Position numbers and translations under genes: made by a program. Under the pieces are notes generated by a model, which made no database searches, had not been told where the DNA came from, and saw only the letters and a program-made list of their open reading frames with translations. 64,000 nt of DNA from Salipiger bermudensis (GTDB lineage: Bacteria; Pseudomonadota; Alphaproteobacteria; Rhodobacterales; Rhodobacteraceae): assembly GCF_020171625.1 (NCBI RefSeq), contig NZ_JAIUZY010000003.1, positions 558,001 through 622,000 on the forward strand, in the 5' to 3' direction. This document shows positions 1 through 64,000 of the stretch, piece by piece; within the stretch, counting starts at the first letter, position 1, and every line of letters starts with the position of its first letter.

Positions 1-222
1 CTCCTGCCACAGGGCCGTCGGCCCATCGGGCGTCGACAGATCGGCCTGAATGGCAATGGCCTCGCCCAGTTCGGAGGCCAGCGTCCGCGCGGCATCGCCG
101 CTGCGCGCATAGTGCAGCACCACGCGCGCCCCATCCTGCGAAAGCTGACGGGCGATGGCGCGACCGATGGAGCCGGTCGCGCCTGTCACCAGCACGCATC
201 TGCCCGACAGCGGCTTCGTCAT
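1..222 (-). CDS. SDR-family oxidoreductase, N-terminal part only
   Basis: The first 74 residues of a short-chain dehydrogenase; the rest lies beyond the left edge of the window. The start ATG is at 222 and overlaps the stop of the upstream aldehyde dehydrogenase by 4 bases (TCAT on the plus strand), so the two are translationally coupled. The glycine-rich NAD(P)-binding motif TGATGSIG is seen at about residues 14-21, preceded by the strand VLV. The catalytic Tyr/Lys is not in view, so the substrate cannot be judged. It is the last visible gene of the amino-acid catabolic operon that starts with aapJ. Confidence 0.8.
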   Translation of the reverse strand, partial: MTKPLSGRCVLVTGATGSIGRAIARQLSQDGARVVLHYARSGDAARTLASELGEAIAIQADLSTPDGPTALWQE

Positions 223-1691
223 TCCTTGATGTACCAGCCCCAGGGGCGATGCGCGTCCCAGGTCGTGATCTGCTTGGTCTCGAGGTAGTTGTTCAGACCC
301 CATTCCCCCAGTTCACGGCCGAAACCCGACTGCTTGTAGCCGCCCCAGGGCGCCTCGGTGAAGGTCGGCTGCGAGCAGTTGATCCAGACGATCCCGGCGC
401 GGAAGGCACGCGCGACACGCTCGGCCCGCTCAAGATCCTTGGACATGACCGCAGCGCCGAGGCCGAAGCGGGTGTCATTGGCGAGGCGGATGGCCTCGTC
501 CTCGCTCTTGAAGGGTTTCACGCAGACCACCGGGCCAAAGATCTCCTCGGTCCAGATCGTGGCATCCTCCGGCACGTCGGCGAAGATCGTCGGCTCGACA
601 TAGCAGCCGTCTTCGAGACCTGCGGGAATGCCGCCACCGGACACGAGACGCGCCTCGCGCTTGCCGGTTTCGATCCAGTCCAGCACCTTTTCCTGCTGGG
701 ACTTGCTGACCAGCGGCCCAAGCAGGACGCCCTCGTCAAGCCCGTGCCCGATCTTGATCTTGCGAGCCTCTGCCACCAGCCGCTCCATCACCGCCTCATA
801 AGCGCTGTCCTCGATCAGCACGCGGGATGTGGCGGAACAGACCTCGCCCTGGTTCCAGAAGATGCCGAAGAGGATCCACTCCACCGCTTCCTCGACCGGG
901 GTATCGGCGAAGACGACCAGCGGGGACTTTCCGCCCAGCTCCAGCGACACCGCCTTGATGTCGCGGGCGGCGGTGGCCATGATCCGCGATCCGGTCGGCA
1001 CAGAGCCGGTAAACGCCAGCTTGTCCACGAGCGGATGCTCGGTCAGCGGCTGCCCGGCTTCGGGGCCAAAGCCCGTGACGATGTTCAGCACGCCCGCCGG
1101 CAGGCCGGCCTCATTGGCGATCTCGCCCAGTTCCAGCGCCGTGACCGAGGTCAGCTCCGACGGCTTCAGGACCATGCAGCAGCCCGCCGCCAGCGCCGGG
1201 GCCACCTTCCACGAGGCCATCAGCAGCGGAAAGTTCCACGGGATGATCGCCCCGGCCACGCCGATGGGTTCCTTCACCGCCTTGGAGGTGAAGCCCTCCA
1301 TGCCCAGCGGCACGTTCTGCTCGTGACCGTCGAGCCCCTCGGCCAGGTCGGCGTAGAAGTGGAACACCCCGGCGGTGTCCTCGATGTCCCAGACCGCTTC
1401 GGGCAGCGGCTTGCCGTTGTCCTGCACCTCGATCCGGGCCAGCGCATCGGTGCGTGCGGCGATCAGGTCGCCCATCCTGCGCAGGCAGGCGGCGCGCTCG
1501 GCGCCGCTCATGCGCGTCCACGGCCCTTCGTCAAAGGCGCGGCGGGCGGCCTTGACCGCCTTGTCGATATCCTCTGCACCGCCGCGCGGCACCTGGTGGA
1601 ACACCGAATTGTTCGACGGATCGACCGCATCGAAGGTCTTGCCGCCGGTCGGCGCGACATAGGCGCCGTCGATGAAAATCTGGGTCTTCAT
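219..1691 (-). CDS. NAD(P)-dependent aldehyde dehydrogenase, betaine-aldehyde-dehydrogenase-like
   Basis: Oxidises an aldehyde to the acid with NAD(P)+. The 490-residue protein has the normal ALDH length. It shows the catalytic Cys (about 285, in GEVCSATSR), the general-base Glu (about 251, in LELGGKSP) and the oxyanion Asn in PWNFPL (about 153). The C-terminal part, with TEAPWGGYKQSGFGRE, resembles the betaine-aldehyde class. I chose the ATG at 1691 because GAGG lies about 7 bases upstream; a GTG at 1703 would overlap the SDR stop but has no better site. In this operon it could oxidise a semialdehyde made after the DadA-like and DapA-like steps, for example alpha-ketoglutarate semialdehyde; that is inference. 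Family certain, substrate unknown. Confidence 0.9.
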   Translation of the reverse strand: MKTQIFIDGAYVAPTGGKTFDAVDPSNNSVFHQVPRGGAEDIDKAVKAARRAFDEGPWTRMSGAERAACLRRMGDLIAARTDALARIEVQDNGKPLPEAVWDIEDTAGVFHFYADLAEGLDGHEQNVPLGMEGFTSKAVKEPIGVAGAIIPWNFPLLMASWKVAPALAAGCCMVLKPSELTSVTALELGEIANEAGLPAGVLNIVTGFGPEAGQPLTEHPLVDKLAFTGSVPTGSRIMATAARDIKAVSLELGGKSPLVVFADTPVEEAVEWILFGIFWNQGEVCSATSRVLIEDSAYEAVMERLVAEARKIKIGHGLDEGVLLGPLVSKSQQEKVLDWIETGKREARLVSGGGIPAGLEDGCYVEPTIFADVPEDATIWTEEIFGPVVCVKPFKSEDEAIRLANDTRFGLGAAVMSKDLERAERVARAFRAGIVWINCSQPTFTEAPWGGYKQSGFGRELGEWGLNNYLETKQITTWDAHRPWGWYIKE

Positions 1692-1699
1692 GGGAAACC

Positions 1700-2401
1700 T
1701 CACATGTGCCGGGTCACGCCGCCATCGACGCGCAGGGATTGGCCGGTGATGTAGCTGCTGTCATCGGTGAGCAGGAAGGCCGCGACCTTGCCCTGCTCCT
1801 CGGCCCGGGCAAGGCGGCCCAGGGCCGACATGTCGGCGTATTTCTGCGGCAGGTCGAGACTGTCGGTAAAGCCGGGCAGCAGGCAGTTCATGCGGATGTT
1901 GGCCGGGCCGTAGCGATCGGAATAGAGCTTGGTGAAGGACGACACACCGGCGCGGTAGACCGAGGAGGTCGGAAAGATCAGCGACGGCTCGAACGCGGAG
2001 AAGGTGGTGATGTTCACGATCGACCCGCCGCCCTGCGCCTCCATCACCGGCGTCAGCAGCTTGGCCATGCGCAGGACCGGCTTGATCACCATCTCGTTGG
2101 CGCGGTCCCAATCCTCTTCGGCGATGTCGAGCAGGTCGCCCTTGGGCGGGCCGCCCACGTGGATCAGGCAGGCATCGATGCGGCCATAGGTGGACATCGC
2201 CAGATCGAACACCGCCTGCGTATCCGCCGCCGTCTCGGCGCGACCACGGTGGGCGACAGCGCCCAGTTCGGCGGCCAGGGTCTCGCAGCTCTCCGACGGC
2301 GACATCAGCGTCAGCTTGTAGCCGCGCGCGTGCATTTCACGGGCTGTCGCGGCGCCCATGCCGCTGCCGCCGCCGATGATGAGGCATGTTTTCTCGGTCA
2401 T
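1700..2401 (-). CDS. atypical SDR-family protein lacking the usual catalytic lysine
   Basis: A 233-residue Rossmann protein. The nucleotide-binding glycines read GGGSGMG (residues 10-16), and the C-terminal INGQ-like segment (SYITGQSLRVDGG) is typical of classical SDRs. The active-site segment reads VYRAGVSSFTK, so the Tyr is present but the Lys normally four residues later is Val. The preceding Ser region (NITTFSAF) is also shifted. It may have lost oxidoreductase activity, use other residues, or be a specialised subfamily. It lies between the FAD oxidoreductase and the aldehyde dehydrogenase on the same strand and is probably co-transcribed. Role in the pathway unknown. Confidence 0.85.
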   Translation of the reverse strand: MTEKTCLIIGGGSGMGAATAREMHARGYKLTLMSPSESCETLAAELGAVAHRGRAETAADTQAVFDLAMSTYGRIDACLIHVGGPPKGDLLDIAEEDWDRANEMVIKPVLRMAKLLTPVMEAQGGGSIVNITTFSAFEPSLIFPTSSVYRAGVSSFTKLYSDRYGPANIRMNCLLPGFTDSLDLPQKYADMSALGRLARAEEQGKVAAFLLTDDSSYITGQSLRVDGGVTRHM

Positions 2402-2411
2402 AGCGCTCTCC

Positions 2412-3650
2412 TTAGAAACGATTGATACGATAGGGATGCAGATCGAGCTCGGGCCGGTCGCCCGCGATCAGCTGCCCCATGAGTTTTGCCGTCGTCGCGG
2501 CATAGGTCAGACCCAGATGGCCGTGCCCCGTGGCGTAGAAGACGCCCGGCGTTTTGGCGCTGGCGGACATCACGGGAACGGTGTCGGCCATGGCCGGGCG
2601 GTGCCCCATCCACTCGGTGCTGTTCTTGACCCGCAGTCCGGGCAGCGCCTCTTTCGCGCGGCGCACGGTGATCTTCGAGCGCCGCCAGTCGGGCGGCGTG
2701 TCGAGGCCCGCCATCTCCACGGTGCCGCCGATGCGCAGGCCGCCCGCCGTCGGTGAGACCATGAACGCCTTGGCAGGCCAGATGATCGAATGATTCAGGC
2801 TGACGCCCGGGTCCATGATCTGCGTGTGGTAGCCGCGCTCGGTTTCCAGCGGGATCGGCTCTCCCAGCTGCTTCGCCATGCGCGCGGTAAACGCCCCCGC
2901 GGCCAGCACGGCCTCCTGACACTCGAGCCGCCGACCATCCGCCAGCCGCACGGCCTCAATCCGATCGGAGCGGTCAAAGCCCACGACCGCGGCGCGCTCG
3001 ACTTTGCCGCCCGCCGCCTCGAACCTCGCGACCAGTTCGGTCACGATGCGGAACGGATCGCGCACGGTGCGGTTGTCGGGCAGCAGCAGCGCCTTGGTGA
3101 TCCGCCCGTCGATCTCGGGTTCCAGATCGTGCAACTGGTTGTGCCCGAGCACCTCGTAGTCAAAGCCGAACCGGTCGAGCATCTCGATCCGCTCGCGATC
3201 CGCCGCGAACTCGGTCTCGTCGGCATAAAGCGAGAGGCAGCCGGTGTCGGACAGGTGATCCGACAGGCCCAGGTCGCGCAGCATCTCCTGCGTGTCCGCC
3301 AGGGCCCGCGAACACAGCGCCGCGCCCTGCGCTTCCAGCTCGCGCAACTTCGACGGGCGCGAGGCCAGAAGGAAGCGCCAGAACCACGGGATCAGGCGCG
3401 GCATATGCGCCGGGCGCACGCAGATCGGCCCTTCGGGATCCAGCAGCCAGCCGGGGATCTGCCGCCAGACGGAAGGGCGCGAGGCCGGCATGAACTCGGT
3501 CACGGCGATCGACGCCATGTTGCCATAGCTGGCGCCGCGCCCCGGCGCCTCCCGGTCGATCAGGATCACGCGGCGTCCGCGCCGCTGAAGCTCCAAAGCT
3601 ATGGCCGCGCCGATGACGCCGGCGCCGATCACGAGTGTGGGTTTGGTCAT
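2412..3650 (-). CDS. FAD-dependent D-amino-acid-dehydrogenase-like oxidoreductase (DAO/DadA family)
   Basis: A 412-residue flavoprotein that probably oxidises an amine or D-amino acid to the imine/keto acid and passes electrons to the membrane quinone pool. The N-terminus has the FAD dinucleotide-binding motif VIGAGVIGAAIALELQRRG (residues 7-25), and the C-terminal WMGHRPAMADTVPVMSAS resembles the DadA flavin-contact segment. The start is the ATG at 3650; an upstream in-frame extension of 45 codons overlaps the DapA-family gene and shows no family signal. Its position next to a DapA-family lyase recalls cis-4-hydroxy-D-proline dehydrogenase loci, but the sequence does not fix the substrate. 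Confidence 0.88.
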   Translation of the reverse strand: MTKPTLVIGAGVIGAAIALELQRRGRRVILIDREAPGRGASYGNMASIAVTEFMPASRPSVWRQIPGWLLDPEGPICVRPAHMPRLIPWFWRFLLASRPSKLRELEAQGAALCSRALADTQEMLRDLGLSDHLSDTGCLSLYADETEFAADRERIEMLDRFGFDYEVLGHNQLHDLEPEIDGRITKALLLPDNRTVRDPFRIVTELVARFEAAGGKVERAAVVGFDRSDRIEAVRLADGRRLECQEAVLAAGAFTARMAKQLGEPIPLETERGYHTQIMDPGVSLNHSIIWPAKAFMVSPTAGGLRIGGTVEMAGLDTPPDWRRSKITVRRAKEALPGLRVKNSTEWMGHRPAMADTVPVMSASAKTPGVFYATGHGHLGLTYAATTAKLMGQLIAGDRPELDLHPYRINRF

Positions 3651-3703
3651 GGTCGACCCCTTGAGGACTGTGGGGCGCGAAACGCCGCGCCCCCCGAAGG
3701 TGC

Positions 3704-4594
3704 TCACATGGCGAGGATGGGCGCCATCGCCTCCTTGAACTCGGCCTTCTCGGCCTCGGTCAGCGGGCCGAGCGGCGCGCGGCATTCGCCCACGGGCATG
3801 CCCTGAAGCTCGGCGCCGTACTTGATCTTTTGCACGAATTTGCCGGATTCGAGGATGTTCATGGCGCGGTAGAGCTTCGTCATCAGCGCCTTCGCGGCCA
3901 CCAGATCACCGGCCTTGTAGAGGCGATCCAGCTCGCAGCAGGCCTTGGCCATGCAGTTGGACGGACCGCAGATCCAGGATTCCGCGCCCCAGAACATGAA
4001 GTCCAGCGCGATGTCATCCGAGCCTGAGATCAGCTGAATCTTGCCCTCGTAGCGCGACATGATGTCGATGGCGCGTTGCAGAACGCCGGAGGATTCCTTG
4101 ATCCCGATGACACGCGGGTTGTCGGCGAAGTGATCCATCAGCTCGAACGAGATGTCGTCGCCGTCCTTCGCCGGGTAGCTGTAGAGCACGAGGTTCACGT
4201 CGACCTCGGCCAGCACCGTCTCGTAGTGCTTGATCAGCTCGTCCTGCGTCGGGCGGGTGTAGAAGGGCGGCGCGAGCAGCACGTTGTCATAGCCGATCTC
4301 CTTGGCCATCGCGGTCTGCTCGATCACCTCGCGCGTGGCGGGCGCGTTGGTGCCCGCGATCAGGATCTCGTCGTCATTGGCGAAGTCCTTGACGAATTGC
4401 AGAACCGCGCGGCGCTCTTCGGTGGTCTGGCTGAAATATTCCCCGGTGGAGCCGTTGGGCACCCAGCCGGTAACGCCGCTGTCGCGGAAATGGGTCAGCA
4501 GCTTGCCGAACGCGTCGAAGTCGATCTTGTTGTCAGCATCGAAGGGCGTGACCAGTGCAGGCATGACGCCCGAGAGTTTGACGTTGTAGCTCAT
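3704..4594 (-). CDS. DapA/N-acetylneuraminate-lyase family aldolase or deaminase
   Basis: A 296-residue class I aldolase-type (beta/alpha)8 barrel. The Schiff-base lysine is K166 in GIKESSG, the catalytic tyrosine is Y138 in LYSYP, and the pyruvate-carboxylate loop is GSTGE (48-52). The real DapA of lysine synthesis is unlikely here: the gene sits between an amino-acid transporter and a DadA-like oxidase. Known catabolic relatives include 1-pyrroline-4-hydroxy-2-carboxylate deaminase of hydroxyproline breakdown and several keto-acid aldolases. The GSTGE loop is that of aldolase members rather than of the hydroxyproline deaminases I can recall, so the exact reaction is open. Confidence 0.87.
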   Translation of the reverse strand: MSYNVKLSGVMPALVTPFDADNKIDFDAFGKLLTHFRDSGVTGWVPNGSTGEYFSQTTEERRAVLQFVKDFANDDEILIAGTNAPATREVIEQTAMAKEIGYDNVLLAPPFYTRPTQDELIKHYETVLAEVDVNLVLYSYPAKDGDDISFELMDHFADNPRVIGIKESSGVLQRAIDIMSRYEGKIQLISGSDDIALDFMFWGAESWICGPSNCMAKACCELDRLYKAGDLVAAKALMTKLYRAMNILESGKFVQKIKYGAELQGMPVGECRAPLGPLTEAEKAEFKEAMAPILAM

Positions 4595-4682
4595 GGAGTT
4601 GTCCTTTTCTTGGCAGGAAGGTCGCCGCGCCGTTCGACAGTCCGGAAGGCGTTGCCCGGGCGCAGGTGGTTGGTGTTCCGGG

Positions 4683-5423
4683 TCAGTGACCGACGATCTG
4701 GCTCAGGAAGGCCTTGGTGCGGTCGTTCTGCGGGTTGTCGAAGAACTGGTCGGGCGGGCCCTGCTCGATGATCCGCCCCTCGGCCATGAAGATCACCCGG
4801 TCCGCGACCCGCCGCGCAAAGCCCATCTCGTGGGTCACGCAGACCATCGTCATGCCTTCCTCGGCGAGGCCCACCATCACGTCGAGCACCTCGGAGATCA
4901 TCTCGGGATCCAGCGCCGAGGTCGGCTCGTCGAACAACATGATCTGCGGCGACATGCACAGCGCCCGGGCAATCGCCACGCGCTGCTGCTGGCCGCCCGA
5001 CAATTCGCCGGGGTACTTGTGCGCCTGCTCGGGGATCTTCACCCGCTCGAGCAGGCGCATGGCGGTCTTTTCCGCCTCGGCCCGGTTCAGGCGACCGGAC
5101 AGAACGGGCGCCAGCGTGCAGTTTTCCAGCACCGTCATGTGGGGGAACAGGTTGAAGTTCTGGAACACCATGCCCGCATCGCGGCGGATTTCGTCGATAT
5201 GATCGAGATTGTCGTCCAGCGGCGTGCCGTTGACCTCGATCTCCCCGGCCTGATGCTCCTCCAGCCGGTTGATGCAGCGGATCAGCGTCGACTTGCCAGA
5301 GCCCGAGGGGCCGCAGATCACCACCTTTTCGCCGCGGGCGATTTCGAGATCCACGTCGTGCAGCGCGTGGAAGGTGCCATAGAACTTGTTCATGGCAGAG
5401 ATACGGATGGCGGGTTCGCTCAT
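4683..5423 (-). CDS. aapP: polar amino-acid ABC transporter ATP-binding protein (AapP/GlnQ type)
   Basis: The 246-residue ATPase of the importer. Visible motifs are Walker [10 protein letters not shown], the signature [15 protein letters not shown], Walker [15 protein letters not shown] and the switch histidine in CVTHEMGFA, all in the usual order and length for the PAAT family. The start ATG at 5423 gives MSEPAIRI; a much longer reading in this frame runs back through the permease in the wrong frame and is not real. It lies 11 bases after the upstream permease gene and is the last transporter gene before the enzymes. Confidence 0.94.
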
Positions 5424-5434
5424 TTCAGGGCTCC

Positions 5435-6520
5435 TCAGCGGGTCCCGACGCGCAGGCGGCGCTCGAGATAGGCGCCGTAGCGCGACAGGGAAAAGACGAA
5501 GACGAAGAAGATCAGCCCGACGAAGACGTACATCTCGATGGTGGCGAAGTTCCACTCGGCGGTGCCGGAGGCCGCCCGGCCCGACGCCATCACATCGAAG
5601 AAGCCGATGATCGTGACCAGCGAGGTTTCCTTGAAGGTGATGACGATCTGATTGATCGTCGGAGGCAGGGCGTTGCGGAAAGCCTGCGGCAGGATGATGT
5701 AGCCGATGCGCTGCCAGTAGGTCATGCCGAGCGCCTTGGCGGCCTCTTCCTGCCCGTTGGGCAGGGCCTGCATCCCGCCCCGGATGATCTCGGCCTGGTA
5801 GCAGGCAAAAAACAGCGCGTAGCCTGCGATGACCCGGTAGAGCTTGTCCCCGATGGCCCAGCCCGGCAGCACGAAGGGCAGGACGATGGCAAAGGTGAAC
5901 ATGATCGACAGCAGCGGCAGCGAGCGGATCGTGTCGATCACCAGCGCCATGGTGTTCGCGATCCACGGCAGCTCGGACCGGCGCAGCAGGGCGAAGACGA
6001 TCGCCAGCGGCATCCCCAGCAGGACCACGGCGGCAAAGATGAACACCGTGAGCGCAAGACCGCCCCAGTTCTGCTCGGTCACCTCGGGCAGGCCGAACAG
6101 GCCGCCGCGCATCAGGATATAGAAGGCGGCGAAGCCTGCGACCCACAGCACCGGCAGCCGGCGCGGCGACCAGAACCACGGCACGCAGGACAGGATCGCC
6201 ACGATCACCATGATCGCGCAGGCCAGCCCCGAGCGCCATTGCTCCTCGAACGGATAGAGACCGAACAGCACGATGCGCCAGCGGGCCGACACGACGGACC
6301 AGCAGGCCCCGCCATGCATGTTCTCGCGGCAGACATCGCCCTGCCCTGCGCCGAAGGTCGCGTTGACCAGCGCCCAGTTGACCAGGGACCACCCCAGCCA
6401 GATCGCAATCGCTGCGAAGACGAGGCTGACGATGGTATCGCGCCGGGTGGAGAAGTACCGGCCCTTGATGGCCTCCGCAAACGACGGCTGCGGGACGGAG
6501 GCGGGGATCACGTGGGTCAT
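5435..6520 (-). CDS. aapM: amino-acid ABC transporter permease (AapM type)
   Basis: A 361-residue inner-membrane permease with several hydrophobic segments and the EAA loop that contacts the ATPase ([30 protein letters not shown] region, shown here by its conserved A-x3-G and LPQA). The long N-terminal part before the permease core is characteristic of the AapQ/AapM pair as opposed to short HisM-type permeases. The start ATG is at 6520, a few bases after the stop of the partner permease at 6525. It pairs with the 388-residue permease to form the translocation pore for an L-amino acid or similar solute. Confidence 0.92.
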
Positions 6521-6524
6521 GCGC

Positions 6525-7691
6525 TCAGATCCTCAGCTGGGTGCCCTTGAGCTTGATCGCGTCGTTCACGCGATTGAGCACAAAGGAAATCGTGTAGTTG
6601 ATGGCCAAAAACCCACCCATCAGGATCGCGATCAGCTCAAGGGTCTGGCCGCTCTGGTTGATGGCGGTGGAGATCACCATGAAGAAATCGGTGAAGCTGA
6701 TGGCGATGCCGATCGTGGTCGCTTTGAACAGCCAGACGTACTGGTTGATCAGCGTCGGCATGACGATCCGAAGGGCCAGCGGCATGCGGATGCGGCTGAA
6801 GATCTGCCAAGACGTCAGGCCCAGTGCGTGCCCGGCCTCGGTCTGGCCGCGCGGCACGGCGTTGAAGCCAGCGCGCACGATCTCGGCGATATAGGCGGCC
6901 CCGTAGATGGCGATGGCAATCACGCAGGCCATGAGTTCCGGTGAGACGCGGATGCCTTCCTTGTAGTTCAGGCCTCTTTGCTCCGGGATGTTGGCCAGCG
7001 GCGTGTCGGGGATGCGGCCAAGCCACAGGCACAGCACGGCGGCGACCCCGGCGACGGCCCACAGCAGCAGGCGCTCCTTGCGCGCCTGCGCCGCCGGGAC
7101 CCTGGACCAGCGTCCGTTGCGCAGCCAGAGGAGCGCGGCCAAGGCCGCCGCAAGACCGCAGACCGCGAGGACCACGGACCCGCCGGTCACGTTCAGACCC
7201 GGCAGGTAGATGCCGCGCCCGGTAAAGGCGAAGACCCCCAGAACGGGTGCGGTATCGCGCGGGGCGGGCAAGCCCAGCAGCACCGTGTACCAGAAGAGTA
7301 GTTGCAGGATCAGCGGCACGTTCCGGAACACCTCGACGAAGCAGGTGCCCATCAGCTCGGCCATGCCGTTGCCGGATGTCCGCATCACGCCGACGGCGAT
7401 CCCCACCACGGTGGCGACCGGCAGGGCCAGCGCGCCGAGGAAGAGCGAGTTGAGGATGCCGACGAGGATGGCCTTCCAGTAGGGTGACGAGGTCGAATAC
7501 TCGATCAGCGAAAAGCTGATGCGCCAGCCTGTCGAGCGCTCCAGAAAACCGAAGCCGGACGTCATGCCCTGCGCGTCGAGGTTCGCCTTGCCGACCACGA
7601 CGAAGGCGATCACTACCGCGACGATCGCTCCCACGAAAGCCACCTGATAGCCTGTATCGCGGACACGCTTGTCCTTCAGGAAAGACGCCAT
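6525..7691 (-). CDS. aapQ: amino-acid ABC transporter permease (AapQ type)
   Basis: A 388-residue permease. The start at the ATG 7691 (MASFLKDKR) is supported by GAGG about 9 bases upstream; a 9-codon longer reading is possible. It shows an N-terminal membrane helix, a central non-cytoplasmic insertion and the C-terminal BPD permease domain with an EAA loop (TEAGHALGLTSWQIFSRIRMP). Size and insertion match AapQ/BztB. It forms the membrane channel together with the downstream 361-residue protein. Confidence 0.92.
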   Translation of the reverse strand: MASFLKDKRVRDTGYQVAFVGAIVAVVIAFVVVGKANLDAQGMTSGFGFLERSTGWRISFSLIEYSTSSPYWKAILVGILNSLFLGALALPVATVVGIAVGVMRTSGNGMAELMGTCFVEVFRNVPLILQLLFWYTVLLGLPAPRDTAPVLGVFAFTGRGIYLPGLNVTGGSVVLAVCGLAAALAALLWLRNGRWSRVPAAQARKERLLLWAVAGVAAVLCLWLGRIPDTPLANIPEQRGLNYKEGIRVSPELMACVIAIAIYGAAYIAEIVRAGFNAVPRGQTEAGHALGLTSWQIFSRIRMPLALRIVMPTLINQYVWLFKATTIGIAISFTDFFMVISTAINQSGQTLELIAILMGGFLAINYTISFVLNRVNDAIKLKGTQLRI

Positions 7692-7778
7692 TGTGCTTTT
7701 CCTCGACTGGTTTCGCATGGGAAGGGGTCAATGTGTCGTCCCGGCCGGGACGGGGTGCGGCCGGGACGCGGGGCGTGT

Positions 7779-8816
7779 TCAGTCCACGATGAAGGGGTAG
7801 AAGACGCCGCCGTCGTTATAGAGCGCGTTGATGCCGCGCGGCAGGTCGTAGGGCGAGCCGGAGCCGATGTTGCGATCGTAGATTTCGGCCATGTTGCCGA
7901 CCTCCTTTATCATGTTGTAGGCCCACTCGTTGTCCAGCCCGAGGCGATCGCCGTAACCCGGCGTGTTGCCGAGGAACTTGGCGATGGTCTCAGACGGCGG
8001 GTTTTCCTTGAACTCGTCGATGTTCTCCGAGGTGATGCCTTCCATCTCGGCGAACCACAGCGAGGACAGCATCCAGTTCTGCACGTCGAGCCAGTCCGCG
8101 TCGCCCTCGGGCACGATGATGCCCTCGGCTTCGAGCGCGATGACGTCGGGCAGGATCACGTGGTTGTCGGCGCCGTCCGGCGCATCGACCCGGCCCGCGG
8201 CAAGGCTCGGCGCCCATTCTACCAGCGCGTCGCAGCGGCCTTCGTAATAGGCGTTCCGCAGTTCGTCGCCGTTCTCGAAGGTCAGCAGTTCGGCTTCGAT
8301 GTCCTTGGTTTCGAGGTAGGTGGCGGTGGCGCGCTCGGTGGAGGTCCCGGCGCCGACGCAGAGCGTGCCGCCATCGAGGTCGGCGACGCTCTCCGCGCCC
8401 AGATCCGCCTTCGACATCGCCTGGAAGGCGCCGATGAAATACGGGGTCGAGTAGGCGAGGTTGAGCTCGGTATCGCGGCTTTGCGTCCAGCCCGACACCT
8501 TGATGACGACGTCGATATCGCCCGATTGCAGGGCCGGCCAGCGCTGCGCCCAGCTGATCGGAACGATTTCGAGGTGGCCGTCGGACTGACCGAACAGACC
8601 TGCGCTCAGGGCGCGGCAGAGATCGATGTCGACGCCCTTCCAGGTCCCCTGGTCGTCCACTTCGGCAAAGCCGAGGAAAGAGCCGTTGTGACCCGAACAC
8701 AAGAGAGAACCGCGTTCCAGAACCGTGTTCAGACGGCTGCCTTCCGCGACCTGAGCATGAGCAGAAACGCCGGTCAGCATGGTCGTGGCCATCAGGCCCA
8801 GTGCAAATTTTCTCAT
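7779..8816 (-). CDS. aapJ: periplasmic amino-acid-binding protein (AapJ type)
   Basis: A 345-residue exported solute-binding protein that delivers its ligand to the AapQMP complex. A Sec signal peptide is visible (MRKFALGLMATTMLTGVSAHA, cut after AHA), then LNTVLERGSLLCSGHNGSFLGFAEVD, a family-3 binding-protein start. The ATG at 8816 is preceded by AGGGA. It is the first gene of the operon, and the spacer to the aapQ start (about 87 bases) allows separate expression control. The AapJ family binds many L-amino acids; the neighbouring enzymes suggest a proline-like or other uncommon amino acid here. Confidence 0.92.
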   Translation of the reverse strand: MRKFALGLMATTMLTGVSAHAQVAEGSRLNTVLERGSLLCSGHNGSFLGFAEVDDQGTWKGVDIDLCRALSAGLFGQSDGHLEIVPISWAQRWPALQSGDIDVVIKVSGWTQSRDTELNLAYSTPYFIGAFQAMSKADLGAESVADLDGGTLCVGAGTSTERATATYLETKDIEAELLTFENGDELRNAYYEGRCDALVEWAPSLAAGRVDAPDGADNHVILPDVIALEAEGIIVPEGDADWLDVQNWMLSSLWFAEMEGITSENIDEFKENPPSETIAKFLGNTPGYGDRLGLDNEWAYNMIKEVGNMAEIYDRNIGSGSPYDLPRGINALYNDGGVFYPFIVD

Positions 8817-8830
8817 ATTGTTTTCCCTGT

Positions 8831-8876
8831 TGTCGACATAATGTCTGCACGGAAGCTTGTCGCCACGCTGTCGACA
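8831..8876. promoter_or_regulatory. paired TGTCGACA palindromes, likely GntR operators
   Basis: Two identical 8-bp palindromes, TGTCGACA, occur at 8831-8838 and 8869-8876, with centres 38 bases apart. Both read ATGTCGACA on the minus strand. They lie in the gap between aapJ and the divergent GntR/FCD regulator. GntR/FCD proteins bind short palindromes of this kind, so autoregulation and control of the operon by the neighbouring regulator is a reasonable inference. The left copy lies just above the aapJ ribosome-binding site. Confidence 0.6.
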
Positions 8877-8948
8877 TGTCAATACTTTTGAACTGGGATC
8901 AGCGCAGCGCTACAGCGATGCTGAAAATCGAGCTAAGGACCGGGATTC

Positions 8949-9686
8949 ATGTCGAAGGTGGAAGTGAATACGCAGAAGCAGGCCAAGGGCCTCGGCGCGC
9001 GTCACGTCTATGAGACGCTCAAGAAAGAGATCCTCACACTTGCTCTGGAGCCGGGCTCGCCTCTGGACGAAACCAGCATCAGCCAGCGATTCGCCATGTC
9101 GCGTTCGCCGGTGCGCGAGGCGCTCGTCCGGCTCTCGGCCGACGGGCTGGTTGAGATGCTGTCGAACCGCTCGACGCTGGTGGCCCCGATCAACCTGGCC
9201 GAGTTTCCACGCTACGTCGAAGCGCTCGACTTCCTGCAACGGATCAACACGCGGCTGGCGGCACGCTATGCCACCGCGACCGACATCAAGAAAATGCGCG
9301 CCCTGGCGAAGGCGTTCGACGATGCCTGCCGCGCCAACGACTACCTCGCGATGTCGGCCACCAATCGCGACTTCCACATGTCCATCGCGAATGCGGGCCG
9401 CAATCTTTATCTGGCGCGAAGCTACGGGCAGCTTCTCGATGAAGGGCGCCGGATTCTGCACATGCATTTCGACTATATCCGACGCTCGGACACCGATGCG
9501 CTCCTGAACCCGGAACACTACGAAATGGTCGGTGCGATCGAAAAACGAGACATCGCCTTGGCGGACCGTCTGGCGCACGAGCACACCCGCCAGTTTCACA
9601 ACAGGTTCATGGAATTCCTGCGCGCCCGCTACGACGACGACTTCGAGTTCGAGCTTGATACGCCGATCTCGGTCCCTGAAGAGTAG
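8949..9686 (+). CDS. GntR-family transcriptional regulator, FCD subfamily
   Basis: A 245-residue regulator divergent from the amino-acid operon. The N-terminal winged helix spans about residues 15-80 (ISQRFAMSRSPVREALVRLSADGLVE is its recognition region). The C-terminal all-helical FCD domain keeps candidate metal/ligand residues (NRDFHMSI, and the two His of EHTRQFH). AAGGA lies about 9 bases before the ATG. Such regulators usually respond to the substrate or an intermediate of the adjacent pathway; it most likely controls aapJ onward through the paired palindromes. Confidence 0.92.
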   Translation: MSKVEVNTQKQAKGLGARHVYETLKKEILTLALEPGSPLDETSISQRFAMSRSPVREALVRLSADGLVEMLSNRSTLVAPINLAEFPRYVEALDFLQRINTRLAARYATATDIKKMRALAKAFDDACRANDYLAMSATNRDFHMSIANAGRNLYLARSYGQLLDEGRRILHMHFDYIRRSDTDALLNPEHYEMVGAIEKRDIALADRLAHEHTRQFHNRFMEFLRARYDDDFEFELDTPISVPEE

Positions 9687-10015
9687 AAGAGGCCTCGCCG
9701 AGCGGATGTTGACAGCTCTGCGCGCCTTTCGGCCATCGTCGGAGCGCGTGAACGCAGGGCAGCGGCGATTCACCCCTGCCGCCCGTCTGGAACCAGTGCG
9801 GCCACCTCCGGCCCACTGACCGCGCAAGCGGACGACCGGGCGCCCCCTTCGCCGGAAAGACCTATCTCACGCTCTCTCACGGGCCACGCCGGGCGCGGGC
9901 CTGCGCCGGGGGCCTGATCGGCATGGATCCGCCGCCCCCTCTGTTCTCCGCTGCCGAACCGGTCTAACCAAATCGGGACAGGTGTTCAGACTGAGCAAAA
10001 AGCGGAGATGTTTCC
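9687..10015. other. gap without gene between gntR and the DUF2125 gene
   Basis: About 330 bases with no credible coding frame and no clear hairpin. It should hold the promoter of the next plus-strand gene. I see no recognisable regulatory motif in it. Confidence 0.5.
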
Positions 10016-11542
10016 ATGACATACAGGACCTACTGCGGCACCGTGAGCCTCGCCCTCGGCCTCGTCGGAGCAAGCGTGGCACAGGCCGATGTCACGGCCG
10101 AGAATGTCTGGGAGAGCTGGCAGGAGGTGCTGGAGAGATCTGCCGGCTCCAGCAGCAACGTGACCTTCGAGTCCGAGGAAGAGACCGAGGACGGCCTCAA
10201 GGTGAGCGGCCTGCGGCTGGTGGCCTCCGACGGCGACATGGAGGTCACGAGCGAGATCGGCGATGTCTCCTTCGTGGAGACCGGCGACGGCCGCGTACGG
10301 ATCGAGAGCGCAGACGCCTTCGCGATCGCCCTCCAGCCGACCGAGTCCGAGGACGAGGACGCAGAGGTCTCGCCCCTGACCATGACATTGCGCCAGCAGG
10401 ATGCGACCACCATCGTGAGCGGCACGCCCGAGGCGATGACCTACGACTATTCCGCCGGGCGCCTGTCGCTCGAGGTCGACCCGGCCGAGGATTTCGACGG
10501 TGCGGAGATATCGGAGGCCGGGTTCACGCTGTCCAATCCCGAGGGCTCGTTCTCGACCGCCGAGGGAGATCCGAGGCGGTTCTCCTCGTCGCTGCGCGCC
10601 GAGGGTGCGGACTTCGCCCTCAGCGCGCGGGACATCGACCTCGACGAGACGGTCTCGGCGAAGGCCTCGCTCGACGCGTTCTCGACGGAAGGTCATCTGG
10701 AACTGCCAGCGGACATGGAAAAGCTCGAGGGCAGCGACCCGTTCACGAACGCCTTCGGCTTTGCCATGGAATACAACTTCGGGCCATCGGAGTACGACTT
10801 CGCCTTCACCGAGGCCGAGCATCATGTCACGGCCTCGGGGCAGCTCGCGTCGAGCCAGTTCATGTCGCACGTGGAAGACGGCCGGATGCTCTATTCCGGC
10901 GAGGCGCGGGATATCACCGTCTCCGCAGAAGCCGATCGGCTTCCGGCGCCGATCGATGCGACCCTCGGCACCTATCGCTACGAGTGGGACATCCCGCTCG
11001 CGCCTTCGGAAGACCCCGAACCCTTCAAGGTCGGTCTCGGGCTGGTGGATCTCAAGGTGAACGATGAGGTCTGGAACATCGTCGATCCGCAAGGGCGCCT
11101 CGCCCGCGATCCGGCGACGGTCGAGCTTGGTGTGAGCGGCGCGATGCGCCTGATGAGCAACGTCATGGACCCCGACAGCCCGCCGCGCCCGGCCACGTCG
11201 CCGCTTCCCTTCGAGCCGGACAGCGTGTCGCTCGACCTTCTCAACGTCGATGTCGCCGGTGCCCGCCTGACCGGCGAAGGGGCGTTCGAGTTCGACGCCG
11301 AGGACACCGAGAGCTTCGGCGGAATGCCCGCTCCGGAAGGCGCGGCCACGTTCCGGGCCGAAGGCGTGCACGAGCTGCTCGATGCGCTGGTCGAGCTGGG
11401 TCTCCTGACCGAGGACCAGGTCATGGGGCCGCGAATGATGCTGGGCATGTTCGCCCGCCCGACCGAGGACGGCGGCCTGACCTCGAAGATCGAGGTCGAC
11501 GATCAGGGACACATCCTCGCGAACGGTCAGCGCATCCGCTGA
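10016..11542 (+). CDS. exported DUF2125-type protein
   Basis: A 508-residue protein with a Sec signal peptide (cleavage probably after VAQA, residue 23) and the start ADVTAENVWESWQEV, which is the usual opening of DUF2125 proteins of Rhodobacteraceae. The body is an acidic, beta-rich series of short strands, and the tail ends DDQGHILANGQRIR, again typical of the family. Function unknown; probably periplasmic or outer-membrane associated. The gene stands alone, followed by a hairpin, and precedes a group of other exported unknowns. Confidence 0.82.
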   Translation: MTYRTYCGTVSLALGLVGASVAQADVTAENVWESWQEVLERSAGSSSNVTFESEEETEDGLKVSGLRLVASDGDMEVTSEIGDVSFVETGDGRVRIESADAFAIALQPTESEDEDAEVSPLTMTLRQQDATTIVSGTPEAMTYDYSAGRLSLEVDPAEDFDGAEISEAGFTLSNPEGSFSTAEGDPRRFSSSLRAEGADFALSARDIDLDETVSAKASLDAFSTEGHLELPADMEKLEGSDPFTNAFGFAMEYNFGPSEYDFAFTEAEHHVTASGQLASSQFMSHVEDGRMLYSGEARDITVSAEADRLPAPIDATLGTYRYEWDIPLAPSEDPEPFKVGLGLVDLKVNDEVWNIVDPQGRLARDPATVELGVSGAMRLMSNVMDPDSPPRPATSPLPFEPDSVSLDLLNVDVAGARLTGEGAFEFDAEDTESFGGMPAPEGAATFRAEGVHELLDALVELGLLTEDQVMGPRMMLGMFARPTEDGGLTSKIEVDDQGHILANGQRIR

Positions 11543-11573
11543 CGCATTACGGGACCGCCTACGAGACAAGGCA

Positions 11574-11602
11574 CCGCAGTCCGGTCCGGCATCGGACTGC
11601 GG
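11574..11602 (+). terminator. perfect inverted repeat after the DUF2125 gene
   Basis: Arms CCGCAGTCCG (11574-11583) and CGGACTGCGG (11593-11602) with a 9-base loop. It lies 32 bases past the stop. There is no T-run after it, so it may be a weak terminator or an mRNA-stabilising stem. Confidence 0.45.
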
Positions 11603-11738
11603 TCCGAGGCAAAATCGGGCGCTGGAAGGCGATCGGGGGCTTCTATAGGCGCGGCGCCCAGCCTCGGCCCGCGCCACGGAGCTCGGCGCCTTCGACCGGC
11701 GCCGGCCCGGTGCCAAAGAACAAGAACGGGACATATCC

Positions 11739-13967
11739 ATGACATTGCGATCTACCTTGCGGCTTCTCTGTCTCGCAGGTGTGGCGACATGCCTCGGCGC
11801 AGGTCACGCCGCCGCCGAGACCCTCGCCTTCTCCCCCGCTCCCGAGGAGGAGCGCACCTACCACACCGAGATTTCCGTGCGCTCGGGGGAGGGAGAGGAG
11901 AGCTTTTCCGACACCACCTATATCTCGGCGCTGACGCGGTTCCGTGTGACGGATCTCGGCTCGGACGAGATCTCGCTGCGGATCTTCCCGGACTGGTTCG
12001 CGGTGCAGAGCGCCGGCGCGGTCTACAACTCCGCCCTCGGCGACGCGTGGGGAGAGGTGGCGCCCCTCATGCAAAACGGCCTCGATGCGACGGTGGAGCG
12101 TGACACAGGCCGCCTCGGGGAGGTGCAGGCCCACGGCGACACCGATCTGCCGCAGGACGTCGTGCAGCAGATGCAGAGCCACCTGCGTCACCCGGGCGCC
12201 CCGACCGCCATCGCGGTGGAGGAAGGCTGGGAGACGGTCACCGACCTCGAAGGCATCCCGGACATCACGCTGACGGTGACGGAGGTGAGCGACGCCTCGG
12301 TGCATGTGAGCTATCTCGCCGACCACGAGGGGCTGAAGCTCTCCGGGCTCGCGGTCATTGAGCGCGACACCGGCTGGGTGGAGCGGCAGGTCATGACCAT
12401 CGCCCGCCGGTTCGAGATGAGCGACGGCGAGTTTGCCAGCTCGCGCCAGACCATCGCCATCGCCCCCCTTGGCTCTGACCGCCCCGTCCATGCCGACTGG
12501 GCCCGCGAGCCCGAGCGCTGGAACGAGATGCGCACGTCCGATCCGGCGCCGCTCGAGCCGCGCCCGGACGAGGCAGAGATCTTCGCCGACGCCAAAGGCA
12601 CCGCGGAGGCCTTCGATCGCGGTCTCGGGCTGGCGCTGCCGCTCGACATCGAGGTCGGCGAAAACGCCGGCCGGTTCGAGCTGGGACCGCTCCGGGCCTT
12701 CGAGGGCGAGCGCGACCTCGGCATCGACTTCATCGCCGACGCACCCCTGGTGATACCGGCCTTCGAGGGGGACGCGGCCTTTCGCGCGACGACGCTCGCC
12801 CGGCTGACCGGCCTCGGTGACGCGCAGACTGCGCTCGACGCCGCGACCGCGCTGCGCGGCGAGATGCGTTGGTTCCCGACGGAGCCGTTCGTGCTCACGC
12901 TGCGTCCCGACGCCGACGGTCGCGCGGAGGTCTCCCAAGACGGCGTGACGGCCACCCTCGCCCCGTCGGAGGACGGCTACAGCCTCGAGATATCCGGACG
13001 CCCCCACGACCGCTTTGCCCTGTCCTTTCCGGGCGGCTCCGGCGTGCAGGGCAAGATCTATGCGGGCGACCGGGGGCCGGACTGGCTGAGCCCCAGCGAA
13101 AGCCAGGCGCGCCTTCTGGCCGCTTCGGATCCCGCCGCACTGCACATTGCGCTGCGGGCCGACGAGGTCCCGCAAACCATCGCCCTGCGGGTCGACCGCT
13201 TCTCGCAGGACCCCGCGGCGGTCCGGCAGGTCGTGTTCCAGACCGAGCGCGGCGCGCGGCTCGACCCCGACCGCGAACCCACGCCCCTGCCGCTGTTCCG
13301 CGACGGGCCGCCACCGACCTTCGACACGACGGCGCCCGACGGCCTCGAGCGCGCCGCGCTTCGCTTCCGCCTCTCGGCTCTGCAGGCCCCCTATTGCGAC
13401 ATGACGCTCGAGGACGCCGAACCGCTGGCCGGGCACGAGCTGGCCTTCGTGGTGAGACCGCACGACAGTCTGGACGGCTCGCAGATCTTCGAGCTGAGGA
13501 CCGACGACAGGCGGCGGGGGCACTTCTATGGCCAAGGCGACGAAACCGCCGTGCTCGCGTGTTCGGCGCGTGTGACGTGGCAGCCGGCGGAGATCGCGCT
13601 CGATGCCGAGCGGCCCTGGCTGATCGATCGCGATGCGCTTGGCCTGGAGGGCACGGCCACGGTGGCCGATCTGACCGACCGCTGGCGCTTCGTCGATTCC
13701 GAAGGGACCCCGCTGACGCTGGTGGCGCCCGAGGGCGGGGCCGCATCGCGCGACGCGACGCTGGCCGAGACGACGTTTGACGACGGGACCTTGCGGGTGA
13801 CAGGCCGGCCCGTACGCATCGAGCGGGCGACGCTGACGGAGGAGGATGTCACGCGCCGCTTCGACGTGACTTTCCCGGATCTGCCCGCGCCCTATACCGG
13901 CCCGTCCGACAGTGACAGTGACAGTGACAGTGACCGGACCGACGACACCGAGGAGGATGCGCAATGA
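11739..13967 (+). CDS. exported protein of unknown function with a Ser-Asp repeat tail
   Basis: A 742-residue protein I do not recognise. It has a Sec signal peptide (cleavage near AAAE, about residue 27), then a mostly beta-strand acidic body. The only notable Cys are C544 or so (PYCDMT) and one further on (VLACSARV), which might form a disulfide. The C-terminus is a low-complexity acidic tail with five Ser-Asp pairs followed by RTDDTEEDAQ. Its stop overlaps the start of the next gene (ATGA), and the next overlaps the third in the same way, so the three form a coupled operon. No catalytic motif is visible; a structural or binding role in the cell envelope is a guess. Confidence 0.75.
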   Translation: MTLRSTLRLLCLAGVATCLGAGHAAAETLAFSPAPEEERTYHTEISVRSGEGEESFSDTTYISALTRFRVTDLGSDEISLRIFPDWFAVQSAGAVYNSALGDAWGEVAPLMQNGLDATVERDTGRLGEVQAHGDTDLPQDVVQQMQSHLRHPGAPTAIAVEEGWETVTDLEGIPDITLTVTEVSDASVHVSYLADHEGLKLSGLAVIERDTGWVERQVMTIARRFEMSDGEFASSRQTIAIAPLGSDRPVHADWAREPERWNEMRTSDPAPLEPRPDEAEIFADAKGTAEAFDRGLGLALPLDIEVGENAGRFELGPLRAFEGERDLGIDFIADAPLVIPAFEGDAAFRATTLARLTGLGDAQTALDAATALRGEMRWFPTEPFVLTLRPDADGRAEVSQDGVTATLAPSEDGYSLEISGRPHDRFALSFPGGSGVQGKIYAGDRGPDWLSPSESQARLLAASDPAALHIALRADEVPQTIALRVDRFSQDPAAVRQVVFQTERGARLDPDREPTPLPLFRDGPPPTFDTTAPDGLERAALRFRLSALQAPYCDMTLEDAEPLAGHELAFVVRPHDSLDGSQIFELRTDDRRRGHFYGQGDETAVLACSARVTWQPAEIALDAERPWLIDRDALGLEGTATVADLTDRWRFVDSEGTPLTLVAPEGGAASRDATLAETTFDDGTLRVTGRPVRIERATLTEEDVTRRFDVTFPDLPAPYTGPSDSDSDSDSDRTDDTEEDAQ
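13908..13934 (+). repeat. hexanucleotide tandem repeat (GACAGT)4 GAC
   Basis: Four and a half perfect copies of GACAGT, in frame, encode the Asp-Ser run at the end of the 742-residue exported protein. Because the unit is six bases, copy-number changes would keep the frame and alter only tail length. Confidence 0.9.
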
Positions 13968-15673
13968 TCCGCAGAACCGCGACAGCCCTGATCCTCTGCC
14001 TCGGCCTTCCCGCGATGGCATCGGCCGAGCGCGTCGGCGCGGACTTCGCCCCCGACCCGAAGGGCGACTACACCTACGAGCCGCCCGAGGTGACTGAGGT
14101 GGCCGAGGACGGCGTCTACCACATCGAGATCCGCGACCTCGACGGCGTCCTTCATGCGCGGGTCCGCAACACCGAGCCGGAGCTTGGCGAGGGCCACCTC
14201 ACCCACCATTACGATCTCTTCCACCTCTCGGGCGAGCTCAAGCAGCGCGTGCCGGTCAACGAGAACGGCGATCCGCACGGCGAGGCGCTGACATGGGACA
14301 CCGAGGGGCGTCGGGCCGCGGTCACGCCCTATCGCCATGGCCACCGGCACGGGACGGAAGTCTGGTACTGGGACACCGGAGACGTCCGCCTGCGCAAGGG
14401 CTGGAAGGAGGGCACGCTGCATGGCCCGTGGCAGGAGTTCTACCGCAACGGCCAGATCGAGCTCGAGGAGACCTACGTGGACGGCCGGCTCGAGGGCGTG
14501 CAACGGAAGTTCCACGAGGACGGCCAGCTCGCCTCCGTCTCCCACTGGAGCGCGGGGGAGCGCGACGGCATCTACCGCAACTTCGATACCGAGGGGCGTG
14601 TCCTTCAGGAAGGCCGGTACCTCGCCGGCAATCTCGACGGGACGGTGCGGGAGTACTGGCCGTCAGGCGAGCTCCGCAAGGAGCGGACCCTCGAGCGCGG
14701 AACGCCCGTCAGCCCCGAAAAGCAGTGGTCGGAGGAGGGTGAGCTCGTCCGGCAGGTCGATTTCACCGACGACGGCGCTTTCCGGCGCGAACGCCGTTGG
14801 CGCGACGACGAGCTGATCTGGCTTCGGGAGGCGGTGACGGTCGAAGGTCAGGAACCCGGCTTCAAGACCGTCGAGATCGCCGGGGACACCGTCGAGACCG
14901 AGATCAAGGCCGGCGCCTACTACCTCTTCACCCGAGAACAGGGCGACACCCTGACCGACCGGACCGAGATGATCGACGGAGACTATACAGGCCTTTACGT
15001 GGCGACCGGCTCGATCGACGGCGAGGTGACGCGCGTGACGTTCGTCGACGGCAAGGAACACGGCCTGTTCACCAAGGTCTGGCAGGGCGAAACCCTCGAC
15101 AAGGGCCGCTATGAACACGGGCACCGCGTCGGCGACTGGATCCGCACCGAAAGCTACGGTCGCGTCATCCACGAAAGCTACGACACGGATGGCGAGCTGC
15201 ACGGGGAACGTCGCCACATGACACGCTGCTGCGATGAACTCCTCCTCCTCGAGACCTACGATCACGGCACGCTCGACGGCCCGTACAAGGAGATGAAGGA
15301 GGGCGAACTGGTCACGGGCGGGACTTATGTCGATGGGCAGAAGTCCGGACATTGGCAGGAGACCGTGAACTACGGTTCGGAAGTCTGGCGAGGCACCTAC
15401 GAGGCGGATCGGCGCACCGGAACCTGGACACGTGTCGACAGCGACGGCTACCGCCTCGAGGTGGCCGATTTCGCCGCCGGGGAGCGCGACGGGCCCACCT
15501 ATCTCTTCGCCGAGGATGGCGCCGTGAGGACTGTCCAGATGTGGCGTCACGGGCAGCGCCACGGCTACAGCAGCTTCTACGGCGACGACGGCGCGGTGCA
15601 GCACGATCTCTGGCGCGACGGGCAGCCGGTCGCGCCGGAGGCGCCGTCCGGCGAAGGGGCCGTCTCGCCATGA
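13964..15673 (+). CDS. exported MORN/YwqK-type repeat protein
   Basis: A 569-residue protein with a Sec signal peptide (cleavage after MASA, about residue 22). The rest is built from many repeats of about 24 residues of the pattern Y-x2-G-x-hydrophobic with intervening DG or HG (for example HGPWQEFYRNGQIELEETYVDG and DGPYKEMKEGELVTGGTYVDG). These are MORN_2/YwqK-like repeats, which form an extended beta structure. Some relatives are annotated as an antitoxin, but no toxin gene is present. The start ATG overlaps the preceding stop by 4 bases. It probably works with the 742-residue exported protein at the cell surface or in the periplasm. Confidence 0.85.
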   Translation: MIRRTATALILCLGLPAMASAERVGADFAPDPKGDYTYEPPEVTEVAEDGVYHIEIRDLDGVLHARVRNTEPELGEGHLTHHYDLFHLSGELKQRVPVNENGDPHGEALTWDTEGRRAAVTPYRHGHRHGTEVWYWDTGDVRLRKGWKEGTLHGPWQEFYRNGQIELEETYVDGRLEGVQRKFHEDGQLASVSHWSAGERDGIYRNFDTEGRVLQEGRYLAGNLDGTVREYWPSGELRKERTLERGTPVSPEKQWSEEGELVRQVDFTDDGAFRRERRWRDDELIWLREAVTVEGQEPGFKTVEIAGDTVETEIKAGAYYLFTREQGDTLTDRTEMIDGDYTGLYVATGSIDGEVTRVTFVDGKEHGLFTKVWQGETLDKGRYEHGHRVGDWIRTESYGRVIHESYDTDGELHGERRHMTRCCDELLLLETYDHGTLDGPYKEMKEGELVTGGTYVDGQKSGHWQETVNYGSEVWRGTYEADRRTGTWTRVDSDGYRLEVADFAAGERDGPTYLFAEDGAVRTVQMWRHGQRHGYSSFYGDDGAVQHDLWRDGQPVAPEAPSGEGAVSP

Positions 15674-16161
15674 GCGGGACGCGGCGGGTGCTGCGGCCCG
15701 GTCGCCTCGTGCGCTTCGACGGGCGGGCGCGGCGGGCAGAGTACTGGGGGATCGTCCTTGCGCTCGCCGTGGCCCTCGGCCTCGCGGTCCTGCTCGACGT
15801 GAGGAGCTCCGAAGGGGGCTACTCGGCCACGACCTTCGTCACGGTGCTCGGCGTGGTCATCGGACCTGCGGCGACGTCGCGCCGCCTGCACGACCGCGGG
15901 CGGCGCGGGTGGTGGATGCTGGTGGCAGGGGCCGGGCCCGCAGCGCTGGCCGCGCTGTCCCTGCCGATCGCGATGGGCGAGGCGACAGCCGAGGACCTCA
16001 TCGGTCCGGGCCTTTCGATCGCCCTGACCCTTGTGCTTCTCGTCAGCGGGGCGGCGCTTTTGTGGCTGCTGGTCGAGCTGGCCCGCCCCGGCACGGCGGG
16101 GGCGAACCGCTTCGGCCCGCCACCTGGCCCTGAGTGGGTCGAGGAACCGCCGGCACCGTGA
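15670..16161 (+). CDS. DUF805 family membrane protein
   Basis: A 163-residue membrane protein. The DUF805 signature is clear: FDGRARRAEYW near the N-terminus, RRLHDRGRRGWWML after the second membrane segment, and GANRFGPPPG near the end. About four hydrophobic segments. The start ATG at 15670 overlaps the stop of the MORN-repeat gene by 4 bases; a longer in-frame reading back to 15352 lies inside that gene and is rejected. Function of DUF805 proteins is unknown. Third gene of the coupled operon. Confidence 0.87.
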   Translation: MSGTRRVLRPGRLVRFDGRARRAEYWGIVLALAVALGLAVLLDVRSSEGGYSATTFVTVLGVVIGPAATSRRLHDRGRRGWWMLVAGAGPAALAALSLPIAMGEATAEDLIGPGLSIALTLVLLVSGAALLWLLVELARPGTAGANRFGPPPGPEWVEEPPAP

Positions 16162-16516
16162 GGGCGCGGGCCGCGCCGTCGCGTGGCCTGTCGAGTTCGG
16201 GGATGGCGGGGCGCAGGCCTCGCCACCCTTGAGCGCAGAGCTTTCGTCTGGCCGGTCGCGTGGCGCGTTTGGCCCGGGGATCTCGGAGCGCCGACCACGC
16301 CGTGCCCGAGGCAGACTTGTCGTCGGGCCAGTCGCCTGAGCGCTAAGCCTGCCGGGAATGTCCATCTGGACCCACGGTCTTAACGTCGGCGGCGCACATC
16401 CCATTGGCGACCGCATCTGAGCGGGTCAACGCCGCTCTCTCCCCACATCTCGGCCACTTGTGACGACGCTCACGCAGCGGCCCGCCCTAAGCCGGACCGT
16501 CAGGCGGCGCGCGGCC
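16162..16516. other. gap between convergent genes, nothing recognised
   Basis: About 355 bases between the DUF805 gene and the end of the DUF2207 gene, which converge here. I find no credible gene and no good terminator stem with a T-run on either strand. Confidence 0.45.
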
Positions 16517-18421
16517 CTACCAGCCGCCCCCGCCGCCGCCACCTCCGCCGCCGCCGGAATAGCTGCCGCCCCCGGAGCTGCCGCCCGAAGTCGACACGCT
16601 CGTGCAGGAGGTCAGCCCGGAATTCATCGCGTTGCAGGCGGAGGCCAGCCCGTGGCTTCCGTAGGAGGGGCTGTGCAGGGTCCACCACGGGAACCACCGC
16701 AGGTTGCCCAGCGGCTCACTCGTCGCATCCCCGAACGCTTGGGCGAAGGCCCGCGACCACTGCGTCTCGAGGCCGAGGGCCACGGCGTAGGGAAGCAGCG
16801 CCTCGAAGTCCTCGCGCTCGAGGGGGCGGTCTTCACCGGCAAACTCCGCATCGGGCGCGGTGAGGAACGCTTTCAGCCCCGCGATCTCCGCCTTGCGAAC
16901 CTGTCCGAGCTCGGTCGGCCGCCCGATCCGGCTCGCGAAGATCCAGTACGAGACCGGCAGCGCGATCAGGGCGAGGGTCGGCAGGATCCCGGTGATGCCC
17001 GACAGCACCCCGAACACCACCCACACGAAGCACGACAGCGATAGCCCCAGCGCGAGGACGGAGGCCGCCTCGCGCGCGCGGCTCTGACCGGCACGGGCGA
17101 GCGCGGGGATGAGACAGATCCCCGTGAGAAGGAGCGGCACGAGGCCGACGACGATGAGGACCGGCTCGCGCGGAATGAAGCACAGGTAGGCCACGAGGCC
17201 GGCGGTGGCATAGCAGGCCATCGCCATCGCCAGCATCCAGCCGCCGTTCCAGCGATAGAAGCTCTCGCCATGCTCCCCCTCGACGGCCCTCCGGAACGCG
17301 GACAGCAGGGTTTCGACCGCCCCGCGGTTCGCGGGCGTCACCTCCACACCGCCGCCAGCGGCCTCGAGCGCCTCGAGAAGCGCCGCCTCTCCCGCAGGCA
17401 GAGGCCCCGGCGCCTTGGCGGTGCGCGCGAGGGACCAGTGCTTGCCGTCCTGATCGATCGTGACCAGCCCCTTGCGGCCAAGGTTCATGGCTGCGGCGAT
17501 CATGGTCTGGTCGCCGAGGTGGCCGTTATACGCGACATAGGCCGCAAGCGCCGGCGAGACGTCTTCGGGCGGGGCGCGGCGCTCGCGGACCGGATGCGGC
17601 GCCGGCGCGCCGCCCACGAGGCTCTGCACGAGCCGCTGGCCGAGCAGCAGCAGCACGGTCCCGAGCAATGCCACCCAGTCGGCGGCCCGATCCCGGACGC
17701 TCCAGATCAAGCGGTCGAGCAGGGTCGGCTGCGCCACGATGCCCTGCGGGAAGGACACGTCGAAGGTCAGCCCCTCCTGCCGGTCCAGCGGCGCCGTGGT
17801 CTCGATCCGGACCGTTCTGCCGTCCGCGGACGCGTCCCACCGGGCCGGGCCGCCCTCGGCGCCGTAAGGGCCGGCATGGGCCACAATCTCCGTCGCCCCC
17901 GCGCCGTCTGGCAGATGCAGGGTCGCCTGCGCGCGGCCGATGGGAAAGCTCCAGCGGGTGCCGGTGACGTTCCAGATCAACGCGTCGCGGTCCTCTCCGA
18001 ACTGCACCTGTCGGTCGGTGCGGTAGCGGATCTCGACCACGTGTCGCCCCCTGCGCAGAATGGTGTCTTCGTCGCCGACATAGACCCGGACAAAGTCCCT
18101 CTCCTTCACCACGCGCGTTTCGGCGGGCGCACCGTCGATCGAGGCCGACAGCAGTGAGAAGCTGCTGCGATCGAGCCCGCCTTGCTCGGCGCGCACGGTC
18201 GGGAAGTCGCGGAAGATGCCGTGGCGGATCTCGAAGCCTTGGCTTGCGACCTCGAGGCGCTCGGTCACAGTCAGCTCGCCGGATGTCGCGAGCGTGATGT
18301 CGCTGTCGAAGCTGACGATCCGCTCAGCGGCCGAACTCGGCTGGCCGAAGAGCAGAAGACCGGCGAGGAGCAGAAGCGGCGTGAGCAGGGATCGTAGTTT
18401 CGAGTGGCGGTCGTAAGGCAT
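16517..18421 (-). CDS. DUF2207 family membrane protein with poly-Gly tail
   Basis: A 634-residue protein. It has an N-terminal signal or signal-anchor (LLTPLLLLAGLLLFG), then an extracytoplasmic beta-domain (AERIVSFDSDITLATSGELTVTERLEV is the usual DUF2207 opening). One membrane segment follows at about 245-265 and a pair or more at about 395-500. The last residues are Ser/Gly-rich and end in a run of glycines and Trp, a hallmark of this family. Function unknown. It is transcribed alone, opposite to the exported trio. Confidence 0.86.
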   Translation of the reverse strand: MPYDRHSKLRSLLTPLLLLAGLLLFGQPSSAAERIVSFDSDITLATSGELTVTERLEVASQGFEIRHGIFRDFPTVRAEQGGLDRSSFSLLSASIDGAPAETRVVKERDFVRVYVGDEDTILRRGRHVVEIRYRTDRQVQFGEDRDALIWNVTGTRWSFPIGRAQATLHLPDGAGATEIVAHAGPYGAEGGPARWDASADGRTVRIETTAPLDRQEGLTFDVSFPQGIVAQPTLLDRLIWSVRDRAADWVALLGTVLLLLGQRLVQSLVGGAPAPHPVRERRAPPEDVSPALAAYVAYNGHLGDQTMIAAAMNLGRKGLVTIDQDGKHWSLARTAKAPGPLPAGEAALLEALEAAGGGVEVTPANRGAVETLLSAFRRAVEGEHGESFYRWNGGWMLAMAMACYATAGLVAYLCFIPREPVLIVVGLVPLLLTGICLIPALARAGQSRAREAASVLALGLSLSCFVWVVFGVLSGITGILPTLALIALPVSYWIFASRIGRPTELGQVRKAEIAGLKAFLTAPDAEFAGEDRPLEREDFEALLPYAVALGLETQWSRAFAQAFGDATSEPLGNLRWFPWWTLHSPSYGSHGLASACNAMNSGLTSCTSVSTSGGSSGGGSYSGGGGGGGGGGGW

Positions 18422-18949
18422 GTTCGTCCAGTGGTACTTGGTGGTGAGGGTCGCGCTTTTGCAAAGCCGGCAGGGTTCGCGCTGGCCCCGGGCTTAACGG
18501 CAGGGCGATCTCGCCTCGGGGGCCGGAGGTCTCCACGGCAATGGGGCGGTGCGGGGCTGCGGTATGGGATGCCGGTCATCTGACTGGCCACCACCGGTCG
18601 CACGGCGCCTGTAACGGGGGGCCATTGCCCGGCGCATTGGCTGATCTGATGACGTCGCGGATTGGGTCGAGGGTCTGCTCCGGCGCTGGTCCACAGATGA
18701 GGTGTCGGGGAAGGATAACCCATTCACCGCACAGACTTATAGCAAGATTTCCGTGATCGAAGTGCCGGGTCCGGCATCGGGGACTGCTGCGCAACACACA
18801 GGACGTCCGGAGGCCGCCTTTGCCAGACGCAGCTATCCCACGAACTCTGCGAAATGCGTACCCGAGCGGTGCATCGTCCTAGGACGGCGGCCCATATACG
18901 GAACTCCGCATCCCCGCGATCAGACTCCCCTGCCCCGCCCGGTCAGCTC
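18422..18949. other. upstream region of the DUF2207 gene
   Basis: About 530 bases with no credible coding frame. It must contain the promoter of the DUF2207 gene; I recognise no operator in it. A long plus-strand reading through it continues antisense to the opp ATPase gene and is a shadow. Confidence 0.45.
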
Positions 18950-18981
18950 AAGAGAAAAGGCCCCGCCTGTCGACGGGGCCT
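18950..18981 (-). terminator. rho-independent terminator of the opp operon
   Basis: On the minus strand the stem AGGCCCCG / CGGGGCCT (18958-18981) is followed at once by TTTTCTCTT. It lies 9 bases beyond the oppDF stop. A strong intrinsic terminator. Confidence 0.85.
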
Positions 18982-18989
18982 CCGCAGGA

Positions 18990-20798
<1,809 letters not shown>

Positions 20799-20799
20799 G

Positions 20800-21735
20800 T
20801 CAGCGATCCTTCGGGTCGAGCGCGTCGCGCAGGCCGTCGCCCACGAAGAACATCGCAATGATCAGCGCGACGTAGAAGAAGAGCGGGAAGAGCAGCTGCC
20901 AGAGCGTGCCGTAGGCCATCGTCCCTGCCCCTTCGGCGATCAGCCGCCCGAGCGAGGTGTTGGGCTCGGAGATGCCGAGGCCGAGGAACGAGATGAACGA
21001 TTCCGCAAGGATCATCTCGGGCACCAGCAGCGAGGCGTAGACGATCACCACGCCGGCGAGGTTGGGCAGGATGTGGCGCCAGATGATGGTGCCTTCCGAC
21101 ACGCCGGTGGCGCGCGCCGCCTCGATGAACTCGCGGCTCTTGAGCGCCAGCGTCTGGCCGCGCACGATGCGGCTCATGGTGAGCCACGACACCGCGCCGA
21201 GCCCGAGGAACAGTGCCGTGAAGCTGCGCCCGGCCACCACGAGGATCAGGATCAGCACCAGCGTCAGCGGGATCGCCAGCAGGATGTCGACGAAGCGCAT
21301 CATGATGCTGTCGAGCCTGCCGCCGTAATAGCCCGCCACGACACCCCAGAAGGTGCCGACGAGCAGCGCCATGGCGGCGCCGATCAGGCCCACCAGCAGC
21401 GAGGTCTGGGTCGCCTGGATGGTGCGGGCGAAGAGGTCACGGCCAAGGTCGTCGACGCCGAAATAGTGCCCGGTCTCGAGCGACGGGCCGCCCATGCCCT
21501 TCACGTCGCCCATCACGACCCAGTCGATCTCTTCGTTCGACCATTGCGAGAAGAACGGACCGAAGATCACGAAGCCCACGATCAGCACGAGGATGAAGAG
21601 GCTCGCCATGGCGGCCTTGTTGCGCAGGAAGCGGTTGAGCGCGTCGCGAAACAGCGACCGGCCCCGCACGGCGGTGAAATCGGTGATGTCGTCCGCCAGC
21701 TCCGCGGCTTTGGGGGAAGTGCCGAAGATTGCCAT
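20800..21735 (-). CDS. oppC: oligopeptide ABC transporter permease OppC
   Basis: A 311-residue permease of the DppC/OppC type. The N-terminal [22 protein letters not shown] (about 30-50) is the OppC-specific cytoplasmic lead and first helix; the BPD permease domain follows with about five more helices and the EAA loop ([23 protein letters not shown]). I chose the ATG at 21735 (MAIFGTS). It forms the pore with OppB. Confidence 0.93.
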
Positions 21736-21736
21736 G

Positions 21737-22660
21737 TCAGTACCGGATCTTGGGATCGAACCACGCATAGGCGAGGTCGGTCAGAAGGTTCACGATGACG
21801 GTCAGGGCGCCGTAGAGGATCGTCACGCCCAGCAGCACCGCGTAATCGCGGGTCAGGGCGGAGTTCACATAGGCCTGCCCGAGGCCGCCGGTGGAGAAAT
21901 ACAGGTCGACGAAGACCGAGCCGGTCAGCACGTAGACGAAGACCGGGCCAAGATAGGAGACCACCGGCAGCAGCGTCGGCTTCATCGCGTGGCGCCAGAT
22001 GATCGAGCGCTGCGGCAGGCCCTTGGCCCGCGCGGTGCGGATGAAGTTGGCGTTCATCACCTCGAGCATCGAGGAGCGCGTGATGCGTGCGATCGAGCCC
22101 ATGTAGGAGGTCGAGAGCGCGATCACCGGCATGATGAGATACTCCCACTGGCCGCCGTTCCAGCCACCGCCCGGCAGCCAGCCGAGCCAGAGCGTGAAGG
22201 TCAGGATCAGGATCGGGCCCATGATGAAGTTGGGCAGCGCCTGCGCCGCGATGCCGAGGCTGACGGCGAAATAGTCGATCCAGGTGTTGTGGCGGATCGC
22301 GGCGGCGATGCCCAGCGCGACACCCACCAGCGTGGCGGCGAGGAAGGCCAGCGAGCCGTAGGTCAGCGAGATCGGGAAGCCGGTCGCGATGATGTCGTTC
22401 ACGTCGCGGTCCTTGTAGACGAAGGACGGGCCGAAATCGAAATGCAGCACGATGTTGACGAAATAGTCCCAGAGCTGCTTCCACAGCGGCTGGTCGAGCC
22501 CGTAGCGGGCCTCGATATTGGCCAGAACGTCGGGCGGCAGCGGGCGCTCGGAGGTGAACGGCCCGCCCGGCGCGAGGTGCATCATGCAAAAGGCGGCGAT
22601 CACCAGCAGCGCAATGGTCGGAATGGCGACCAGAAGCCGCCGGATGATATAGATCAGCAT
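21737..22660 (-). CDS. oppB: oligopeptide ABC transporter permease OppB
   Basis: A 307-residue permease starting MLIYIIRRLLVAIPTIALL, the normal DppB/OppB opening with the first membrane helix. The segment FIRTARAKGLPQRSIIWRHAMKPTLLP is the EAA loop. Length and order (after oppA, before oppC) fit the family exactly. Confidence 0.94.
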   Translation of the reverse strand: MLIYIIRRLLVAIPTIALLVIAAFCMMHLAPGGPFTSERPLPPDVLANIEARYGLDQPLWKQLWDYFVNIVLHFDFGPSFVYKDRDVNDIIATGFPISLTYGSLAFLAATLVGVALGIAAAIRHNTWIDYFAVSLGIAAQALPNFIMGPILILTFTLWLGWLPGGGWNGGQWEYLIMPVIALSTSYMGSIARITRSSMLEVMNANFIRTARAKGLPQRSIIWRHAMKPTLLPVVSYLGPVFVYVLTGSVFVDLYFSTGGLGQAYVNSALTRDYAVLLGVTILYGALTVIVNLLTDLAYAWFDPKIRY

Positions 22661-22716
22661 GTCAGGGGTCCCCGTGGGCGAGCGCCCCTGCCGGATGGCG
22701 GGGCGCTCGGGTCGGT

Positions 22717-24342
22717 TTACTCGGCGGCCTTGTAGAGGTCCTTGGAGTACCAGTTGAACTGGATGTTGTTCACCGGGAAGTTCTTCAGAGACTCATCGAT
22801 CATGTAGACGCCCGCATAGTGGTAGAGCGGGATCACCGGCATGTCCTCGGCAAGGATCTCTTCCGCCCGGGTGTAGAGCGGCGTGGTGTCGTCGGCGGTC
22901 AGCGCGTCCTCGAGCAGCTGGTCGTACTCGGGGTTCGAATACTTGCCGTCGTTGTAGCCCGAGTCGGACTGCAGCAGGTCAAGGAAGGACGACGCCTCGT
23001 TGTAGTCGCCGCACCATGCGCCGCGGGCCATCTCGAAGTTCTGGTTGCCGCGCTCCTCGAGGAACACCTTCCACTCCATGTTGGAGAGCTGTGCCTGCAC
23101 GCCGAGCTTCTGCTTCCACATCTGCGACAGCACCACGGCCACCTTCTGGTGCGCCTCGGAGGTGTTGTAGACCATGTCGAAGGTCAGCGGGTTGTCCTCG
23201 CCGTAGCCGGCCTCGGCCAGCAGTTCGCGGGCGCGCTCGTCACGCTCGGACTGGGTCATGCTCGCCAGCTCGGTCTCGGGCGCCTCGAAGCCCGCGGTGG
23301 CCTCGGGGGTGAAGACGTAGGCGGGGGGCTGACCACCGGCCATGACGTTGTTGACGATGATGTCACGGTCCACCGCCAGCGCCAGCGCCCTGCGGACCTT
23401 GGGGTCCTTGAAGGCCTCGGGGCCGCTGTCGGAGAGGTTGAAGGTGTAGTAGTAGTTGCAGAGCTTCGGGAAGCTGTGCGCCTCCTCGCCGTACTCGTCG
23501 CGCAGGCGCGGGAACTGGCCGGCGGGGATGTCGGTCATGTCGAGCTCGCCGGCGCGGTAGCGGGTCAGGGCCACGTTCTCGTCGTTGATGATCAGCGCCA
23601 CCGACTTGTCGAGGATGACGTTCTCGGCATCCCAGTACTGGTCGTTCTTCTCGCGCACGATGGACTCACCGGGGTTCATCTCGGTCAGCACGAAGGCACC
23701 GTTGCCGACGAAGTTCGCGGGGTTGGTCCAGGCCGAGCCATGCTCTTCGATGACGCTCTGCGGCGACGGGAAGGTGGTCGAGTGCACCACCATCTGCGGG
23801 AAATAGGGCAGCGGCGAGGTCAGGCGCACCTCGAGCGTGGTGTCGTCGATGGCCTCGACGCCAAGCTCCTCGGGGGCCATGTCACCGGCGACGACGGCAT
23901 CGCCGTTCTCGAGCGACATCAGCGAGATGAACCACTGGTAGGGCGAGGCGGTGGCGGGATCCGCGGCGCGGCGCCAGGCGTAGACGAAATCGCCGGCGGT
24001 GACCGGATCGCCGTTCGACCACTTGGCATCGTCGCGCAGGTGGAAGGTGTAGGTCATCTTGTCGTCCGAGACCTCCCAGTCGGTGGCCACGCCGGGCACC
24101 AGTTCGCCGTTCTCGTCCTGGTTCAGCAGGCCCTCGAAGAGGTCGCGCACGACGTCGGAGCCGTCGGTGTCCTCGACGATCTGCGGGTCGATCGAGGAGA
24201 TGTTGTCGAGGATTCGGTAGGTGAAGGTCTGATCCGCCGCCAGCGTGTCGCCGGTCTCGGGATGGGTCTCCTGCGCCACGGCGCCTGCGGCAAGGCCGGC
24301 GCTGAGGAACGTGGTCAGGGTCAATCGGGTCAATCGCGTCAT
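22717..24342 (-). CDS. oppA: periplasmic oligopeptide-binding protein OppA
   Basis: A 541-residue exported binding protein. A signal peptide is visible (LTLTTFLSAGLAAGAVAQ). OppA/MppA landmarks are strong: NGDPVTAGDFVYAWRRAADP, PVIPLYHYAGVYMIDESLKNFPVNN and the terminal WYSKDLYK. The ATG at 24342 is the start that yields a proper signal peptide; the frame stays open upstream for about 100 codons without family signal. It captures oligopeptides for OppBC-DF. The 56-base gap to oppB is normal for a highly expressed binding protein. Confidence 0.95.
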   Translation of the reverse strand: MTRLTRLTLTTFLSAGLAAGAVAQETHPETGDTLAADQTFTYRILDNISSIDPQIVEDTDGSDVVRDLFEGLLNQDENGELVPGVATDWEVSDDKMTYTFHLRDDAKWSNGDPVTAGDFVYAWRRAADPATASPYQWFISLMSLENGDAVVAGDMAPEELGVEAIDDTTLEVRLTSPLPYFPQMVVHSTTFPSPQSVIEEHGSAWTNPANFVGNGAFVLTEMNPGESIVREKNDQYWDAENVILDKSVALIINDENVALTRYRAGELDMTDIPAGQFPRLRDEYGEEAHSFPKLCNYYYTFNLSDSGPEAFKDPKVRRALALAVDRDIIVNNVMAGGQPPAYVFTPEATAGFEAPETELASMTQSERDERARELLAEAGYGEDNPLTFDMVYNTSEAHQKVAVVLSQMWKQKLGVQAQLSNMEWKVFLEERGNQNFEMARGAWCGDYNEASSFLDLLQSDSGYNDGKYSNPEYDQLLEDALTADDTTPLYTRAEEILAEDMPVIPLYHYAGVYMIDESLKNFPVNNIQFNWYSKDLYKAAE

Positions 24343-24837
24343 GGCATGTGCCTCCCTGTCTTGGGGTCGAGAGCAGTCCGCTCCCTTCTCGCCAAGGTAA
24401 AGTGAATTCGAGCCGCAGCAATCTTTACGTGAATAACGCAGCTGCGCGTTGCAAAACCACGAGGTCTGCGGGCTCGATGACATGAGGCGGACCAACATCC
24501 GATTTCGCGCCCGCAGACAAGGGGCAAAACGCCACGTCATTGTGCGTTTATCAAGATGTAGCGGTGCTTTGAGGGGGGCCGGCTGCCGTGCCCGATGTCG
24601 AATCTCGAATCTGGCAATGCCCCCGGAACGCCGCGCGCGCACGCTATACACGCATTTTTCGCTGCCCCTCGCCCGCAGTTTCTCGCGTCACGCTGCGGGA
24701 TCAGCCGACACGCGCCCGGCGGCTACACAATTTCGGCATGAAAAACGATCGTGGCGTCTAAAGGTCTATCTGTCGCCCAACTTTCTCCACGCTTCGCGCT
24801 CAGGCAGATCGCCATAGCGACCAGAAAGGTGAATAGA
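24343..24837. promoter_or_regulatory. divergent upstream region of oppA and the Ala-rich gene
   Basis: About 495 bases between oppA (minus) and a small plus-strand gene. It must carry the oppA promoter. I see no clear gene here and no operator I can name; a GCAGCTGC palindrome sits at about 24438-24445. Confidence 0.45.
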
Positions 24838-25347
24838 ATGCTAGGTATGATAACGAGTGCCACGGCGGGGCTCTTCTCCCCCTCCGCGGCGCAGCCTGTG
24901 ACCAAGCCGGCAGCCGCCGGAAAACCCGGGCCCGAGGCGCTGCCCGTGACTGAAACCGGCGCCGCGCAGAAGACCTCCAACGCCGGCACCGAGAACGGCA
25001 CCGCCAGCTCCTACCGCGCGGCGAAAGCCGACGACCTCGCCCGGTCCGACCGCTCCGCCGCGGTCCGCGCCGAGACCGCCTCCCCCGCATCGGGCGCAGC
25101 ATCCAACACTGCCAGCAAGGCACCCGCAGCCGAAACCGCTCCGGAAGAGGACATCGCCGCGGCCCGCGCCGAGGCCATCGCCGCGCAGGAGAGCTTCAAG
25201 AAAAGCCTCTTGGTGGCGAGCATGAGCGCCGGAACCGGCGAGACCGCCGCCGCGCTCTCCACCCCGCCGAGACAGGGCGCTGCGAGCTATGCCGCCGCCC
25301 GAAGCCCGGCCCCGGACGCCGCGGGCAGCCGCAGCATCGCCGCCTGA
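24838..25347 (+). CDS. small Ala-rich protein of unknown function
   Basis: A 169-residue protein, MLGMITSATAGLFSPS at the start, then Ala/Pro/Thr-rich low-complexity sequence with no membrane segment. I chose the ATG at 24838 because AAAGGTG lies about 7 bases upstream; the longer frame from 24751 lacks a site. A perfect hairpin follows 18 bases after the stop, consistent with a real transcription unit. No domain is recognised; an unstructured cytoplasmic protein is likely. The coding call is moderate because GC-rich DNA easily leaves such frames open. Confidence 0.6.
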   Translation: MLGMITSATAGLFSPSAAQPVTKPAAAGKPGPEALPVTETGAAQKTSNAGTENGTASSYRAAKADDLARSDRSAAVRAETASPASGAASNTASKAPAAETAPEEDIAAARAEAIAAQESFKKSLLVASMSAGTGETAAALSTPPRQGAASYAAARSPAPDAAGSRSIAA

Positions 25348-25365
25348 GGGCTGGTAAAGCGATGT

Positions 25366-25390
25366 CGTGGCGCGGCGAGATCGCGCCACG
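25366..25390 (+). terminator. perfect hairpin after the Ala-rich gene
   Basis: Arms CGTGGCGCG (25366-25374) and CGCGCCACG (25382-25390), loop of 7 bases. No T-run follows. Terminator or transcript-end stem. Confidence 0.5.
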
Positions 25391-25424
25391 ATCGGTCCGT
25401 GCGGGCGGTTTGCGCGGGCGGATC

Positions 25425-25480
25425 AAGGGGGCGCTGCCCCCTCTTGGCGCAAGCGCCAATTCACCCCCGAGGTATTTTCG
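25425..25480. repeat. double-hairpin palindromic element
   Basis: Two adjoining perfect inverted repeats: GGGGGC-GCT-GCCCCC (25427-25441) and TTGGCGC-AA-GCGCCAA (25444-25459). They are followed by CACCCCCGAGGTATTTTCG. I recall very similar intergenic stretches in other Rhodobacteraceae, which suggests a dispersed repeat family; only this copy is in the window. Confidence 0.6.
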
Positions 25481-25625
25481 AACCAGAGAAGACAGGGGCG
25501 TGGCCCTGTCGGCCCGGTCAACTCGCGCGTGCCGGGCCTTCGGGACGGCGGGCCGCGCGACATGCGCACCGGTTGCGGCCGCCCCGCCACCGCTGCGGGG
25601 CGTGTGATGCAAAGGCGTCCGGCGG

Positions 25626-26321
25626 TTACGCGCGCGGGCCGATGGTGGTGGTGATCTCGCCGATCCCTTCGATGGCGACGACGCATGTGTCGCCGGGCAC
25701 AAGGGCCCCGACCCCGGCCGGCGTGCCCGTCATGATGAGATCGCCCGGCGCCAGCTCGACGCTTTCCGACAGGAAGGCCACCACGTCCGCGACCGGCCAG
25801 ATCATCTCGCCGAGATCGCCGTCCTGTTTCAGCGCGCCGTTGACCGACAGGCTGATGCGCCCCCCGGAGGGGTGGCCGATCGCGCCGGCCGGAACCAGCG
25901 CCCCGATCACCGCCGAGCGGTCGAACCCTTTCGACAGGTCCCACGGGCGGCGCAGTTCCTTGGCGTCGTTCTGCATGTCGCGCCGGGTGAGGTCGTTGCC
26001 CACCGCGTAGCCCCAGACATGCTCGAGCGCCCGGTCCGCCGGGATGTCGCGCCCGCCGGCGCCGATGGCCACCACCAGCTCGGCCTCGTAATGCAGGTTC
26101 TCGGTCTGCGGCGGATAGGGAATGGTCGCCCCGTCCGCCACCACCGCATCGGCGGGCTTGGTGAAGAAGAACGGCGGCTCGCGGTCCGGGTCGCGCCCCA
26201 TCTCGCGGGCATGGGCGGCGTAGTTGCGCCCGACGCAGAAGATGCGGCGCACCGGGAAGCGGTCGTCGCGGCCGGCGATGGCGATGGAGGGCGTCTCCAT
26301 CGGGGGGATGACAAGGCTCAT
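25626..26321 (-). CDS. fumarylacetoacetate-hydrolase (FAH) family protein
   Basis: A 231-residue protein of the small FAHD1-like class, which hydrolyses or decarboxylates acylpyruvates, oxaloacetate-like or 2-hydroxymuconate-type acids with a divalent metal. The opening FCVGRNYAAHAREMG, the metal-binding ENLHYEAELVV (Glu residues) and the downstream Asp in GYAVGNDLTRRDMQ are all present, as is the end PGDLIMTGTPAGVG. The ATG at 26321 has GGGAG upstream; the long frame beyond it is not real. It is divergent from the DadA-like oxidase and TRAP genes and may act on the product of that oxidase; the substrate is unknown. Confidence 0.9.
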   Translation of the reverse strand: MSLVIPPMETPSIAIAGRDDRFPVRRIFCVGRNYAAHAREMGRDPDREPPFFFTKPADAVVADGATIPYPPQTENLHYEAELVVAIGAGGRDIPADRALEHVWGYAVGNDLTRRDMQNDAKELRRPWDLSKGFDRSAVIGALVPAGAIGHPSGGRISLSVNGALKQDGDLGEMIWPVADVVAFLSESVELAPGDLIMTGTPAGVGALVPGDTCVVAIEGIGEITTTIGPRA

Positions 26322-26486
26322 GCGAACTCCCGTGTCTCGTGCTGTCTTCCGAGGCTTACGCCCGGAGCCGCCCCCGAGACCAGCCCCTTTCCCCGCCTCG
26401 CCTGATTGACAGGCACGGCGAAGCTGCGCTTGATCCCGGCAGCAGGAACGGGCGGCGGCGCGGGAGCCGCCGTGGAAAGGGGCAAG

Positions 26487-27728
26487 ATGAAGAAGACAGT
26501 GGCAGTGATCGGCGCCGGCATCGTGGGCGTCTCGACCGCGATCTGGCTGCAGCGCGACGGGCACGAGGTGATCCTGATCGACAAGGCCGGCCCCGGAGAG
26601 GGCACCAGCCACGGCAATGGCGGCGTGCTGGCCTCCTGCTCGGTGATGCCGGTGCCGGGGCCGGGCCTGTGGGCCAAGGCCCCGAAGATGCTGCTCGATC
26701 CCGACCAGCCGCTGTTCCTCAAGTGGTCCTACCTGCCCAAACTCGCGCCGTGGCTGATGAAATACATGCGCCATGCCAATGCCGACAGCGCCCGCAGGCG
26801 GGCCGCGGCGGCGACCCCGATCATCGGCGACAGCCTGTCGGACCACCTTGCCCTCGCCACCGGGACCGGGGCTGAATCATGGATCGTGCCAAGCGACTAC
26901 GTGTTCATCTACAACACCCGCGCCGATTACGAGGCCGACGCCTTCGGCTTCTCGGTGCGCAGGGAGAACGGGTTCGCGTGGGAGCTGCTCGAGGATCAGG
27001 CGTTCCGCGACTACGACCCGATCTGGAGCCCGCAGATGACCTGTGCCGCCCGCTTTCCCGATCACGGCCGCATCAGCGATCCCGGCCGATACGTGAAGGA
27101 TCTCGCCGCGCATGTGCAGGCGCAGGGCGGCCGGCTGATCATCGGCGAGGTCAGCGACATCGCGCGCGACAAGGGCAAGGTCAGCGGCGTACGGATCGGC
27201 GGCGAGACCATCGCCTGCGACGCCGCGGTGCTGACCGCCGGGGTCTGGTCCGGCCCGCTCGCCGCCAAGCTCGGCGTCAAGCCACCGCTCGAATCCGAGC
27301 GTGGCTACCATCTTGAGCTCTACGAGCCCTCGGTGATGCCCCGCTCGCCGGTGATGATCGCCTCGGGCAAGTTCGTGGCCACCCCGATGGACGGCCGGCT
27401 GCGGCTCGCGGGCATCGTCGAGCTCGGCGGGCTCGACCTGCCGCCGTCGCGTGCGCCCTTCGCGCTCCTTGAGAAGCAGATCCGCGCCGCCATCCCCGGA
27501 CTGACCTGGAAGAAGACCGTGGAGTGGATGGGGCACCGCCCCTCGATGTCCGATTCCCTGCCGGTGATCGGCGAATCCCCCGTCGTGAGCGGCGCCTACA
27601 TGGGGTTCGGCCACGATCATGTCGGTTTGACAGGCGGCCCCAAGACCGGGCGGCTGCTGTCGCAGCTGATCTCGGGCCAGACCCCGAACATCAACCTTGC
27701 GCCCTACGCCCCGGATCGGTTTCACTGA
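26487..27728 (+). CDS. FAD-dependent D-amino-acid-dehydrogenase-like oxidoreductase (DadA family)
   Basis: A 413-residue flavoprotein. It starts MKKTVAVIGAGIVGVSTAIWLQRDGHEV (FAD-binding Rossmann motif). TSHGNGGVLASCSVMPVPGPG near residue 45 and the C-terminal WMGHRPSMSDSLPVIGESP are conserved DadA-type segments. AAAGGGG lies just upstream of the ATG at 26487. It stands 44 bases before a TRAP binding-protein gene, so the likely ligand of that transporter is its substrate: an amino acid or N-substituted amine. It is a distinct paralog of the oxidase at 2.4-3.7 kb. Confidence 0.9.
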   Translation: MKKTVAVIGAGIVGVSTAIWLQRDGHEVILIDKAGPGEGTSHGNGGVLASCSVMPVPGPGLWAKAPKMLLDPDQPLFLKWSYLPKLAPWLMKYMRHANADSARRRAAAATPIIGDSLSDHLALATGTGAESWIVPSDYVFIYNTRADYEADAFGFSVRRENGFAWELLEDQAFRDYDPIWSPQMTCAARFPDHGRISDPGRYVKDLAAHVQAQGGRLIIGEVSDIARDKGKVSGVRIGGETIACDAAVLTAGVWSGPLAAKLGVKPPLESERGYHLELYEPSVMPRSPVMIASGKFVATPMDGRLRLAGIVELGGLDLPPSRAPFALLEKQIRAAIPGLTWKKTVEWMGHRPSMSDSLPVIGESPVVSGAYMGFGHDHVGLTGGPKTGRLLSQLISGQTPNINLAPYAPDRFH

Positions 27729-27772
27729 ACTCGCACAATAACGTTAGAACACGAACAACAGGGACTTTCAGC

Positions 27773-28744
27773 ATGAAGACCATCAACACACTGCTCGCCG
27801 CCACCGCGCTGGCCGGGATCGGCGCCACGGCGCAGGCCGAGAAGTGGGACATGCCGATGGCCTACGCGGCCACCAACTTCCACTCCGAGATCGGCGCCGC
27901 CTTCGCCGCCTGCGTCACCGAGGGGACCGGCGGCGATCTCGAGATCGTCACCCACCCGTCGGGCTCGCTGTTCGGCGGTGCCGAGATCAAGCGCGCGGTG
28001 ATGACCGGGCAGGCCAATATCGGCGAGCGTCTGCTTTCGGCGCACCAGAACGAGAACCCGCTCTACGGCGTCGACTCGATCCCGTTCCTCGTGTCCTCCT
28101 TCGACGAGCACGAAAAGCTCTGGGAGATCGCATCGCCCTATGTCGCCGCGGCGCTGGAAGAAGACAACCTGCATTACCTCTACTCCCTGCCGTGGCCGCC
28201 GCAGGGCCTCTACACCGACATGGCGATCGAGGACATCGAGGACCTCCGGGGCGTGAAGTTCCGCTCCTACTCCACCGCGACCGCGCGCATGGCCGAGCTG
28301 ACCGGCATGTTGCCGGTGCAGGTCGAGGCCGCGGAACTGAGCCAGGCGCTGGCCACCGGCGTGGCCGAGAGCTTCATCTCCTCGGGCGCCACCGGCTATG
28401 ACCGCGGCGTCTGGGAGCACCTGTCGCATTTCTACGAGGTCGACGCATGGCTGCCGCGCAACGCGGTCTTCGTGAACCTCGACGCGTGGAACGACCTGCC
28501 CGACGAGACCAAGGCCGTGATGGAGGACTGCGCCGCGACCGCCGCCGCCGACGGCCTCGCCAAGTCGAAGGAGTACACCGCCTTCACGCTGGAGGAGCTG
28601 AAGAAGAACGGCATGACCGTCGGGCGCGCCTCGGATCACGTGATGGGCCAGCTGCAGGACCTCGGCGCCACCATGACCGACGACTGGCTCGAGGCGGCCG
28701 GAGAAGACGGCAAGGCGATCATCGACGCCTACAAGGGCGAATAA
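27773..28744 (+). CDS. dctP: TRAP transporter solute-binding protein (DctP family)
   Basis: A 323-residue exported binding protein. A signal peptide ends near ATAQA (residue 22). DctP features are seen: HPSGSLFGGAEIKRAVMTGQANIGE and LRGVKFRSYSTATARMAELTG, where the conserved Arg that pairs with a ligand carboxylate is expected. The ATG at 27773 is in the short gap after the oxidase gene. It binds a small carboxylate or amino acid for the DctQM permease. Family is secure, ligand unknown. Confidence 0.92.
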   Translation: MKTINTLLAATALAGIGATAQAEKWDMPMAYAATNFHSEIGAAFAACVTEGTGGDLEIVTHPSGSLFGGAEIKRAVMTGQANIGERLLSAHQNENPLYGVDSIPFLVSSFDEHEKLWEIASPYVAAALEEDNLHYLYSLPWPPQGLYTDMAIEDIEDLRGVKFRSYSTATARMAELTGMLPVQVEAAELSQALATGVAESFISSGATGYDRGVWEHLSHFYEVDAWLPRNAVFVNLDAWNDLPDETKAVMEDCAATAAADGLAKSKEYTAFTLEELKKNGMTVGRASDHVMGQLQDLGATMTDDWLEAAGEDGKAIIDAYKGE

Positions 28745-28775
28745 GCGCCCACCGCGCGAGAGCGAAACACGGATC

Positions 28776-28801
28776 ACGGGCCTGCCACGGCGCGGGCCCG
28801 T
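28776..28801 (+). terminator. hairpin between dctP and dctQ
   Basis: Arms ACGGGCC (28776-28782) and GGCCCGT (28795-28801), followed by ATTTG. Possibly a partial terminator or mRNA stabiliser that keeps binding-protein mRNA above that of the permease genes. Confidence 0.45.
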
Positions 28802-28898
28802 ATTTGCCTGCCCCTGTTTCGGGGCCATCCACACAAGACAAGGCGCCTCCCCGCCCTGGCGGGACAAAAGCGCCAGAACCGACAGCGAGGGACAGGAC

Positions 28899-29429
28899 AT
28901 GGCGGCCGCGAAGGCGCTCAGGCGCATACTCGACACGCTCTACTTCATCGGGGGCGTGATCGCCTCGCTTTTCCTGATCGCGATCCTGTCGATCATCGTG
29001 CTGCAGATGCTGGCGCGCTGGACCGGGCAGGTGTTTCCCGGCGCCACCTCCTATGCCGGCTACTGCATGGCGGCGGCATCGTTCTTTGCCTTCGCCTATG
29101 CGCTGAACCACGGCGCCCATATCCGGGTGTCGCTGTTTCTCACCGCGCTCGGGCGCTTGCGCTGGTGGGGCGAGCTCTGGTGCTTCGGCCTCGGCGCCGC
29201 GATCTCGACCTGGTTCGCGTGGTACGCCATCCGGGGCAACCAGATCTCGCACCGCTGGAACGAGCTCAGTCAGGGGCTCGACGCGACGCCGATCTGGATC
29301 CCGCAATTGTCCATGTCGATCGGCACCGTGTTGCTGGCCATCGCCTTCTGGGATCACCTCGTGCGCCTGATCGTCACCGGCTCGCACGGCATCTCCACCG
29401 ATCTCGTCGATCAGAGCCAGGGAGAGTGA
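28899..29429 (+). CDS. dctQ: TRAP transporter small permease (DctQ family)
   Basis: A 176-residue protein with four predicted membrane helices: the first at about 18-40, others around 48-66, 88-110 and 130-150. Size and pattern are those of DctQ, the small membrane subunit. The GAGGGACAGG before the ATG gives a ribosome-binding site. Its stop is followed at once by the large permease gene. Confidence 0.92.
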   Translation: MAAAKALRRILDTLYFIGGVIASLFLIAILSIIVLQMLARWTGQVFPGATSYAGYCMAAASFFAFAYALNHGAHIRVSLFLTALGRLRWWGELWCFGLGAAISTWFAWYAIRGNQISHRWNELSQGLDATPIWIPQLSMSIGTVLLAIAFWDHLVRLIVTGSHGISTDLVDQSQGE

Positions 29430-29430
29430 C

Positions 29431-30744
29431 ATGGAACAGATGATCCCGATCGCGATCTTCCTTTTCGTGCTGTTCCTGCTGCTGGGCTCCGGCGTGTGGG
29501 TGGGCCTCGCACTCATGGGCGTGGCCTATGTCGGCATGGAACTCTTCACCTCGCGCCCCGCGGGCGACGCCATGATCACCAAGGTCTGGGCCTCGTCCTC
29601 GAGCTGGACCCTGACCGCCCTGCCGCTGTTCATCTGGATGGGCGAGATCCTGTATAGGACGCGATTGTCCGAGGACATGTTCCGCGGTCTCAGCCCGTGG
29701 ATGGCGCGCCTGCCCGGCGGGCTGGTGCATACCAACATCGTCGGCTGCACGGTGTTTGCCGCGGTCTCGGGCTCGTCGGCGGCCACACTGACCACGGTGG
29801 GCAAGATGTCGATCCCCGAGCTGCGCAAGCGCAACTACCCCGAGACCATGGTGATCGGCACGCTGGCTGGTGCGGCCACGCTGGGGCTGATGATCCCTCC
29901 CTCGCTGACGCTCATCGTCTACGGCGTCACGATCAACGAAAGCGTCACCAAGCTGTTCATGGCCGGCGTCCTGCCCGGGCTCGTCCTGGCGCTGATGTTC
30001 ATGGGCTACGTGGCGGTGATGTCCTTCGCCTCGAAGGGCTTCAACCCCGATCCCGAGCCGAGGATGAGCCTTCTCGAGAAGCTCAAGAACTCGCGCTTCC
30101 TGATCCCGGTGATCTGCCTGATCCTGGTGGTGATCGGCTCCATGTACATGGGCATCGCCACCGCCACCGAGGCCGCTGCCTTCGGCGTGATCGGTTCGCT
30201 GATCCTTGCCGCGACGCAAGGGTCGCTGACCTGGTCGAGCTTCAGCGAGAGCCTGATGGGTGCCGTGCGCACCTCGGCGATGATCGCGCTCATTCTCGCC
30301 GGGGCCTCGTTCCTGTCGCTGTCGATGGGCTTCACCGGCATCCCGCGCGGCCTTGCCGACCTGATTGCAAGCTGGGAGCTGACACGCTTCGAGCTGCTGA
30401 TGGCGCTTCTGGTGTTCTACATCATCCTCGGCATGTTCCTCGACGGGATCTCGTCGGTGGTGCTGACCATGGCCGTGGTCGAGCCGATGATCCGGGCGCA
30501 GGGCATCGACATCATCTGGTTCGGCATCTTCATCGTGGTGGTGGTCGAAATGGCGCAGATCACGCCGCCGATCGGCTTCAACCTTTTCGTGCTGCAGGGC
30601 ATGACCGGGCACGAGATGACCTTCATCGCGAAGGCGGCGATCCCGATGTTCCTGATCATGGTGGTGATGGTCTTCGTGCTGATCGCCTTCCCGGAACTCG
30701 CCACCTGGCTGCCCGACAACATCCGCAAGGGCCCCGGCGGCTGA
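29431..30744 (+). CDS. dctM: TRAP transporter large permease (DctM family)
   Basis: A 437-residue membrane protein with about 12 hydrophobic segments, typical of the sodium-driven channel subunit DctM. Conserved segments include NIVGCTVFAAVSGSSAATLTTVGKMSIPEL, ATLGLMIPPSLTLIVYGV and AQITPPIGFNLFVLQGMTG. It begins 1 base after the dctQ stop and is followed by two large palindromes that may end the transcript. Confidence 0.95.
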   Translation: MEQMIPIAIFLFVLFLLLGSGVWVGLALMGVAYVGMELFTSRPAGDAMITKVWASSSSWTLTALPLFIWMGEILYRTRLSEDMFRGLSPWMARLPGGLVHTNIVGCTVFAAVSGSSAATLTTVGKMSIPELRKRNYPETMVIGTLAGAATLGLMIPPSLTLIVYGVTINESVTKLFMAGVLPGLVLALMFMGYVAVMSFASKGFNPDPEPRMSLLEKLKNSRFLIPVICLILVVIGSMYMGIATATEAAAFGVIGSLILAATQGSLTWSSFSESLMGAVRTSAMIALILAGASFLSLSMGFTGIPRGLADLIASWELTRFELLMALLVFYIILGMFLDGISSVVLTMAVVEPMIRAQGIDIIWFGIFIVVVVEMAQITPPIGFNLFVLQGMTGHEMTFIAKAAIPMFLIMVVMVFVLIAFPELATWLPDNIRKGPGG

Positions 30745-30753
30745 ACGGCGCGC

Positions 30754-30812
30754 CCAAGAATTTTAGCTAAAATTCTTGGCCTCAAGATTTTTCGTACGAA
30801 AAATCTTGAGGC
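30754..30812. repeat. two adjoining perfect A+T-rich palindromes
   Basis: The first palindrome spans 30754-30779 (26 bp, outer arms CCAAGAATTTT, centre AGCT). The second spans 30779-30812 (34 bp, arms beginning GCCTCAAGATTTTT on the left, centre CGTACG). Both are uninterrupted and strikingly A+T-rich for this genome. They lie 10 bases past the dctM stop and would form strong hairpins in RNA; bidirectional terminator or dispersed repeat. Confidence 0.85.
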
Positions 30813-31250
30813 GCCCGCACCCCAGCTTTCGAAGCAGAACGACGGACAGCCGGCGATCGAGATCCTCATGCGGATGAGGCGGGCCAGCCACAACGATCGC
30901 GCAATCGCTCCGTCAACATGTGCCGACGGACAGACCGGCGCGCCAAGACCGTCCCGACCTCCTCTCCCGCAGCGAGTGTCCCACGGTGACAGGCCCGACA
31001 GCCTGTCGGTGGAGCCGAATTACGTCTTTGCCGAGGGTGGCAAGCGTGCGAAGGATGCGTATATCGGGCCGCGAGCGCGCCGCCGCACCTTGAAGGCGCA
31101 CTCACTGCGCCCGACCGGGCGCTGCTGCGGCAGGCCAAACCGGCTGCTCGACGCGCTGGCGCCGGGCACCATCACGAAGGCGGACCTTCGCGCCAGCCGC
31201 GTCTTCCGGGGCGGGCGCGACGCGGACCGCGCGCAAAGGGAGACATGCGC
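30813..31250. other. gap between the TRAP palindromes and rpe
   Basis: About 440 bases. An open plus-strand frame (30868-31254) overlaps the rpe start and has no ribosome-binding site or family signal, so I do not call it. Nothing else is recognised. Confidence 0.4.
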
Positions 31251-31952
31251 ATGAGCTTCGACCGTTCGATCAAGATCGCTCCGTCGATCCTGTCGGCAGA
31301 TTTCGCCAATTTCGGCGCCGAGATCCGCGCCATCGAGGCGCAGGGCGCCGACTGGGTCCATGTCGACGTGATGGACGGGCATTTCGTGCCCAACCTGACC
31401 TTCGGCCCGCCGGCGGTGAAGGCGTTCCGCCCGCATGTGAAGACCTTCATGGACGTGCACCTCATGATCGCCCCGGTCGACCCCTATATCGAGGCCTATG
31501 CCGAGGCGGGCGCCGACATGATCACCGCCCATGTCGAGGCAGGACCGCACATTCACCGCACCCTTCAGGCGATCCGCGCGCAGGGCGTGAAGGCCGGTGT
31601 GGTGCTCAACCCCGGCACCCCGGCCGAGGCCGTGGCCGATGTGCTCGACCTCTGCGACATGGTGCTGATCATGACCGTGAACCCCGGCTTCGGCGGTCAG
31701 AAGTTCATCCATTCCGGCGTCGAGAAGACCCGCAAGGTGCGCCAGATGATCGGCGATCGCCCGATCCACATCCAGATCGACGGCGGCATCACGCCCGAGA
31801 CCGCGCCGCTGGTGGTCGAGGCCGGGGCCGATGTTCTGGTCGCGGGTTCCGCCGTGTTCAAGGGCGGCTCGGTCGACACGCCCGAGGTCTACGGCGAGAA
31901 CATGCGCGCCATCCGCGAGGCCGCCGAAGGCGCCCGCGTGAAGGCGGCCTGA
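31251..31952 (+). CDS. rpe: ribulose-phosphate 3-epimerase
   Basis: Interconverts ribulose-5-phosphate and xylulose-5-phosphate in the pentose phosphate pathway (and the Calvin cycle where present). The 233-residue TIM barrel shows all the family motifs: [29 protein letters not shown] with the metal/catalytic Asp and His, [18 protein letters not shown] and the phosphate-binding IDGGI. The start at 31251 is preferred over 31245 because GGGAG then sits 8 bases upstream. First of a three-gene cluster with a redoxin and gph. Confidence 0.97.
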
Positions 31953-31955
31953 GCC

Positions 31956-32510
31956 ATGCCGGTCGTCCCGCCCCTCTGCGATTTCGGACGGCCCGCGCCC
32001 GGCTTCTCGCTGCCGGACACGGACGGCCGGACCCATACGTTGCGCGACATCGCAGGGCCAAAGGGCACGCTGGTGATGCTCATCTGCAACCATTGCCCCT
32101 ACGTGCTCGCGGTGCTCGACCGGATCATCCGCGATGCCCGTGACCTGCAGGCCCTCGGCATCGGCGTCGTGGCGATCAGCGCCAACGATGCCGAGGCCTA
32201 CCCGCAGGACAGCTTCGAGAACATGCGGGCGATGGCGGCGAAGAAGGGCTTTCCCTTCCCCTATCTCTACGACGAAGAACAGGGCGTGGCCCGCGCCTAT
32301 GGTGCGGCCTGCACGCCGGATTTCTTCGGCTACGACGCCGCCGGCGGGCTGCAGTATCGCGGCCGGCTCGACGCCTCGCGCCGGGAGGCCGGCCCGGCCG
32401 ATCTGCGCCGCGACCTCTTTGAGGCGATGAAACAGGTCGCCGAGACCGGGCACGGACCGGCGGAGCAGATCCCCTCCATGGGCTGCTCGATCAAGTGGAA
32501 GCCCAACTGA
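31956..32510 (+). CDS. thioredoxin-like redoxin (AhpC/TSA-like)
   Basis: A 184-residue soluble protein without a signal peptide. The thioredoxin-fold opening reads FGRPAPGFSLPDTDGRTHTL, and the active-site region is LICNHCPYVLAV, i.e. a CxxC (C-N-H-C) motif. The protein resembles cytoplasmic thioredoxin-family proteins found across bacteria. It starts 3 bases after rpe. A role in disulfide or peroxide reduction is likely; the partner is unknown. Confidence 0.88.
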   Translation: MPVVPPLCDFGRPAPGFSLPDTDGRTHTLRDIAGPKGTLVMLICNHCPYVLAVLDRIIRDARDLQALGIGVVAISANDAEAYPQDSFENMRAMAAKKGFPFPYLYDEEQGVARAYGAACTPDFFGYDAAGGLQYRGRLDASRREAGPADLRRDLFEAMKQVAETGHGPAEQIPSMGCSIKWKPN

Positions 32511-32551
32511 CCGACGCGCCCGCCCTGCGCCAAGCCAAGGAAGGACAGCCC

Positions 32552-33229
32552 ATGACCGCGTCCCGCACCGCCCTGATCTTCGACCTCGACGGCACGCTGA
32601 TCGACAGCGCCCCCGACCTGCACATCGCGACCAACCTCGTGCTGTGCGACGAGGGCCTGCCCGAGATCACCTTCGAGCAGACGCGCAGCTTCATCGGCAA
32701 GGGGGCGGCCAACCTGATCAGCCGCGTCATGGCGGCGGTCGGACTGGGCGAGAACCCTGACGACCATGCCCGCCTGCTTGCCAAGTTCATGGCCCATTAC
32801 GAGGGCGAACCCGCCAACACCGTGCTCTATCCCGGCGTGGTCGACGCGCTGGCACGGCTCGAGGCGGCGGGGCATCCGATGGGGCTTTGTACCAACAAGC
32901 CCGACGCGCCCACGCGCATCGCGCTGCGCCATTTCGGCCTCGACCGGTTCATACAGGCCGTCGCAAGCGGCGACACCCTGCCTCAGCGCAAGCCCGATCC
33001 GGCGCCCCTGCAGCACGTGGCCCGCGCCCTCGGCGCCAGCCGGGCGCTCTATATCGGCGACAGCGAGGTCGATGCCGAGACCGCCCGGCGCGCCGGGCTG
33101 CCCTTCGCGCTCTATACCGAGGGCTACCGCAAGACACCGGTCTCGGAACTCTACCACACCTATGTCTTCGACCATTTCGACCAGCTGCCGGACATCGTGG
33201 CGCGCCACGGCCCCTCCGTCGAGGCGTGA
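32552..33229 (+). CDS. gph: phosphoglycolate phosphatase (HAD family)
   Basis: A 225-residue HAD hydrolase that removes phosphate from 2-phosphoglycolate. HAD motif I is FDLDGTLIDSAPD (residues 10-22) with the nucleophile Asp, motif II is CTNKP, and motif III/IV is the Lys in PQRKPDP plus YIGDSEVD. Cap domain is of the small helical type. The ATG at 32552 follows AAGGAAGGA. The rpe-gph pairing supports Gph over other HAD phosphatases, though substrate is by analogy. Confidence 0.88.
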   Translation: MTASRTALIFDLDGTLIDSAPDLHIATNLVLCDEGLPEITFEQTRSFIGKGAANLISRVMAAVGLGENPDDHARLLAKFMAHYEGEPANTVLYPGVVDALARLEAAGHPMGLCTNKPDAPTRIALRHFGLDRFIQAVASGDTLPQRKPDPAPLQHVARALGASRALYIGDSEVDAETARRAGLPFALYTEGYRKTPVSELYHTYVFDHFDQLPDIVARHGPSVEA

Positions 33230-33644
33230 GCGCGCCGCTCCCGTCGGTCATCTGCCATATTCCCGGCGCGCGCTGGACGGGACGGCCGTGGCACGGCGTG
33301 CACCGTTAGAACCCCTCAGTGAGCGTTGGTGAGGCCGTCACCAGCGCTCGCGGGCTCGCGTCCGAGCGTATGCGCGGCAGAGGGCGCGGACCTCGCTCTG
33401 CCGGTTAGGCTTTCGCCCTCGTCCGGGAACAAGCGCGCCGCTGACCATCGTGCCGAGCACGCGCCCCCGGCCAGAAATGTTGCCCGCCCCGCCCCACCTG
33501 CTTTGCCGGTAGGAGACCCGGCGACCGCGCCCTCGGGTCGCTGTAACCTTCCCCACCGGAAAGTCATTTGACGCCGGCCATAAGCCGTTGCCATAAGCTT
33601 TGGAAAACTTGGCAAAACACCGCAGTGACCCCGGAGGATCCCAG
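33230..33644. promoter_or_regulatory. upstream region of the ynjBCD-type operon
   Basis: About 415 bases without a gene. I tested it by eye for a TPP or cobalamin riboswitch. A small stem GCCGG...CCGGC (33505-33522) enclosing TAGGAGAC is reminiscent of a B12 box, but the upstream conserved parts are missing. The promoter should lie here. Confidence 0.4.
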
Positions 33645-34847
33645 ATGAAACCCATGCTTGCCGCCGCAGCCCTCGCGGCCGCGCTCGCCATGCCGGCCCT
33701 GGCCGATCCCGATCCCACCGACTGGGACGCGGTGACCGCCGAGGCGCAGGGCCAGACCGTGTACTGGAACGCCTGGGGCGGCTCCGACACCACCAACGAC
33801 TTCATCGCCTGGATCGGCGAGCAGGCCGCCGAACAGGGCGTGACGGTCGAACACGTGAAGCTCTCCGACACCGCAGAGGCGGTGAGCCGGGTGCTGGCCG
33901 AGAAGACCGCCGGCAAGGACGAGGGCGGTGCGATCGACCTCATCTGGATCAACGGCGAGAACTTCGCCTCGATGAAGGAGCAGGACCTGCTGTTCGGGCC
34001 GTGGGCCGAGGCGCTGCCCAACCGCGCCCTGACCGATCCCGAGAACACCGCCCTCACCGCGGATTTCACCGTTCCGACCGAGGGCATGGAAAGCCCGTGG
34101 GGCATGGCGCAGCTGGTGTTCTACCACGACAGCGCCCGCCTCGCCGAGCCGCCGCGCACCATGCCCACGCTGCTGGCGTGGACGCAGGCCAATCCCGGCC
34201 GTTTCACCTTTCCGCAGCCGCCCGATTTCCTTGGCGCGACCTTCCTGAAACAGGCGCTGATCGCGTTCTCGCCCGACATGATGGCCCTCGAGGGGCCGGT
34301 CGAGGACGCCGATTACGAGGCCACCACCGCGCCGCTCTGGGCCTTCATGGACGAGCTGACGCCGAACCTCTGGCGGCAGGGCCGGGCCTACCCGCAGAAC
34401 GGCGCGCGGATGCTGCAGCTGATGGCCGACAACGAGATCGATATCGGCTTCGACTTCAACCCCAACGCCGCCTCCAACGCCATCGCCAAGGGCCAGCTGC
34501 CCGACACCGTGCGTAGCCATGTGCTCGACGGCGGCACGCTGGGCAATGCGAGCTTCGTCGCCATCCCCTACAACGCCAACGCCAAGGCCGGCGCCATGGT
34601 GGTGGCCAACATCCTGCTCTCGCCCGAGGCGCAGGCCCGCATGGCCGACCCGGAGGTCTGGGGCCTCGGCACCGTGCTCGACGTGACCTCGCTCGAGCCG
34701 GAGCAGCTGCTGCTCTTCGACCGCATCGAGTTCGGCCCGGCGACGCTGTCGCCCGAGGAACTGGGCGAGATCCTGCCCGAGCCGCACCCGTCGTGGATGG
34801 TCAAGCTCGAGGAGGACTGGACCGCGCGCTACGGCGTCGCGCAATAA
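33645..34847 (+). CDS. ynjB: ABC transporter substrate-binding protein, YnjB type
   Basis: A 400-residue exported protein; signal peptide ends near MPALA (residue 21). The mature start DWDAVTAEAQGQTVYWNAWGGSDTTNDFIAWI is the YnjB hallmark, related to spermidine/thiamine/iron-type binding proteins. GGAGGA lies about 7 bases before the ATG at 33645. Stop and next start are 3 bases apart. The natural ligand of YnjBCD systems is not settled; thiamine or another small solute has been suggested. Confidence 0.9.
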   Translation: MKPMLAAAALAAALAMPALADPDPTDWDAVTAEAQGQTVYWNAWGGSDTTNDFIAWIGEQAAEQGVTVEHVKLSDTAEAVSRVLAEKTAGKDEGGAIDLIWINGENFASMKEQDLLFGPWAEALPNRALTDPENTALTADFTVPTEGMESPWGMAQLVFYHDSARLAEPPRTMPTLLAWTQANPGRFTFPQPPDFLGATFLKQALIAFSPDMMALEGPVEDADYEATTAPLWAFMDELTPNLWRQGRAYPQNGARMLQLMADNEIDIGFDFNPNAASNAIAKGQLPDTVRSHVLDGGTLGNASFVAIPYNANAKAGAMVVANILLSPEAQARMADPEVWGLGTVLDVTSLEPEQLLLFDRIEFGPATLSPEELGEILPEPHPSWMVKLEEDWTARYGVAQ

Positions 34848-34850
34848 TTC

Positions 34851-36533
34851 ATGTCGCTGCTACGGCGCGCCCCGGCCCTGACGCTGCTGGTCATGCTTGG
34901 GCCGGTCTGTGCCGGGCTGGCGGGCACGGTGCTGCCCGCCTTCGGCATCATGCCGGCGCTGGGAGGTATCGAGCCGGGGCTGACGCCGGTTTCCGAGCTC
35001 GCCGCTTGGCCGGGCCTGCCACGCGCCGTGGCACTGAGCGTGGGCACCGGACTTGGCGCCACGCTGCTGGCGCTGGCCCTCACCACGCTGATCTGCGCCG
35101 GCTGGCAGGGCACCCGGGCGTTTCGCTGGCTCGAACGGGTGCTGTCCCCGCTTCTGTCGGTGCCGCACGCCGCCGCGGCCTTCGGACTCGCCTTCCTGAT
35201 CGCCCCCTCGGGTTGGATCGCCCGCGCGCTGGCGCAGCTTCTGGGATGGGAGCGTCCGCCCGATCTGCTGATCCTGCAGGACCCGTGGGGGCTGTCGCTG
35301 ATCGCCGGGCTGCTGGTGAAGGAGCTGCCTTTCCTGCTGCTGATGACGCTGGCCGCCCTGCCGGCGCTGCGGCCGGGCCAGAGCCTCGCCACCGCGCGCA
35401 GCCTGGGCTACGGGCGCAGCGCCGGCTGGCTCAAGACGGTGTTTCCCCGGCTCTACCCGCAGATCCGCCTGCCGGTCTACGCGGTGCTGGCCTTCTCGAT
35501 GAGCGTGGTCGACGTGGCGCTGATCCTCGGACCGAACACGCCGCCGACGCTGGCGGTGCAGGTGCTGCGCTGGATGAACGACCCCGACCTCGCGCTGCGT
35601 ATGCGCGGCGCGGCAGGCGCGATACTGCAACTGCTGCTGACGCTGGGCGCGCTGGGTCTCTGGCGTCTGGGCGAGGCTGTCGTGGCGCGGCTCGGGCGGG
35701 CCTGGATCGAGGCCGGAGGCCGCGCCCAGCGCGACGCACCACTGCGCGCGCTCTCCTTCGGGGCGGGCGCACTGTCGGCGCTGGCGATCATCCTTGGCCT
35801 CGCGGCACTCGGCGCGTGGTCGGTGGCGGGGTTCTGGGGCTTTCCCGCGATGCTGCCCGACGCCATCACCGCCACAAGCTGGATGAAGCAGGGGCCGCAG
35901 TTGCTCTCCCCCGCGGGAGACACCGCGCTGATCGCGCTGGTCGCGACCGGCGTGGCGCTGGCACTGGTGCTGGCCTGCCTCGAGGCGGAGCACCGCTTCG
36001 GGCTGCGGCCCTCGGCGCGGGCGCTCTGGCTGCTCTACCTGCCGCTCATCGTGCCGCAGATCGCCTTCCTGCCGGGGCTGCAGATCCTCGCGCTGGTGGC
36101 CGGGGTCGACGGCACCATCACCGCCGTGATCGCCGCGCACGTGATCTTCGTGCTGCCTTACGTGTTCCTGTCGCTGGCCGACCCCTATCGCGGCTGGGAC
36201 GTTCGCCACGCCACCGTGGGCCACGCGCTGGGGGCCGGCCCGGCGCGGGTGTTCTGGCGGCTGCGCCTGCCGATGCTGCTGCGCCCGGTGCTGACCGCCG
36301 TGGCGGTGGGCTGCGCGGTTTCGGTCGGGCAGTTCCTGCCGACGCTGCTGCTTGGCGGCGGTCGGGTGCAGACGCTGACCACCGAGGCGGTGGCGCTGGC
36401 CTCCGGCGGGGCGCGGCGGGTGATCGGCGTTACCGCGCTGGCCCAGACCGCGAGCGCCTTCCTGCCCTTCGCGCTGGCGCTGCTGATCCCGGCTCTGGTC
36501 TGGCGCAACCGGAAAGGACTGAGACATGGCTGA
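34851..36533 (+). CDS. ynjC: ABC transporter permease, YnjC type (double permease)
   Basis: A 560-residue membrane protein with two BPD permease domains fused in one chain, about 12 helices. The first EAA-like loop is ATARSLGYGRSAGWLKTVFPRLYPQI, the second VGHALGAGPARVFWRLRLPMLLRP. This fused layout is usual for YnjC and iron/thiamine-type permeases. Its end overlaps the ATPase gene start by 8 bases. It makes the whole membrane pore of the importer. Confidence 0.9.
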   Translation: MSLLRRAPALTLLVMLGPVCAGLAGTVLPAFGIMPALGGIEPGLTPVSELAAWPGLPRAVALSVGTGLGATLLALALTTLICAGWQGTRAFRWLERVLSPLLSVPHAAAAFGLAFLIAPSGWIARALAQLLGWERPPDLLILQDPWGLSLIAGLLVKELPFLLLMTLAALPALRPGQSLATARSLGYGRSAGWLKTVFPRLYPQIRLPVYAVLAFSMSVVDVALILGPNTPPTLAVQVLRWMNDPDLALRMRGAAGAILQLLLTLGALGLWRLGEAVVARLGRAWIEAGGRAQRDAPLRALSFGAGALSALAIILGLAALGAWSVAGFWGFPAMLPDAITATSWMKQGPQLLSPAGDTALIALVATGVALALVLACLEAEHRFGLRPSARALWLLYLPLIVPQIAFLPGLQILALVAGVDGTITAVIAAHVIFVLPYVFLSLADPYRGWDVRHATVGHALGAGPARVFWRLRLPMLLRPVLTAVAVGCAVSVGQFLPTLLLGGGRVQTLTTEAVALASGGARRVIGVTALAQTASAFLPFALALLIPALVWRNRKGLRHG

Positions 36534-37164
36534 CGGGCTGAGGCTCGACACGCTCGAGATCCGCCTTGGCGGGCGCGTGATGGTGGCGCTCGACGCGCAT
36601 GTGGCGCCGGGCGAGGTGCTCACCGTGATGGGGCCCTCCGGCTCGGGCAAGTCGACGCTGCTGGCGGCGATCACCGGCGCGCTCGATCCGGCCTTCGCGC
36701 TGTCGGGCCGTATCCTGCTCGATGGCGAGGACGTCACCGCCCTGCCGACCGAACGGCGGCGCATCGGCATCCTGTTTCAGGACGAGTTGCTGTTCCCGCA
36801 TCTCTCGGTGGGCGGCAACCTCGCCTTCGGCCTGCCGCCTTCGCTGCGTGGCCGGGCAGCCCGGCGCGCGCGCATCGAACGTGCCTTGCAGGAGATCGGC
36901 CTCGAAGGCTTTGCGCGCCGCGATCCGGCGACACTGTCGGGCGGGCAGAAGGCGAGGGTGGCGCTGATGCGCACGCTTCTGGCCGAGCCCCGCGCGCTGC
37001 TGCTCGACGAGCCTTTCTCACGCCTCGATGCGGCGCGGCGCGGCCAGGTCCGCGAGCTGGTCTTCGCCCGCGCCAAGGCCCAGCGCCTGCCGGTGCTTCT
37101 GGTGACCCACGACCGCGAGGATGCCGCTGCCTCGGGCGGCGCGGTGATCGAGCTGGACGCCTGA
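36526..37164 (+). CDS. ynjD: ABC transporter ATP-binding protein, YnjD type
   Basis: A 212-residue ABC ATPase, short like YnjD. Walker [10 protein letters not shown] (about 33-41), signature LSGGQKARVALMRTL, Walker B LLLDEPFSRLD and the switch His in VTHDRED are all present. It overlaps ynjC by 8 bases, so the two are coupled. Energises the YnjBC importer. Confidence 0.93.
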   Translation: MADGLRLDTLEIRLGGRVMVALDAHVAPGEVLTVMGPSGSGKSTLLAAITGALDPAFALSGRILLDGEDVTALPTERRRIGILFQDELLFPHLSVGGNLAFGLPPSLRGRAARRARIERALQEIGLEGFARRDPATLSGGQKARVALMRTLLAEPRALLLDEPFSRLDAARRGQVRELVFARAKAQRLPVLLVTHDREDAAASGGAVIELDA

Positions 37165-37172
37165 ACGCGCCC

Positions 37173-37643
37173 TCAGGAGGCGCGCTTGAGACGGTCCTCG
37201 AGCGCCTTGGCGTACTCGGCCATCTTCACCCGGAAGCGCTTTTCGATGCCCGACTTGCCGAGCTTCATCGACTGCACCATCAGCCGCGCCGAGAGCGTCT
37301 TGGGCAGCAGTTCGATCTTCATCCCGACGCGCGTGCGGCTGCGCGACAAGGCCACGAAGTCGATCTGCGTCACGACCTCGAGCCCGCCGGACACCGCGCG
37401 ATAGCTGAGCGCGTTAGGCGGATCGTACTCCGTCAGCGTGACATCGGCGGTGCGGGTCTTGCCGCGGAAGCCGAAGGTCGCCTGCCAGCTCATGCCCCGG
37501 GCCGTGCCGGCCCCGCCCTCGGAGGTGCGGCGGGCGTCGATGCCGCGGCGCATGACCTGACGCTCGATCTGATCGAAGTCGGTGGCCTGTGCAAAGACCT
37601 GCTCGAGCGGCGCCTCGATGTCCTCGCGGGTGGTGAATTCCAT
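37173..37643 (-). CDS. SRPBCC-fold (START-like) protein
   Basis: A 156-residue soluble protein. MEFTTREDIEAPLEQVFAQATDFDQIERQVMRRG at the start is the typical first strand and helices of the polyketide-cyclase/dehydrase group, which bind hydrophobic ligands in a deep cavity. No signal peptide. It lies 50 bases after nudC on the same strand and may share its transcript. Ligand unknown. Confidence 0.83.
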   Translation of the reverse strand: MEFTTREDIEAPLEQVFAQATDFDQIERQVMRRGIDARRTSEGGAGTARGMSWQATFGFRGKTRTADVTLTEYDPPNALSYRAVSGGLEVVTQIDFVALSRSRTRVGMKIELLPKTLSARLMVQSMKLGKSGIEKRFRVKMAEYAKALEDRLKRAS

Positions 37644-37693
37644 CTGCTCTCTGCCCCGTTCTGCCCGTGGGTGTGTTGGCGGTCAGTCTTGCC

Positions 37694-38653
37694 TCAATCC
37701 AGCCGGTCCGCAAGCCAGTTGCGCAGCAGGAAATTCGCGATAGAGCCGCGCCTTGCCGGCTGCAGGGCGGGGTTCGAGCCGTCGAAGGCGGCGGCCAGCT
37801 CCTCGCGGCTGACCCAGGCCGCGGTCTCGATCTCGCTGGGATCGATCTCGATCTCCTCGCTCTCGGCCTCGCCATGGCAGCCGATCATCAGCGAGGCCGG
37901 GAACGGCCAGGGCTGGCTGGCGAGGTAGCGCACCGCGCCCACCTTGATGCCGGCCTCCTCGACCACCTCGCGGCGCACCGCCGCCTCCAGCGTCTCTCCC
38001 GGCTCCACGAAGCCCGCGAGGCAGGAGAACATACCCTCCGGCCACCCCGGCGAGCGGCCCAGCAGGCAGGCATTGCCGCGGGTGATCAGCATGATCACCA
38101 CCGGGTCGGTGCGCGGGAAATGGTGGGCGCCGCAGGACGGGCAGATGCGCTGCCAGCCGGCCATGAACACCTCGCTCGGCGTGCCGCAGCGGGCACAGAA
38201 GCCGTGGCTCTGGTGCCAGCCGAAGAGCGCGCGGGCGGTGGCGCCAAGCTCGGCGTCGCGCGGGGTGAGCTGGGTCAGCAGCGCCCGCAGCTCGACGAAC
38301 TGCGCCCCCGGACAGGCCGGATGGGTCTGCTCGGTGCTGTCGAGGAAACCGCCCTCGCCGGGCGCCGCGCCCTCCGGCTCCCAGCCCGAGATGTCATGCG
38401 AGAAGATCGCGCCCTCCTCGTCCCGGCCAAGGAACAGCGGCTCCCCACGCGCCTCTGCCAGCACCGGGTGATCCAGCGGCAGGCGGCAAAGGCCGGCGCC
38501 GTCCTGACGCATCAGCACCTTGCCCCGCCAGATCAGGATCGTGCGCGCCCCGGGGGCCTGCATCAGCGCCGCCAGTGCCGGGATGTCGCCGCGCAGCTCC
38601 GCCGCCCGGTCGAGCCCGGATCCGCCGAATGTCACCTCTTCCGCATGTCTCAT
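37694..38653 (-). CDS. nudC: NAD+ diphosphatase (Nudix hydrolase, RNA-decapping)
   Basis: Hydrolyses NADH/NAD+ to NMN and AMP and, in the family, removes NAD caps from RNA. The 319-residue protein has the NudC layout: an N-terminal domain, a four-Cys zinc ribbon (CARCG and CPSCG around residues 160-180), then the Nudix box GFVEPGETLEAAVRREVVEEAG in which all the G, E and R-E-x2-E-E residues fit. The typical C-terminal SQPWPFPASLM also identifies NudC. The ATG at 38653 gives MRHAEEV; longer readings are low-complexity. Confidence 0.95.
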   Translation of the reverse strand: MRHAEEVTFGGSGLDRAAELRGDIPALAALMQAPGARTILIWRGKVLMRQDGAGLCRLPLDHPVLAEARGEPLFLGRDEEGAIFSHDISGWEPEGAAPGEGGFLDSTEQTHPACPGAQFVELRALLTQLTPRDAELGATARALFGWHQSHGFCARCGTPSEVFMAGWQRICPSCGAHHFPRTDPVVIMLITRGNACLLGRSPGWPEGMFSCLAGFVEPGETLEAAVRREVVEEAGIKVGAVRYLASQPWPFPASLMIGCHGEAESEEIEIDPSEIETAAWVSREELAAAFDGSNPALQPARRGSIANFLLRNWLADRLD

Positions 38654-38950
38654 GGTCGCCCTGCCCCTGTCTTGCATCGCACCTGGCCCAGCCGGCCCAT
38701 GGCGGGCCTGCCCGATCGGCCCCGGCCCTGACGGCCCGATGGCCCGCCCGTGGCACATCCGCGGCAACCGCCAGTCGGTGCACGGAATTCCATGACATGC
38801 CCGCCGCGACGTGGCAAACCTGTTTCCCGGGAGCGCTTCCCCAACGGAAGCCTCTTCCGAAGGTTGAGTCCGGGCGTTTTGTCTTCTCGTGTGATCTTGC
38901 TGTTGGAAAACTGGACTAAGAGCGAATCATCTATAAGCAGGAGAGCCCCA

Positions 38951-40927
38951 ATGGCCCGTTTCCAACCTTCCGAACTCACCCGCCGTTCGTTCCTGGCGGG
39001 CACAGCCGCGGGCTCCGCCTTGATCGCACTGCACCCATATTCCGCCCGAGCCGCTGCCAATCAGGCGCATCTGCGGATCATGGAAACCACCGATCTGCAC
39101 GTGCACGTGATGCCGTATGACTATTATTCCGACAAGCCGGTCGACACGGTCGGCCTGTCGCGCACCGCGACGCTGATCAACGGGGTGCGCGCCGAGGCGA
39201 CCAACTCCATGCTGCTCGACAATGGCGACTTCCTGCAGGGCAACCCGATGGGCGATTACGTCGCCTACGAGCGCGGCATGAAGGAAGGCGACACCCACCC
39301 GGTGATCGACGCGATGAACGCCGTCGGCTTCGATGCCGCCACCATCGGCAATCACGAGTTCAACTACGGGCTCGACTTCCTGATGAAATCCACCGCCGGG
39401 GCGCAGTTCCCCGTGGTGCTGGCCAACGTCTCCAAGAGCCTCGGCGCCAACCCGCGCGAGGACGAGACGCTCTACAAGCCCTACGTCATCCTCGAGCGTC
39501 AGCTCACCGACGGGGCCGGCAACAGCCACCCGATCAGGGTCGGCGTGATCGGCTTCACCCCGCCGCAGGTGATGAACTGGGACCGCAAGCATCTCGAGGG
39601 CAACGTTCAGGCCCGCGACATCGTCGAGACCGCCCGCGCCTGGGTGCCGCAGATCGTCGAGGAAGGCGCCGATATCGTCATCGCGCTGAGCCATTCCGGT
39701 ATCGGCTCGGCCAATCACGAGGACGGCATGGAGAACGCCTCGGTGCCGCTCGCGGGCGTGGACGGCATCGACGCGGTGATGACCGGGCACAGCCACCTCG
39801 TCTTCCCCTCGCCGACCTATGCCGATTTCGACGCCGTCGACGCCGCGGCCGGCACGATCCACGGCAAGCCCGCGGTGATGGGCGGGTTCTGGGGCTCGCA
39901 TATGGGTCTCATCGACCTGCTGCTCGAGCGCGACGGCGCGGGCTGGCGCGTGGTCTCGGCGACCACCGAGGCGCGGCCCATCGCCGAACGCAACGAGGAC
40001 CGCTCGGTCACCGCGCTGGTCGAGGATGCGCCCGAGGTCGTGGCCTCGGTCGAACAGGCGCATGACGAGACGCTGGCCTATGTGCGCCGCGCCGTCGGCA
40101 AGACCTCGGCGCCGCTCTACAGCTATTTCGCGCTGGTGGCGGACGACCCGTCCGTACAGATCGTGTCGAACGCACAGACCTGGTATATCGAGCAGATGCT
40201 CAAGGGGACCGAGCACGAGGGGCTGCCGATCCTCTCGGCGGCAGCGCCGTTCAAGGCCGGCGGCCGCGGCGGGCCGGAGTATTACACCGACGTGCCCGCG
40301 GGCGACATCGCGATCAAGAACGTCGCCGACCTCTACCTCTACCCCAACACCGTGCGCGCGGTGAAGGTGACCGGCGCCCAGCTCAAGGACTGGCTCGAGC
40401 GCTCGGCGGGGATGTTCAACCGGATCGAGCCCGGCGCGCAGGACGCGCCCCTGCTGAACCCCGATTTCCCGAGCTACAATTTCGACGTGATCGACGGGGT
40501 GAGCTACCGGATCGACCTGTCGCAGCCCTCGAAATTCGATTCTGATGGCGCGGTCGTGGCCCCCGAGGCCAACCGCATCACCGACCTGACCTCCGACGGC
40601 GCGCCGGTGACCGAGGACATGGAGTTCGTCATCGCCACCAACAACTACCGCGCCTCCGGCGGCGGCAGCTTCCCCGGCACCGGCGACACCATCATCTTCG
40701 AGGGCCCCGACACCAACCGCGACGTCATCGTGCGCTACATCGTCGAGCAGGGCACCATCAACCCGAACGCCGACGGCAACTGGTCCTTCGCCCCCCTGCC
40801 CGACACCACCGTGCTGTTCGAGACCGGCCCCGCCGCGCGCGGCTATGTCGACAGCGTGCCGGGGCTGAGCCTCGAGGATGCCGGCGACACCGAGGCGGGC
40901 TTCGCGCGGTTCCGCATCACGCTGTGA
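38951..40927 (+). CDS. cpdB: 2',3'-cyclic-nucleotide 2'-phosphodiesterase / 3'-nucleotidase, Tat-exported
   Basis: A 658-residue periplasmic enzyme that releases phosphate and nucleoside from cyclic nucleotides and nucleotides. A twin-arginine signal ([21 protein letters not shown]) is present. The metallophosphatase motifs are [32 protein letters not shown] and GHSHLVF; the 5'-nucleotidase C-terminal domain follows from about residue 380 with [18 protein letters not shown] lies just before the ATG at 38951. The split between nucleotidase and phosphodiesterase activity rests on overall similarity to CpdB. Confidence 0.9.
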
Positions 40928-40995
40928 GCACCGCCCCGGCTCGTCTTTGCGGGCCGGGGTTGCGAATCCGTCGCGAACCCCCTAGATGACCCCTT

Positions 40996-41089
40996 GAGAG
41001 GTTGGCGCGGGCAGGCGCCTCGCCAACCCGGTCAGGTCCGGAAGGAAGCAGCCGTAACGAGCCCCGCTTGGGTCGTTGTCCAGCCTCTC
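40996..41089 (+). ncRNA. ffs: signal recognition particle RNA (small bacterial SRP RNA)
   Basis: The core GGTCAGGTCCGGAAGGAAGC (41030-41049) is the invariant Ffh-binding region of bacterial SRP RNA, followed by AGCCGTAACGA. The outer ends pair: GAGAGGTTGG (40996-41005) with CCAGCCTCTC (41080-41089) with a single G-U wobble, giving a 94-nt hairpin RNA of normal size. It works with Ffh in co-translational membrane targeting. Ends are set by the pairing and could be off by a few bases. Confidence 0.95.
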
Positions 41090-41245
41090 ACTTCAGCTCC
41101 CTCGGCAGAATTATGTCGCGTGTCCGGATGGGGCACGTCGCCCTTGCGTGCGGTGCAGCCGATTGCTTCAGACAGAGACGATAGCATCGTGCGGCGTGGA
41201 CCGCTCTCGAGGCGCATGACTTGCGCCCACCGGTGCCGCCAGGTG

Positions 41246-41270
41246 CAAGAAAATTCGCCGAATTTTCTTG
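41246..41270. repeat. A+T-rich palindrome
   Basis: Arms CAAGAAAATTC (41246-41256) and GAATTTTCTTG (41260-41270), loop GCC. It resembles in style the two palindromes at 30.75-30.81 kb (CAAGA followed by an A/T run). It lies 7 bases beyond the end of the minus-strand phosphatase gene and may act as its terminator. Confidence 0.75.
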
Positions 41271-41277
41271 GCCCAGC

Positions 41278-41784
41278 TCAGTCGCCATGCCTGTGGAACA
41301 CCGCCGCGTCCCGCTCGGCGGCCATCGCCCAGCGCATCTGCGCCTTGGTCTCGATCGCGCAGGGCCGAACGTGCCGCAGCCGCGACAGCGCCTCGTCCGG
41401 GGCCTCGCCCGCCTCGATCATCAGCCGCAAGGCCACCATGCCCGAGCGCCCGCAGCCGCCACGGCAGTGCACCAGAACCCGACCGCCGCCGCGCAGCGCG
41501 TGTCGCGCCGCGACACTGACCTCGGGCCAGCGCTTTTCGAAAGCCGCGCAGGGCACACCGAAATCCACGATCGGCAGATGCTCCCAGCGCGCCCCGTGAT
41601 CGGCGATGAAACGGCCGACGGAGCCCGCGCCCACGGCCTCGAACTCGGCGCTGCTGACCAGCGACAGGACCAGAGAGGGCCGCCAGTCGGCCACGTGCTG
41701 CAGGTCCCCGACGAGATCTCCCTCAGCCCCGGGCAGGGGCGAGATTGCGAGAATTCCGTCCAGAACCCGAAGCGCGTGCAGCAT
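41278..41784 (-). CDS. protein-tyrosine / dual-specificity phosphatase-like protein
   Basis: A 168-residue cytoplasmic protein with the P-loop VLVHCRGGCGRSG: nucleophile C107 and R113 in the CX5R signature. A candidate general-acid Asp lies at about residue 74 (PIVDFGVP). It belongs to the compact bacterial DSP-like phosphatases. It starts 2 bases after the metallopeptidase stop, so the two are co-transcribed. Substrate unknown; it could be a phosphoprotein or a phosphate ester. Confidence 0.85.
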   Translation of the reverse strand: MLHALRVLDGILAISPLPGAEGDLVGDLQHVADWRPSLVLSLVSSAEFEAVGAGSVGRFIADHGARWEHLPIVDFGVPCAAFEKRWPEVSVAARHALRGGGRVLVHCRGGCGRSGMVALRLMIEAGEAPDEALSRLRHVRPCAIETKAQMRWAMAAERDAAVFHRHGD

Positions 41785-41786
41785 GG

Positions 41787-42620
41787 TCAGAGGCTCGATG
41801 CGTTGAACGTGTCACATGCTCCGATGCTGCCCGATTCGTAGCCGCTTGCGAACCAGCTTTCGCGCTGTTCGGACGTGCCATGCGTGAAGGTATGCGGCTG
41901 CGGCACCCGGCCGGCGCTGCGTTGCAAATGGTCGTCGCCGATCATCCGCGCCGCGTTCAGCGCCTCGGCGACGTCGCCCGGCTCGAGCAGGCCGTCGACA
42001 TGGCGGGCCCAGACCCCGGCCAGGCAATCGGCCTGCAGCTCGAGACGGACGGTGAGCGCATTGGCCTGCGTCTCGCTCGCCCGCTGGCGCGCCGCGTTGA
42101 CCTGATCGAGGATGCCGAGCTCGTTCTGCACGTGGTGCGCCACTTCGTGGGCGATCACGTAGGCGGCGGCGAAATCGCCCTTCGCGCCCAGCCGCTGCGC
42201 CAGCGTGGCGAAGAAGGCGGTGTCGAGATAGGCCTTCTCGTCGAGCGGGCAGTAGAACGGCCCCGTCGCGCCGCTGGCGCCCCCGCAGGGCGACGAGGTC
42301 GTGCCCGAGAACAGCACCAGCACCGGCGGTTCGTAGGCGGTGCCGACCTCGCGCGGGAAGATCTCGCCCCAGACCTCTTCGGTGGTGGCCAGCACCTGCG
42401 AGGAAAACTCTGCCGCCGCCTCTTCCTGCGGAGAGATCTCGCGCTGGGTGCTGCTCTGCGTGCTGCCCTCGAGGAACGGGGTCACGTCGATCCCGGTGAA
42501 ATAGCCGATCGCCAGCACCAGCAGCAGGCCCGCGCCGCCGAGACCGCCGACCGCGATGCCGCCGCCCCTGCCCCGCCGATCCTCGATATTGCTGCTGCGT
42601 CTGATACCTCTGAGCCGCAT
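41787..42620 (-). CDS. neutral zinc metallopeptidase, YpfJ/KPN_02809 family
   Basis: A 277-residue membrane-anchored protein with a short cytoplasmic N-terminus (MRLRGIRRSSNIEDRRGRGG), one hydrophobic segment at about 25-45 and a C-terminal domain outside. The zinc motif HEVAHH (H158, E159, H162) is intact, and SGTTSSPCGGASGATGPFYCPLDEKAYLDTAFF upstream of it is the family hallmark. GGAGGA precedes the ATG at 42620. Activity of the family is presumed proteolytic. Confidence 0.92.
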   Translation of the reverse strand: MRLRGIRRSSNIEDRRGRGGGIAVGGLGGAGLLLVLAIGYFTGIDVTPFLEGSTQSSTQREISPQEEAAAEFSSQVLATTEEVWGEIFPREVGTAYEPPVLVLFSGTTSSPCGGASGATGPFYCPLDEKAYLDTAFFATLAQRLGAKGDFAAAYVIAHEVAHHVQNELGILDQVNAARQRASETQANALTVRLELQADCLAGVWARHVDGLLEPGDVAEALNAARMIGDDHLQRSAGRVPQPHTFTHGTSEQRESWFASGYESGSIGACDTFNASSL

Positions 42621-42789
42621 GGGCAGATCCTCCGAGTGGCGCGGCGCGACCATCACGCCATCGTGAGCCAACATCGCCTAACGCCGTGAGCGGTGGTTTG
42701 GTTCAGCCCGCTTTTCCGCGCCGGGGCAGGTTTACCTTGGAAGGCCGCGCGCGTACCTTGAGCGCGTCCCGTCACCCGGAAGGCCCCCG

Positions 42790-44562
42790 ATGTCCGAGCA
42801 CTCGCCCAAGTACCAGGTTCTCGCCCGCAAGTACCGCCCCGAGACCTTTGCCGATCTCGTCGGTCAGGACGCGATGGTGCGCACGCTCAAGAACGCCTTC
42901 AAGGCCGGTCGCATCGCGCAGGCCTTCATCATGACCGGCATCCGCGGCACCGGTAAGACCACCACCGCCCGGATCATCGCCAAGGGCATGAACTGCATCG
43001 GCCCCGATGGCGAGGGCGGCCCCACCACCGAGCCCTGTGGCGAATGCGAGCACTGCCGCGCGATCATGGAAGGCCGCCATGTCGACGTGATCGAGATGGA
43101 CGCCGCCTCGAACACCGGCGTCGGCGACATCCGCGAGATCATCGACAGCGTGCATTACCGGGCGGCCTCGGCGCGCTACAAGATCTACATCATCGACGAG
43201 GTGCACATGCTCTCGAACAGCGCGTTCAACGCGCTGCTCAAGACGCTGGAAGAGCCGCCGGAGCATGTGAAGTTCATCTTCGCCACGACCGAGATCCGCA
43301 AGGTTCCGGTGACGGTGCTGTCGCGCTGCCAGCGCTTCGATTTGCGCCGCATCGAGCCCGAGGTGATGATTTCGCTGCTGCGCAGGATCGCCACCGCCGA
43401 ACAGGCCGAGATCACCGACGACGCGCTGGCGCTGGTGACCCGCGCCGCCGAGGGCTCGGCGCGCGATGCCACCTCGCTGCTCGATCAGGCGATCAGTCAC
43501 GGCGCCGGCGAGACCACCGCCGAGCAGGTCCGCGCCATGCTGGGCCTTGCCGACCGTGGCCGGGTGATGGATCTGTTCGAAAAGATCATGTACGGCGATG
43601 CGCCCGGCGCGCTGACCGAGCTGTCGCAGCAATATGCCGACGGCGCCGATCCGCTGGCGGTGCTGCGCGACCTGGCCGAGATCACCCACTGGACGTCGGT
43701 GGTGAAGATCACCCCGGAGGCCGCCGAGGACCCGACGATCTCGCCCGACGAGCGCGCCCGCGGCGAGACCATGGCCGCCAATCTCGGGATGCGGGCGCTG
43801 ACCCGCATGTGGCAGATGCTGCTCAAGGCGCTCGACGAGGTGGCACAGGCCCCCAACGCGATGATGGCCGCCGAGATGGCGGTGATCCGGCTGACCCACG
43901 TGGCCGAGCTGCCCTCGCCCGAAGAGCTGCTCCGCAAGCTGCAGGACACGCCCCCGCCGCCCGCACCGGGCCCCGGGGGTGGTGGCGGTGGCTATGCCCA
44001 TGCCCCGGCCGGCGGCGGCGCACAGGCGCAGACCGGCGGCCACGTGCAGCCGACCCACCCCGCCCCCTCAGGGCCGGTCGCCACGCAGGGCAACGCCGTG
44101 CTGGCGGTGGCCGCCGATCACGCGCTGGCCCGCTTTCCGACTTTCGAGCACGTGGTCGAGCTGATCCGCGCCAATCGCGACATGACGCTCTTGATGGAGG
44201 TCGAGCGCTGCGTGCGCCTTGCCGCCTACCAGCCCGGCCGGATCGAGTTCACCCCGACCGACAAGGCCCGCGGCGATCTCGCCCAGCGCCTCGGCAGCGC
44301 GCTGCAACGCTGGACCGGCAACCGCTGGGGCGTGTCTCTGGTCAATGGCTGCGACAGCGCGACGATCTGGGAGCAGACCCACGCCGCCGAGCTGGCGATG
44401 AAGGCCGAGGCAGCGGAGCACCCGCTGATCCAGGCCGCGCTCGCGATCTTCCCCAAGGCCGAGATCGTCGAGATCCGTACCCCGGAGGAGGCCGCGATGG
44501 AGGCCACTGCCGAGGCGCTGCCCGAGGTCGAGGACGAGTGGGATCCGTTCGAGGAGGAATGA
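42790..44562 (+). CDS. dnaX: DNA polymerase III subunit gamma/tau
   Basis: Clamp-loader ATPase. The 590-residue protein shows the AAA+ core: Walker A GIRGTGKTT (about 50-58), the zinc-binding four-Cys insertion (NCIGPDG... CGECEHC), Walker B IIDEVHML, sensor SRCQRFDLR and domain III. A Pro/Gly-rich linker (about 395-430) leads to a tau-type C-terminal region. In frame throughout; I see no slippery A-run that would argue for a programmed frameshift. In many relatives dnaX is followed by ybaB and recR; here it is not. Confidence 0.96.
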   Translation: MSEHSPKYQVLARKYRPETFADLVGQDAMVRTLKNAFKAGRIAQAFIMTGIRGTGKTTTARIIAKGMNCIGPDGEGGPTTEPCGECEHCRAIMEGRHVDVIEMDAASNTGVGDIREIIDSVHYRAASARYKIYIIDEVHMLSNSAFNALLKTLEEPPEHVKFIFATTEIRKVPVTVLSRCQRFDLRRIEPEVMISLLRRIATAEQAEITDDALALVTRAAEGSARDATSLLDQAISHGAGETTAEQVRAMLGLADRGRVMDLFEKIMYGDAPGALTELSQQYADGADPLAVLRDLAEITHWTSVVKITPEAAEDPTISPDERARGETMAANLGMRALTRMWQMLLKALDEVAQAPNAMMAAEMAVIRLTHVAELPSPEELLRKLQDTPPPPAPGPGGGGGGYAHAPAGGGAQAQTGGHVQPTHPAPSGPVATQGNAVLAVAADHALARFPTFEHVVELIRANRDMTLLMEVERCVRLAAYQPGRIEFTPTDKARGDLAQRLGSALQRWTGNRWGVSLVNGCDSATIWEQTHAAELAMKAEAAEHPLIQAALAIFPKAEIVEIRTPEEAAMEATAEALPEVEDEWDPFEEE

Positions 44563-44866
44563 CCCGCCGGGGCAAATCCGCCCGTCATAGGGCCCGGCTG
44601 CGTCGCTGCGCCATCACCTGCCCGCGGGATGGTGAACCGAGCAGTGAGCCTCTCGTTTTATCGCGGTCACGTCCGAAAGATCTCGACACAGCGCGCTTGC
44701 GTCACCAAATCACCAGCCCGTCGGGGCGGGCAGGTGATGGCGCGGCGGCGCGTGCCGCGCCTTAATTCCGCGCTGTTAGCCTCTATCCGAGGAAGATGGA
44801 CTTGCGGAGGCCAATCCGATCGCCGCGGCCGCGCGGGCCGCGCCTTGGTTCCGCGCGAGGCGGGGC
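44563..44866. other. gap between dnaX and the epimerase gene
   Basis: About 300 bases between convergent genes. Apart from the hairpin at 44739-44761 nothing is recognised; there is no trace of ybaB or recR. Confidence 0.45.
44739..44767 (+). terminator. candidate terminator downstream of dnaX
   Basis: Arms GGCGCGGC (44739-44746) and GCCGCGCC (44754-44761) with a 7-base loop, followed by TTAATT. It lies about 175 bases after the dnaX stop. Confidence 0.5.
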
Positions 44867-45772
44867 TCAGCCGCCCATCACCTCGACCGTGCGGCGCAAC
44901 CCCTCCTCGATCCCGAGCGCGGGCGTCCAGCCCAGCAGCCGCTCTGCGCGTGAGATATCGAGCACGCTCGATTTCAGCTCGCTCTCCAGCGGCGCGCGCT
45001 CGAGCGTCAGCGGCCGTCCGGTGACCTGCTGCACCAGCGCCACCAGATCCGCCAGCGAGGTGCCCTGCCCGGTGCCGATGTTCAGTGTCGTCACCCGCTC
45101 GGGCAGGTCCGCCGCGCAGGTCCGCGCCACGGCGGCGCAGAAATCCGACACATGGATGTAGTCGCGCAGGCTCTGCCCCGTGCCGAAGACCTTGAACGGC
45201 CGGCCCGTCGCCAGCGCATCGAGCAGGATCGTCACCACGCCATAGCTCGGCCCCGCCAGCGGCGAGCCATAGGCATTGGCCAGCCGCAGGATGGTGAGCC
45301 GGAACCCGGACCGGTTGGCAAGCATGACCAGCGCTTGCTCCACCGCCATCTTCTGCAACGCGTAGAAGGACTTGGGGTTGAGCGGCGCGTCTTCCGGGAT
45401 CGGCAGCGCATCGGTGTCGCCATAGACCCCGGCGGAGGAGACATAGACCATGTGCCCGCGCCAGCCGCGCGCCAGCAAGGCCTCGACGAAGCGGGCCTGC
45501 GGCTCGATCTCGCGGCGGCTGAGCTCGGCGTAGCTGTCGAACGGCACCCGCGGGCTGGCGAGCCCGGCGCAGTGCACGATGGTCGCCTCGGTGTCGCGCT
45601 CCGGCAGCCAGCCGGGCGAGAGCACGTCGGCGGTCGAGATCTGCGGCAGGCCCGTCGCCTGCCGCGGCAGGGCGCGCCGGGCGACCCCGGTCGCATCATG
45701 GCCCGAGGCCCGCAGGTGGTAGAGGATCTCGCAGCCCAAAACGCCGGAACTGCCGGTGACGTAAATGCGCAT
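44867..45772 (-). CDS. NAD-dependent sugar-nucleotide epimerase/dehydratase (extended SDR)
   Basis: A 301-residue extended SDR. The N-terminal motif is VTGSSGVLGCEI, the catalytic Ser/Tyr/Lys region is VYVSSAGVYG...SFYALQKMAVEQ (YxxxK intact), and RLANAYGSP and FGTGQSLRDYIHVSD are the sugar-nucleotide-binding segments seen in UDP-glucose 4-epimerase-like enzymes. The ATG at 45772 is the first with a good SDR start. It follows a D-amino-acid-oxidase-like gene by 10 bases. Exact sugar unknown. Confidence 0.88.
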   Translation of the reverse strand: MRIYVTGSSGVLGCEILYHLRASGHDATGVARRALPRQATGLPQISTADVLSPGWLPERDTEATIVHCAGLASPRVPFDSYAELSRREIEPQARFVEALLARGWRGHMVYVSSAGVYGDTDALPIPEDAPLNPKSFYALQKMAVEQALVMLANRSGFRLTILRLANAYGSPLAGPSYGVVTILLDALATGRPFKVFGTGQSLRDYIHVSDFCAAVARTCAADLPERVTTLNIGTGQGTSLADLVALVQQVTGRPLTLERAPLESELKSSVLDISRAERLLGWTPALGIEEGLRRTVEVMGG

Positions 45773-45782
45773 CCCCGCCCCC

Positions 45783-46874
45783 TCAGTCAAACCGCGCCGG
45801 CGACAGCGCGCCGAGGCTTGCATCGTCGATCGGGGCCGCGCGCCCGGCGATGAGCGCCGCCGTCACCCCGGCCAAAGCGGGGGCGGTCTGGATGCCGTGC
45901 CCACCCTGCCCGGCGAGCCAGAAGAACCCCTCTGCCGCGCCATCGAAGCCGCAGACCGGGGTCTTGTCCGGCGCGAAGCTGCGCAGCCCGGCCCAGCTCG
46001 AGACCATGCGCGTCACCGGCACCGTCACCGCGCGCTCGTAGCGGTCCAGTCCCTCGGCCAGCACCATGTCGTCGGGCCAGGCGTCCTGCGGCGGAACGGG
46101 GTCGGCATCGGCGGGGCTCACCATGAGCTGCCCGCCCATCGGCTTGGCGTACCAGGTCTCGGCGATCGAGCCGAAAAGCGGCCAGTCGCCGACCTCGTGG
46201 CCCTCGGGCGCCGGCAGGACCGCCGCCGAGCGCCGGCACGGCTGGATCGGGATCGGCTGGGCGCCAGCCATGCGGGCGATCTCGCCCGCCCAGGCACCGG
46301 CGGCGTTGACCACCACCGGCGCGGCGTGGGTCTCGCCCCCCGCCACGATCTGCCAAAGCCCCGCCTCGCGGCTCAGCGCCGAGACCGGCGCATCGCAACG
46401 CAGCTGGCCGCCCCGCGCCCGGAACTGGCGCAGGTAGCCTTGCAGCATCGCGTCGACATCGATGTCGCGGGCCTCGGGCTCGAGAACCGCGGCGGCGAAA
46501 TGGCCGGGTCTGAGGATCGGCACGAGGCGCTCGGCCTCGGCGGCGCTCAACCGGTCGAGCCCGGCGCTGCCGGCGGCATAGTCCTCGAGCAGGTCGAGCT
46601 CTTCGCCGGTTGCGAGCAGCAGTTCGCCGCGCGGCGTCAGCAGCGGCGCCTCGACATCGATGTCGGGGGCCTCGAAGAAACCCGCGGCACGGTCGTTCAG
46701 CGCCCTGAGCGCGGCGTTGCCGTAGTTGCGGATGTAGATCGCCGCGGAACGCGCGGTGGAATGCCGCCCCGTCCCCGGCTCGGCCTCGAGCAGCAGCACC
46801 TCGGCGTCCGCAGCAAGCGCCGCCGCGGCGCTCACCCCGGCCATTCCGCCGCCGATCACGATGATGTCGGGCAT
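45783..46874 (-). CDS. D-arginine-dehydrogenase-like FAD oxidoreductase
   Basis: A 363-residue DAO-family flavoenzyme. It begins IIVIGGGMAGVSAAAALAAD and keeps segments I associate with Pseudomonas DauA: RHSTARSAAIYIRNYGNAALRAL, VVNAAGAWAGEIARMAG, SPADADPVPPQDAWPDD, SSWAGLRSFAPD and GFFWLAGQGGHGIQT. The likely reaction is oxidation of a D-amino acid (in DauA, basic ones) to the imino acid. AAGGAG precedes the ATG at 46874. Coupled with the downstream epimerase gene. The substrate assignment is by similarity only. Confidence 0.85.
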   Translation of the reverse strand: MPDIIVIGGGMAGVSAAAALAADAEVLLLEAEPGTGRHSTARSAAIYIRNYGNAALRALNDRAAGFFEAPDIDVEAPLLTPRGELLLATGEELDLLEDYAAGSAGLDRLSAAEAERLVPILRPGHFAAAVLEPEARDIDVDAMLQGYLRQFRARGGQLRCDAPVSALSREAGLWQIVAGGETHAAPVVVNAAGAWAGEIARMAGAQPIPIQPCRRSAAVLPAPEGHEVGDWPLFGSIAETWYAKPMGGQLMVSPADADPVPPQDAWPDDMVLAEGLDRYERAVTVPVTRMVSSWAGLRSFAPDKTPVCGFDGAAEGFFWLAGQGGHGIQTAPALAGVTAALIAGRAAPIDDASLGALSPARFD

Positions 46875-47125
46875 GTCGTCTCCTTCACGTTCCGCCGCGC
46901 CGCGCTAGATGGCGCCAAACCGGGATAGACAGCCCAAGGGGACGGGGCAAGCGATGCAGACGAGACACAACAGCCCGACGATTCAACGGGTGGCTGAAAC
47001 GTGAACCGCGGGACGAGGGCCGCGATGATATTGCCTTCCCTAGCGTCCACGATTGCACTGGGTTACGGTGGGCTGATCTCGCCCACAGGGCGACCTGCCC
47101 CGTGGCCCGAGAAAGGAATGTTTCA
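46875..47125. promoter_or_regulatory. divergent upstream region of the DauA-like gene and tamA
   Basis: About 250 bases between a minus-strand oxidase gene and tamA. It must hold both promoters. No operator recognised. Confidence 0.45.
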
Positions 47126-48937
47126 GTGACCATCCGGCGTCTTGCTGCCGCCTCCGGCACCGCCCTCTGCCTCGCCTCCGGCCCCGTCGCGGCGCTCGAT
47201 GACGTTCGTTTCACGAGCCCGGCCATGTCCGACGACCTGGGCGCGCAAATTCGCAACAACTCTGCGCTGGCCGCCGCCGAGGCCGAGTCCGAAGACGGCC
47301 GGATCTCGGGACAGGACGTGCTCGCCGCGGCGCTTTCGGATTACGGCATCCTGCTCGAGACGCTCTATGCCAATGGCTACTACGGCGGCGTGATCAGCAT
47401 CCTGATCGACGGTCGCGAGGCGTCGGAAATCCCGCTTCTCAGCACACCCGAAAACGTCGGCACGGTCACAGTTCGGATCGACACCGGCCCCTCCTTCAAG
47501 TTTGGCCGGACCGAGCTGACCCCGCTGGCGCCCGAAACCGTGCTGCCAGAGGGCTTCGCACGTGGCAAGACCGCTCGCGCCTCGGTGGTGGGCGATGCCG
47601 CTGACGCCGGCGTCGACGGCTGGCGCGATATTGGCCACGCCAAGGCCGAGATCACCGGCCAGCAGGTCACCGCCGATCACCGCAGCAACGAGCTCGACGT
47701 GGCGATGCGCATCACGCCCGGCCCGCAGCTGCGCTTCGGCAAGCTCGATACCGACGGCTCGAGCGCCGTGCGCAGCGCGGCGCAGCGCCGCATCGCCGGC
47801 CTGCCCACCGGAGAGAGGTTCGACCCGGACGAGGTTCAGGAGGTCACCAACCGTCTCACCCGCACCGGCACCTTTTCCAGCGTCACCGTGCGCGAGGCGG
47901 AGCAGCCGAACGCGGACGGCACGCTCGACATCATCGTCGACCTGGTCGACAACAAACCCCGCCGCTTCGGCTTCGGCGCCGAGGTCTCGTCGCTCGAGGG
48001 GCTGAGCCTCACCGCCTTCTGGCTGCATCGCAACCTCTGGGGCGGCGCCGAGCGGCTGCGCATCGACGCAGAGGTCAGCGATATCGGCGCCTCCGGCAGC
48101 GACGCGCTCGATGCCAGCCTGACCGCGCGGCTCGAAGTTCCGGCCGCCATCGCCGAGCTCGGCCCCAAGACCGATGCGTTCTTCGAGGCATCGATCGGGG
48201 CGCTGAACGAGCCGACCTACTCGGCCGATACCGCCCAGCTGACCGCCGGTCTCACCCGCCGCTTCAACGACGATCTGAGCGGCGAGATCGGTGTCGGGCT
48301 GCTCTATTCCCAGACCGAAGACGATCTTGGCGAGCGCGAGTTCCTGCTGTTCACGTTGCCGCTCTCGCTGACATGGGACAAGCGCGACGTTGACCTTGAC
48401 CCGACCTCGGGCTGGTATCTCGATACCGAGCTGACACCGTTCTTCGATCTCGACGGCGACGGCCACGGTGCGCGGCTCTACTCCGACCTGCGCGGCTATT
48501 ACGGTTTCGGCGAAAGCAAGAGCACCGTGCTCGCCGGCAGGCTTCAGCTCGGCTCGGTGGTTGGCTCCGAGCTTGAGGACACGCAGCCCGAGTTCCTGTT
48601 CTATTCCGGCGGCGCCGGCACCGTGCGCGGCCAGCCCTACCAGTCGCTCAACGTCGAATTCGACGGCAACGAGATCGGCGGCCGCAGCTTCCTCGGCCTG
48701 TCCACCGAACTGCGGCAGGACATCAACGAGACGTGGGGCGTGGTCGCCTTCGCAGACGCGGGCTACATCAGCGAAGCCAGCACCCCCGGCACCGAGGGCG
48801 ACTGGCACGCGGGCGCCGGCCTCGGCGTGCGCTACTCAACCCCGATCGGTCCGCTCAGGTTCGACGTCGCCGGCCCGGTCTCGGGCGACACAAGCGAAGG
48901 GGTACAGGTTTACATTGGCATAGGTCAGGCATTTTGA
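47126..48937 (+). CDS. tamA: outer-membrane translocation factor TamA (BamA/Omp85 family)
   Basis: A 603-residue outer-membrane protein of the translocation and assembly module. A signal peptide is seen with cleavage near VAALD; POTRA-like repeats follow (about 40-270, for example ERFDPDEVQEVTNRLTRTGTFSSVTV), then a C-terminal 16-strand barrel ending in Phe (YIGIGQAF). I prefer the GTG at 47126, with AAGGA 8 bases upstream, over the GTG at 47102. The stop overlaps the start of tamB. TamA works with TamB to insert some outer-membrane proteins and to move lipids. Confidence 0.92.
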   Translation: MTIRRLAAASGTALCLASGPVAALDDVRFTSPAMSDDLGAQIRNNSALAAAEAESEDGRISGQDVLAAALSDYGILLETLYANGYYGGVISILIDGREASEIPLLSTPENVGTVTVRIDTGPSFKFGRTELTPLAPETVLPEGFARGKTARASVVGDAADAGVDGWRDIGHAKAEITGQQVTADHRSNELDVAMRITPGPQLRFGKLDTDGSSAVRSAAQRRIAGLPTGERFDPDEVQEVTNRLTRTGTFSSVTVREAEQPNADGTLDIIVDLVDNKPRRFGFGAEVSSLEGLSLTAFWLHRNLWGGAERLRIDAEVSDIGASGSDALDASLTARLEVPAAIAELGPKTDAFFEASIGALNEPTYSADTAQLTAGLTRRFNDDLSGEIGVGLLYSQTEDDLGEREFLLFTLPLSLTWDKRDVDLDPTSGWYLDTELTPFFDLDGDGHGARLYSDLRGYYGFGESKSTVLAGRLQLGSVVGSELEDTQPEFLFYSGGAGTVRGQPYQSLNVEFDGNEIGGRSFLGLSTELRQDINETWGVVAFADAGYISEASTPGTEGDWHAGAGLGVRYSTPIGPLRFDVAGPVSGDTSEGVQVYIGIGQAF

Positions 48938-51900
48938 AACGGTTTCTCCTCCTCCTCTCCCTGCTTCTCGGACTGTCCCTGCCCGCGATGGCGCAGGAGG
49001 AAGACGAGGGCACCCGGCTTGAACGCCTGATCGAGAACGCGCTCTCGGGCGAAGGGATGGACGTGACGGTGCGCGGCTTACGCGGCGCGCTGAGCTCGGA
49101 GGCCACCATGGAGCGCCTCACCATTGCCGACGAACAGGGCATCTGGCTGACGCTGGAGAATGCCACGCTTGACTGGAGCCGCCTTGCGCTGCTTCGCGGA
49201 AGGCTTCAGGTCGACGAGTTGAGCGCCGAGCGGCTGGAACTGGCCCGCCTGCCCGCCTCCGGCTCGTCCGCGCCCGCCCCCGAGGCCAGCGGTGGTAGCT
49301 TTGCGCTGCCTGACCTGCCGGTCTCGGTGAACGTGGGCCGCTTCGCCATCGACACGGTCGAGCTTGGCGCGCCGGTGATCGGCGAGGATGTCACGCTCAA
49401 TATCGAGGGCACCGCCCAGCTCGCCGATGGCGAGGGCAATGTCGAGCTTGCCGTGGTGCGTGCGAACGGCCCCACCGACGCGCTGACCTTCACCGGCAGC
49501 TACGCCAACGACACCCGGGAACTGCTGGTCGATCTCGTGCTCGAGGAAGGCTCCGGCGGCCTGCTGACCACCCGGATGGGCCTGCCCGGCGCGCCGCCGA
49601 TCCGCCTTGCGGTGCAGGGCGAAGGCGTGGTCGACGATTTCACCGCCGATCTCACGCTCGCCACCGATGGCGAGGACCGCTTCGCCGGTCAGATCACGCT
49701 GGAGGGCATCGAGGATCAGGGCCATCGCTTCGCGGCCGATCTCGAGGGTGACCTGCGGCCGCTGCTGCCGCAGGAGCAGCGCGCCTTCCTCGGGGACAAC
49801 CAGCTTCTGCGCACCCGCGGCATCCTCGAGACCGGCGGCGCGCTCGAGCTCGAGGAGCTGACGCTCGAGACCGCCGCGATGTCGCTCGCCGGCGAGGCCC
49901 GCATCGGTGCCGAAGGCTGGCCTGAGCGGCTGCGCCTGTCGGGGCGCATCGCCTCCGAGGATGGCAGCCCGGTGCAACTCGCCTTCGCGCAGGACGGAAC
50001 GCTTGTCGAGCAGGCGACTCTGTCGCTGTTCTTCGACGCCTCACAAGGCGACGAGTTCAGCCTCGAACTGGCACTGCAGGGGCTCGACCGCCCCGAGATG
50101 TCGCTGCAGAGCGCCCAGCTTACCGGCACCGGCATCATCGCCAAGAACGACACCAGCAGCCTGCCCGGCGCGGTGCGCGGACAGCTCGACCTCGATGTGG
50201 CGGGGCTGGCCTTCTCGGATGCCTCGCTGGCCGAGGCCACCGGTGACGCGATGACCGGCGCGCTGCAGTTCGACTGGCAGCAGGGCTCGCCCTTCGAGAT
50301 CACCGGCATCGACCTGAACGGCGCCGGCATCGACGTGCAGGGCGAGATGCTGTTCTCGGGCCTGACCGAGGGCGCCGACCCCACCATCGAGCCCGACCTG
50401 CAGATCCGCGCCGAGGACCTTGCCCGGTTCTCGGGTCTTGCCGGGCGCGAGCTCGGCGGCGATGCCGATGTGCGTGTCTCCGGCCGGGCCGAGCCGATCT
50501 CGGGCCGCTTCGACATCACCGTGGCGGGCAACGCCACCGATCTCGCCGCCGGTATTCCGCAGCTCGACAGCCTTCTGGCCGGCGACCTGACGCTCGATGC
50601 AACCGCGGCACGGACCGAGCTGGGCACGTTCCTGCGCAACCTCGATCTCGACGGGCCGGGCATCGTCGTCACCGCCGATGCGCAGCTCCAGACCGGCGCC
50701 AGCAGTGGCAAGTTCGACCTGACCCTGCCCGACCTGTCACTGGTCGATCCCGCGATGAGCGGCGAGGCCACGCTGACCGGCACCCTCGACGAGGGCGAAA
50801 ACGCCTACGCGCTCGACCTCGTCGCCTCCGGCCCCGGCAACACCCAGTTCGACGGCGTCGTCACCGCCGGCAAGGGCGAAGACGGCGGCATCGTGTCGGT
50901 GGGCTTCACCGGCGATGCCTCGGCCGCCGATCTCGCGGCCTTCGCCGCCATCGCAGGCCGCCCGCTTGCCGGCGCCGCGAGCTTTCAGGGCACCGGCAGC
51001 TACATCCTCGAGACCGGGTATTTCGACGCCGACGGCACGCTGCAGACCCGCGAAGTCGAGATCGGAATCGACGCGGTCGACGGCCTGCTCGAAGGCACCA
51101 CCGACGCCGAGGTCAACGTGACCCGCGATGCGGATGGCATCACCATCCGCCGCGCCGAAGTCGACGGGCCGGGCATCGAGATGACCGCCAGCGGCACGCT
51201 GCTCGAGGCCGGCAGTTCGGCGAGCTTCGACATCACCCTGCCCGATCTGACCCGGCTGCGCGCCGAGGGGCTCTCGGGTCGCGCCATCCTGCGCGGCACG
51301 CTCGAGGAAAGCGCCGAGGCCTATCTTCTGAACCTCGCCGCCACCGGCCCCGCACAGACCAGCATCGACGGCGAGGTGACCGCAACCAAGGCCGAAGATG
51401 GCGGCATCGCGACGGTCGGCTTCGACGGCACGGCGGCGGGCGGCGATCTCTCGGCCTTTGCCGATCTCGCGGGCCGCGAACTCGACGGCGCCTTCAGCTT
51501 CGACGGCGAAGGCGCCTATGCGCTCGAGACCGGCTATTTCGACGCCGACGGCACGCTCGAGACCACCAATCTGGCGATCGGCATCCAGCAGGTCGACGGC
51601 CTTCTGCGCGGCACCACCCGCACCGAGATCGACGTGTCGCGCGATGCCGAGGGCATCACCATCCGGCGCGCCGATGTCGACGGCCCCGGCATCCAGCTCA
51701 CCGCCGATGGCCGACTCGTGGGGGACGGCAGCACCGCCACCTTCAACCTCACCCTGCCCGACCTGAGCCCCGTCGCGCCCGGCATGTCCGGCAGCGTCTC
51801 GGTCTCGGGCGAGCTGCAGGAAAGCGCCGAGGCCTATACGCTCGACTTCACCGCCAGCGGCCCCGGGCAGACGCAGGCCGGCGGCATCGTCACCGCGCGC

Positions 51901-53727
51901 AAGACCGACGAGGGCCAGATCGGCACCGTGGGCTTCGACGGCACCGCCTCGGTGGGGTCGCTGGCCGCCTATGCGCCGCTGACTGGCCAGAACCTGCGCG
52001 GCGGGGTGAGCTTCGACGGCGAAGGCAGCTACACGCTGACCACCGGCGCCTTCAGCGCCGACGGCACGCTCAACACCCGCAACCTCGCCACGGGCATCGA
52101 GATCGTCGACAAGCTTGCCGGCGGCAGCGGCAGCGCCGTGGTCTCTGCCCGGCGCGACGACGCGGGCAACATCACGGTCGAAGAGCTCGATGTGACCACC
52201 TCGCAGATCACCGCCACGATGAACGGCACGCTGAGCCAGTCCGGCGCCAGCGCGCTGCGCTTCGACGTGGCGCTCAACAATCTGGGCGTGATCGTGCCGC
52301 AGCTTCCGGGTCGCGCCACCGCGACCGGGACCATCGGCGGCAATGGCAACGGGCCATGGCAGGTCGACACCCGGATCAACGCCCCGGGCGGCACACAGGC
52401 GACGGTCTCGGGCACGCTGGCGCAGAGCTTCGACAGCGCCAACCTGTCCATCGACGGCAACGCGCCGCTGGCGCTGGTGAACCAGATCGCCGAGCCCAAC
52501 CTGCTCTCGGGCATGGCGCGGCTGAACCTGCGCCTGAACGGACCCCTCGCGCCGGCCTCGCTGTCGGGTACGGTGACGGTCAACGGTGCCGAGGTGGTGC
52601 TGCCGGGGCCGGGGATTTCGATCAACGGCATCAATCTCACCGCCAATCTCGGCGGCGGGCAGGCCCGGCTCGACGTCAACGGCCAGCTCTCGACCGGCGG
52701 GCGTCTCGAGACCACCGGCACCATCGGGCTCAATACGCCCTACACCGCCGATCTGGTGGTCAGGATGCGCGACCTGCTGCTCGAGGATCGCCGTCTCTAT
52801 CAGGCGACCACCAGCGGGCGTGTCACCGTTCAGGGCCCCCTGCTCACCGGGCCGACCATCGCGGGCCGGATCGACATCGAAAAGGCCGAGCTGCGCATCC
52901 CCGAGACCGGCCTCGGGCCGGGCAGCCGCAGCTTCACCCTGACCCATCTGGCCGAGCCGCCCGCGGTGCGCGCGACCCGCGCCCGCGCCGGACTGATCGA
53001 GACCCCGAGCGCCAGAAGCGGCCCGGCCTACACCCTGCCGCTCGATCTCGACATCCGCGCGCCCTCGCGCATCTTCGTGCGCGGCCGCGGCCTTGATGCC
53101 GAGCTTGGCGGCCGGGTGCGGATCACCGGCACCTCGCAGGACATCGTGCCGGTGGGCCGCTTCGACCTGATCCGGGGCCGGCTCGACATCCTCGGCCAGC
53201 GCCTGACGCTCGACACCGCGATCCTGCGCCTGACCGGCGACTTCGTCCCGACCATCGAGGTCGAGGCGACCGCCGAACGTGACGGCACCGTGGTCACCGT
53301 GACGATCGAGGGCGAGGCGACGGAGCCCGAGGTGACCTTCAGCTCGACCCCCTCGCGGCCCGAGGAAGAGGTGCTCGCGCTGCTGCTCTTCGGGCGCGAC
53401 GTGACCGAGCTTTCCGCGCTGCAGGCGCTGCGCATCGCCGCGGCGGTGAACACGCTTGCCGGCAAGGGCGGCGAAGGCATCGTCGGCAATCTGCGCCGGG
53501 GCTTCGGGCTGGATGATTTCGACGTCACCACGGACGCCGAGGGCAATGCCGGGCTGCGCTTTGGCAAGTACCTCAGCGAAGAGCTCTACACCGACGTGGA
53601 GGTCGATTCAGGTGGCGAGACGGCGATCAACCTGAACTACCAGATCAATCGCAACGTCAAGGCCCGCGCCAGGGCCGATACGGGCGGCGACAGCGGTATC
53701 GGGATCTATTTCGAAAAAGACTACTGA
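48934..53727 (+). CDS. tamB: inner-membrane-anchored translocation protein TamB (DUF490)
   Basis: A 1597-residue periplasm-spanning protein anchored by an N-terminal hydrophobic segment (FLLLLSLLLGLSLPAMA). It has the long beta-taco body and the conserved C-terminal DUF490 domain (from about 1250; LEDRRLYQATTSGRVTVQGPLLTGP and the end GDSGIGIYFEKDY). The start is a TTG at 48934 that overlaps the tamA stop (TTGA); no ATG or GTG gives the hydrophobic start. Residues about 593-1110 contain three tandem repeats of about 171 residues. With TamA it links the two membranes. Confidence 0.93.
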   Translation: MKRFLLLLSLLLGLSLPAMAQEEDEGTRLERLIENALSGEGMDVTVRGLRGALSSEATMERLTIADEQGIWLTLENATLDWSRLALLRGRLQVDELSAERLELARLPASGSSAPAPEASGGSFALPDLPVSVNVGRFAIDTVELGAPVIGEDVTLNIEGTAQLADGEGNVELAVVRANGPTDALTFTGSYANDTRELLVDLVLEEGSGGLLTTRMGLPGAPPIRLAVQGEGVVDDFTADLTLATDGEDRFAGQITLEGIEDQGHRFAADLEGDLRPLLPQEQRAFLGDNQLLRTRGILETGGALELEELTLETAAMSLAGEARIGAEGWPERLRLSGRIASEDGSPVQLAFAQDGTLVEQATLSLFFDASQGDEFSLELALQGLDRPEMSLQSAQLTGTGIIAKNDTSSLPGAVRGQLDLDVAGLAFSDASLAEATGDAMTGALQFDWQQGSPFEITGIDLNGAGIDVQGEMLFSGLTEGADPTIEPDLQIRAEDLARFSGLAGRELGGDADVRVSGRAEPISGRFDITVAGNATDLAAGIPQLDSLLAGDLTLDATAARTELGTFLRNLDLDGPGIVVTADAQLQTGASSGKFDLTLPDLSLVDPAMSGEATLTGTLDEGENAYALDLVASGPGNTQFDGVVTAGKGEDGGIVSVGFTGDASAADLAAFAAIAGRPLAGAASFQGTGSYILETGYFDADGTLQTREVEIGIDAVDGLLEGTTDAEVNVTRDADGITIRRAEVDGPGIEMTASGTLLEAGSSASFDITLPDLTRLRAEGLSGRAILRGTLEESAEAYLLNLAATGPAQTSIDGEVTATKAEDGGIATVGFDGTAAGGDLSAFADLAGRELDGAFSFDGEGAYALETGYFDADGTLETTNLAIGIQQVDGLLRGTTRTEIDVSRDAEGITIRRADVDGPGIQLTADGRLVGDGSTATFNLTLPDLSPVAPGMSGSVSVSGELQESAEAYTLDFTASGPGQTQAGGIVTARKTDEGQIGTVGFDGTASVGSLAAYAPLTGQNLRGGVSFDGEGSYTLTTGAFSADGTLNTRNLATGIEIVDKLAGGSGSAVVSARRDDAGNITVEELDVTTSQITATMNGTLSQSGASALRFDVALNNLGVIVPQLPGRATATGTIGGNGNGPWQVDTRINAPGGTQATVSGTLAQSFDSANLSIDGNAPLALVNQIAEPNLLSGMARLNLRLNGPLAPASLSGTVTVNGAEVVLPGPGISINGINLTANLGGGQARLDVNGQLSTGGRLETTGTIGLNTPYTADLVVRMRDLLLEDRRLYQATTSGRVTVQGPLLTGPTIAGRIDIEKAELRIPETGLGPGSRSFTLTHLAEPPAVRATRARAGLIETPSARSGPAYTLPLDLDIRAPSRIFVRGRGLDAELGGRVRITGTSQDIVPVGRFDLIRGRLDILGQRLTLDTAILRLTGDFVPTIEVEATAERDGTVVTVTIEGEATEPEVTFSSTPSRPEEEVLALLLFGRDVTELSALQALRIAAAVNTLAGKGGEGIVGNLRRGFGLDDFDVTTDAEGNAGLRFGKYLSEELYTDVEVDSGGETAINLNYQINRNVKARARADTGGDSGIGIYFEKDY
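50710..52251 (+). repeat. three tandem repeats of about 515 bp inside tamB
   Basis: Repeat units start at 50710, 51223 and 51739 (spacings 513 and 516 bases, 171 and 172 codons). Each begins with the motif FDLTLPDL or FNLTLPDL and holds ETGYFDADGTL or TTGAFSADGTL, then ITIRRAxVDGPGI (lost in the third). Units 1 and 2 are nearly identical in places at the DNA level; unit 3 is more diverged. Confidence 0.85.
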
Positions 53728-53734
53728 CCTTTCG

Positions 53735-53756
53735 GAGCGGGCCTTCGGGCCCGCTC
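53735..53756 (+). terminator. UUCG-loop terminator of tamAB
   Basis: Nine-base stem GAGCGGGCC / GGCCCGCTC closed by a TTCG tetraloop, 8 bases after the tamB stop. Very stable; the following bases are only weakly T-rich (TGGTG). Confidence 0.75.
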
Positions 53757-53965
53757 TGGTGCAAGGGCCGGATGTGCCAAGCGGAGCGACTGGAGCGCGC
53801 TGTGCAGCGCTGTGCAGCGCCATGCCCCTTGCTCGCCCGTGCGGCCTGATCGCCACCGTCGCGTCGAAGAACGCGTGTGGGGAGCCTGACTCCCATATGG
53901 TGAGGCTGTTCGCCCGAGCACGACTCCACATTGCCCAGCGGCGCCAGCCCTTCAGCGCATATAAT

Positions 53966-54029
53966 GTGCGGCGCACCGGATTTCGGTTTGGAAAATGAGA
54001 AAGCCCGCTGCGCAATGCAGCGGGCTTTT
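53966..54029 (+). ncRNA. candidate small RNA ending in a strong terminator
   Basis: A TATAAT box at 53960-53965 (rare in this GC-rich DNA) lies about 60 bases before a perfect terminator stem with a TTTT tail. A short RNA could start near 53971. There is no good -35 at the normal distance (TTGCCC at 53931 is 23 bases away), and no family is recognised, so this is tentative. Confidence 0.25.
54000..54029. terminator. bidirectional rho-independent terminator
   Basis: Arms AAAGCCCGCTGC (54000-54011) and GCAGCGGGCTTT (54017-54028), loop of 5. A TTTT run follows on the plus strand; on the minus strand TTTCTCATTTTC follows. It would end the minus-strand kduI-819 operon (81 bases past its stop) and any plus-strand transcript. 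Confidence 0.85.
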
Positions 54030-54109
54030 CCGGTGTCGCTTGCCACAGACGCGATCCGCAGCAAGCGATGATGTGCGAAGGCCGCGGCCTTCCCTCGGGC
54101 GCCTGCCCG

Positions 54110-56569
54110 TCAGAGCGGGATTTCGCTCCGGTTGCCTTCGAGGGTCCAGGTCATCGGGTCGAGCGTCCGGCCCTCGGCGATCACCTTGCCATCGCGACGG
54201 AACTGCACCGTGCCATAGGTCGCATCCTCGACCACCAGGCTGCCGTCCGTAGTTTCGGCCACCTCGAGACGATGCTGCGCAGAGAACCCGGCCAGGTCGT
54301 CGGTCTTGCCCAGCCGGACGATCCAGATGCCCTGGCGCCCCGCCAGACGCAGCTCGTGGCCCGCAGACCCGCCTTCGGACATGAGCTGCAACGGACCGGA
54401 TGCCTGGATAAGCATCGCGCCCCGCCCGCTTCTGGCCGAGGCCCGGTTCCCGTCGACGCTCCAGTCATCGAAGACAGGCGTCGGGAACCACGCGTGCGTG
54501 AAGTTCGGCTGCGGCGCTACGCCATCGAAGCGCACGACGGCCAGATCCCGATACTGCTGCACCCGCGGCACGCTCGCCGAGCCGCCCCAGAACGACGGTC
54601 GTCCGAAGCCGGACTGAACGATCTCGCCCGGATGGTTGATGAACAGGCTGGCCGACGCTTCCCGCCCGATCCGCGCCTGGATCAGGGTTTCCTGATAGCC
54701 CCAATCCTGCCAGCGGTAGAGCGCGGCGCTCCCCAACGCGGTTTCCGAGGTCTTGTAGTGGTAGAGCTTGCAGAAGGCGTTTTCGCCCTGCCAGAACGTC
54801 CACTCCTGCGCCGTGTCCTCGCGCTCCCAGTTGGCGATCTCGGCGAGGTCGGGCATCTCGAGCCCGTGATCCCGCAGCGCGAGCGCCAGCTGCGCAAGGC
54901 AGTTCACGTGCGCGCCGTACTGCCCCTGCCCCCAGAGAAGCCGTGCCAGCCCCGTCAGCTCGAGCGTGTCGGCGACGCAGAGCGAATGCTCGTAGCTGCG
55001 CCCCTGCGCCCCGGTGATCACGCCGTGATGCGCGGAATGCGCCACCATGGTGATCAGCCGGACGATCGCGGCACCCGCGCGCTGGCGGATCTCCGCATCC
55101 GGAGCCAGCGCGAACAGCGCCGTCATGCCCTTGAGGTCGATCGGGAAGTAGGTCGCCGAATTGAACTCGGCCATCTCGGCCTTTTCGAAGTGATCGAACC
55201 ACTCCGTCAGCCGCTCAAAGCCGACACGGCTCTGCTCACGTCCTGAGCGGCCCGACCGGCGGAACTGCGCGTCGGGCAGGAGGTTGCCGGCCAGATAGGC
55301 CGAGGTGTGGAACAGAAGCGCGTGGTTTTCGGAGAAATACCACTGAACGTCGTTTCCGGGCTCGTCCATCCAGAAGCGGAAGTCGAGGGTCGCGGCGTCG
55401 ATCCGCTCCACCAGCGCGGCGGGCAGCCGGTCGGCGTAGACGATCCGCGTCCAGAGCAGCGGCACGAGCGCGAAGTCGGCACAGTCGAAGCAGCGCTCGA
55501 TGCCGGGCAGATTGGTCGTAATGATCTGCTCCGCGCGGGTCAGCGCCTCGGCGTCGCCCACCGCAGCACAGGCCAGCGCCGTCTCGGTGTCGGTCTCGCC
55601 ATGGCGCGCGATCCAGTTCAGCGCCTCGGCGATGCGGTCCTGCGCGCCTGCGGGTGCGGCCCCGGTCTCGCTGCGCCAGGTGACCTCGGCGCCGAGACGC
55701 GCCTGCGCCGTGAAGCTGCCACAGGACAGCGCGAAGTCGAAATACCGGTAGTCTGCCGGGAAGTCCGAGGACGACGCGATCCGGACTTGCGTTGCTCCTT
55801 CCGGGATCTCGACATCGACGTCATGGTGGTCATGCGACATGAAGTGCCCCGCGACCCGGACGCGACCCCGAACCCCTTCGGGGAACGGCACCGGCAGTTG
55901 CAGGTGGATGTCCTGCCCGTCGTAGAGTTTCCTGTCGAGATGCATGGCCTCGAGCGCCGCCTCGACGCCGGCCACCAGATCATCCGAGGCCGGGAAGGTG
56001 TGACTGGCTTGCGCCGCCGGACCGTCCAGCCACGTGAGGGCGATCCGGATGACCGCATCGCGCTCCGCGAGGTCTTCGAACTGCACCGCGATCTCGTTGT
56101 GGCCTTCGGTCAGTTCGGCGTCGAACTCGACCTCGTCCATGGCGTTGCGGGTGGCCGGCGAGATCCACGCCACGGCCCGTCCGTTGACGAAGGCGCGTGC
56201 GGCACCACAAATGCCGAGGCGAAGACGGGCAAAGCCGCCTTGCTCTGCCTTGACGGCTGTCCGCGCCCAGCCCCGGACCTTGGTGGCCCGGAACCAGAAG
56301 CCCGAGAGATCGACGAAGGGCGAGCCGAAGGGCAGCACGTTGCGCGCCTCTGCCCAGTCGGGAAGATCCTCCGCCGCCAGCTCCTTGCCGCGGCGCTCTT
56401 CGATATAGGCGGTGCGGCAGGGATAGGTGTGCGGGATGAAGTTCTTGTCCTTGGTCAGGAAGAAGGTGGAATCCATCTCCCCTTCCATGGGCGTGTCCGC
56501 GACGTTGTATTCGGCTTCATCAAGCCGGGTCACCTGCCAGTAGGGGATCGGGGCTCCGGTGGTCAGCAT
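54110..56569 (-). CDS. large protein of unknown function in the uronate locus, toroid-like (candidate polysaccharide-active enzyme)
   Basis: An 819-residue protein without signal peptide. I cannot name its family with certainty. Residues 1-300 look beta-rich (VEIPEGATQVRIASSSD). The middle (about 310-640) looks all-helical like an (alpha/alpha) toroid and contains conserved-looking polar motifs: SENHALLFHTSAYLAGN (E414, N415, H416), EFNSATYFP (E468, N470) and GRSYEH (R524, Y526). The end is beta-rich again. This layout recalls heparinase II/III-like lyases and related unclassified proteins. It starts 3 bases after the kduI stop, so it belongs to the same transcript. A cytoplasmic hydrolase or lyase acting on an imported uronate oligosaccharide is inference. 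Confidence 0.85.
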   Translation of the reverse strand: MLTTGAPIPYWQVTRLDEAEYNVADTPMEGEMDSTFFLTKDKNFIPHTYPCRTAYIEERRGKELAAEDLPDWAEARNVLPFGSPFVDLSGFWFRATKVRGWARTAVKAEQGGFARLRLGICGAARAFVNGRAVAWISPATRNAMDEVEFDAELTEGHNEIAVQFEDLAERDAVIRIALTWLDGPAAQASHTFPASDDLVAGVEAALEAMHLDRKLYDGQDIHLQLPVPFPEGVRGRVRVAGHFMSHDHHDVDVEIPEGATQVRIASSSDFPADYRYFDFALSCGSFTAQARLGAEVTWRSETGAAPAGAQDRIAEALNWIARHGETDTETALACAAVGDAEALTRAEQIITTNLPGIERCFDCADFALVPLLWTRIVYADRLPAALVERIDAATLDFRFWMDEPGNDVQWYFSENHALLFHTSAYLAGNLLPDAQFRRSGRSGREQSRVGFERLTEWFDHFEKAEMAEFNSATYFPIDLKGMTALFALAPDAEIRQRAGAAIVRLITMVAHSAHHGVITGAQGRSYEHSLCVADTLELTGLARLLWGQGQYGAHVNCLAQLALALRDHGLEMPDLAEIANWEREDTAQEWTFWQGENAFCKLYHYKTSETALGSAALYRWQDWGYQETLIQARIGREASASLFINHPGEIVQSGFGRPSFWGGSASVPRVQQYRDLAVVRFDGVAPQPNFTHAWFPTPVFDDWSVDGNRASARSGRGAMLIQASGPLQLMSEGGSAGHELRLAGRQGIWIVRLGKTDDLAGFSAQHRLEVAETTDGSLVVEDATYGTVQFRRDGKVIAEGRTLDPMTWTLEGNRSEIPL

Positions 56570-56572
56570 GGC

Positions 56573-57409
56573 TCAGCGCAGCTCCGAGATCTGGACCGGG
56601 TCGACGTCGGTATAGGCCTGGTTCTCGCCCGTCATGCCCCAGACGAAGCCGTAGGGTCCGGTGCCGGCGCCCATGTGGATGGACCATGCCGGCGACAGCA
56701 CGATGTCGCCGTCGCCCACCACCAGATGGCGGGTGTTGTCCGGACGGCCCATGAAGTGCATGACCCGATCCTCGGACGACATGTCGAAGTAGCAATAGGC
56801 TTCCATGCGACGCTCGTGCAGGTGCGGCGGCATGGTGTTCCAGAGCGAGCCCTTGGCCGGGTCGGTGATGCCCATCAGCAGCAGGCAGGACGGCGACACC
56901 TCGGGGTGGATGTACATCGCCAGCGAGCGGACGTTGCCCTTCTCGGCCTCGCCCAGGTTCAGCACCTTGGCCTCGGACCGGGTGATCAGGCGGGTCGGAA
57001 TGTCGGCCCCTGCCGGCACCGAGTTCATGTAGAACCAGGGCGGGGTCTGGGCGTCGTCGCTGCCCATGGTCACGGTCTTGGTGCCGCGCCCGATATAGAG
57101 CACATCGCGGTTGGCGAGCGCATAGCGGGTGCCGTCGACCTCGATCCAGCCGGCCCCACCGAGGTTGGCGACGCCCATCTCGCGGGCCTCGAAGAACGTC
57201 TCGGTTCCGACGTCCTCACCGCCGCCGAACGACAGCGGAGCGTCCGTGGGCACGGCGCCGCCGACGATCATGCGGTCGAAATGGGTGTAGGCGAACCCGA
57301 TCTTGCCGGGGGCGAACATCCCTTCGACCATGAAGTTGTCGCGCAGGCGATCGGTGTTCATCGCGTCGATCTGATCCGGGCCAGCCCCGTATTTTTGCAG
57401 CATTCCCAT
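56573..57409 (-). CDS. kduI: 5-keto-4-deoxyuronate isomerase
   Basis: Converts 5-keto-4-deoxyuronate (formed spontaneously from released unsaturated galacturonate or glucuronate) to 2,5-diketo-3-deoxygluconate. The 278-residue cupin has exactly the E. coli length, and its metal ligands fall at H196, H198, E203 (PHLHERRMEAYCYF) and H245 (WSIHMG), the same numbers as in the known enzyme. AAGGAG precedes the ATG at 57409. First gene of a minus-strand operon that continues into the 819-residue protein; controlled from the region shared with the LacI gene. Confidence 0.96.
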   Translation of the reverse strand: MGMLQKYGAGPDQIDAMNTDRLRDNFMVEGMFAPGKIGFAYTHFDRMIVGGAVPTDAPLSFGGGEDVGTETFFEAREMGVANLGGAGWIEVDGTRYALANRDVLYIGRGTKTVTMGSDDAQTPPWFYMNSVPAGADIPTRLITRSEAKVLNLGEAEKGNVRSLAMYIHPEVSPSCLLLMGITDPAKGSLWNTMPPHLHERRMEAYCYFDMSSEDRVMHFMGRPDNTRHLVVGDGDIVLSPAWSIHMGAGTGPYGFVWGMTGENQAYTDVDPVQISELR

Positions 57410-57572
57410 GGAAAGACTCCTTCCGACGTTCAGGCGCGCGGGCACCGGCCCGCGACGTTGCGTTCGAGGAGGGACAGCGACAGGTCGGCCAATGCCGGAC
57501 GCGACGCGTCATCCTCCCGTAAGCGCGTCCTCCCGCGCTTTCAGTCCCGAGCCTTCCCACTAGGAAAACGTT

Positions 57573-57598
57573 TGTGCAATATGTAAATCTATTGCACA
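57573..57598. promoter_or_regulatory. LacI-type operator between kduI and lacI gene (site A)
   Basis: Perfect inverted repeat TGTGCAATA (57573-57581), 8-base spacer, TATTGCACA (57590-57598). The inner 22 bases fit TGCAA-N-AT-N7-TAT-W-SCA, which recurs at 61348 and 61519. A second, LacI-like palindrome AAACGTTT lies next to it (57566-57573). Confidence 0.75.
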
Positions 57599-57642
57599 GT
57601 GGATCGCACATTCAGCATGTTTCCAACAGCGAGGCGCCCCTC

Positions 57643-58659
57643 ATGGCAGGCCCCAGCCGCCCCCGGATCAGCGATATTGCACGCAAGCTCGGGGTCTCCA
57701 CAGCGACCGTCTCACGCGCCCTGAGCGGCAATGGCTACGTGCGGGAAGCCCTCGCGGCAAAGATCCGCTCGACGGCGATCGAGATGAACTATGCGCTGCC
57801 CGGCATGGCGCCGGGTAAGAAGGCGCTGCTGGTCTCGTCGCAAGAGGCGATGATCGATTTCAAGCGCAGCCAATTCACCATGTACGTGCTGGAAGGCCTG
57901 CAGGAGCGCGCCGACGCGCAGGACATCGTCCTCGAGACCCACATCTACCAGGGCGACAGGGCGATGGAGCAGTTGCGCGTCGCCGCCGCGTCCGACGAGG
58001 TCATCGGACTCTTGCTGGTGTCGGTGGACGATGCCGTGCTCGACTTCGTGCGCGGCCTCAACATTCCCGCGGTTCTGGTCAACGGCGACGATCCGGAAAT
58101 GTGCCTGAGCTCCGTGACGCCCTGCAACCGCTCGGCCGCGACGCTGGCGACCCGCCATCTGGTGCGGCTCGGGCACGCGCGCATCGCCTTTCTCAGCCGA
58201 CCGGGGCGGCGCACCATCACGCGGCGTCTCGAAGGCTGGCGCGATGCGCTCGGCGCGCGGGCGGAGCGGGCTCTGGAGCTGGACGTGGAAGACTGGACCG
58301 CCGAAGCCGCGGCGGCCCGGATCGATCAGGCTTTCCGCGCGGGTCAGGAGTTCACGGCGATCGTCGCGGCGGCGGATATCCTCGCCGCGGGGGCCATTCA
58401 GGCGCTGCAGACCCGCGGACTGAGGGTTCCCGACGATATCTCCGTGGTTGGCATCGATGGTCTGCCGCAGGGGCAGTACATGTCGCCCGCCCTGACATCG
58501 GTGCGCATCCCGATGCAGGCCGTGGGCAGCCTGTCGCTCGATCTTCTGGTGGAAACGGTGAAGCTGCGCGCGGCGGGCGTTCCCATGCCGTCCCGGAGAA
58601 TCGAGCTGGCCTGCGAACTGCTCCACCGCGCGAGCGCCGGGCCCGCTGCCGAGCGCTGA
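57643..58659 (+). CDS. LacI-family transcriptional regulator
   Basis: A 338-residue regulator. The N-terminal helix-turn-helix ISDIARKLGVSTATVSRALSGNGYV (about 8-32) is typical, followed by the hinge helix and a periplasmic-binding-protein-like effector domain (RLGHARIAFLSRPG; VVGIDGLPQGQYMSPALTSVR). The ATG at 57643 has GAGG 9 bases upstream and puts the helix-turn-helix at the usual position; an upstream start at 57574 would run through the operator. It probably represses the flanking kduI operon and the TRAP/GH105 genes until an uronate intermediate binds. Confidence 0.94.
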   Translation: MAGPSRPRISDIARKLGVSTATVSRALSGNGYVREALAAKIRSTAIEMNYALPGMAPGKKALLVSSQEAMIDFKRSQFTMYVLEGLQERADAQDIVLETHIYQGDRAMEQLRVAAASDEVIGLLLVSVDDAVLDFVRGLNIPAVLVNGDDPEMCLSSVTPCNRSAATLATRHLVRLGHARIAFLSRPGRRTITRRLEGWRDALGARAERALELDVEDWTAEAAAARIDQAFRAGQEFTAIVAAADILAAGAIQALQTRGLRVPDDISVVGIDGLPQGQYMSPALTSVRIPMQAVGSLSLDLLVETVKLRAAGVPMPSRRIELACELLHRASAGPAAER

Positions 58660-58663
58660 GACC

Positions 58664-59404
58664 TCAGCGCGCCAGCCAGCCCCCGTCGACGTTCAGCACC
58701 GCGCCCGAGACGTAATCGCTTGCCGGTGCGGCAAGGAACACGGCGGTCTCGCCGATGTCTTCCGGACGGCCCCAGCGTCCCGCCGGAATACGCCCCAGAA
58801 TCTCCTTGGAGCGCTCGGGATCCTCGCGCAGCGCCTCGGTGTTGTTGGTCGCGATGTAACCGGGGGCAATGGCGTTCACGTTGATGCCGCTCTTGGTCCA
58901 TTCGTTCGCCAGCAGCTTGGTCATCCCGGCGACCCCGTGCTTGGAGGTCGTATAGGACGGCACGCGGATGCCGCCCTGAAACGACAGGAGCGAGGCGATG
59001 TTCACGATCTTGCCGGTGCCACCGCGGGCAAAGACCTCGCGGGCGAACGCTTGCGAGGTGAAGAAGACCGCCTTGGCGTTGACGTCCATGACATCGTCCC
59101 AATCGGCCTCGGTGAAATCGACCGCATCGGCCCGCCGGATGATCCCGGCGTTGTTGACGAGGATGTCGATCCCGGCCCCCTCGAAGAGGCCCACGCCCGC
59201 CATCGGATCGCTGAAGTCGACGAGCGTTTCCGTGGCCTGCCCTCCGGCGGTAGTGATCCTGTCGACGGTTTCGGCACAGCTGCGGCGGCCGACGCAGGTC
59301 ACCGCAGCGCCCGCACGGGCAAGGGCGACGGCGATCGCCTGACCGATGCCGGTGTTGGCACCGGTGACCAGGGCGTGACGGTTATCGAGAGAAAAAGCAG
59401 ACAT
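58664..59404 (-). CDS. kduD: 2-dehydro-3-deoxy-D-gluconate 5-dehydrogenase (KduD)
   Basis: An NAD(P)-dependent SDR of 246 residues that reduces 2,5-diketo-3-deoxygluconate, the KduI product, to 2-keto-3-deoxygluconate. Motifs: TGANTGIG (14-21), NNAG (84-87), S138 and the YxxxK pair Y151-K155 (YTTSK). Size and context match KduD. It is the last gene of the leftward dctQ-dctM-kduD run and converges with the LacI gene, with only 4 bases between stops. Confidence 0.92.
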   Translation of the reverse strand: MSAFSLDNRHALVTGANTGIGQAIAVALARAGAAVTCVGRRSCAETVDRITTAGGQATETLVDFSDPMAGVGLFEGAGIDILVNNAGIIRRADAVDFTEADWDDVMDVNAKAVFFTSQAFAREVFARGGTGKIVNIASLLSFQGGIRVPSYTTSKHGVAGMTKLLANEWTKSGINVNAIAPGYIATNNTEALREDPERSKEILGRIPAGRWGRPEDIGETAVFLAAPASDYVSGAVLNVDGGWLAR

Positions 59405-59423
59405 CAGACGTCTCCCATCATGG

Positions 59424-60746
59424 TTACATGAGGCCGAGGAAGCGCGGGAGCGCCAGGGTGAACCACGGCACGTAGGTCACCAGCGCCAGCGCAAGGCTCG
59501 TGGCGAAGAAGAAGGGCAGGATCGGGCGGATCACCTGATCGATGCGGAGACCGGCCACGGCGCAGCCGACGAACAGCACGCTCCCGACCGGAGGCGTCAT
59601 CGATCCCACCCCGAGGTTGAAGATCATCATGATCCCGAGATGGACGGGATGAATTCCGATTTCCTGAGCGATCGGCAGGAAGATCGGCGTGAAGATCAGG
59701 ACGGCGGGCGTCAGGTCCATGAAGAACCCGATGATGAGCAGGCTGATGTTCATCACCAGCAGGATGACGATCGGGTTGTCGAACGACAGGATGCCCTCTG
59801 CGATGATGTCCGGGATGCCCGCGATCGTCATGACGTAGGACATGATGCCGGACGCCGCGATCAGGAACAGGATCGAGCAGCTCGTCACGGCGGACGAGAC
59901 CAGGGCCTCGACATACTCGCGCCAGCTGGCCATCCGGTAGAGCAGCGACAGCAGGAACGAATAGAGCACCGCAACCGCCGCGCCTTCGGTCGCGGTAAAG
60001 GCGCCGATGGCGATGCCGCCGATGACCACGACCACCATCAGCAGCGACGGCAGAGCCGCCCAGAAGGTGCGCAGCGCTTCACCGAAGCTCGTGCTGGCCT
60101 CGCTGCGGTAGCCGCGGCGCCACGCGATGACGGTGATGACACTCATCACCGACAGACCCATCAGCAGGCCGGGCCCGTAGCCCCCGATGAACAGCGCCGA
60201 GATCGACGTGCCACCGGACACCAGCGAGAACAGGATCAGCGGCCCCGAGGGCGGGATCAGGATGCCGGTGGGGGCCGAGGCAATGTTGACCGCGGCGGAG
60301 AACCGGCGATCATAGCCCTCCTTGGCCTGCAGCGGACCCATCACGCCGCCAACCGCCGCAGCCGCGGCGATGGACGAGCCCGAGATCGACCCGAACAGCA
60401 TGTTGGCGATGACATTGGTGTGCGCGAGCGCCCCCGGCATACGCCCCCCCACCAGCTTGGCGAGGTTGATGAGGCGAATGGCGATGCCGCCCTTGTTCAT
60501 GATGTTGCCGGCCAGAACGAAGAACGGGATGGCCAGCAGCGTGAAGCTGTCGATCCCGGAGAACATCTTCTGCGCCCCGACGAAGAAGATCACGTCGGTC
60601 GGCAGGTAGACCATGCCGACCAGCAGGGACGAGACCCCGATCGCGATCGAGATCGGGGTGCCAAGCGCCAGAAGCCCGAAGAACAGCGCGAAGAGCGAGA
60701 CCGCCGCCCCGGCAGGGTCGAGCATGTAGTCGATCAGGAAATCCAT
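59424..60746 (-). CDS. dctM: TRAP transporter large permease (DctM family)
   Basis: A 440-residue membrane protein with about 12 helices. DctM landmarks: NVIANMLFGSISGSSIAAAAAVGGVMGPLQ, APTGILIPPSGPLILFSLVSGG and TPPVGSVLFVGCAV. It starts one base after the dctQ stop. It is the sodium-coupled channel of an importer that, by context, carries unsaturated uronate mono- or disaccharides. Confidence 0.95.
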   Translation of the reverse strand: MDFLIDYMLDPAGAAVSLFALFFGLLALGTPISIAIGVSSLLVGMVYLPTDVIFFVGAQKMFSGIDSFTLLAIPFFVLAGNIMNKGGIAIRLINLAKLVGGRMPGALAHTNVIANMLFGSISGSSIAAAAAVGGVMGPLQAKEGYDRRFSAAVNIASAPTGILIPPSGPLILFSLVSGGTSISALFIGGYGPGLLMGLSVMSVITVIAWRRGYRSEASTSFGEALRTFWAALPSLLMVVVVIGGIAIGAFTATEGAAVAVLYSFLLSLLYRMASWREYVEALVSSAVTSCSILFLIAASGIMSYVMTIAGIPDIIAEGILSFDNPIVILLVMNISLLIIGFFMDLTPAVLIFTPIFLPIAQEIGIHPVHLGIMMIFNLGVGSMTPPVGSVLFVGCAVAGLRIDQVIRPILPFFFATSLALALVTYVPWFTLALPRFLGLM

Positions 60747-60747
60747 G

Positions 60748-61248
60748 TCAGACGGCCTCCTCGGGCAGCTCGACCGGGCTTATGCGGCCGGTCGCGATCA
60801 GGATCGTATTGATCGCCTGCAGTGCAATGATCAGCCCAGCGGAGACCGGAACTGCGAGATAGATCAGGCCCATCGAGAGCTGCATGATCGGAGAGAGCTG
60901 GGACATCGCCGACTGGCTGGCGTGCCAGCCCCCCATCAGCATGACGAACCCGGCAAATGCGATCGTCACCAGCCCGTTGAACACGCCGAGCGTCTTCTGC
61001 GCCCAGGGCGGGCTGATATGGACCAGAAGCTCGAGAGACAGGTGCTTGCGGGTCCCGAAGCAGTAGGCCGTACCGAGCAGCGCCATCCAGATCATCGAGA
61101 ACCGCAGGGTTTCTTCGGTGAACAGGGCCGGTGTCGCCAGCACGTAGCGCGTGAACACCTGCCACAGCATCAGGCAGACCATGATGACCAGCAGGGCGCA
61201 GATCAGGACCAGAAGCGCGCGCTCCAGTCCCTTTTTGAATAAAAGCAT
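60748..61248 (-). CDS. dctQ: TRAP transporter small permease (DctQ family)
   Basis: A 166-residue protein with four helices starting MLLFKKGLERALLVLICALLVIMVCLMLWQVFTRYVL; the FTRYV motif and the E in FTEETLRFSMIW are usual in DctQ. The ATG at 61248 has GAGGAG upstream; the frame runs on upstream of it through the promoter region but lacks family signal. First gene of the leftward dctQ-dctM-kduD operon. Confidence 0.93.
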   Translation of the reverse strand: MLLFKKGLERALLVLICALLVIMVCLMLWQVFTRYVLATPALFTEETLRFSMIWMALLGTAYCFGTRKHLSLELLVHISPPWAQKTLGVFNGLVTIAFAGFVMLMGGWHASQSAMSQLSPIMQLSMGLIYLAVPVSAGLIIALQAINTILIATGRISPVELPEEAV

Positions 61249-61347
61249 GTGTTTGGCTCCTCTCCGGCGGGCCTTGGGGCACAGGTCTCCTCCCGCACCC
61301 TCCCGCGGTGCGGCCCCGGCGCGACCTTGGGATGTGAAAACCGTGCG

Positions 61348-61369
61348 TGCAACATGAAAAATTATTCCA
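61348..61369. promoter_or_regulatory. operator-like site B upstream of dctQ
   Basis: A 22-base match to TGCAA-N-AT-N7-TAT-W-SCA, about 100 bases before the dctQ start. The left half is intact; the right half reads TATTCCA. Probably bound by the same LacI protein as site A. Confidence 0.6.
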
Positions 61370-61518
61370 TACTGGTGGTGGTTTTGGCATTTTTTAGCGA
61401 GCGGGAGACCAAAAGCCCAAGCACTGTTCGCTTCACCCCCGCGCCATGACTGAAAAGTACGAACCATAATAGCGGCTTAAGGCCGCACTTCCCAAGCGCG
61501 AGCAGCAAAACGCGAGCA

Positions 61519-61540
61519 TGCAAAATAATTACATATAGCA
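61519..61540. promoter_or_regulatory. operator-like site C upstream of dctP
   Basis: A third match to the 22-base pattern (TGCAA, A, AT, 7 bases, TAT, A, GCA), about 105 bases before the dctP start. It faces site B across the divergent promoter region. Confidence 0.6.
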
Positions 61541-61644
61541 ATTTGTTTTCATGATCCTCATGTTTCCGGCGTCTTCGGCATCACGCCGGACGATGACCCG
61601 GCGCCATCCGCTGGAGGGGGGGCGCTTTTCCAAGGGAGGACGAC

Positions 61645-62619
61645 ATGACATTCAAGACACTTGCCCTTTCCGCGACCGCAGCGCTGGCCCTGTTTGCCGG
61701 AAGCGCGGATGCGAAAACTCGCCTGCGCCTCGCGAACTCGCTTTCCGAGGACCACCCCACGAGCACCGCATTGCAACAGTTCGCAGATGAGGTGGAAGAG
61801 AGAACCGACGGTGAAGTCACCATCCGCGTTTTCCTCAACGGCGTTCTCGGCTCCGAGCGCGAGGTGCTCGAGCAGCTGCAGAACGGCGCCGTCGACATGA
61901 CCCGCGTGAGTGCCGGCAACCTCGAGAACTTCGATCCGGTCTTCAAGGCTTTCACCCTGCCCTACATCTTCACCAGCGAAGACCAGTTCTATCGCGTGAT
62001 GACGGGACCGGTGGCCGATGAGGTCTACGCCGCGACCGAAGGCAGCGGCTTCACCGGCCTGACCTTCTTCGACAGCGGCGCGCGCTCGTTCTACACCAGC
62101 GACAAGCCGATCGAGACTCCCGCCGACCTCGAAGGCGAGAAGATCCGGGTGATGAACTCCAACAGCTCGATCCGCATGGTCGAGATGATGGGCGGCACCC
62201 CGACCCCGATGCCCTACGCTGAAATCTACACGTCCCTTCAGCAGGGGGTCATCGACGGCGCCGAGAACAACGTCACTGCGCTGACCATCGGCCGTCACGG
62301 CGAGGTCGCCAAGTACTACAGCCAGGACGAGCACCTGCGGGTTCCCGACTTCCTCGTGATCTCGAACGCGGCGATGGACAAGCTGACCGAAGAGCAGCAG
62401 GCCATCATCAAGGAAGCTGCGGTGAACGCCACCGAAGCGTTCCGCGGCATCTGGGCCGAGGCGATCTCTGACGCCCGCGCCGAAGCCGAAGAAATGGGCG
62501 TGACCTTCGTCGAGCCCGACCAAGCGCCGTTCCGCGAGAAAGTCATGCCACTGCTCGATGAGTATCGCGACGATCCCGATTTCGGCGACGTGCTCACCCA
62601 GATCCTCGAAACCGAGTAA
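61645..62619 (+). CDS. dctP: TRAP transporter solute-binding protein (DctP family)
   Basis: A 324-residue exported binding protein. The signal peptide ends near SADA (residue 23). Family segments are clear: NLENFDPVFKAFTLPYIF, LEGEKIRVMNSNSSIRMVEMMGG (the Arg that binds a ligand carboxylate) and PYAEIYTSLQQGVIDGAENN. GGGAGGA precedes the ATG. It captures a carboxylated sugar; with kduI, kduD and GH105 nearby an unsaturated uronic-acid oligosaccharide is likely. Transcribed with the hydrolase gene that follows. Confidence 0.94.
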   Translation: MTFKTLALSATAALALFAGSADAKTRLRLANSLSEDHPTSTALQQFADEVEERTDGEVTIRVFLNGVLGSEREVLEQLQNGAVDMTRVSAGNLENFDPVFKAFTLPYIFTSEDQFYRVMTGPVADEVYAATEGSGFTGLTFFDSGARSFYTSDKPIETPADLEGEKIRVMNSNSSIRMVEMMGGTPTPMPYAEIYTSLQQGVIDGAENNVTALTIGRHGEVAKYYSQDEHLRVPDFLVISNAAMDKLTEEQQAIIKEAAVNATEAFRGIWAEAISDARAEAEEMGVTFVEPDQAPFREKVMPLLDEYRDDPDFGDVLTQILETE

Positions 62620-62664
62620 GCCGCACGCCCGACTGGGCCGCCCCCGGAAGAATAGAATAGCGAC

Positions 62665-63762
62665 ATGATGACCGAGACTGTGAACCTGCAAGACGACATT
62701 CGAGAGAAGATCGCCCTGATCGTCTCCGGGCTGCGCAACCTTCGAGACGAGGGGCGTTTCGACGAACCCAACCTCGATGGCACAGCGGGGGACTACGTCA
62801 GCTTCGACAGTTGGGAGTGGCCGCAGGGGGTTGGCCTCTATGGCATCGCGCAGCTCTGGAAACAGACCGGGGATGCCGATGCGCGGGCGCTGCTGGAAGA
62901 CTGGTACGACACCCAGTTTTCCCGCGGCCTGCCCAAAATGAACGTGAACACGACAGCGCCGATGCTGGCGCTGTCGATCCTCTGGTCGGAAACCCGCGAC
63001 CCCAAATGGGAGCCGGCAATGCGCGACTGGGCGCAGAAGCTGCTCACCGAGGCCCCGCGCACCGCGGGCGGTGGTTTCCAGCACGATGTGTCGGACAAGA
63101 TCAACGAAGGCGAGCTCTGGGACGACACGCTCTTCATGCTGGCGCTGTTCCTTGCCAGCTACGGTCAGGCGAGCGGCCAAAGCGAGCTCGTCGACGAGGC
63201 GGCCTACCAGTTCCTCGTGCACACCCATTACCTCGCCGAGCGCGAGACCGGGCTCTGGTTCCACGGCTGGACCTTCGACGGCAACCACAACTTCGCCCGC
63301 GCCCGCTGGGCCCGCGGCAACAGCTGGATTTCCGCCGGCGTGCTCGACCTCTTCGATCTGGCAGAGCTCGACCCGGCCACCAAGCGCTTCCTGTCGTGGA
63401 TCGTGACGTCGCAGCTCGAAACCCTGCTGAGCTATCAGTGCGAAAGCGGTGCCTGGCGTACGCTTGTCGACGATGAAACCTCCTATGAAGAGATCTCCGC
63501 GACGGCCGCGATCGGCTACGCGCTGCTCAAGGCGCACCGCCTTGGCCTCGGAGACGCGCGCTGGCGCGACGGCGGGATCAAGGCCCTCAAGGCCGTCCTC
63601 GCCAACATCGACAAGGACGGGGTCGTGCAACAGGTGTCCTATGGCACGCGCATGGGCCACGATCTGCAGTTCTATCGCGACATCCCGATCCAGCCGACGG
63701 GCTACGGCCAGTCGATGGCCCTGCTGTGCCTGGTCGAGGCCCTCAATCACGAGGCGGTGTAA
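62665..63762 (+). CDS. unsaturated glucuronyl/galacturonyl hydrolase (GH88/GH105 family)
   Basis: A 365-residue (alpha/alpha)6-barrel enzyme without signal peptide. Hydrates the double bond of the terminal unsaturated uronic acid in oligosaccharides made by polysaccharide lyases and so releases it. The motif ELWDDTLFM carries the catalytic Asp (D153 or D154), matching the (V/D)D of YteR/YesR. WARGNSW, ISATAAIGYALL and PTGYGQSMALL are further family segments. The length fits GH105 well. The start could be 62665 or the next ATG. It releases the unsaturated uronate that KduI and KduD then process. Confidence 0.92.
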   Translation: MMTETVNLQDDIREKIALIVSGLRNLRDEGRFDEPNLDGTAGDYVSFDSWEWPQGVGLYGIAQLWKQTGDADARALLEDWYDTQFSRGLPKMNVNTTAPMLALSILWSETRDPKWEPAMRDWAQKLLTEAPRTAGGGFQHDVSDKINEGELWDDTLFMLALFLASYGQASGQSELVDEAAYQFLVHTHYLAERETGLWFHGWTFDGNHNFARARWARGNSWISAGVLDLFDLAELDPATKRFLSWIVTSQLETLLSYQCESGAWRTLVDDETSYEEISATAAIGYALLKAHRLGLGDARWRDGGIKALKAVLANIDKDGVVQQVSYGTRMGHDLQFYRDIPIQPTGYGQSMALLCLVEALNHEAV

Positions 63763-63777
63763 GACCGCCCCTCCCCT

Positions 63778-63806
63778 CGGAAGCGTCAGGTTCGCCGACG
63801 CTTCCG
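63778..63806 (+). terminator. perfect hairpin after the GH105 gene
   Basis: Arms CGGAAGCGTC (63778-63787) and GACGCTTCCG (63797-63806), loop of 9 bases, starting 15 bases past the stop. No clear T-run follows; likely transcript end of dctP-GH105. Confidence 0.6.
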
Positions 63807-64000
63807 ATCTCCTGCGAAAGGCCGGGCCGTCGGTGACCTGCCACGGCCCCTTCCCCTCCACGCCCGCGACCTGCCCCCGATTGGCCTTTGCGCCGGTCCG
63901 TGAGTTTGGGCGAACGCCCGACGCGCGCCGTGCTCATCTCTCGGGCGATTTCGGTGGAGAGCAGCAAAGCGTCGTCAGCCGGGGCCGGTGATCGAAGGCC

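Follow-up and report, generated by a model that had tools for sequence, protein, structure and literature searches.

The window analyzed here is a 64,000-nucleotide stretch of Salipiger bermudensis DNA (contig NZ_JAIUZY010000003.1, forward-strand positions 558,001 to 622,000), and coordinates below count from its first letter. At 54110–56569 on the minus strand lies a gene with an ATG start for an 819-amino-acid protein, which we annotate as a candidate uronate oligosaccharide lyase from its open reading frame, a family alignment, AlphaFold2 models, and Foldseek searches. The frame is no chance frame because 39 homologous frames, 27–93% identical to it and free of internal stops, align with it. 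It starts 3 bases past kduI (end at 56573), in agreement with the spacing given in the original prediction, and its N-terminus (MLTTGAPIPYWQVT...) likewise appears, by eye, to lack a signal peptide.

The neighboring kduI (56573–57445, minus strand; 5-dehydro-4-deoxy-D-glucuronate isomerase) scored 361 bits against NF002091 (cut-off 250). Its listed start is a GTG, and the true start may lie ~12 codons later (an annotated homologue has 278 amino acids). Beyond a predicted LacI-type operator-like site (57575–57596, plus strand; TGCAATATGTAAATCTATTGCA) follow a gene for a LacI-family regulator (57640–58659, plus strand; PF00356 and PF13377) and kduD (58664–59404, minus strand; 2-dehydro-3-deoxy-D-gluconate 5-dehydrogenase; TIGR01832, 376 bits, cut-off 339). 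A TRAP transporter is encoded by dctM for the large permease (59424–60746, minus strand; PF06808, E = 7.9e-114), dctQ for the small permease (60748–61467, minus strand; PF04290, E = 2.1e-29), and dctP for the solute-binding protein (61645–62619, plus strand; PF03480, E = 1.5e-83). The listed start of dctQ is probably too far upstream, since an annotated homologue is 501 bases long. A second predicted LacI-type site (TGCTATATGTAATTATTTTGCA; 61519–61540, minus strand) sits between dctQ and dctP. The last gene, at 62665–63762 on the plus strand, encodes a GH88/GH105-type unsaturated uronyl hydrolase (PF07470, E = 3.8e-82, 276.5 bits, cut-off 26.6). The claim that KduI, KduD, and a GH105 enzyme surround the gene was therefore borne out, all three lying above their profile cut-offs (NCBIfam, NCBIfam, and Pfam, respectively). 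As an aside, two adjoining plus-strand ORFs at 47102–53727 resemble, by eye, a TamA/TamB-type outer-membrane assembly pair.

The solved chains nearest in sequence to the GH105 partner were 3qwt, 3pmm (titled 'putative cytoplasmic protein'), and 4xuv; farther away were YteR and an unsaturated rhamnoglycuronyl hydrolase chain. The second D of its WDD motif aligns with the D of WLDG in the YteR-like 4wu0, and this aspartate is catalytic in YteR. The partner also exceeded the cut-off of NF051900, named "beta-galactosidase BglB" in NCBIfam (531 bits, cut-off 420). This name does not fit the unsaturated uronyl hydrolase role and the KduI/KduD setting, and our searches for its origin gave nothing useful. 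A further GH88/105-type gene is present in the same genome (G000:C18:8736-9740).

Next, we collected relatives of the 819-residue protein. Whole-genome searches, the window genome counted each time, were positive for 2 of 41 near relatives, 24 of 394 genomes of the taxonomic family, and 9 of 398 genomes of the phylum. The 24 include L031, which we judged a false match: it aligns over 119 residues only, and its ORF looks AddB-like by eye. A contig scan added six loci, from Pseudosulfitobacter, a Rhodobacteraceae bacterium, Pseudooceanicola, two Rhizobium, and Microvirga. Farther relatives occur in Catenovulum (Gammaproteobacteria), Subdoligranulum (Bacillota), and the haloarchaeon Haladaptatus (Archaea), whose form has 661 residues and is without the N-terminal domains. 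No relative was found in the viral contigs scanned. The archaeal short form (L098, 8791–10776) adjoins an annotated heparinase II/III protein, and five Gfo/Idh/MocA oxidoreductases and two sugar phosphate isomerases lie beside it; the locus has no GH105 match.

The family alignment holds 40 proteins, some of them mutually close: 25 orthologues including the window protein (46–93% identity to it) and 15 members of a paralogue group (27–30%). Fragments (L030, L032, and L033) and a sequence identical to that of the window (L001) were omitted, and the L028 sequence was taken from a position other than a start codon. The motifs singled out in the original prediction, SENH at 413–416, E468, N470, and GRSY at 523–526, are located exactly as claimed. 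S413, E414, N415, H416, E468, N470, G523, R524, and Y526 are invariant in all 40 members, and S525 varies. In a 10-member set reaching to Bacillota and the archaeon, E414, N415, H416, E468, G523, R524, and Y526 were again invariant, with S413 and N470 conserved at 90%. This set also has as invariants D362, C363, D365, F366, W400, D402, W410, H421, S471, Y474, and D478, and, C-terminal to GRSY, Q626, H646, W661, and H692.

We then examined gene linkage. Gene maps from our home-made ORF picker have overlong starts, and linkage was therefore counted by tblastn. The 45 loci examined, not all of them independent, comprised the window, 6 loci from a related-locus search, 33 genome loci, and 5 plasmid loci. 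GH105 was found within 6.2 kb in 41 of the 45, the misses being L007 (Rhizobium sp. CCGE 510), L060, L061, and the archaeal L098. For scale, 41 whole genomes contained 16 GH88/105 matches above cut-off, the window's own counted. At paralogue loci, spanning alpha- and gamma-Proteobacteria to Bacillota, GH105 was present in 19 of 19, on the same strand and with a gap of 0–545 bases; kduI was found in one of these loci and was absent from the other 18. At orthologue loci, GH105 was present in 22 of 25 and kduI in 21 (directly upstream in 20; four lack it), and the transporter match was to a TRAP permease in 8 and to an ABC sugar-binding protein in 16. Three orthologue loci (L007, L060, and L061) have neither GH105 nor kduI in the stretch examined. 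All three retain lacI, an ABC sugar transporter, and, at 6 mismatches, a weak operator-like site, and an additional peptide-type ABC transporter is encoded in L007 and L060. Tight linkage to GH105 might also be expected of a binding, scaffolding, or otherwise non-catalytic partner protein of that hydrolase, and the enzymatic role is one that we infer. We regard such a partner as very unlikely, because polar invariants (E414, N415, H416, H421, E468, Y474, R524, Y526, H646, and H692) are kept from Proteobacteria to the archaeal member, whose locus has no GH105 match.

Some loci carry additional genes that might bear on the substrate. KDG-kinase-like genes are found in L048 and L057 (289 and 254 bits, under the NCBIfam cut-off of 400), and L046 carries an FGGY sugar kinase. 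Upstream in L047 lie one gene resembling 2,4-didehydro-3-deoxy-L-rhamnonate hydrolase (445 bits) and one resembling a sugar-acid dehydratase (248 bits), each under a cut-off of 500. Alongside the paralogue, a GH28 gene occurs in L075–L077 and in two Rhizobium plasmids (L099 and L100). These neighbors, in a few loci, hint at a substrate of the deoxysugar or pectin type.

The two divergent promoter regions of the window cassette share the 22-base operator-like site, with 18 of 22 positions identical. Because the search pattern was built after looking at these two sites, its matches in the window are true by construction. With up to 4 mismatches allowed, 10 of 24 relatives yielded 17 sites, each of which lies in a divergent promoter region of the cassette. 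Five of them are located between lacI and kduI, and seven between dctP and the TRAP permeases; the other five have lacI on one side and, on the other, GH105 (four sites) or the TRAP permeases (one site). The remaining 14 relatives had no site at this threshold; 9 had weaker sites only (5–6 mismatches), and 5 (L052, L054, L055, L056, and L062) had none. Markov simulations of the same loci gave no site in nine runs and one site in another. No site was found in 42 loci retrieved for other families (152,793 bases in total), nor in window positions 1–54000 at 5 mismatches. The real evidence for these predicted sites is that they recur at corresponding places in relatives. They would link the cassette promoters and so join the gene for the 819-residue protein with the GH105 and Kdu genes.

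The original prediction placed the protein outside characterized families. Consistent with this, Pfam, NCBIfam, and PHROGs gave no placement and no meaningful match, and no strong match to a characterized family of another role was seen in these databases or among PDB sequences. For the window protein, Pfam returned no family at E ≤ 1, and neither PF07940 (Hepar_II_III_C) nor PF05426 (Alginate_lyase) was among its matches or among the 17 weak families listed for the 40 members. PDB sequences, searched with the single protein and with the 40-member profile, contained no convincing relative. The best weak scores, to RodZ_C in Pfam (E = 0.0068, in 5 of 40 members), to a designed protein in the PDB (E = 0.025), and to a PHROG entry without a function (E = 0.35), were not meaningful. 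Comparisons by hhalign to alignments made from loci carrying PF07940, PF05426, PF17389, and GH105 were not significant, and those to heparinase II/III-type and alginate-lyase alignments reached a probability of 1.5% or less with E = 0.03 or worse. For an alginate lyase (L102), hhalign paired N415-H416 with an NNH motif at E ~0.1 and a probability below 1%, a match that we did not count. Among the open-licence PMC papers that our searches listed, we recognized none as a description of the protein family. As the sequence tests failed, we do not claim membership in a named lyase family.

Predicted structure was examined with two AlphaFold2 models that were each folded from an alignment of 7 sequences only. 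The full-length model had a mean pLDDT of 74.6, and residues 295–819 modeled alone gave a pLDDT of 77.1 and a pTM of 0.80; conserved loops fell below a pLDDT of 50 in both. By AlphaFold2 and Foldseek, the predicted domains are GH2-like beta domains at ~1–300, an alpha/alpha toroid at ~305–580, and a C-terminal beta-sheet domain at ~585–805. The helical middle with beta-rich flanks that had been proposed from the sequence is thus seen in the models.

A Foldseek search of the PDB with residues 295–819 returned, at ranks 1–22, 21 chains of toroid-plus-beta uronate lyases, with human dermatan sulfate epimerase as the remaining entry. E-values ran from 2.3e-7 to 4.1e-3, query-length TM-scores were modest (0.31–0.47), and rmsd was 9–14 Å. 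The lyases were of PL17, heparinase III, PL15, glycosaminoglycan (GAG), chondroitin, and xanthan types, together with a PL8 alginate lyase. The suggested heparinase II/III-like layout is supported to this extent, and the models, of moderate confidence, point to an alpha/alpha toroid plus beta-sheet domain as in heparinase II/III-type lyases.

GH2 hydrolases headed the match list of the full-length model, owing to its N-terminal beta domains; that list also contained Alg17c (PL17), the alpha-L-rhamnosidase 3w5n, and BACCELL_00875. We considered whether the protein might instead be an alpha/alpha-toroid glycoside hydrolase, in a GH78-like layout, trimming the oligosaccharide before or after GH105. 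The full-length model matches the GH78-type rhamnosidase 3w5n at rank 4, most of its top ranks are taken by GH2 enzymes, and 3 of 40 members touch the Pfam beta-galactosidase galactose-binding model (E = 0.047 or worse). However, the catalytic half alone matches glycoside hydrolases only from rank 24 onward (E = 6.6e-3 or worse), and we found neither a PF17389 (Bac_rhamnosid6H) match nor profile similarity to the GH78 alignment. We judge a glycoside hydrolase to be unlikely.

The original prediction proposed checking whether the named residues cluster in a cleft. The alignment has 33 invariant residues in toroid positions 305–580, of which 21 fall in odd-to-even helix connections and 3 in even-to-odd ones, counting three flanking residues per side of each predicted connection. 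Odd-to-even connections 1-2, 3-4, 5-6, 7-8, 9-10, and 11-12 hold 0, 4, 10, 1, 6, and 0 invariants, respectively, and even-to-odd connections 2-3, 4-5, 6-7, 8-9, and 10-11 hold 0, 0, 3, 0, and 0. Since odd-to-even connections share one face of an up-down toroid, the named motifs would point to one side, a topological argument. The named residues would share this predicted face and may meet there in one pocket, although the conserved loops are among the poorly modeled regions.

PMC11848413 describes PL12, PL15, PL17, PL21, PL33, and PL39 as sharing the toroid-plus-beta fold, gives H311/Y365 in PL15, H202/Y257 in PL21, and Y258 in PL17 as catalytic residues, and reports a contribution of a C-domain His or Tyr in several of these families. 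These positions put His and Tyr 54 residues apart in PL15 and 55 in PL21; the distance in PL17 is 56 (H202 and Y258 taken from PDB titles). The 819-residue protein has 58 residues between N415-H416 and Y474, near these values, followed by H646 in the C-domain, all invariant in the 10 members. By analogy, N415-H416, Y474, and H646 are likely to be the neutralizer, the base/acid pair, and the helper.

According to PMC11848413, the lyases and dermatan sulfate epimerase have catalytic apparatus in common, and human dermatan sulfate epimerase 1 (6hzn) had the top query TM-score (0.47) within ranks 1–22. Both points would suit a uronate C5-epimerase of the same fold, preparing an oligosaccharide, either mixed or already unsaturated, for the pathway. 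Such a cassette, however, would hold GH105 and KduI without a gene making their unsaturated substrate, and no other lyase was identified among the neighboring ORFs that were scanned in orthologous loci. Within the window cassette of transporter, regulator, GH105, KduI, and KduD, the 819-residue protein is the only candidate for the step forming an unsaturated uronate. The human enzyme, while sharing the predicted fold, differs in being an epimerase without an unsaturated product, and an epimerase seems to us quite unlikely here.

Collectively, these results make it likely that the protein is a cytoplasmic PL-type enzyme making the unsaturated uronate that GH105, KduI, and KduD consume. Its fold class and pathway are well supported, lyase function itself is probable, and we infer the reaction, the roles of single residues, and the order of steps. 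In the proposed scheme, the TRAP transporter, replaced in many relatives by an ABC sugar transporter, would import an acidic oligosaccharide, which the enzyme would cut next to a uronate by beta-elimination in the cytoplasm. The enzyme, with N415 as the proposed residue, would neutralize the uronate carboxylate; H416, Y474, and H646 would move the C5 proton and the leaving group; and the new end would be left with a 4,5-unsaturated uronate. GH105 would then take off this residue, and KduI and KduD would convert the resulting 4-deoxy-hexosulose uronate to 2-keto-3-deoxygluconate. Our best guess for the substrate is a deoxysugar-(1,4)-uronate, for example a fragment derived from rhamnogalacturonan or from a rhamnosyl-glucuronate.

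Several known systems invite comparison with this candidate lyase. PL22 oligogalacturonate lyase is cytoplasmic, feeds KduI and KduD, and has a beta-propeller fold; it resembles the proposed role and differs in fold from the 819-residue protein, which is no beta-propeller. PL17 oligo-alginate lyases (Alg17c, 4nei/4ojz/4ok4; 7bjt) have the same predicted toroid-plus-beta fold and also have an Asn preceding the catalytic His. They differ in that we found no sequence or profile similarity, the GH2-like N-terminal domains and the GH105 partner belonging to the 819-residue protein; to our knowledge, alginate degradation needs no GH105. Heparinase III and PL15 lyases (5jmf, 4mmi, and 3afl), among which Atu3025 is called an exotype lyase in its PDB title, appear to share the fold class, whereas PF07940 is unmatched by the 819-residue protein and the hhalign score is not significant for this group or PL21. 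PMC8377490 describes the PL27 rhamnose-glucuronate lyase BACCELL_00875 (5no8), with an N-terminal beta-sandwich and an alpha/alpha barrel, as acting on rhamnose-capped glucuronate, a layout like that predicted here; the three PL27 enzymes named there come from Bacteroides. 5no8 ranked 47 for our full-length model (TM-score 0.15) and fell outside the top 50 for the catalytic half.

More tentatively, the protein may found a new PL family in Proteobacteria, Bacillota, and haloarchaea, existing mostly as a two-gene module with GH105, in which a toroid-plus-beta half joined to acquired GH2-like N-terminal domains removes a rhamnose- or fucose-type deoxysugar from a 1,4-linked uronate in the cytoplasm; we would not put this fuller account at even chances. 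If the protein is a lyase, it would provide the first step that the GH105-KduI-KduD route otherwise lacks, and the proposal can be tested directly through the operator-like site and the few invariant candidate residues.

Lyase activity would also give a function to an unassigned family found in 199 plasmid records, 123 of them from Rhizobium and 40 from Pseudosulfitobacter, and would point to a substrate that algae or plants exchange with their bacteria. Among the plasmid matches listed, the gene is named hypothetical protein or is unannotated, and the carriers include many legume-nodule rhizobia and diatom-associated roseobacters. Many of the Pseudosulfitobacter records with the gene come from diatom hosts, and in strain H46 of this genus the cassette lies on a conjugative-type plasmid (L101, NZ_CP054603.1).
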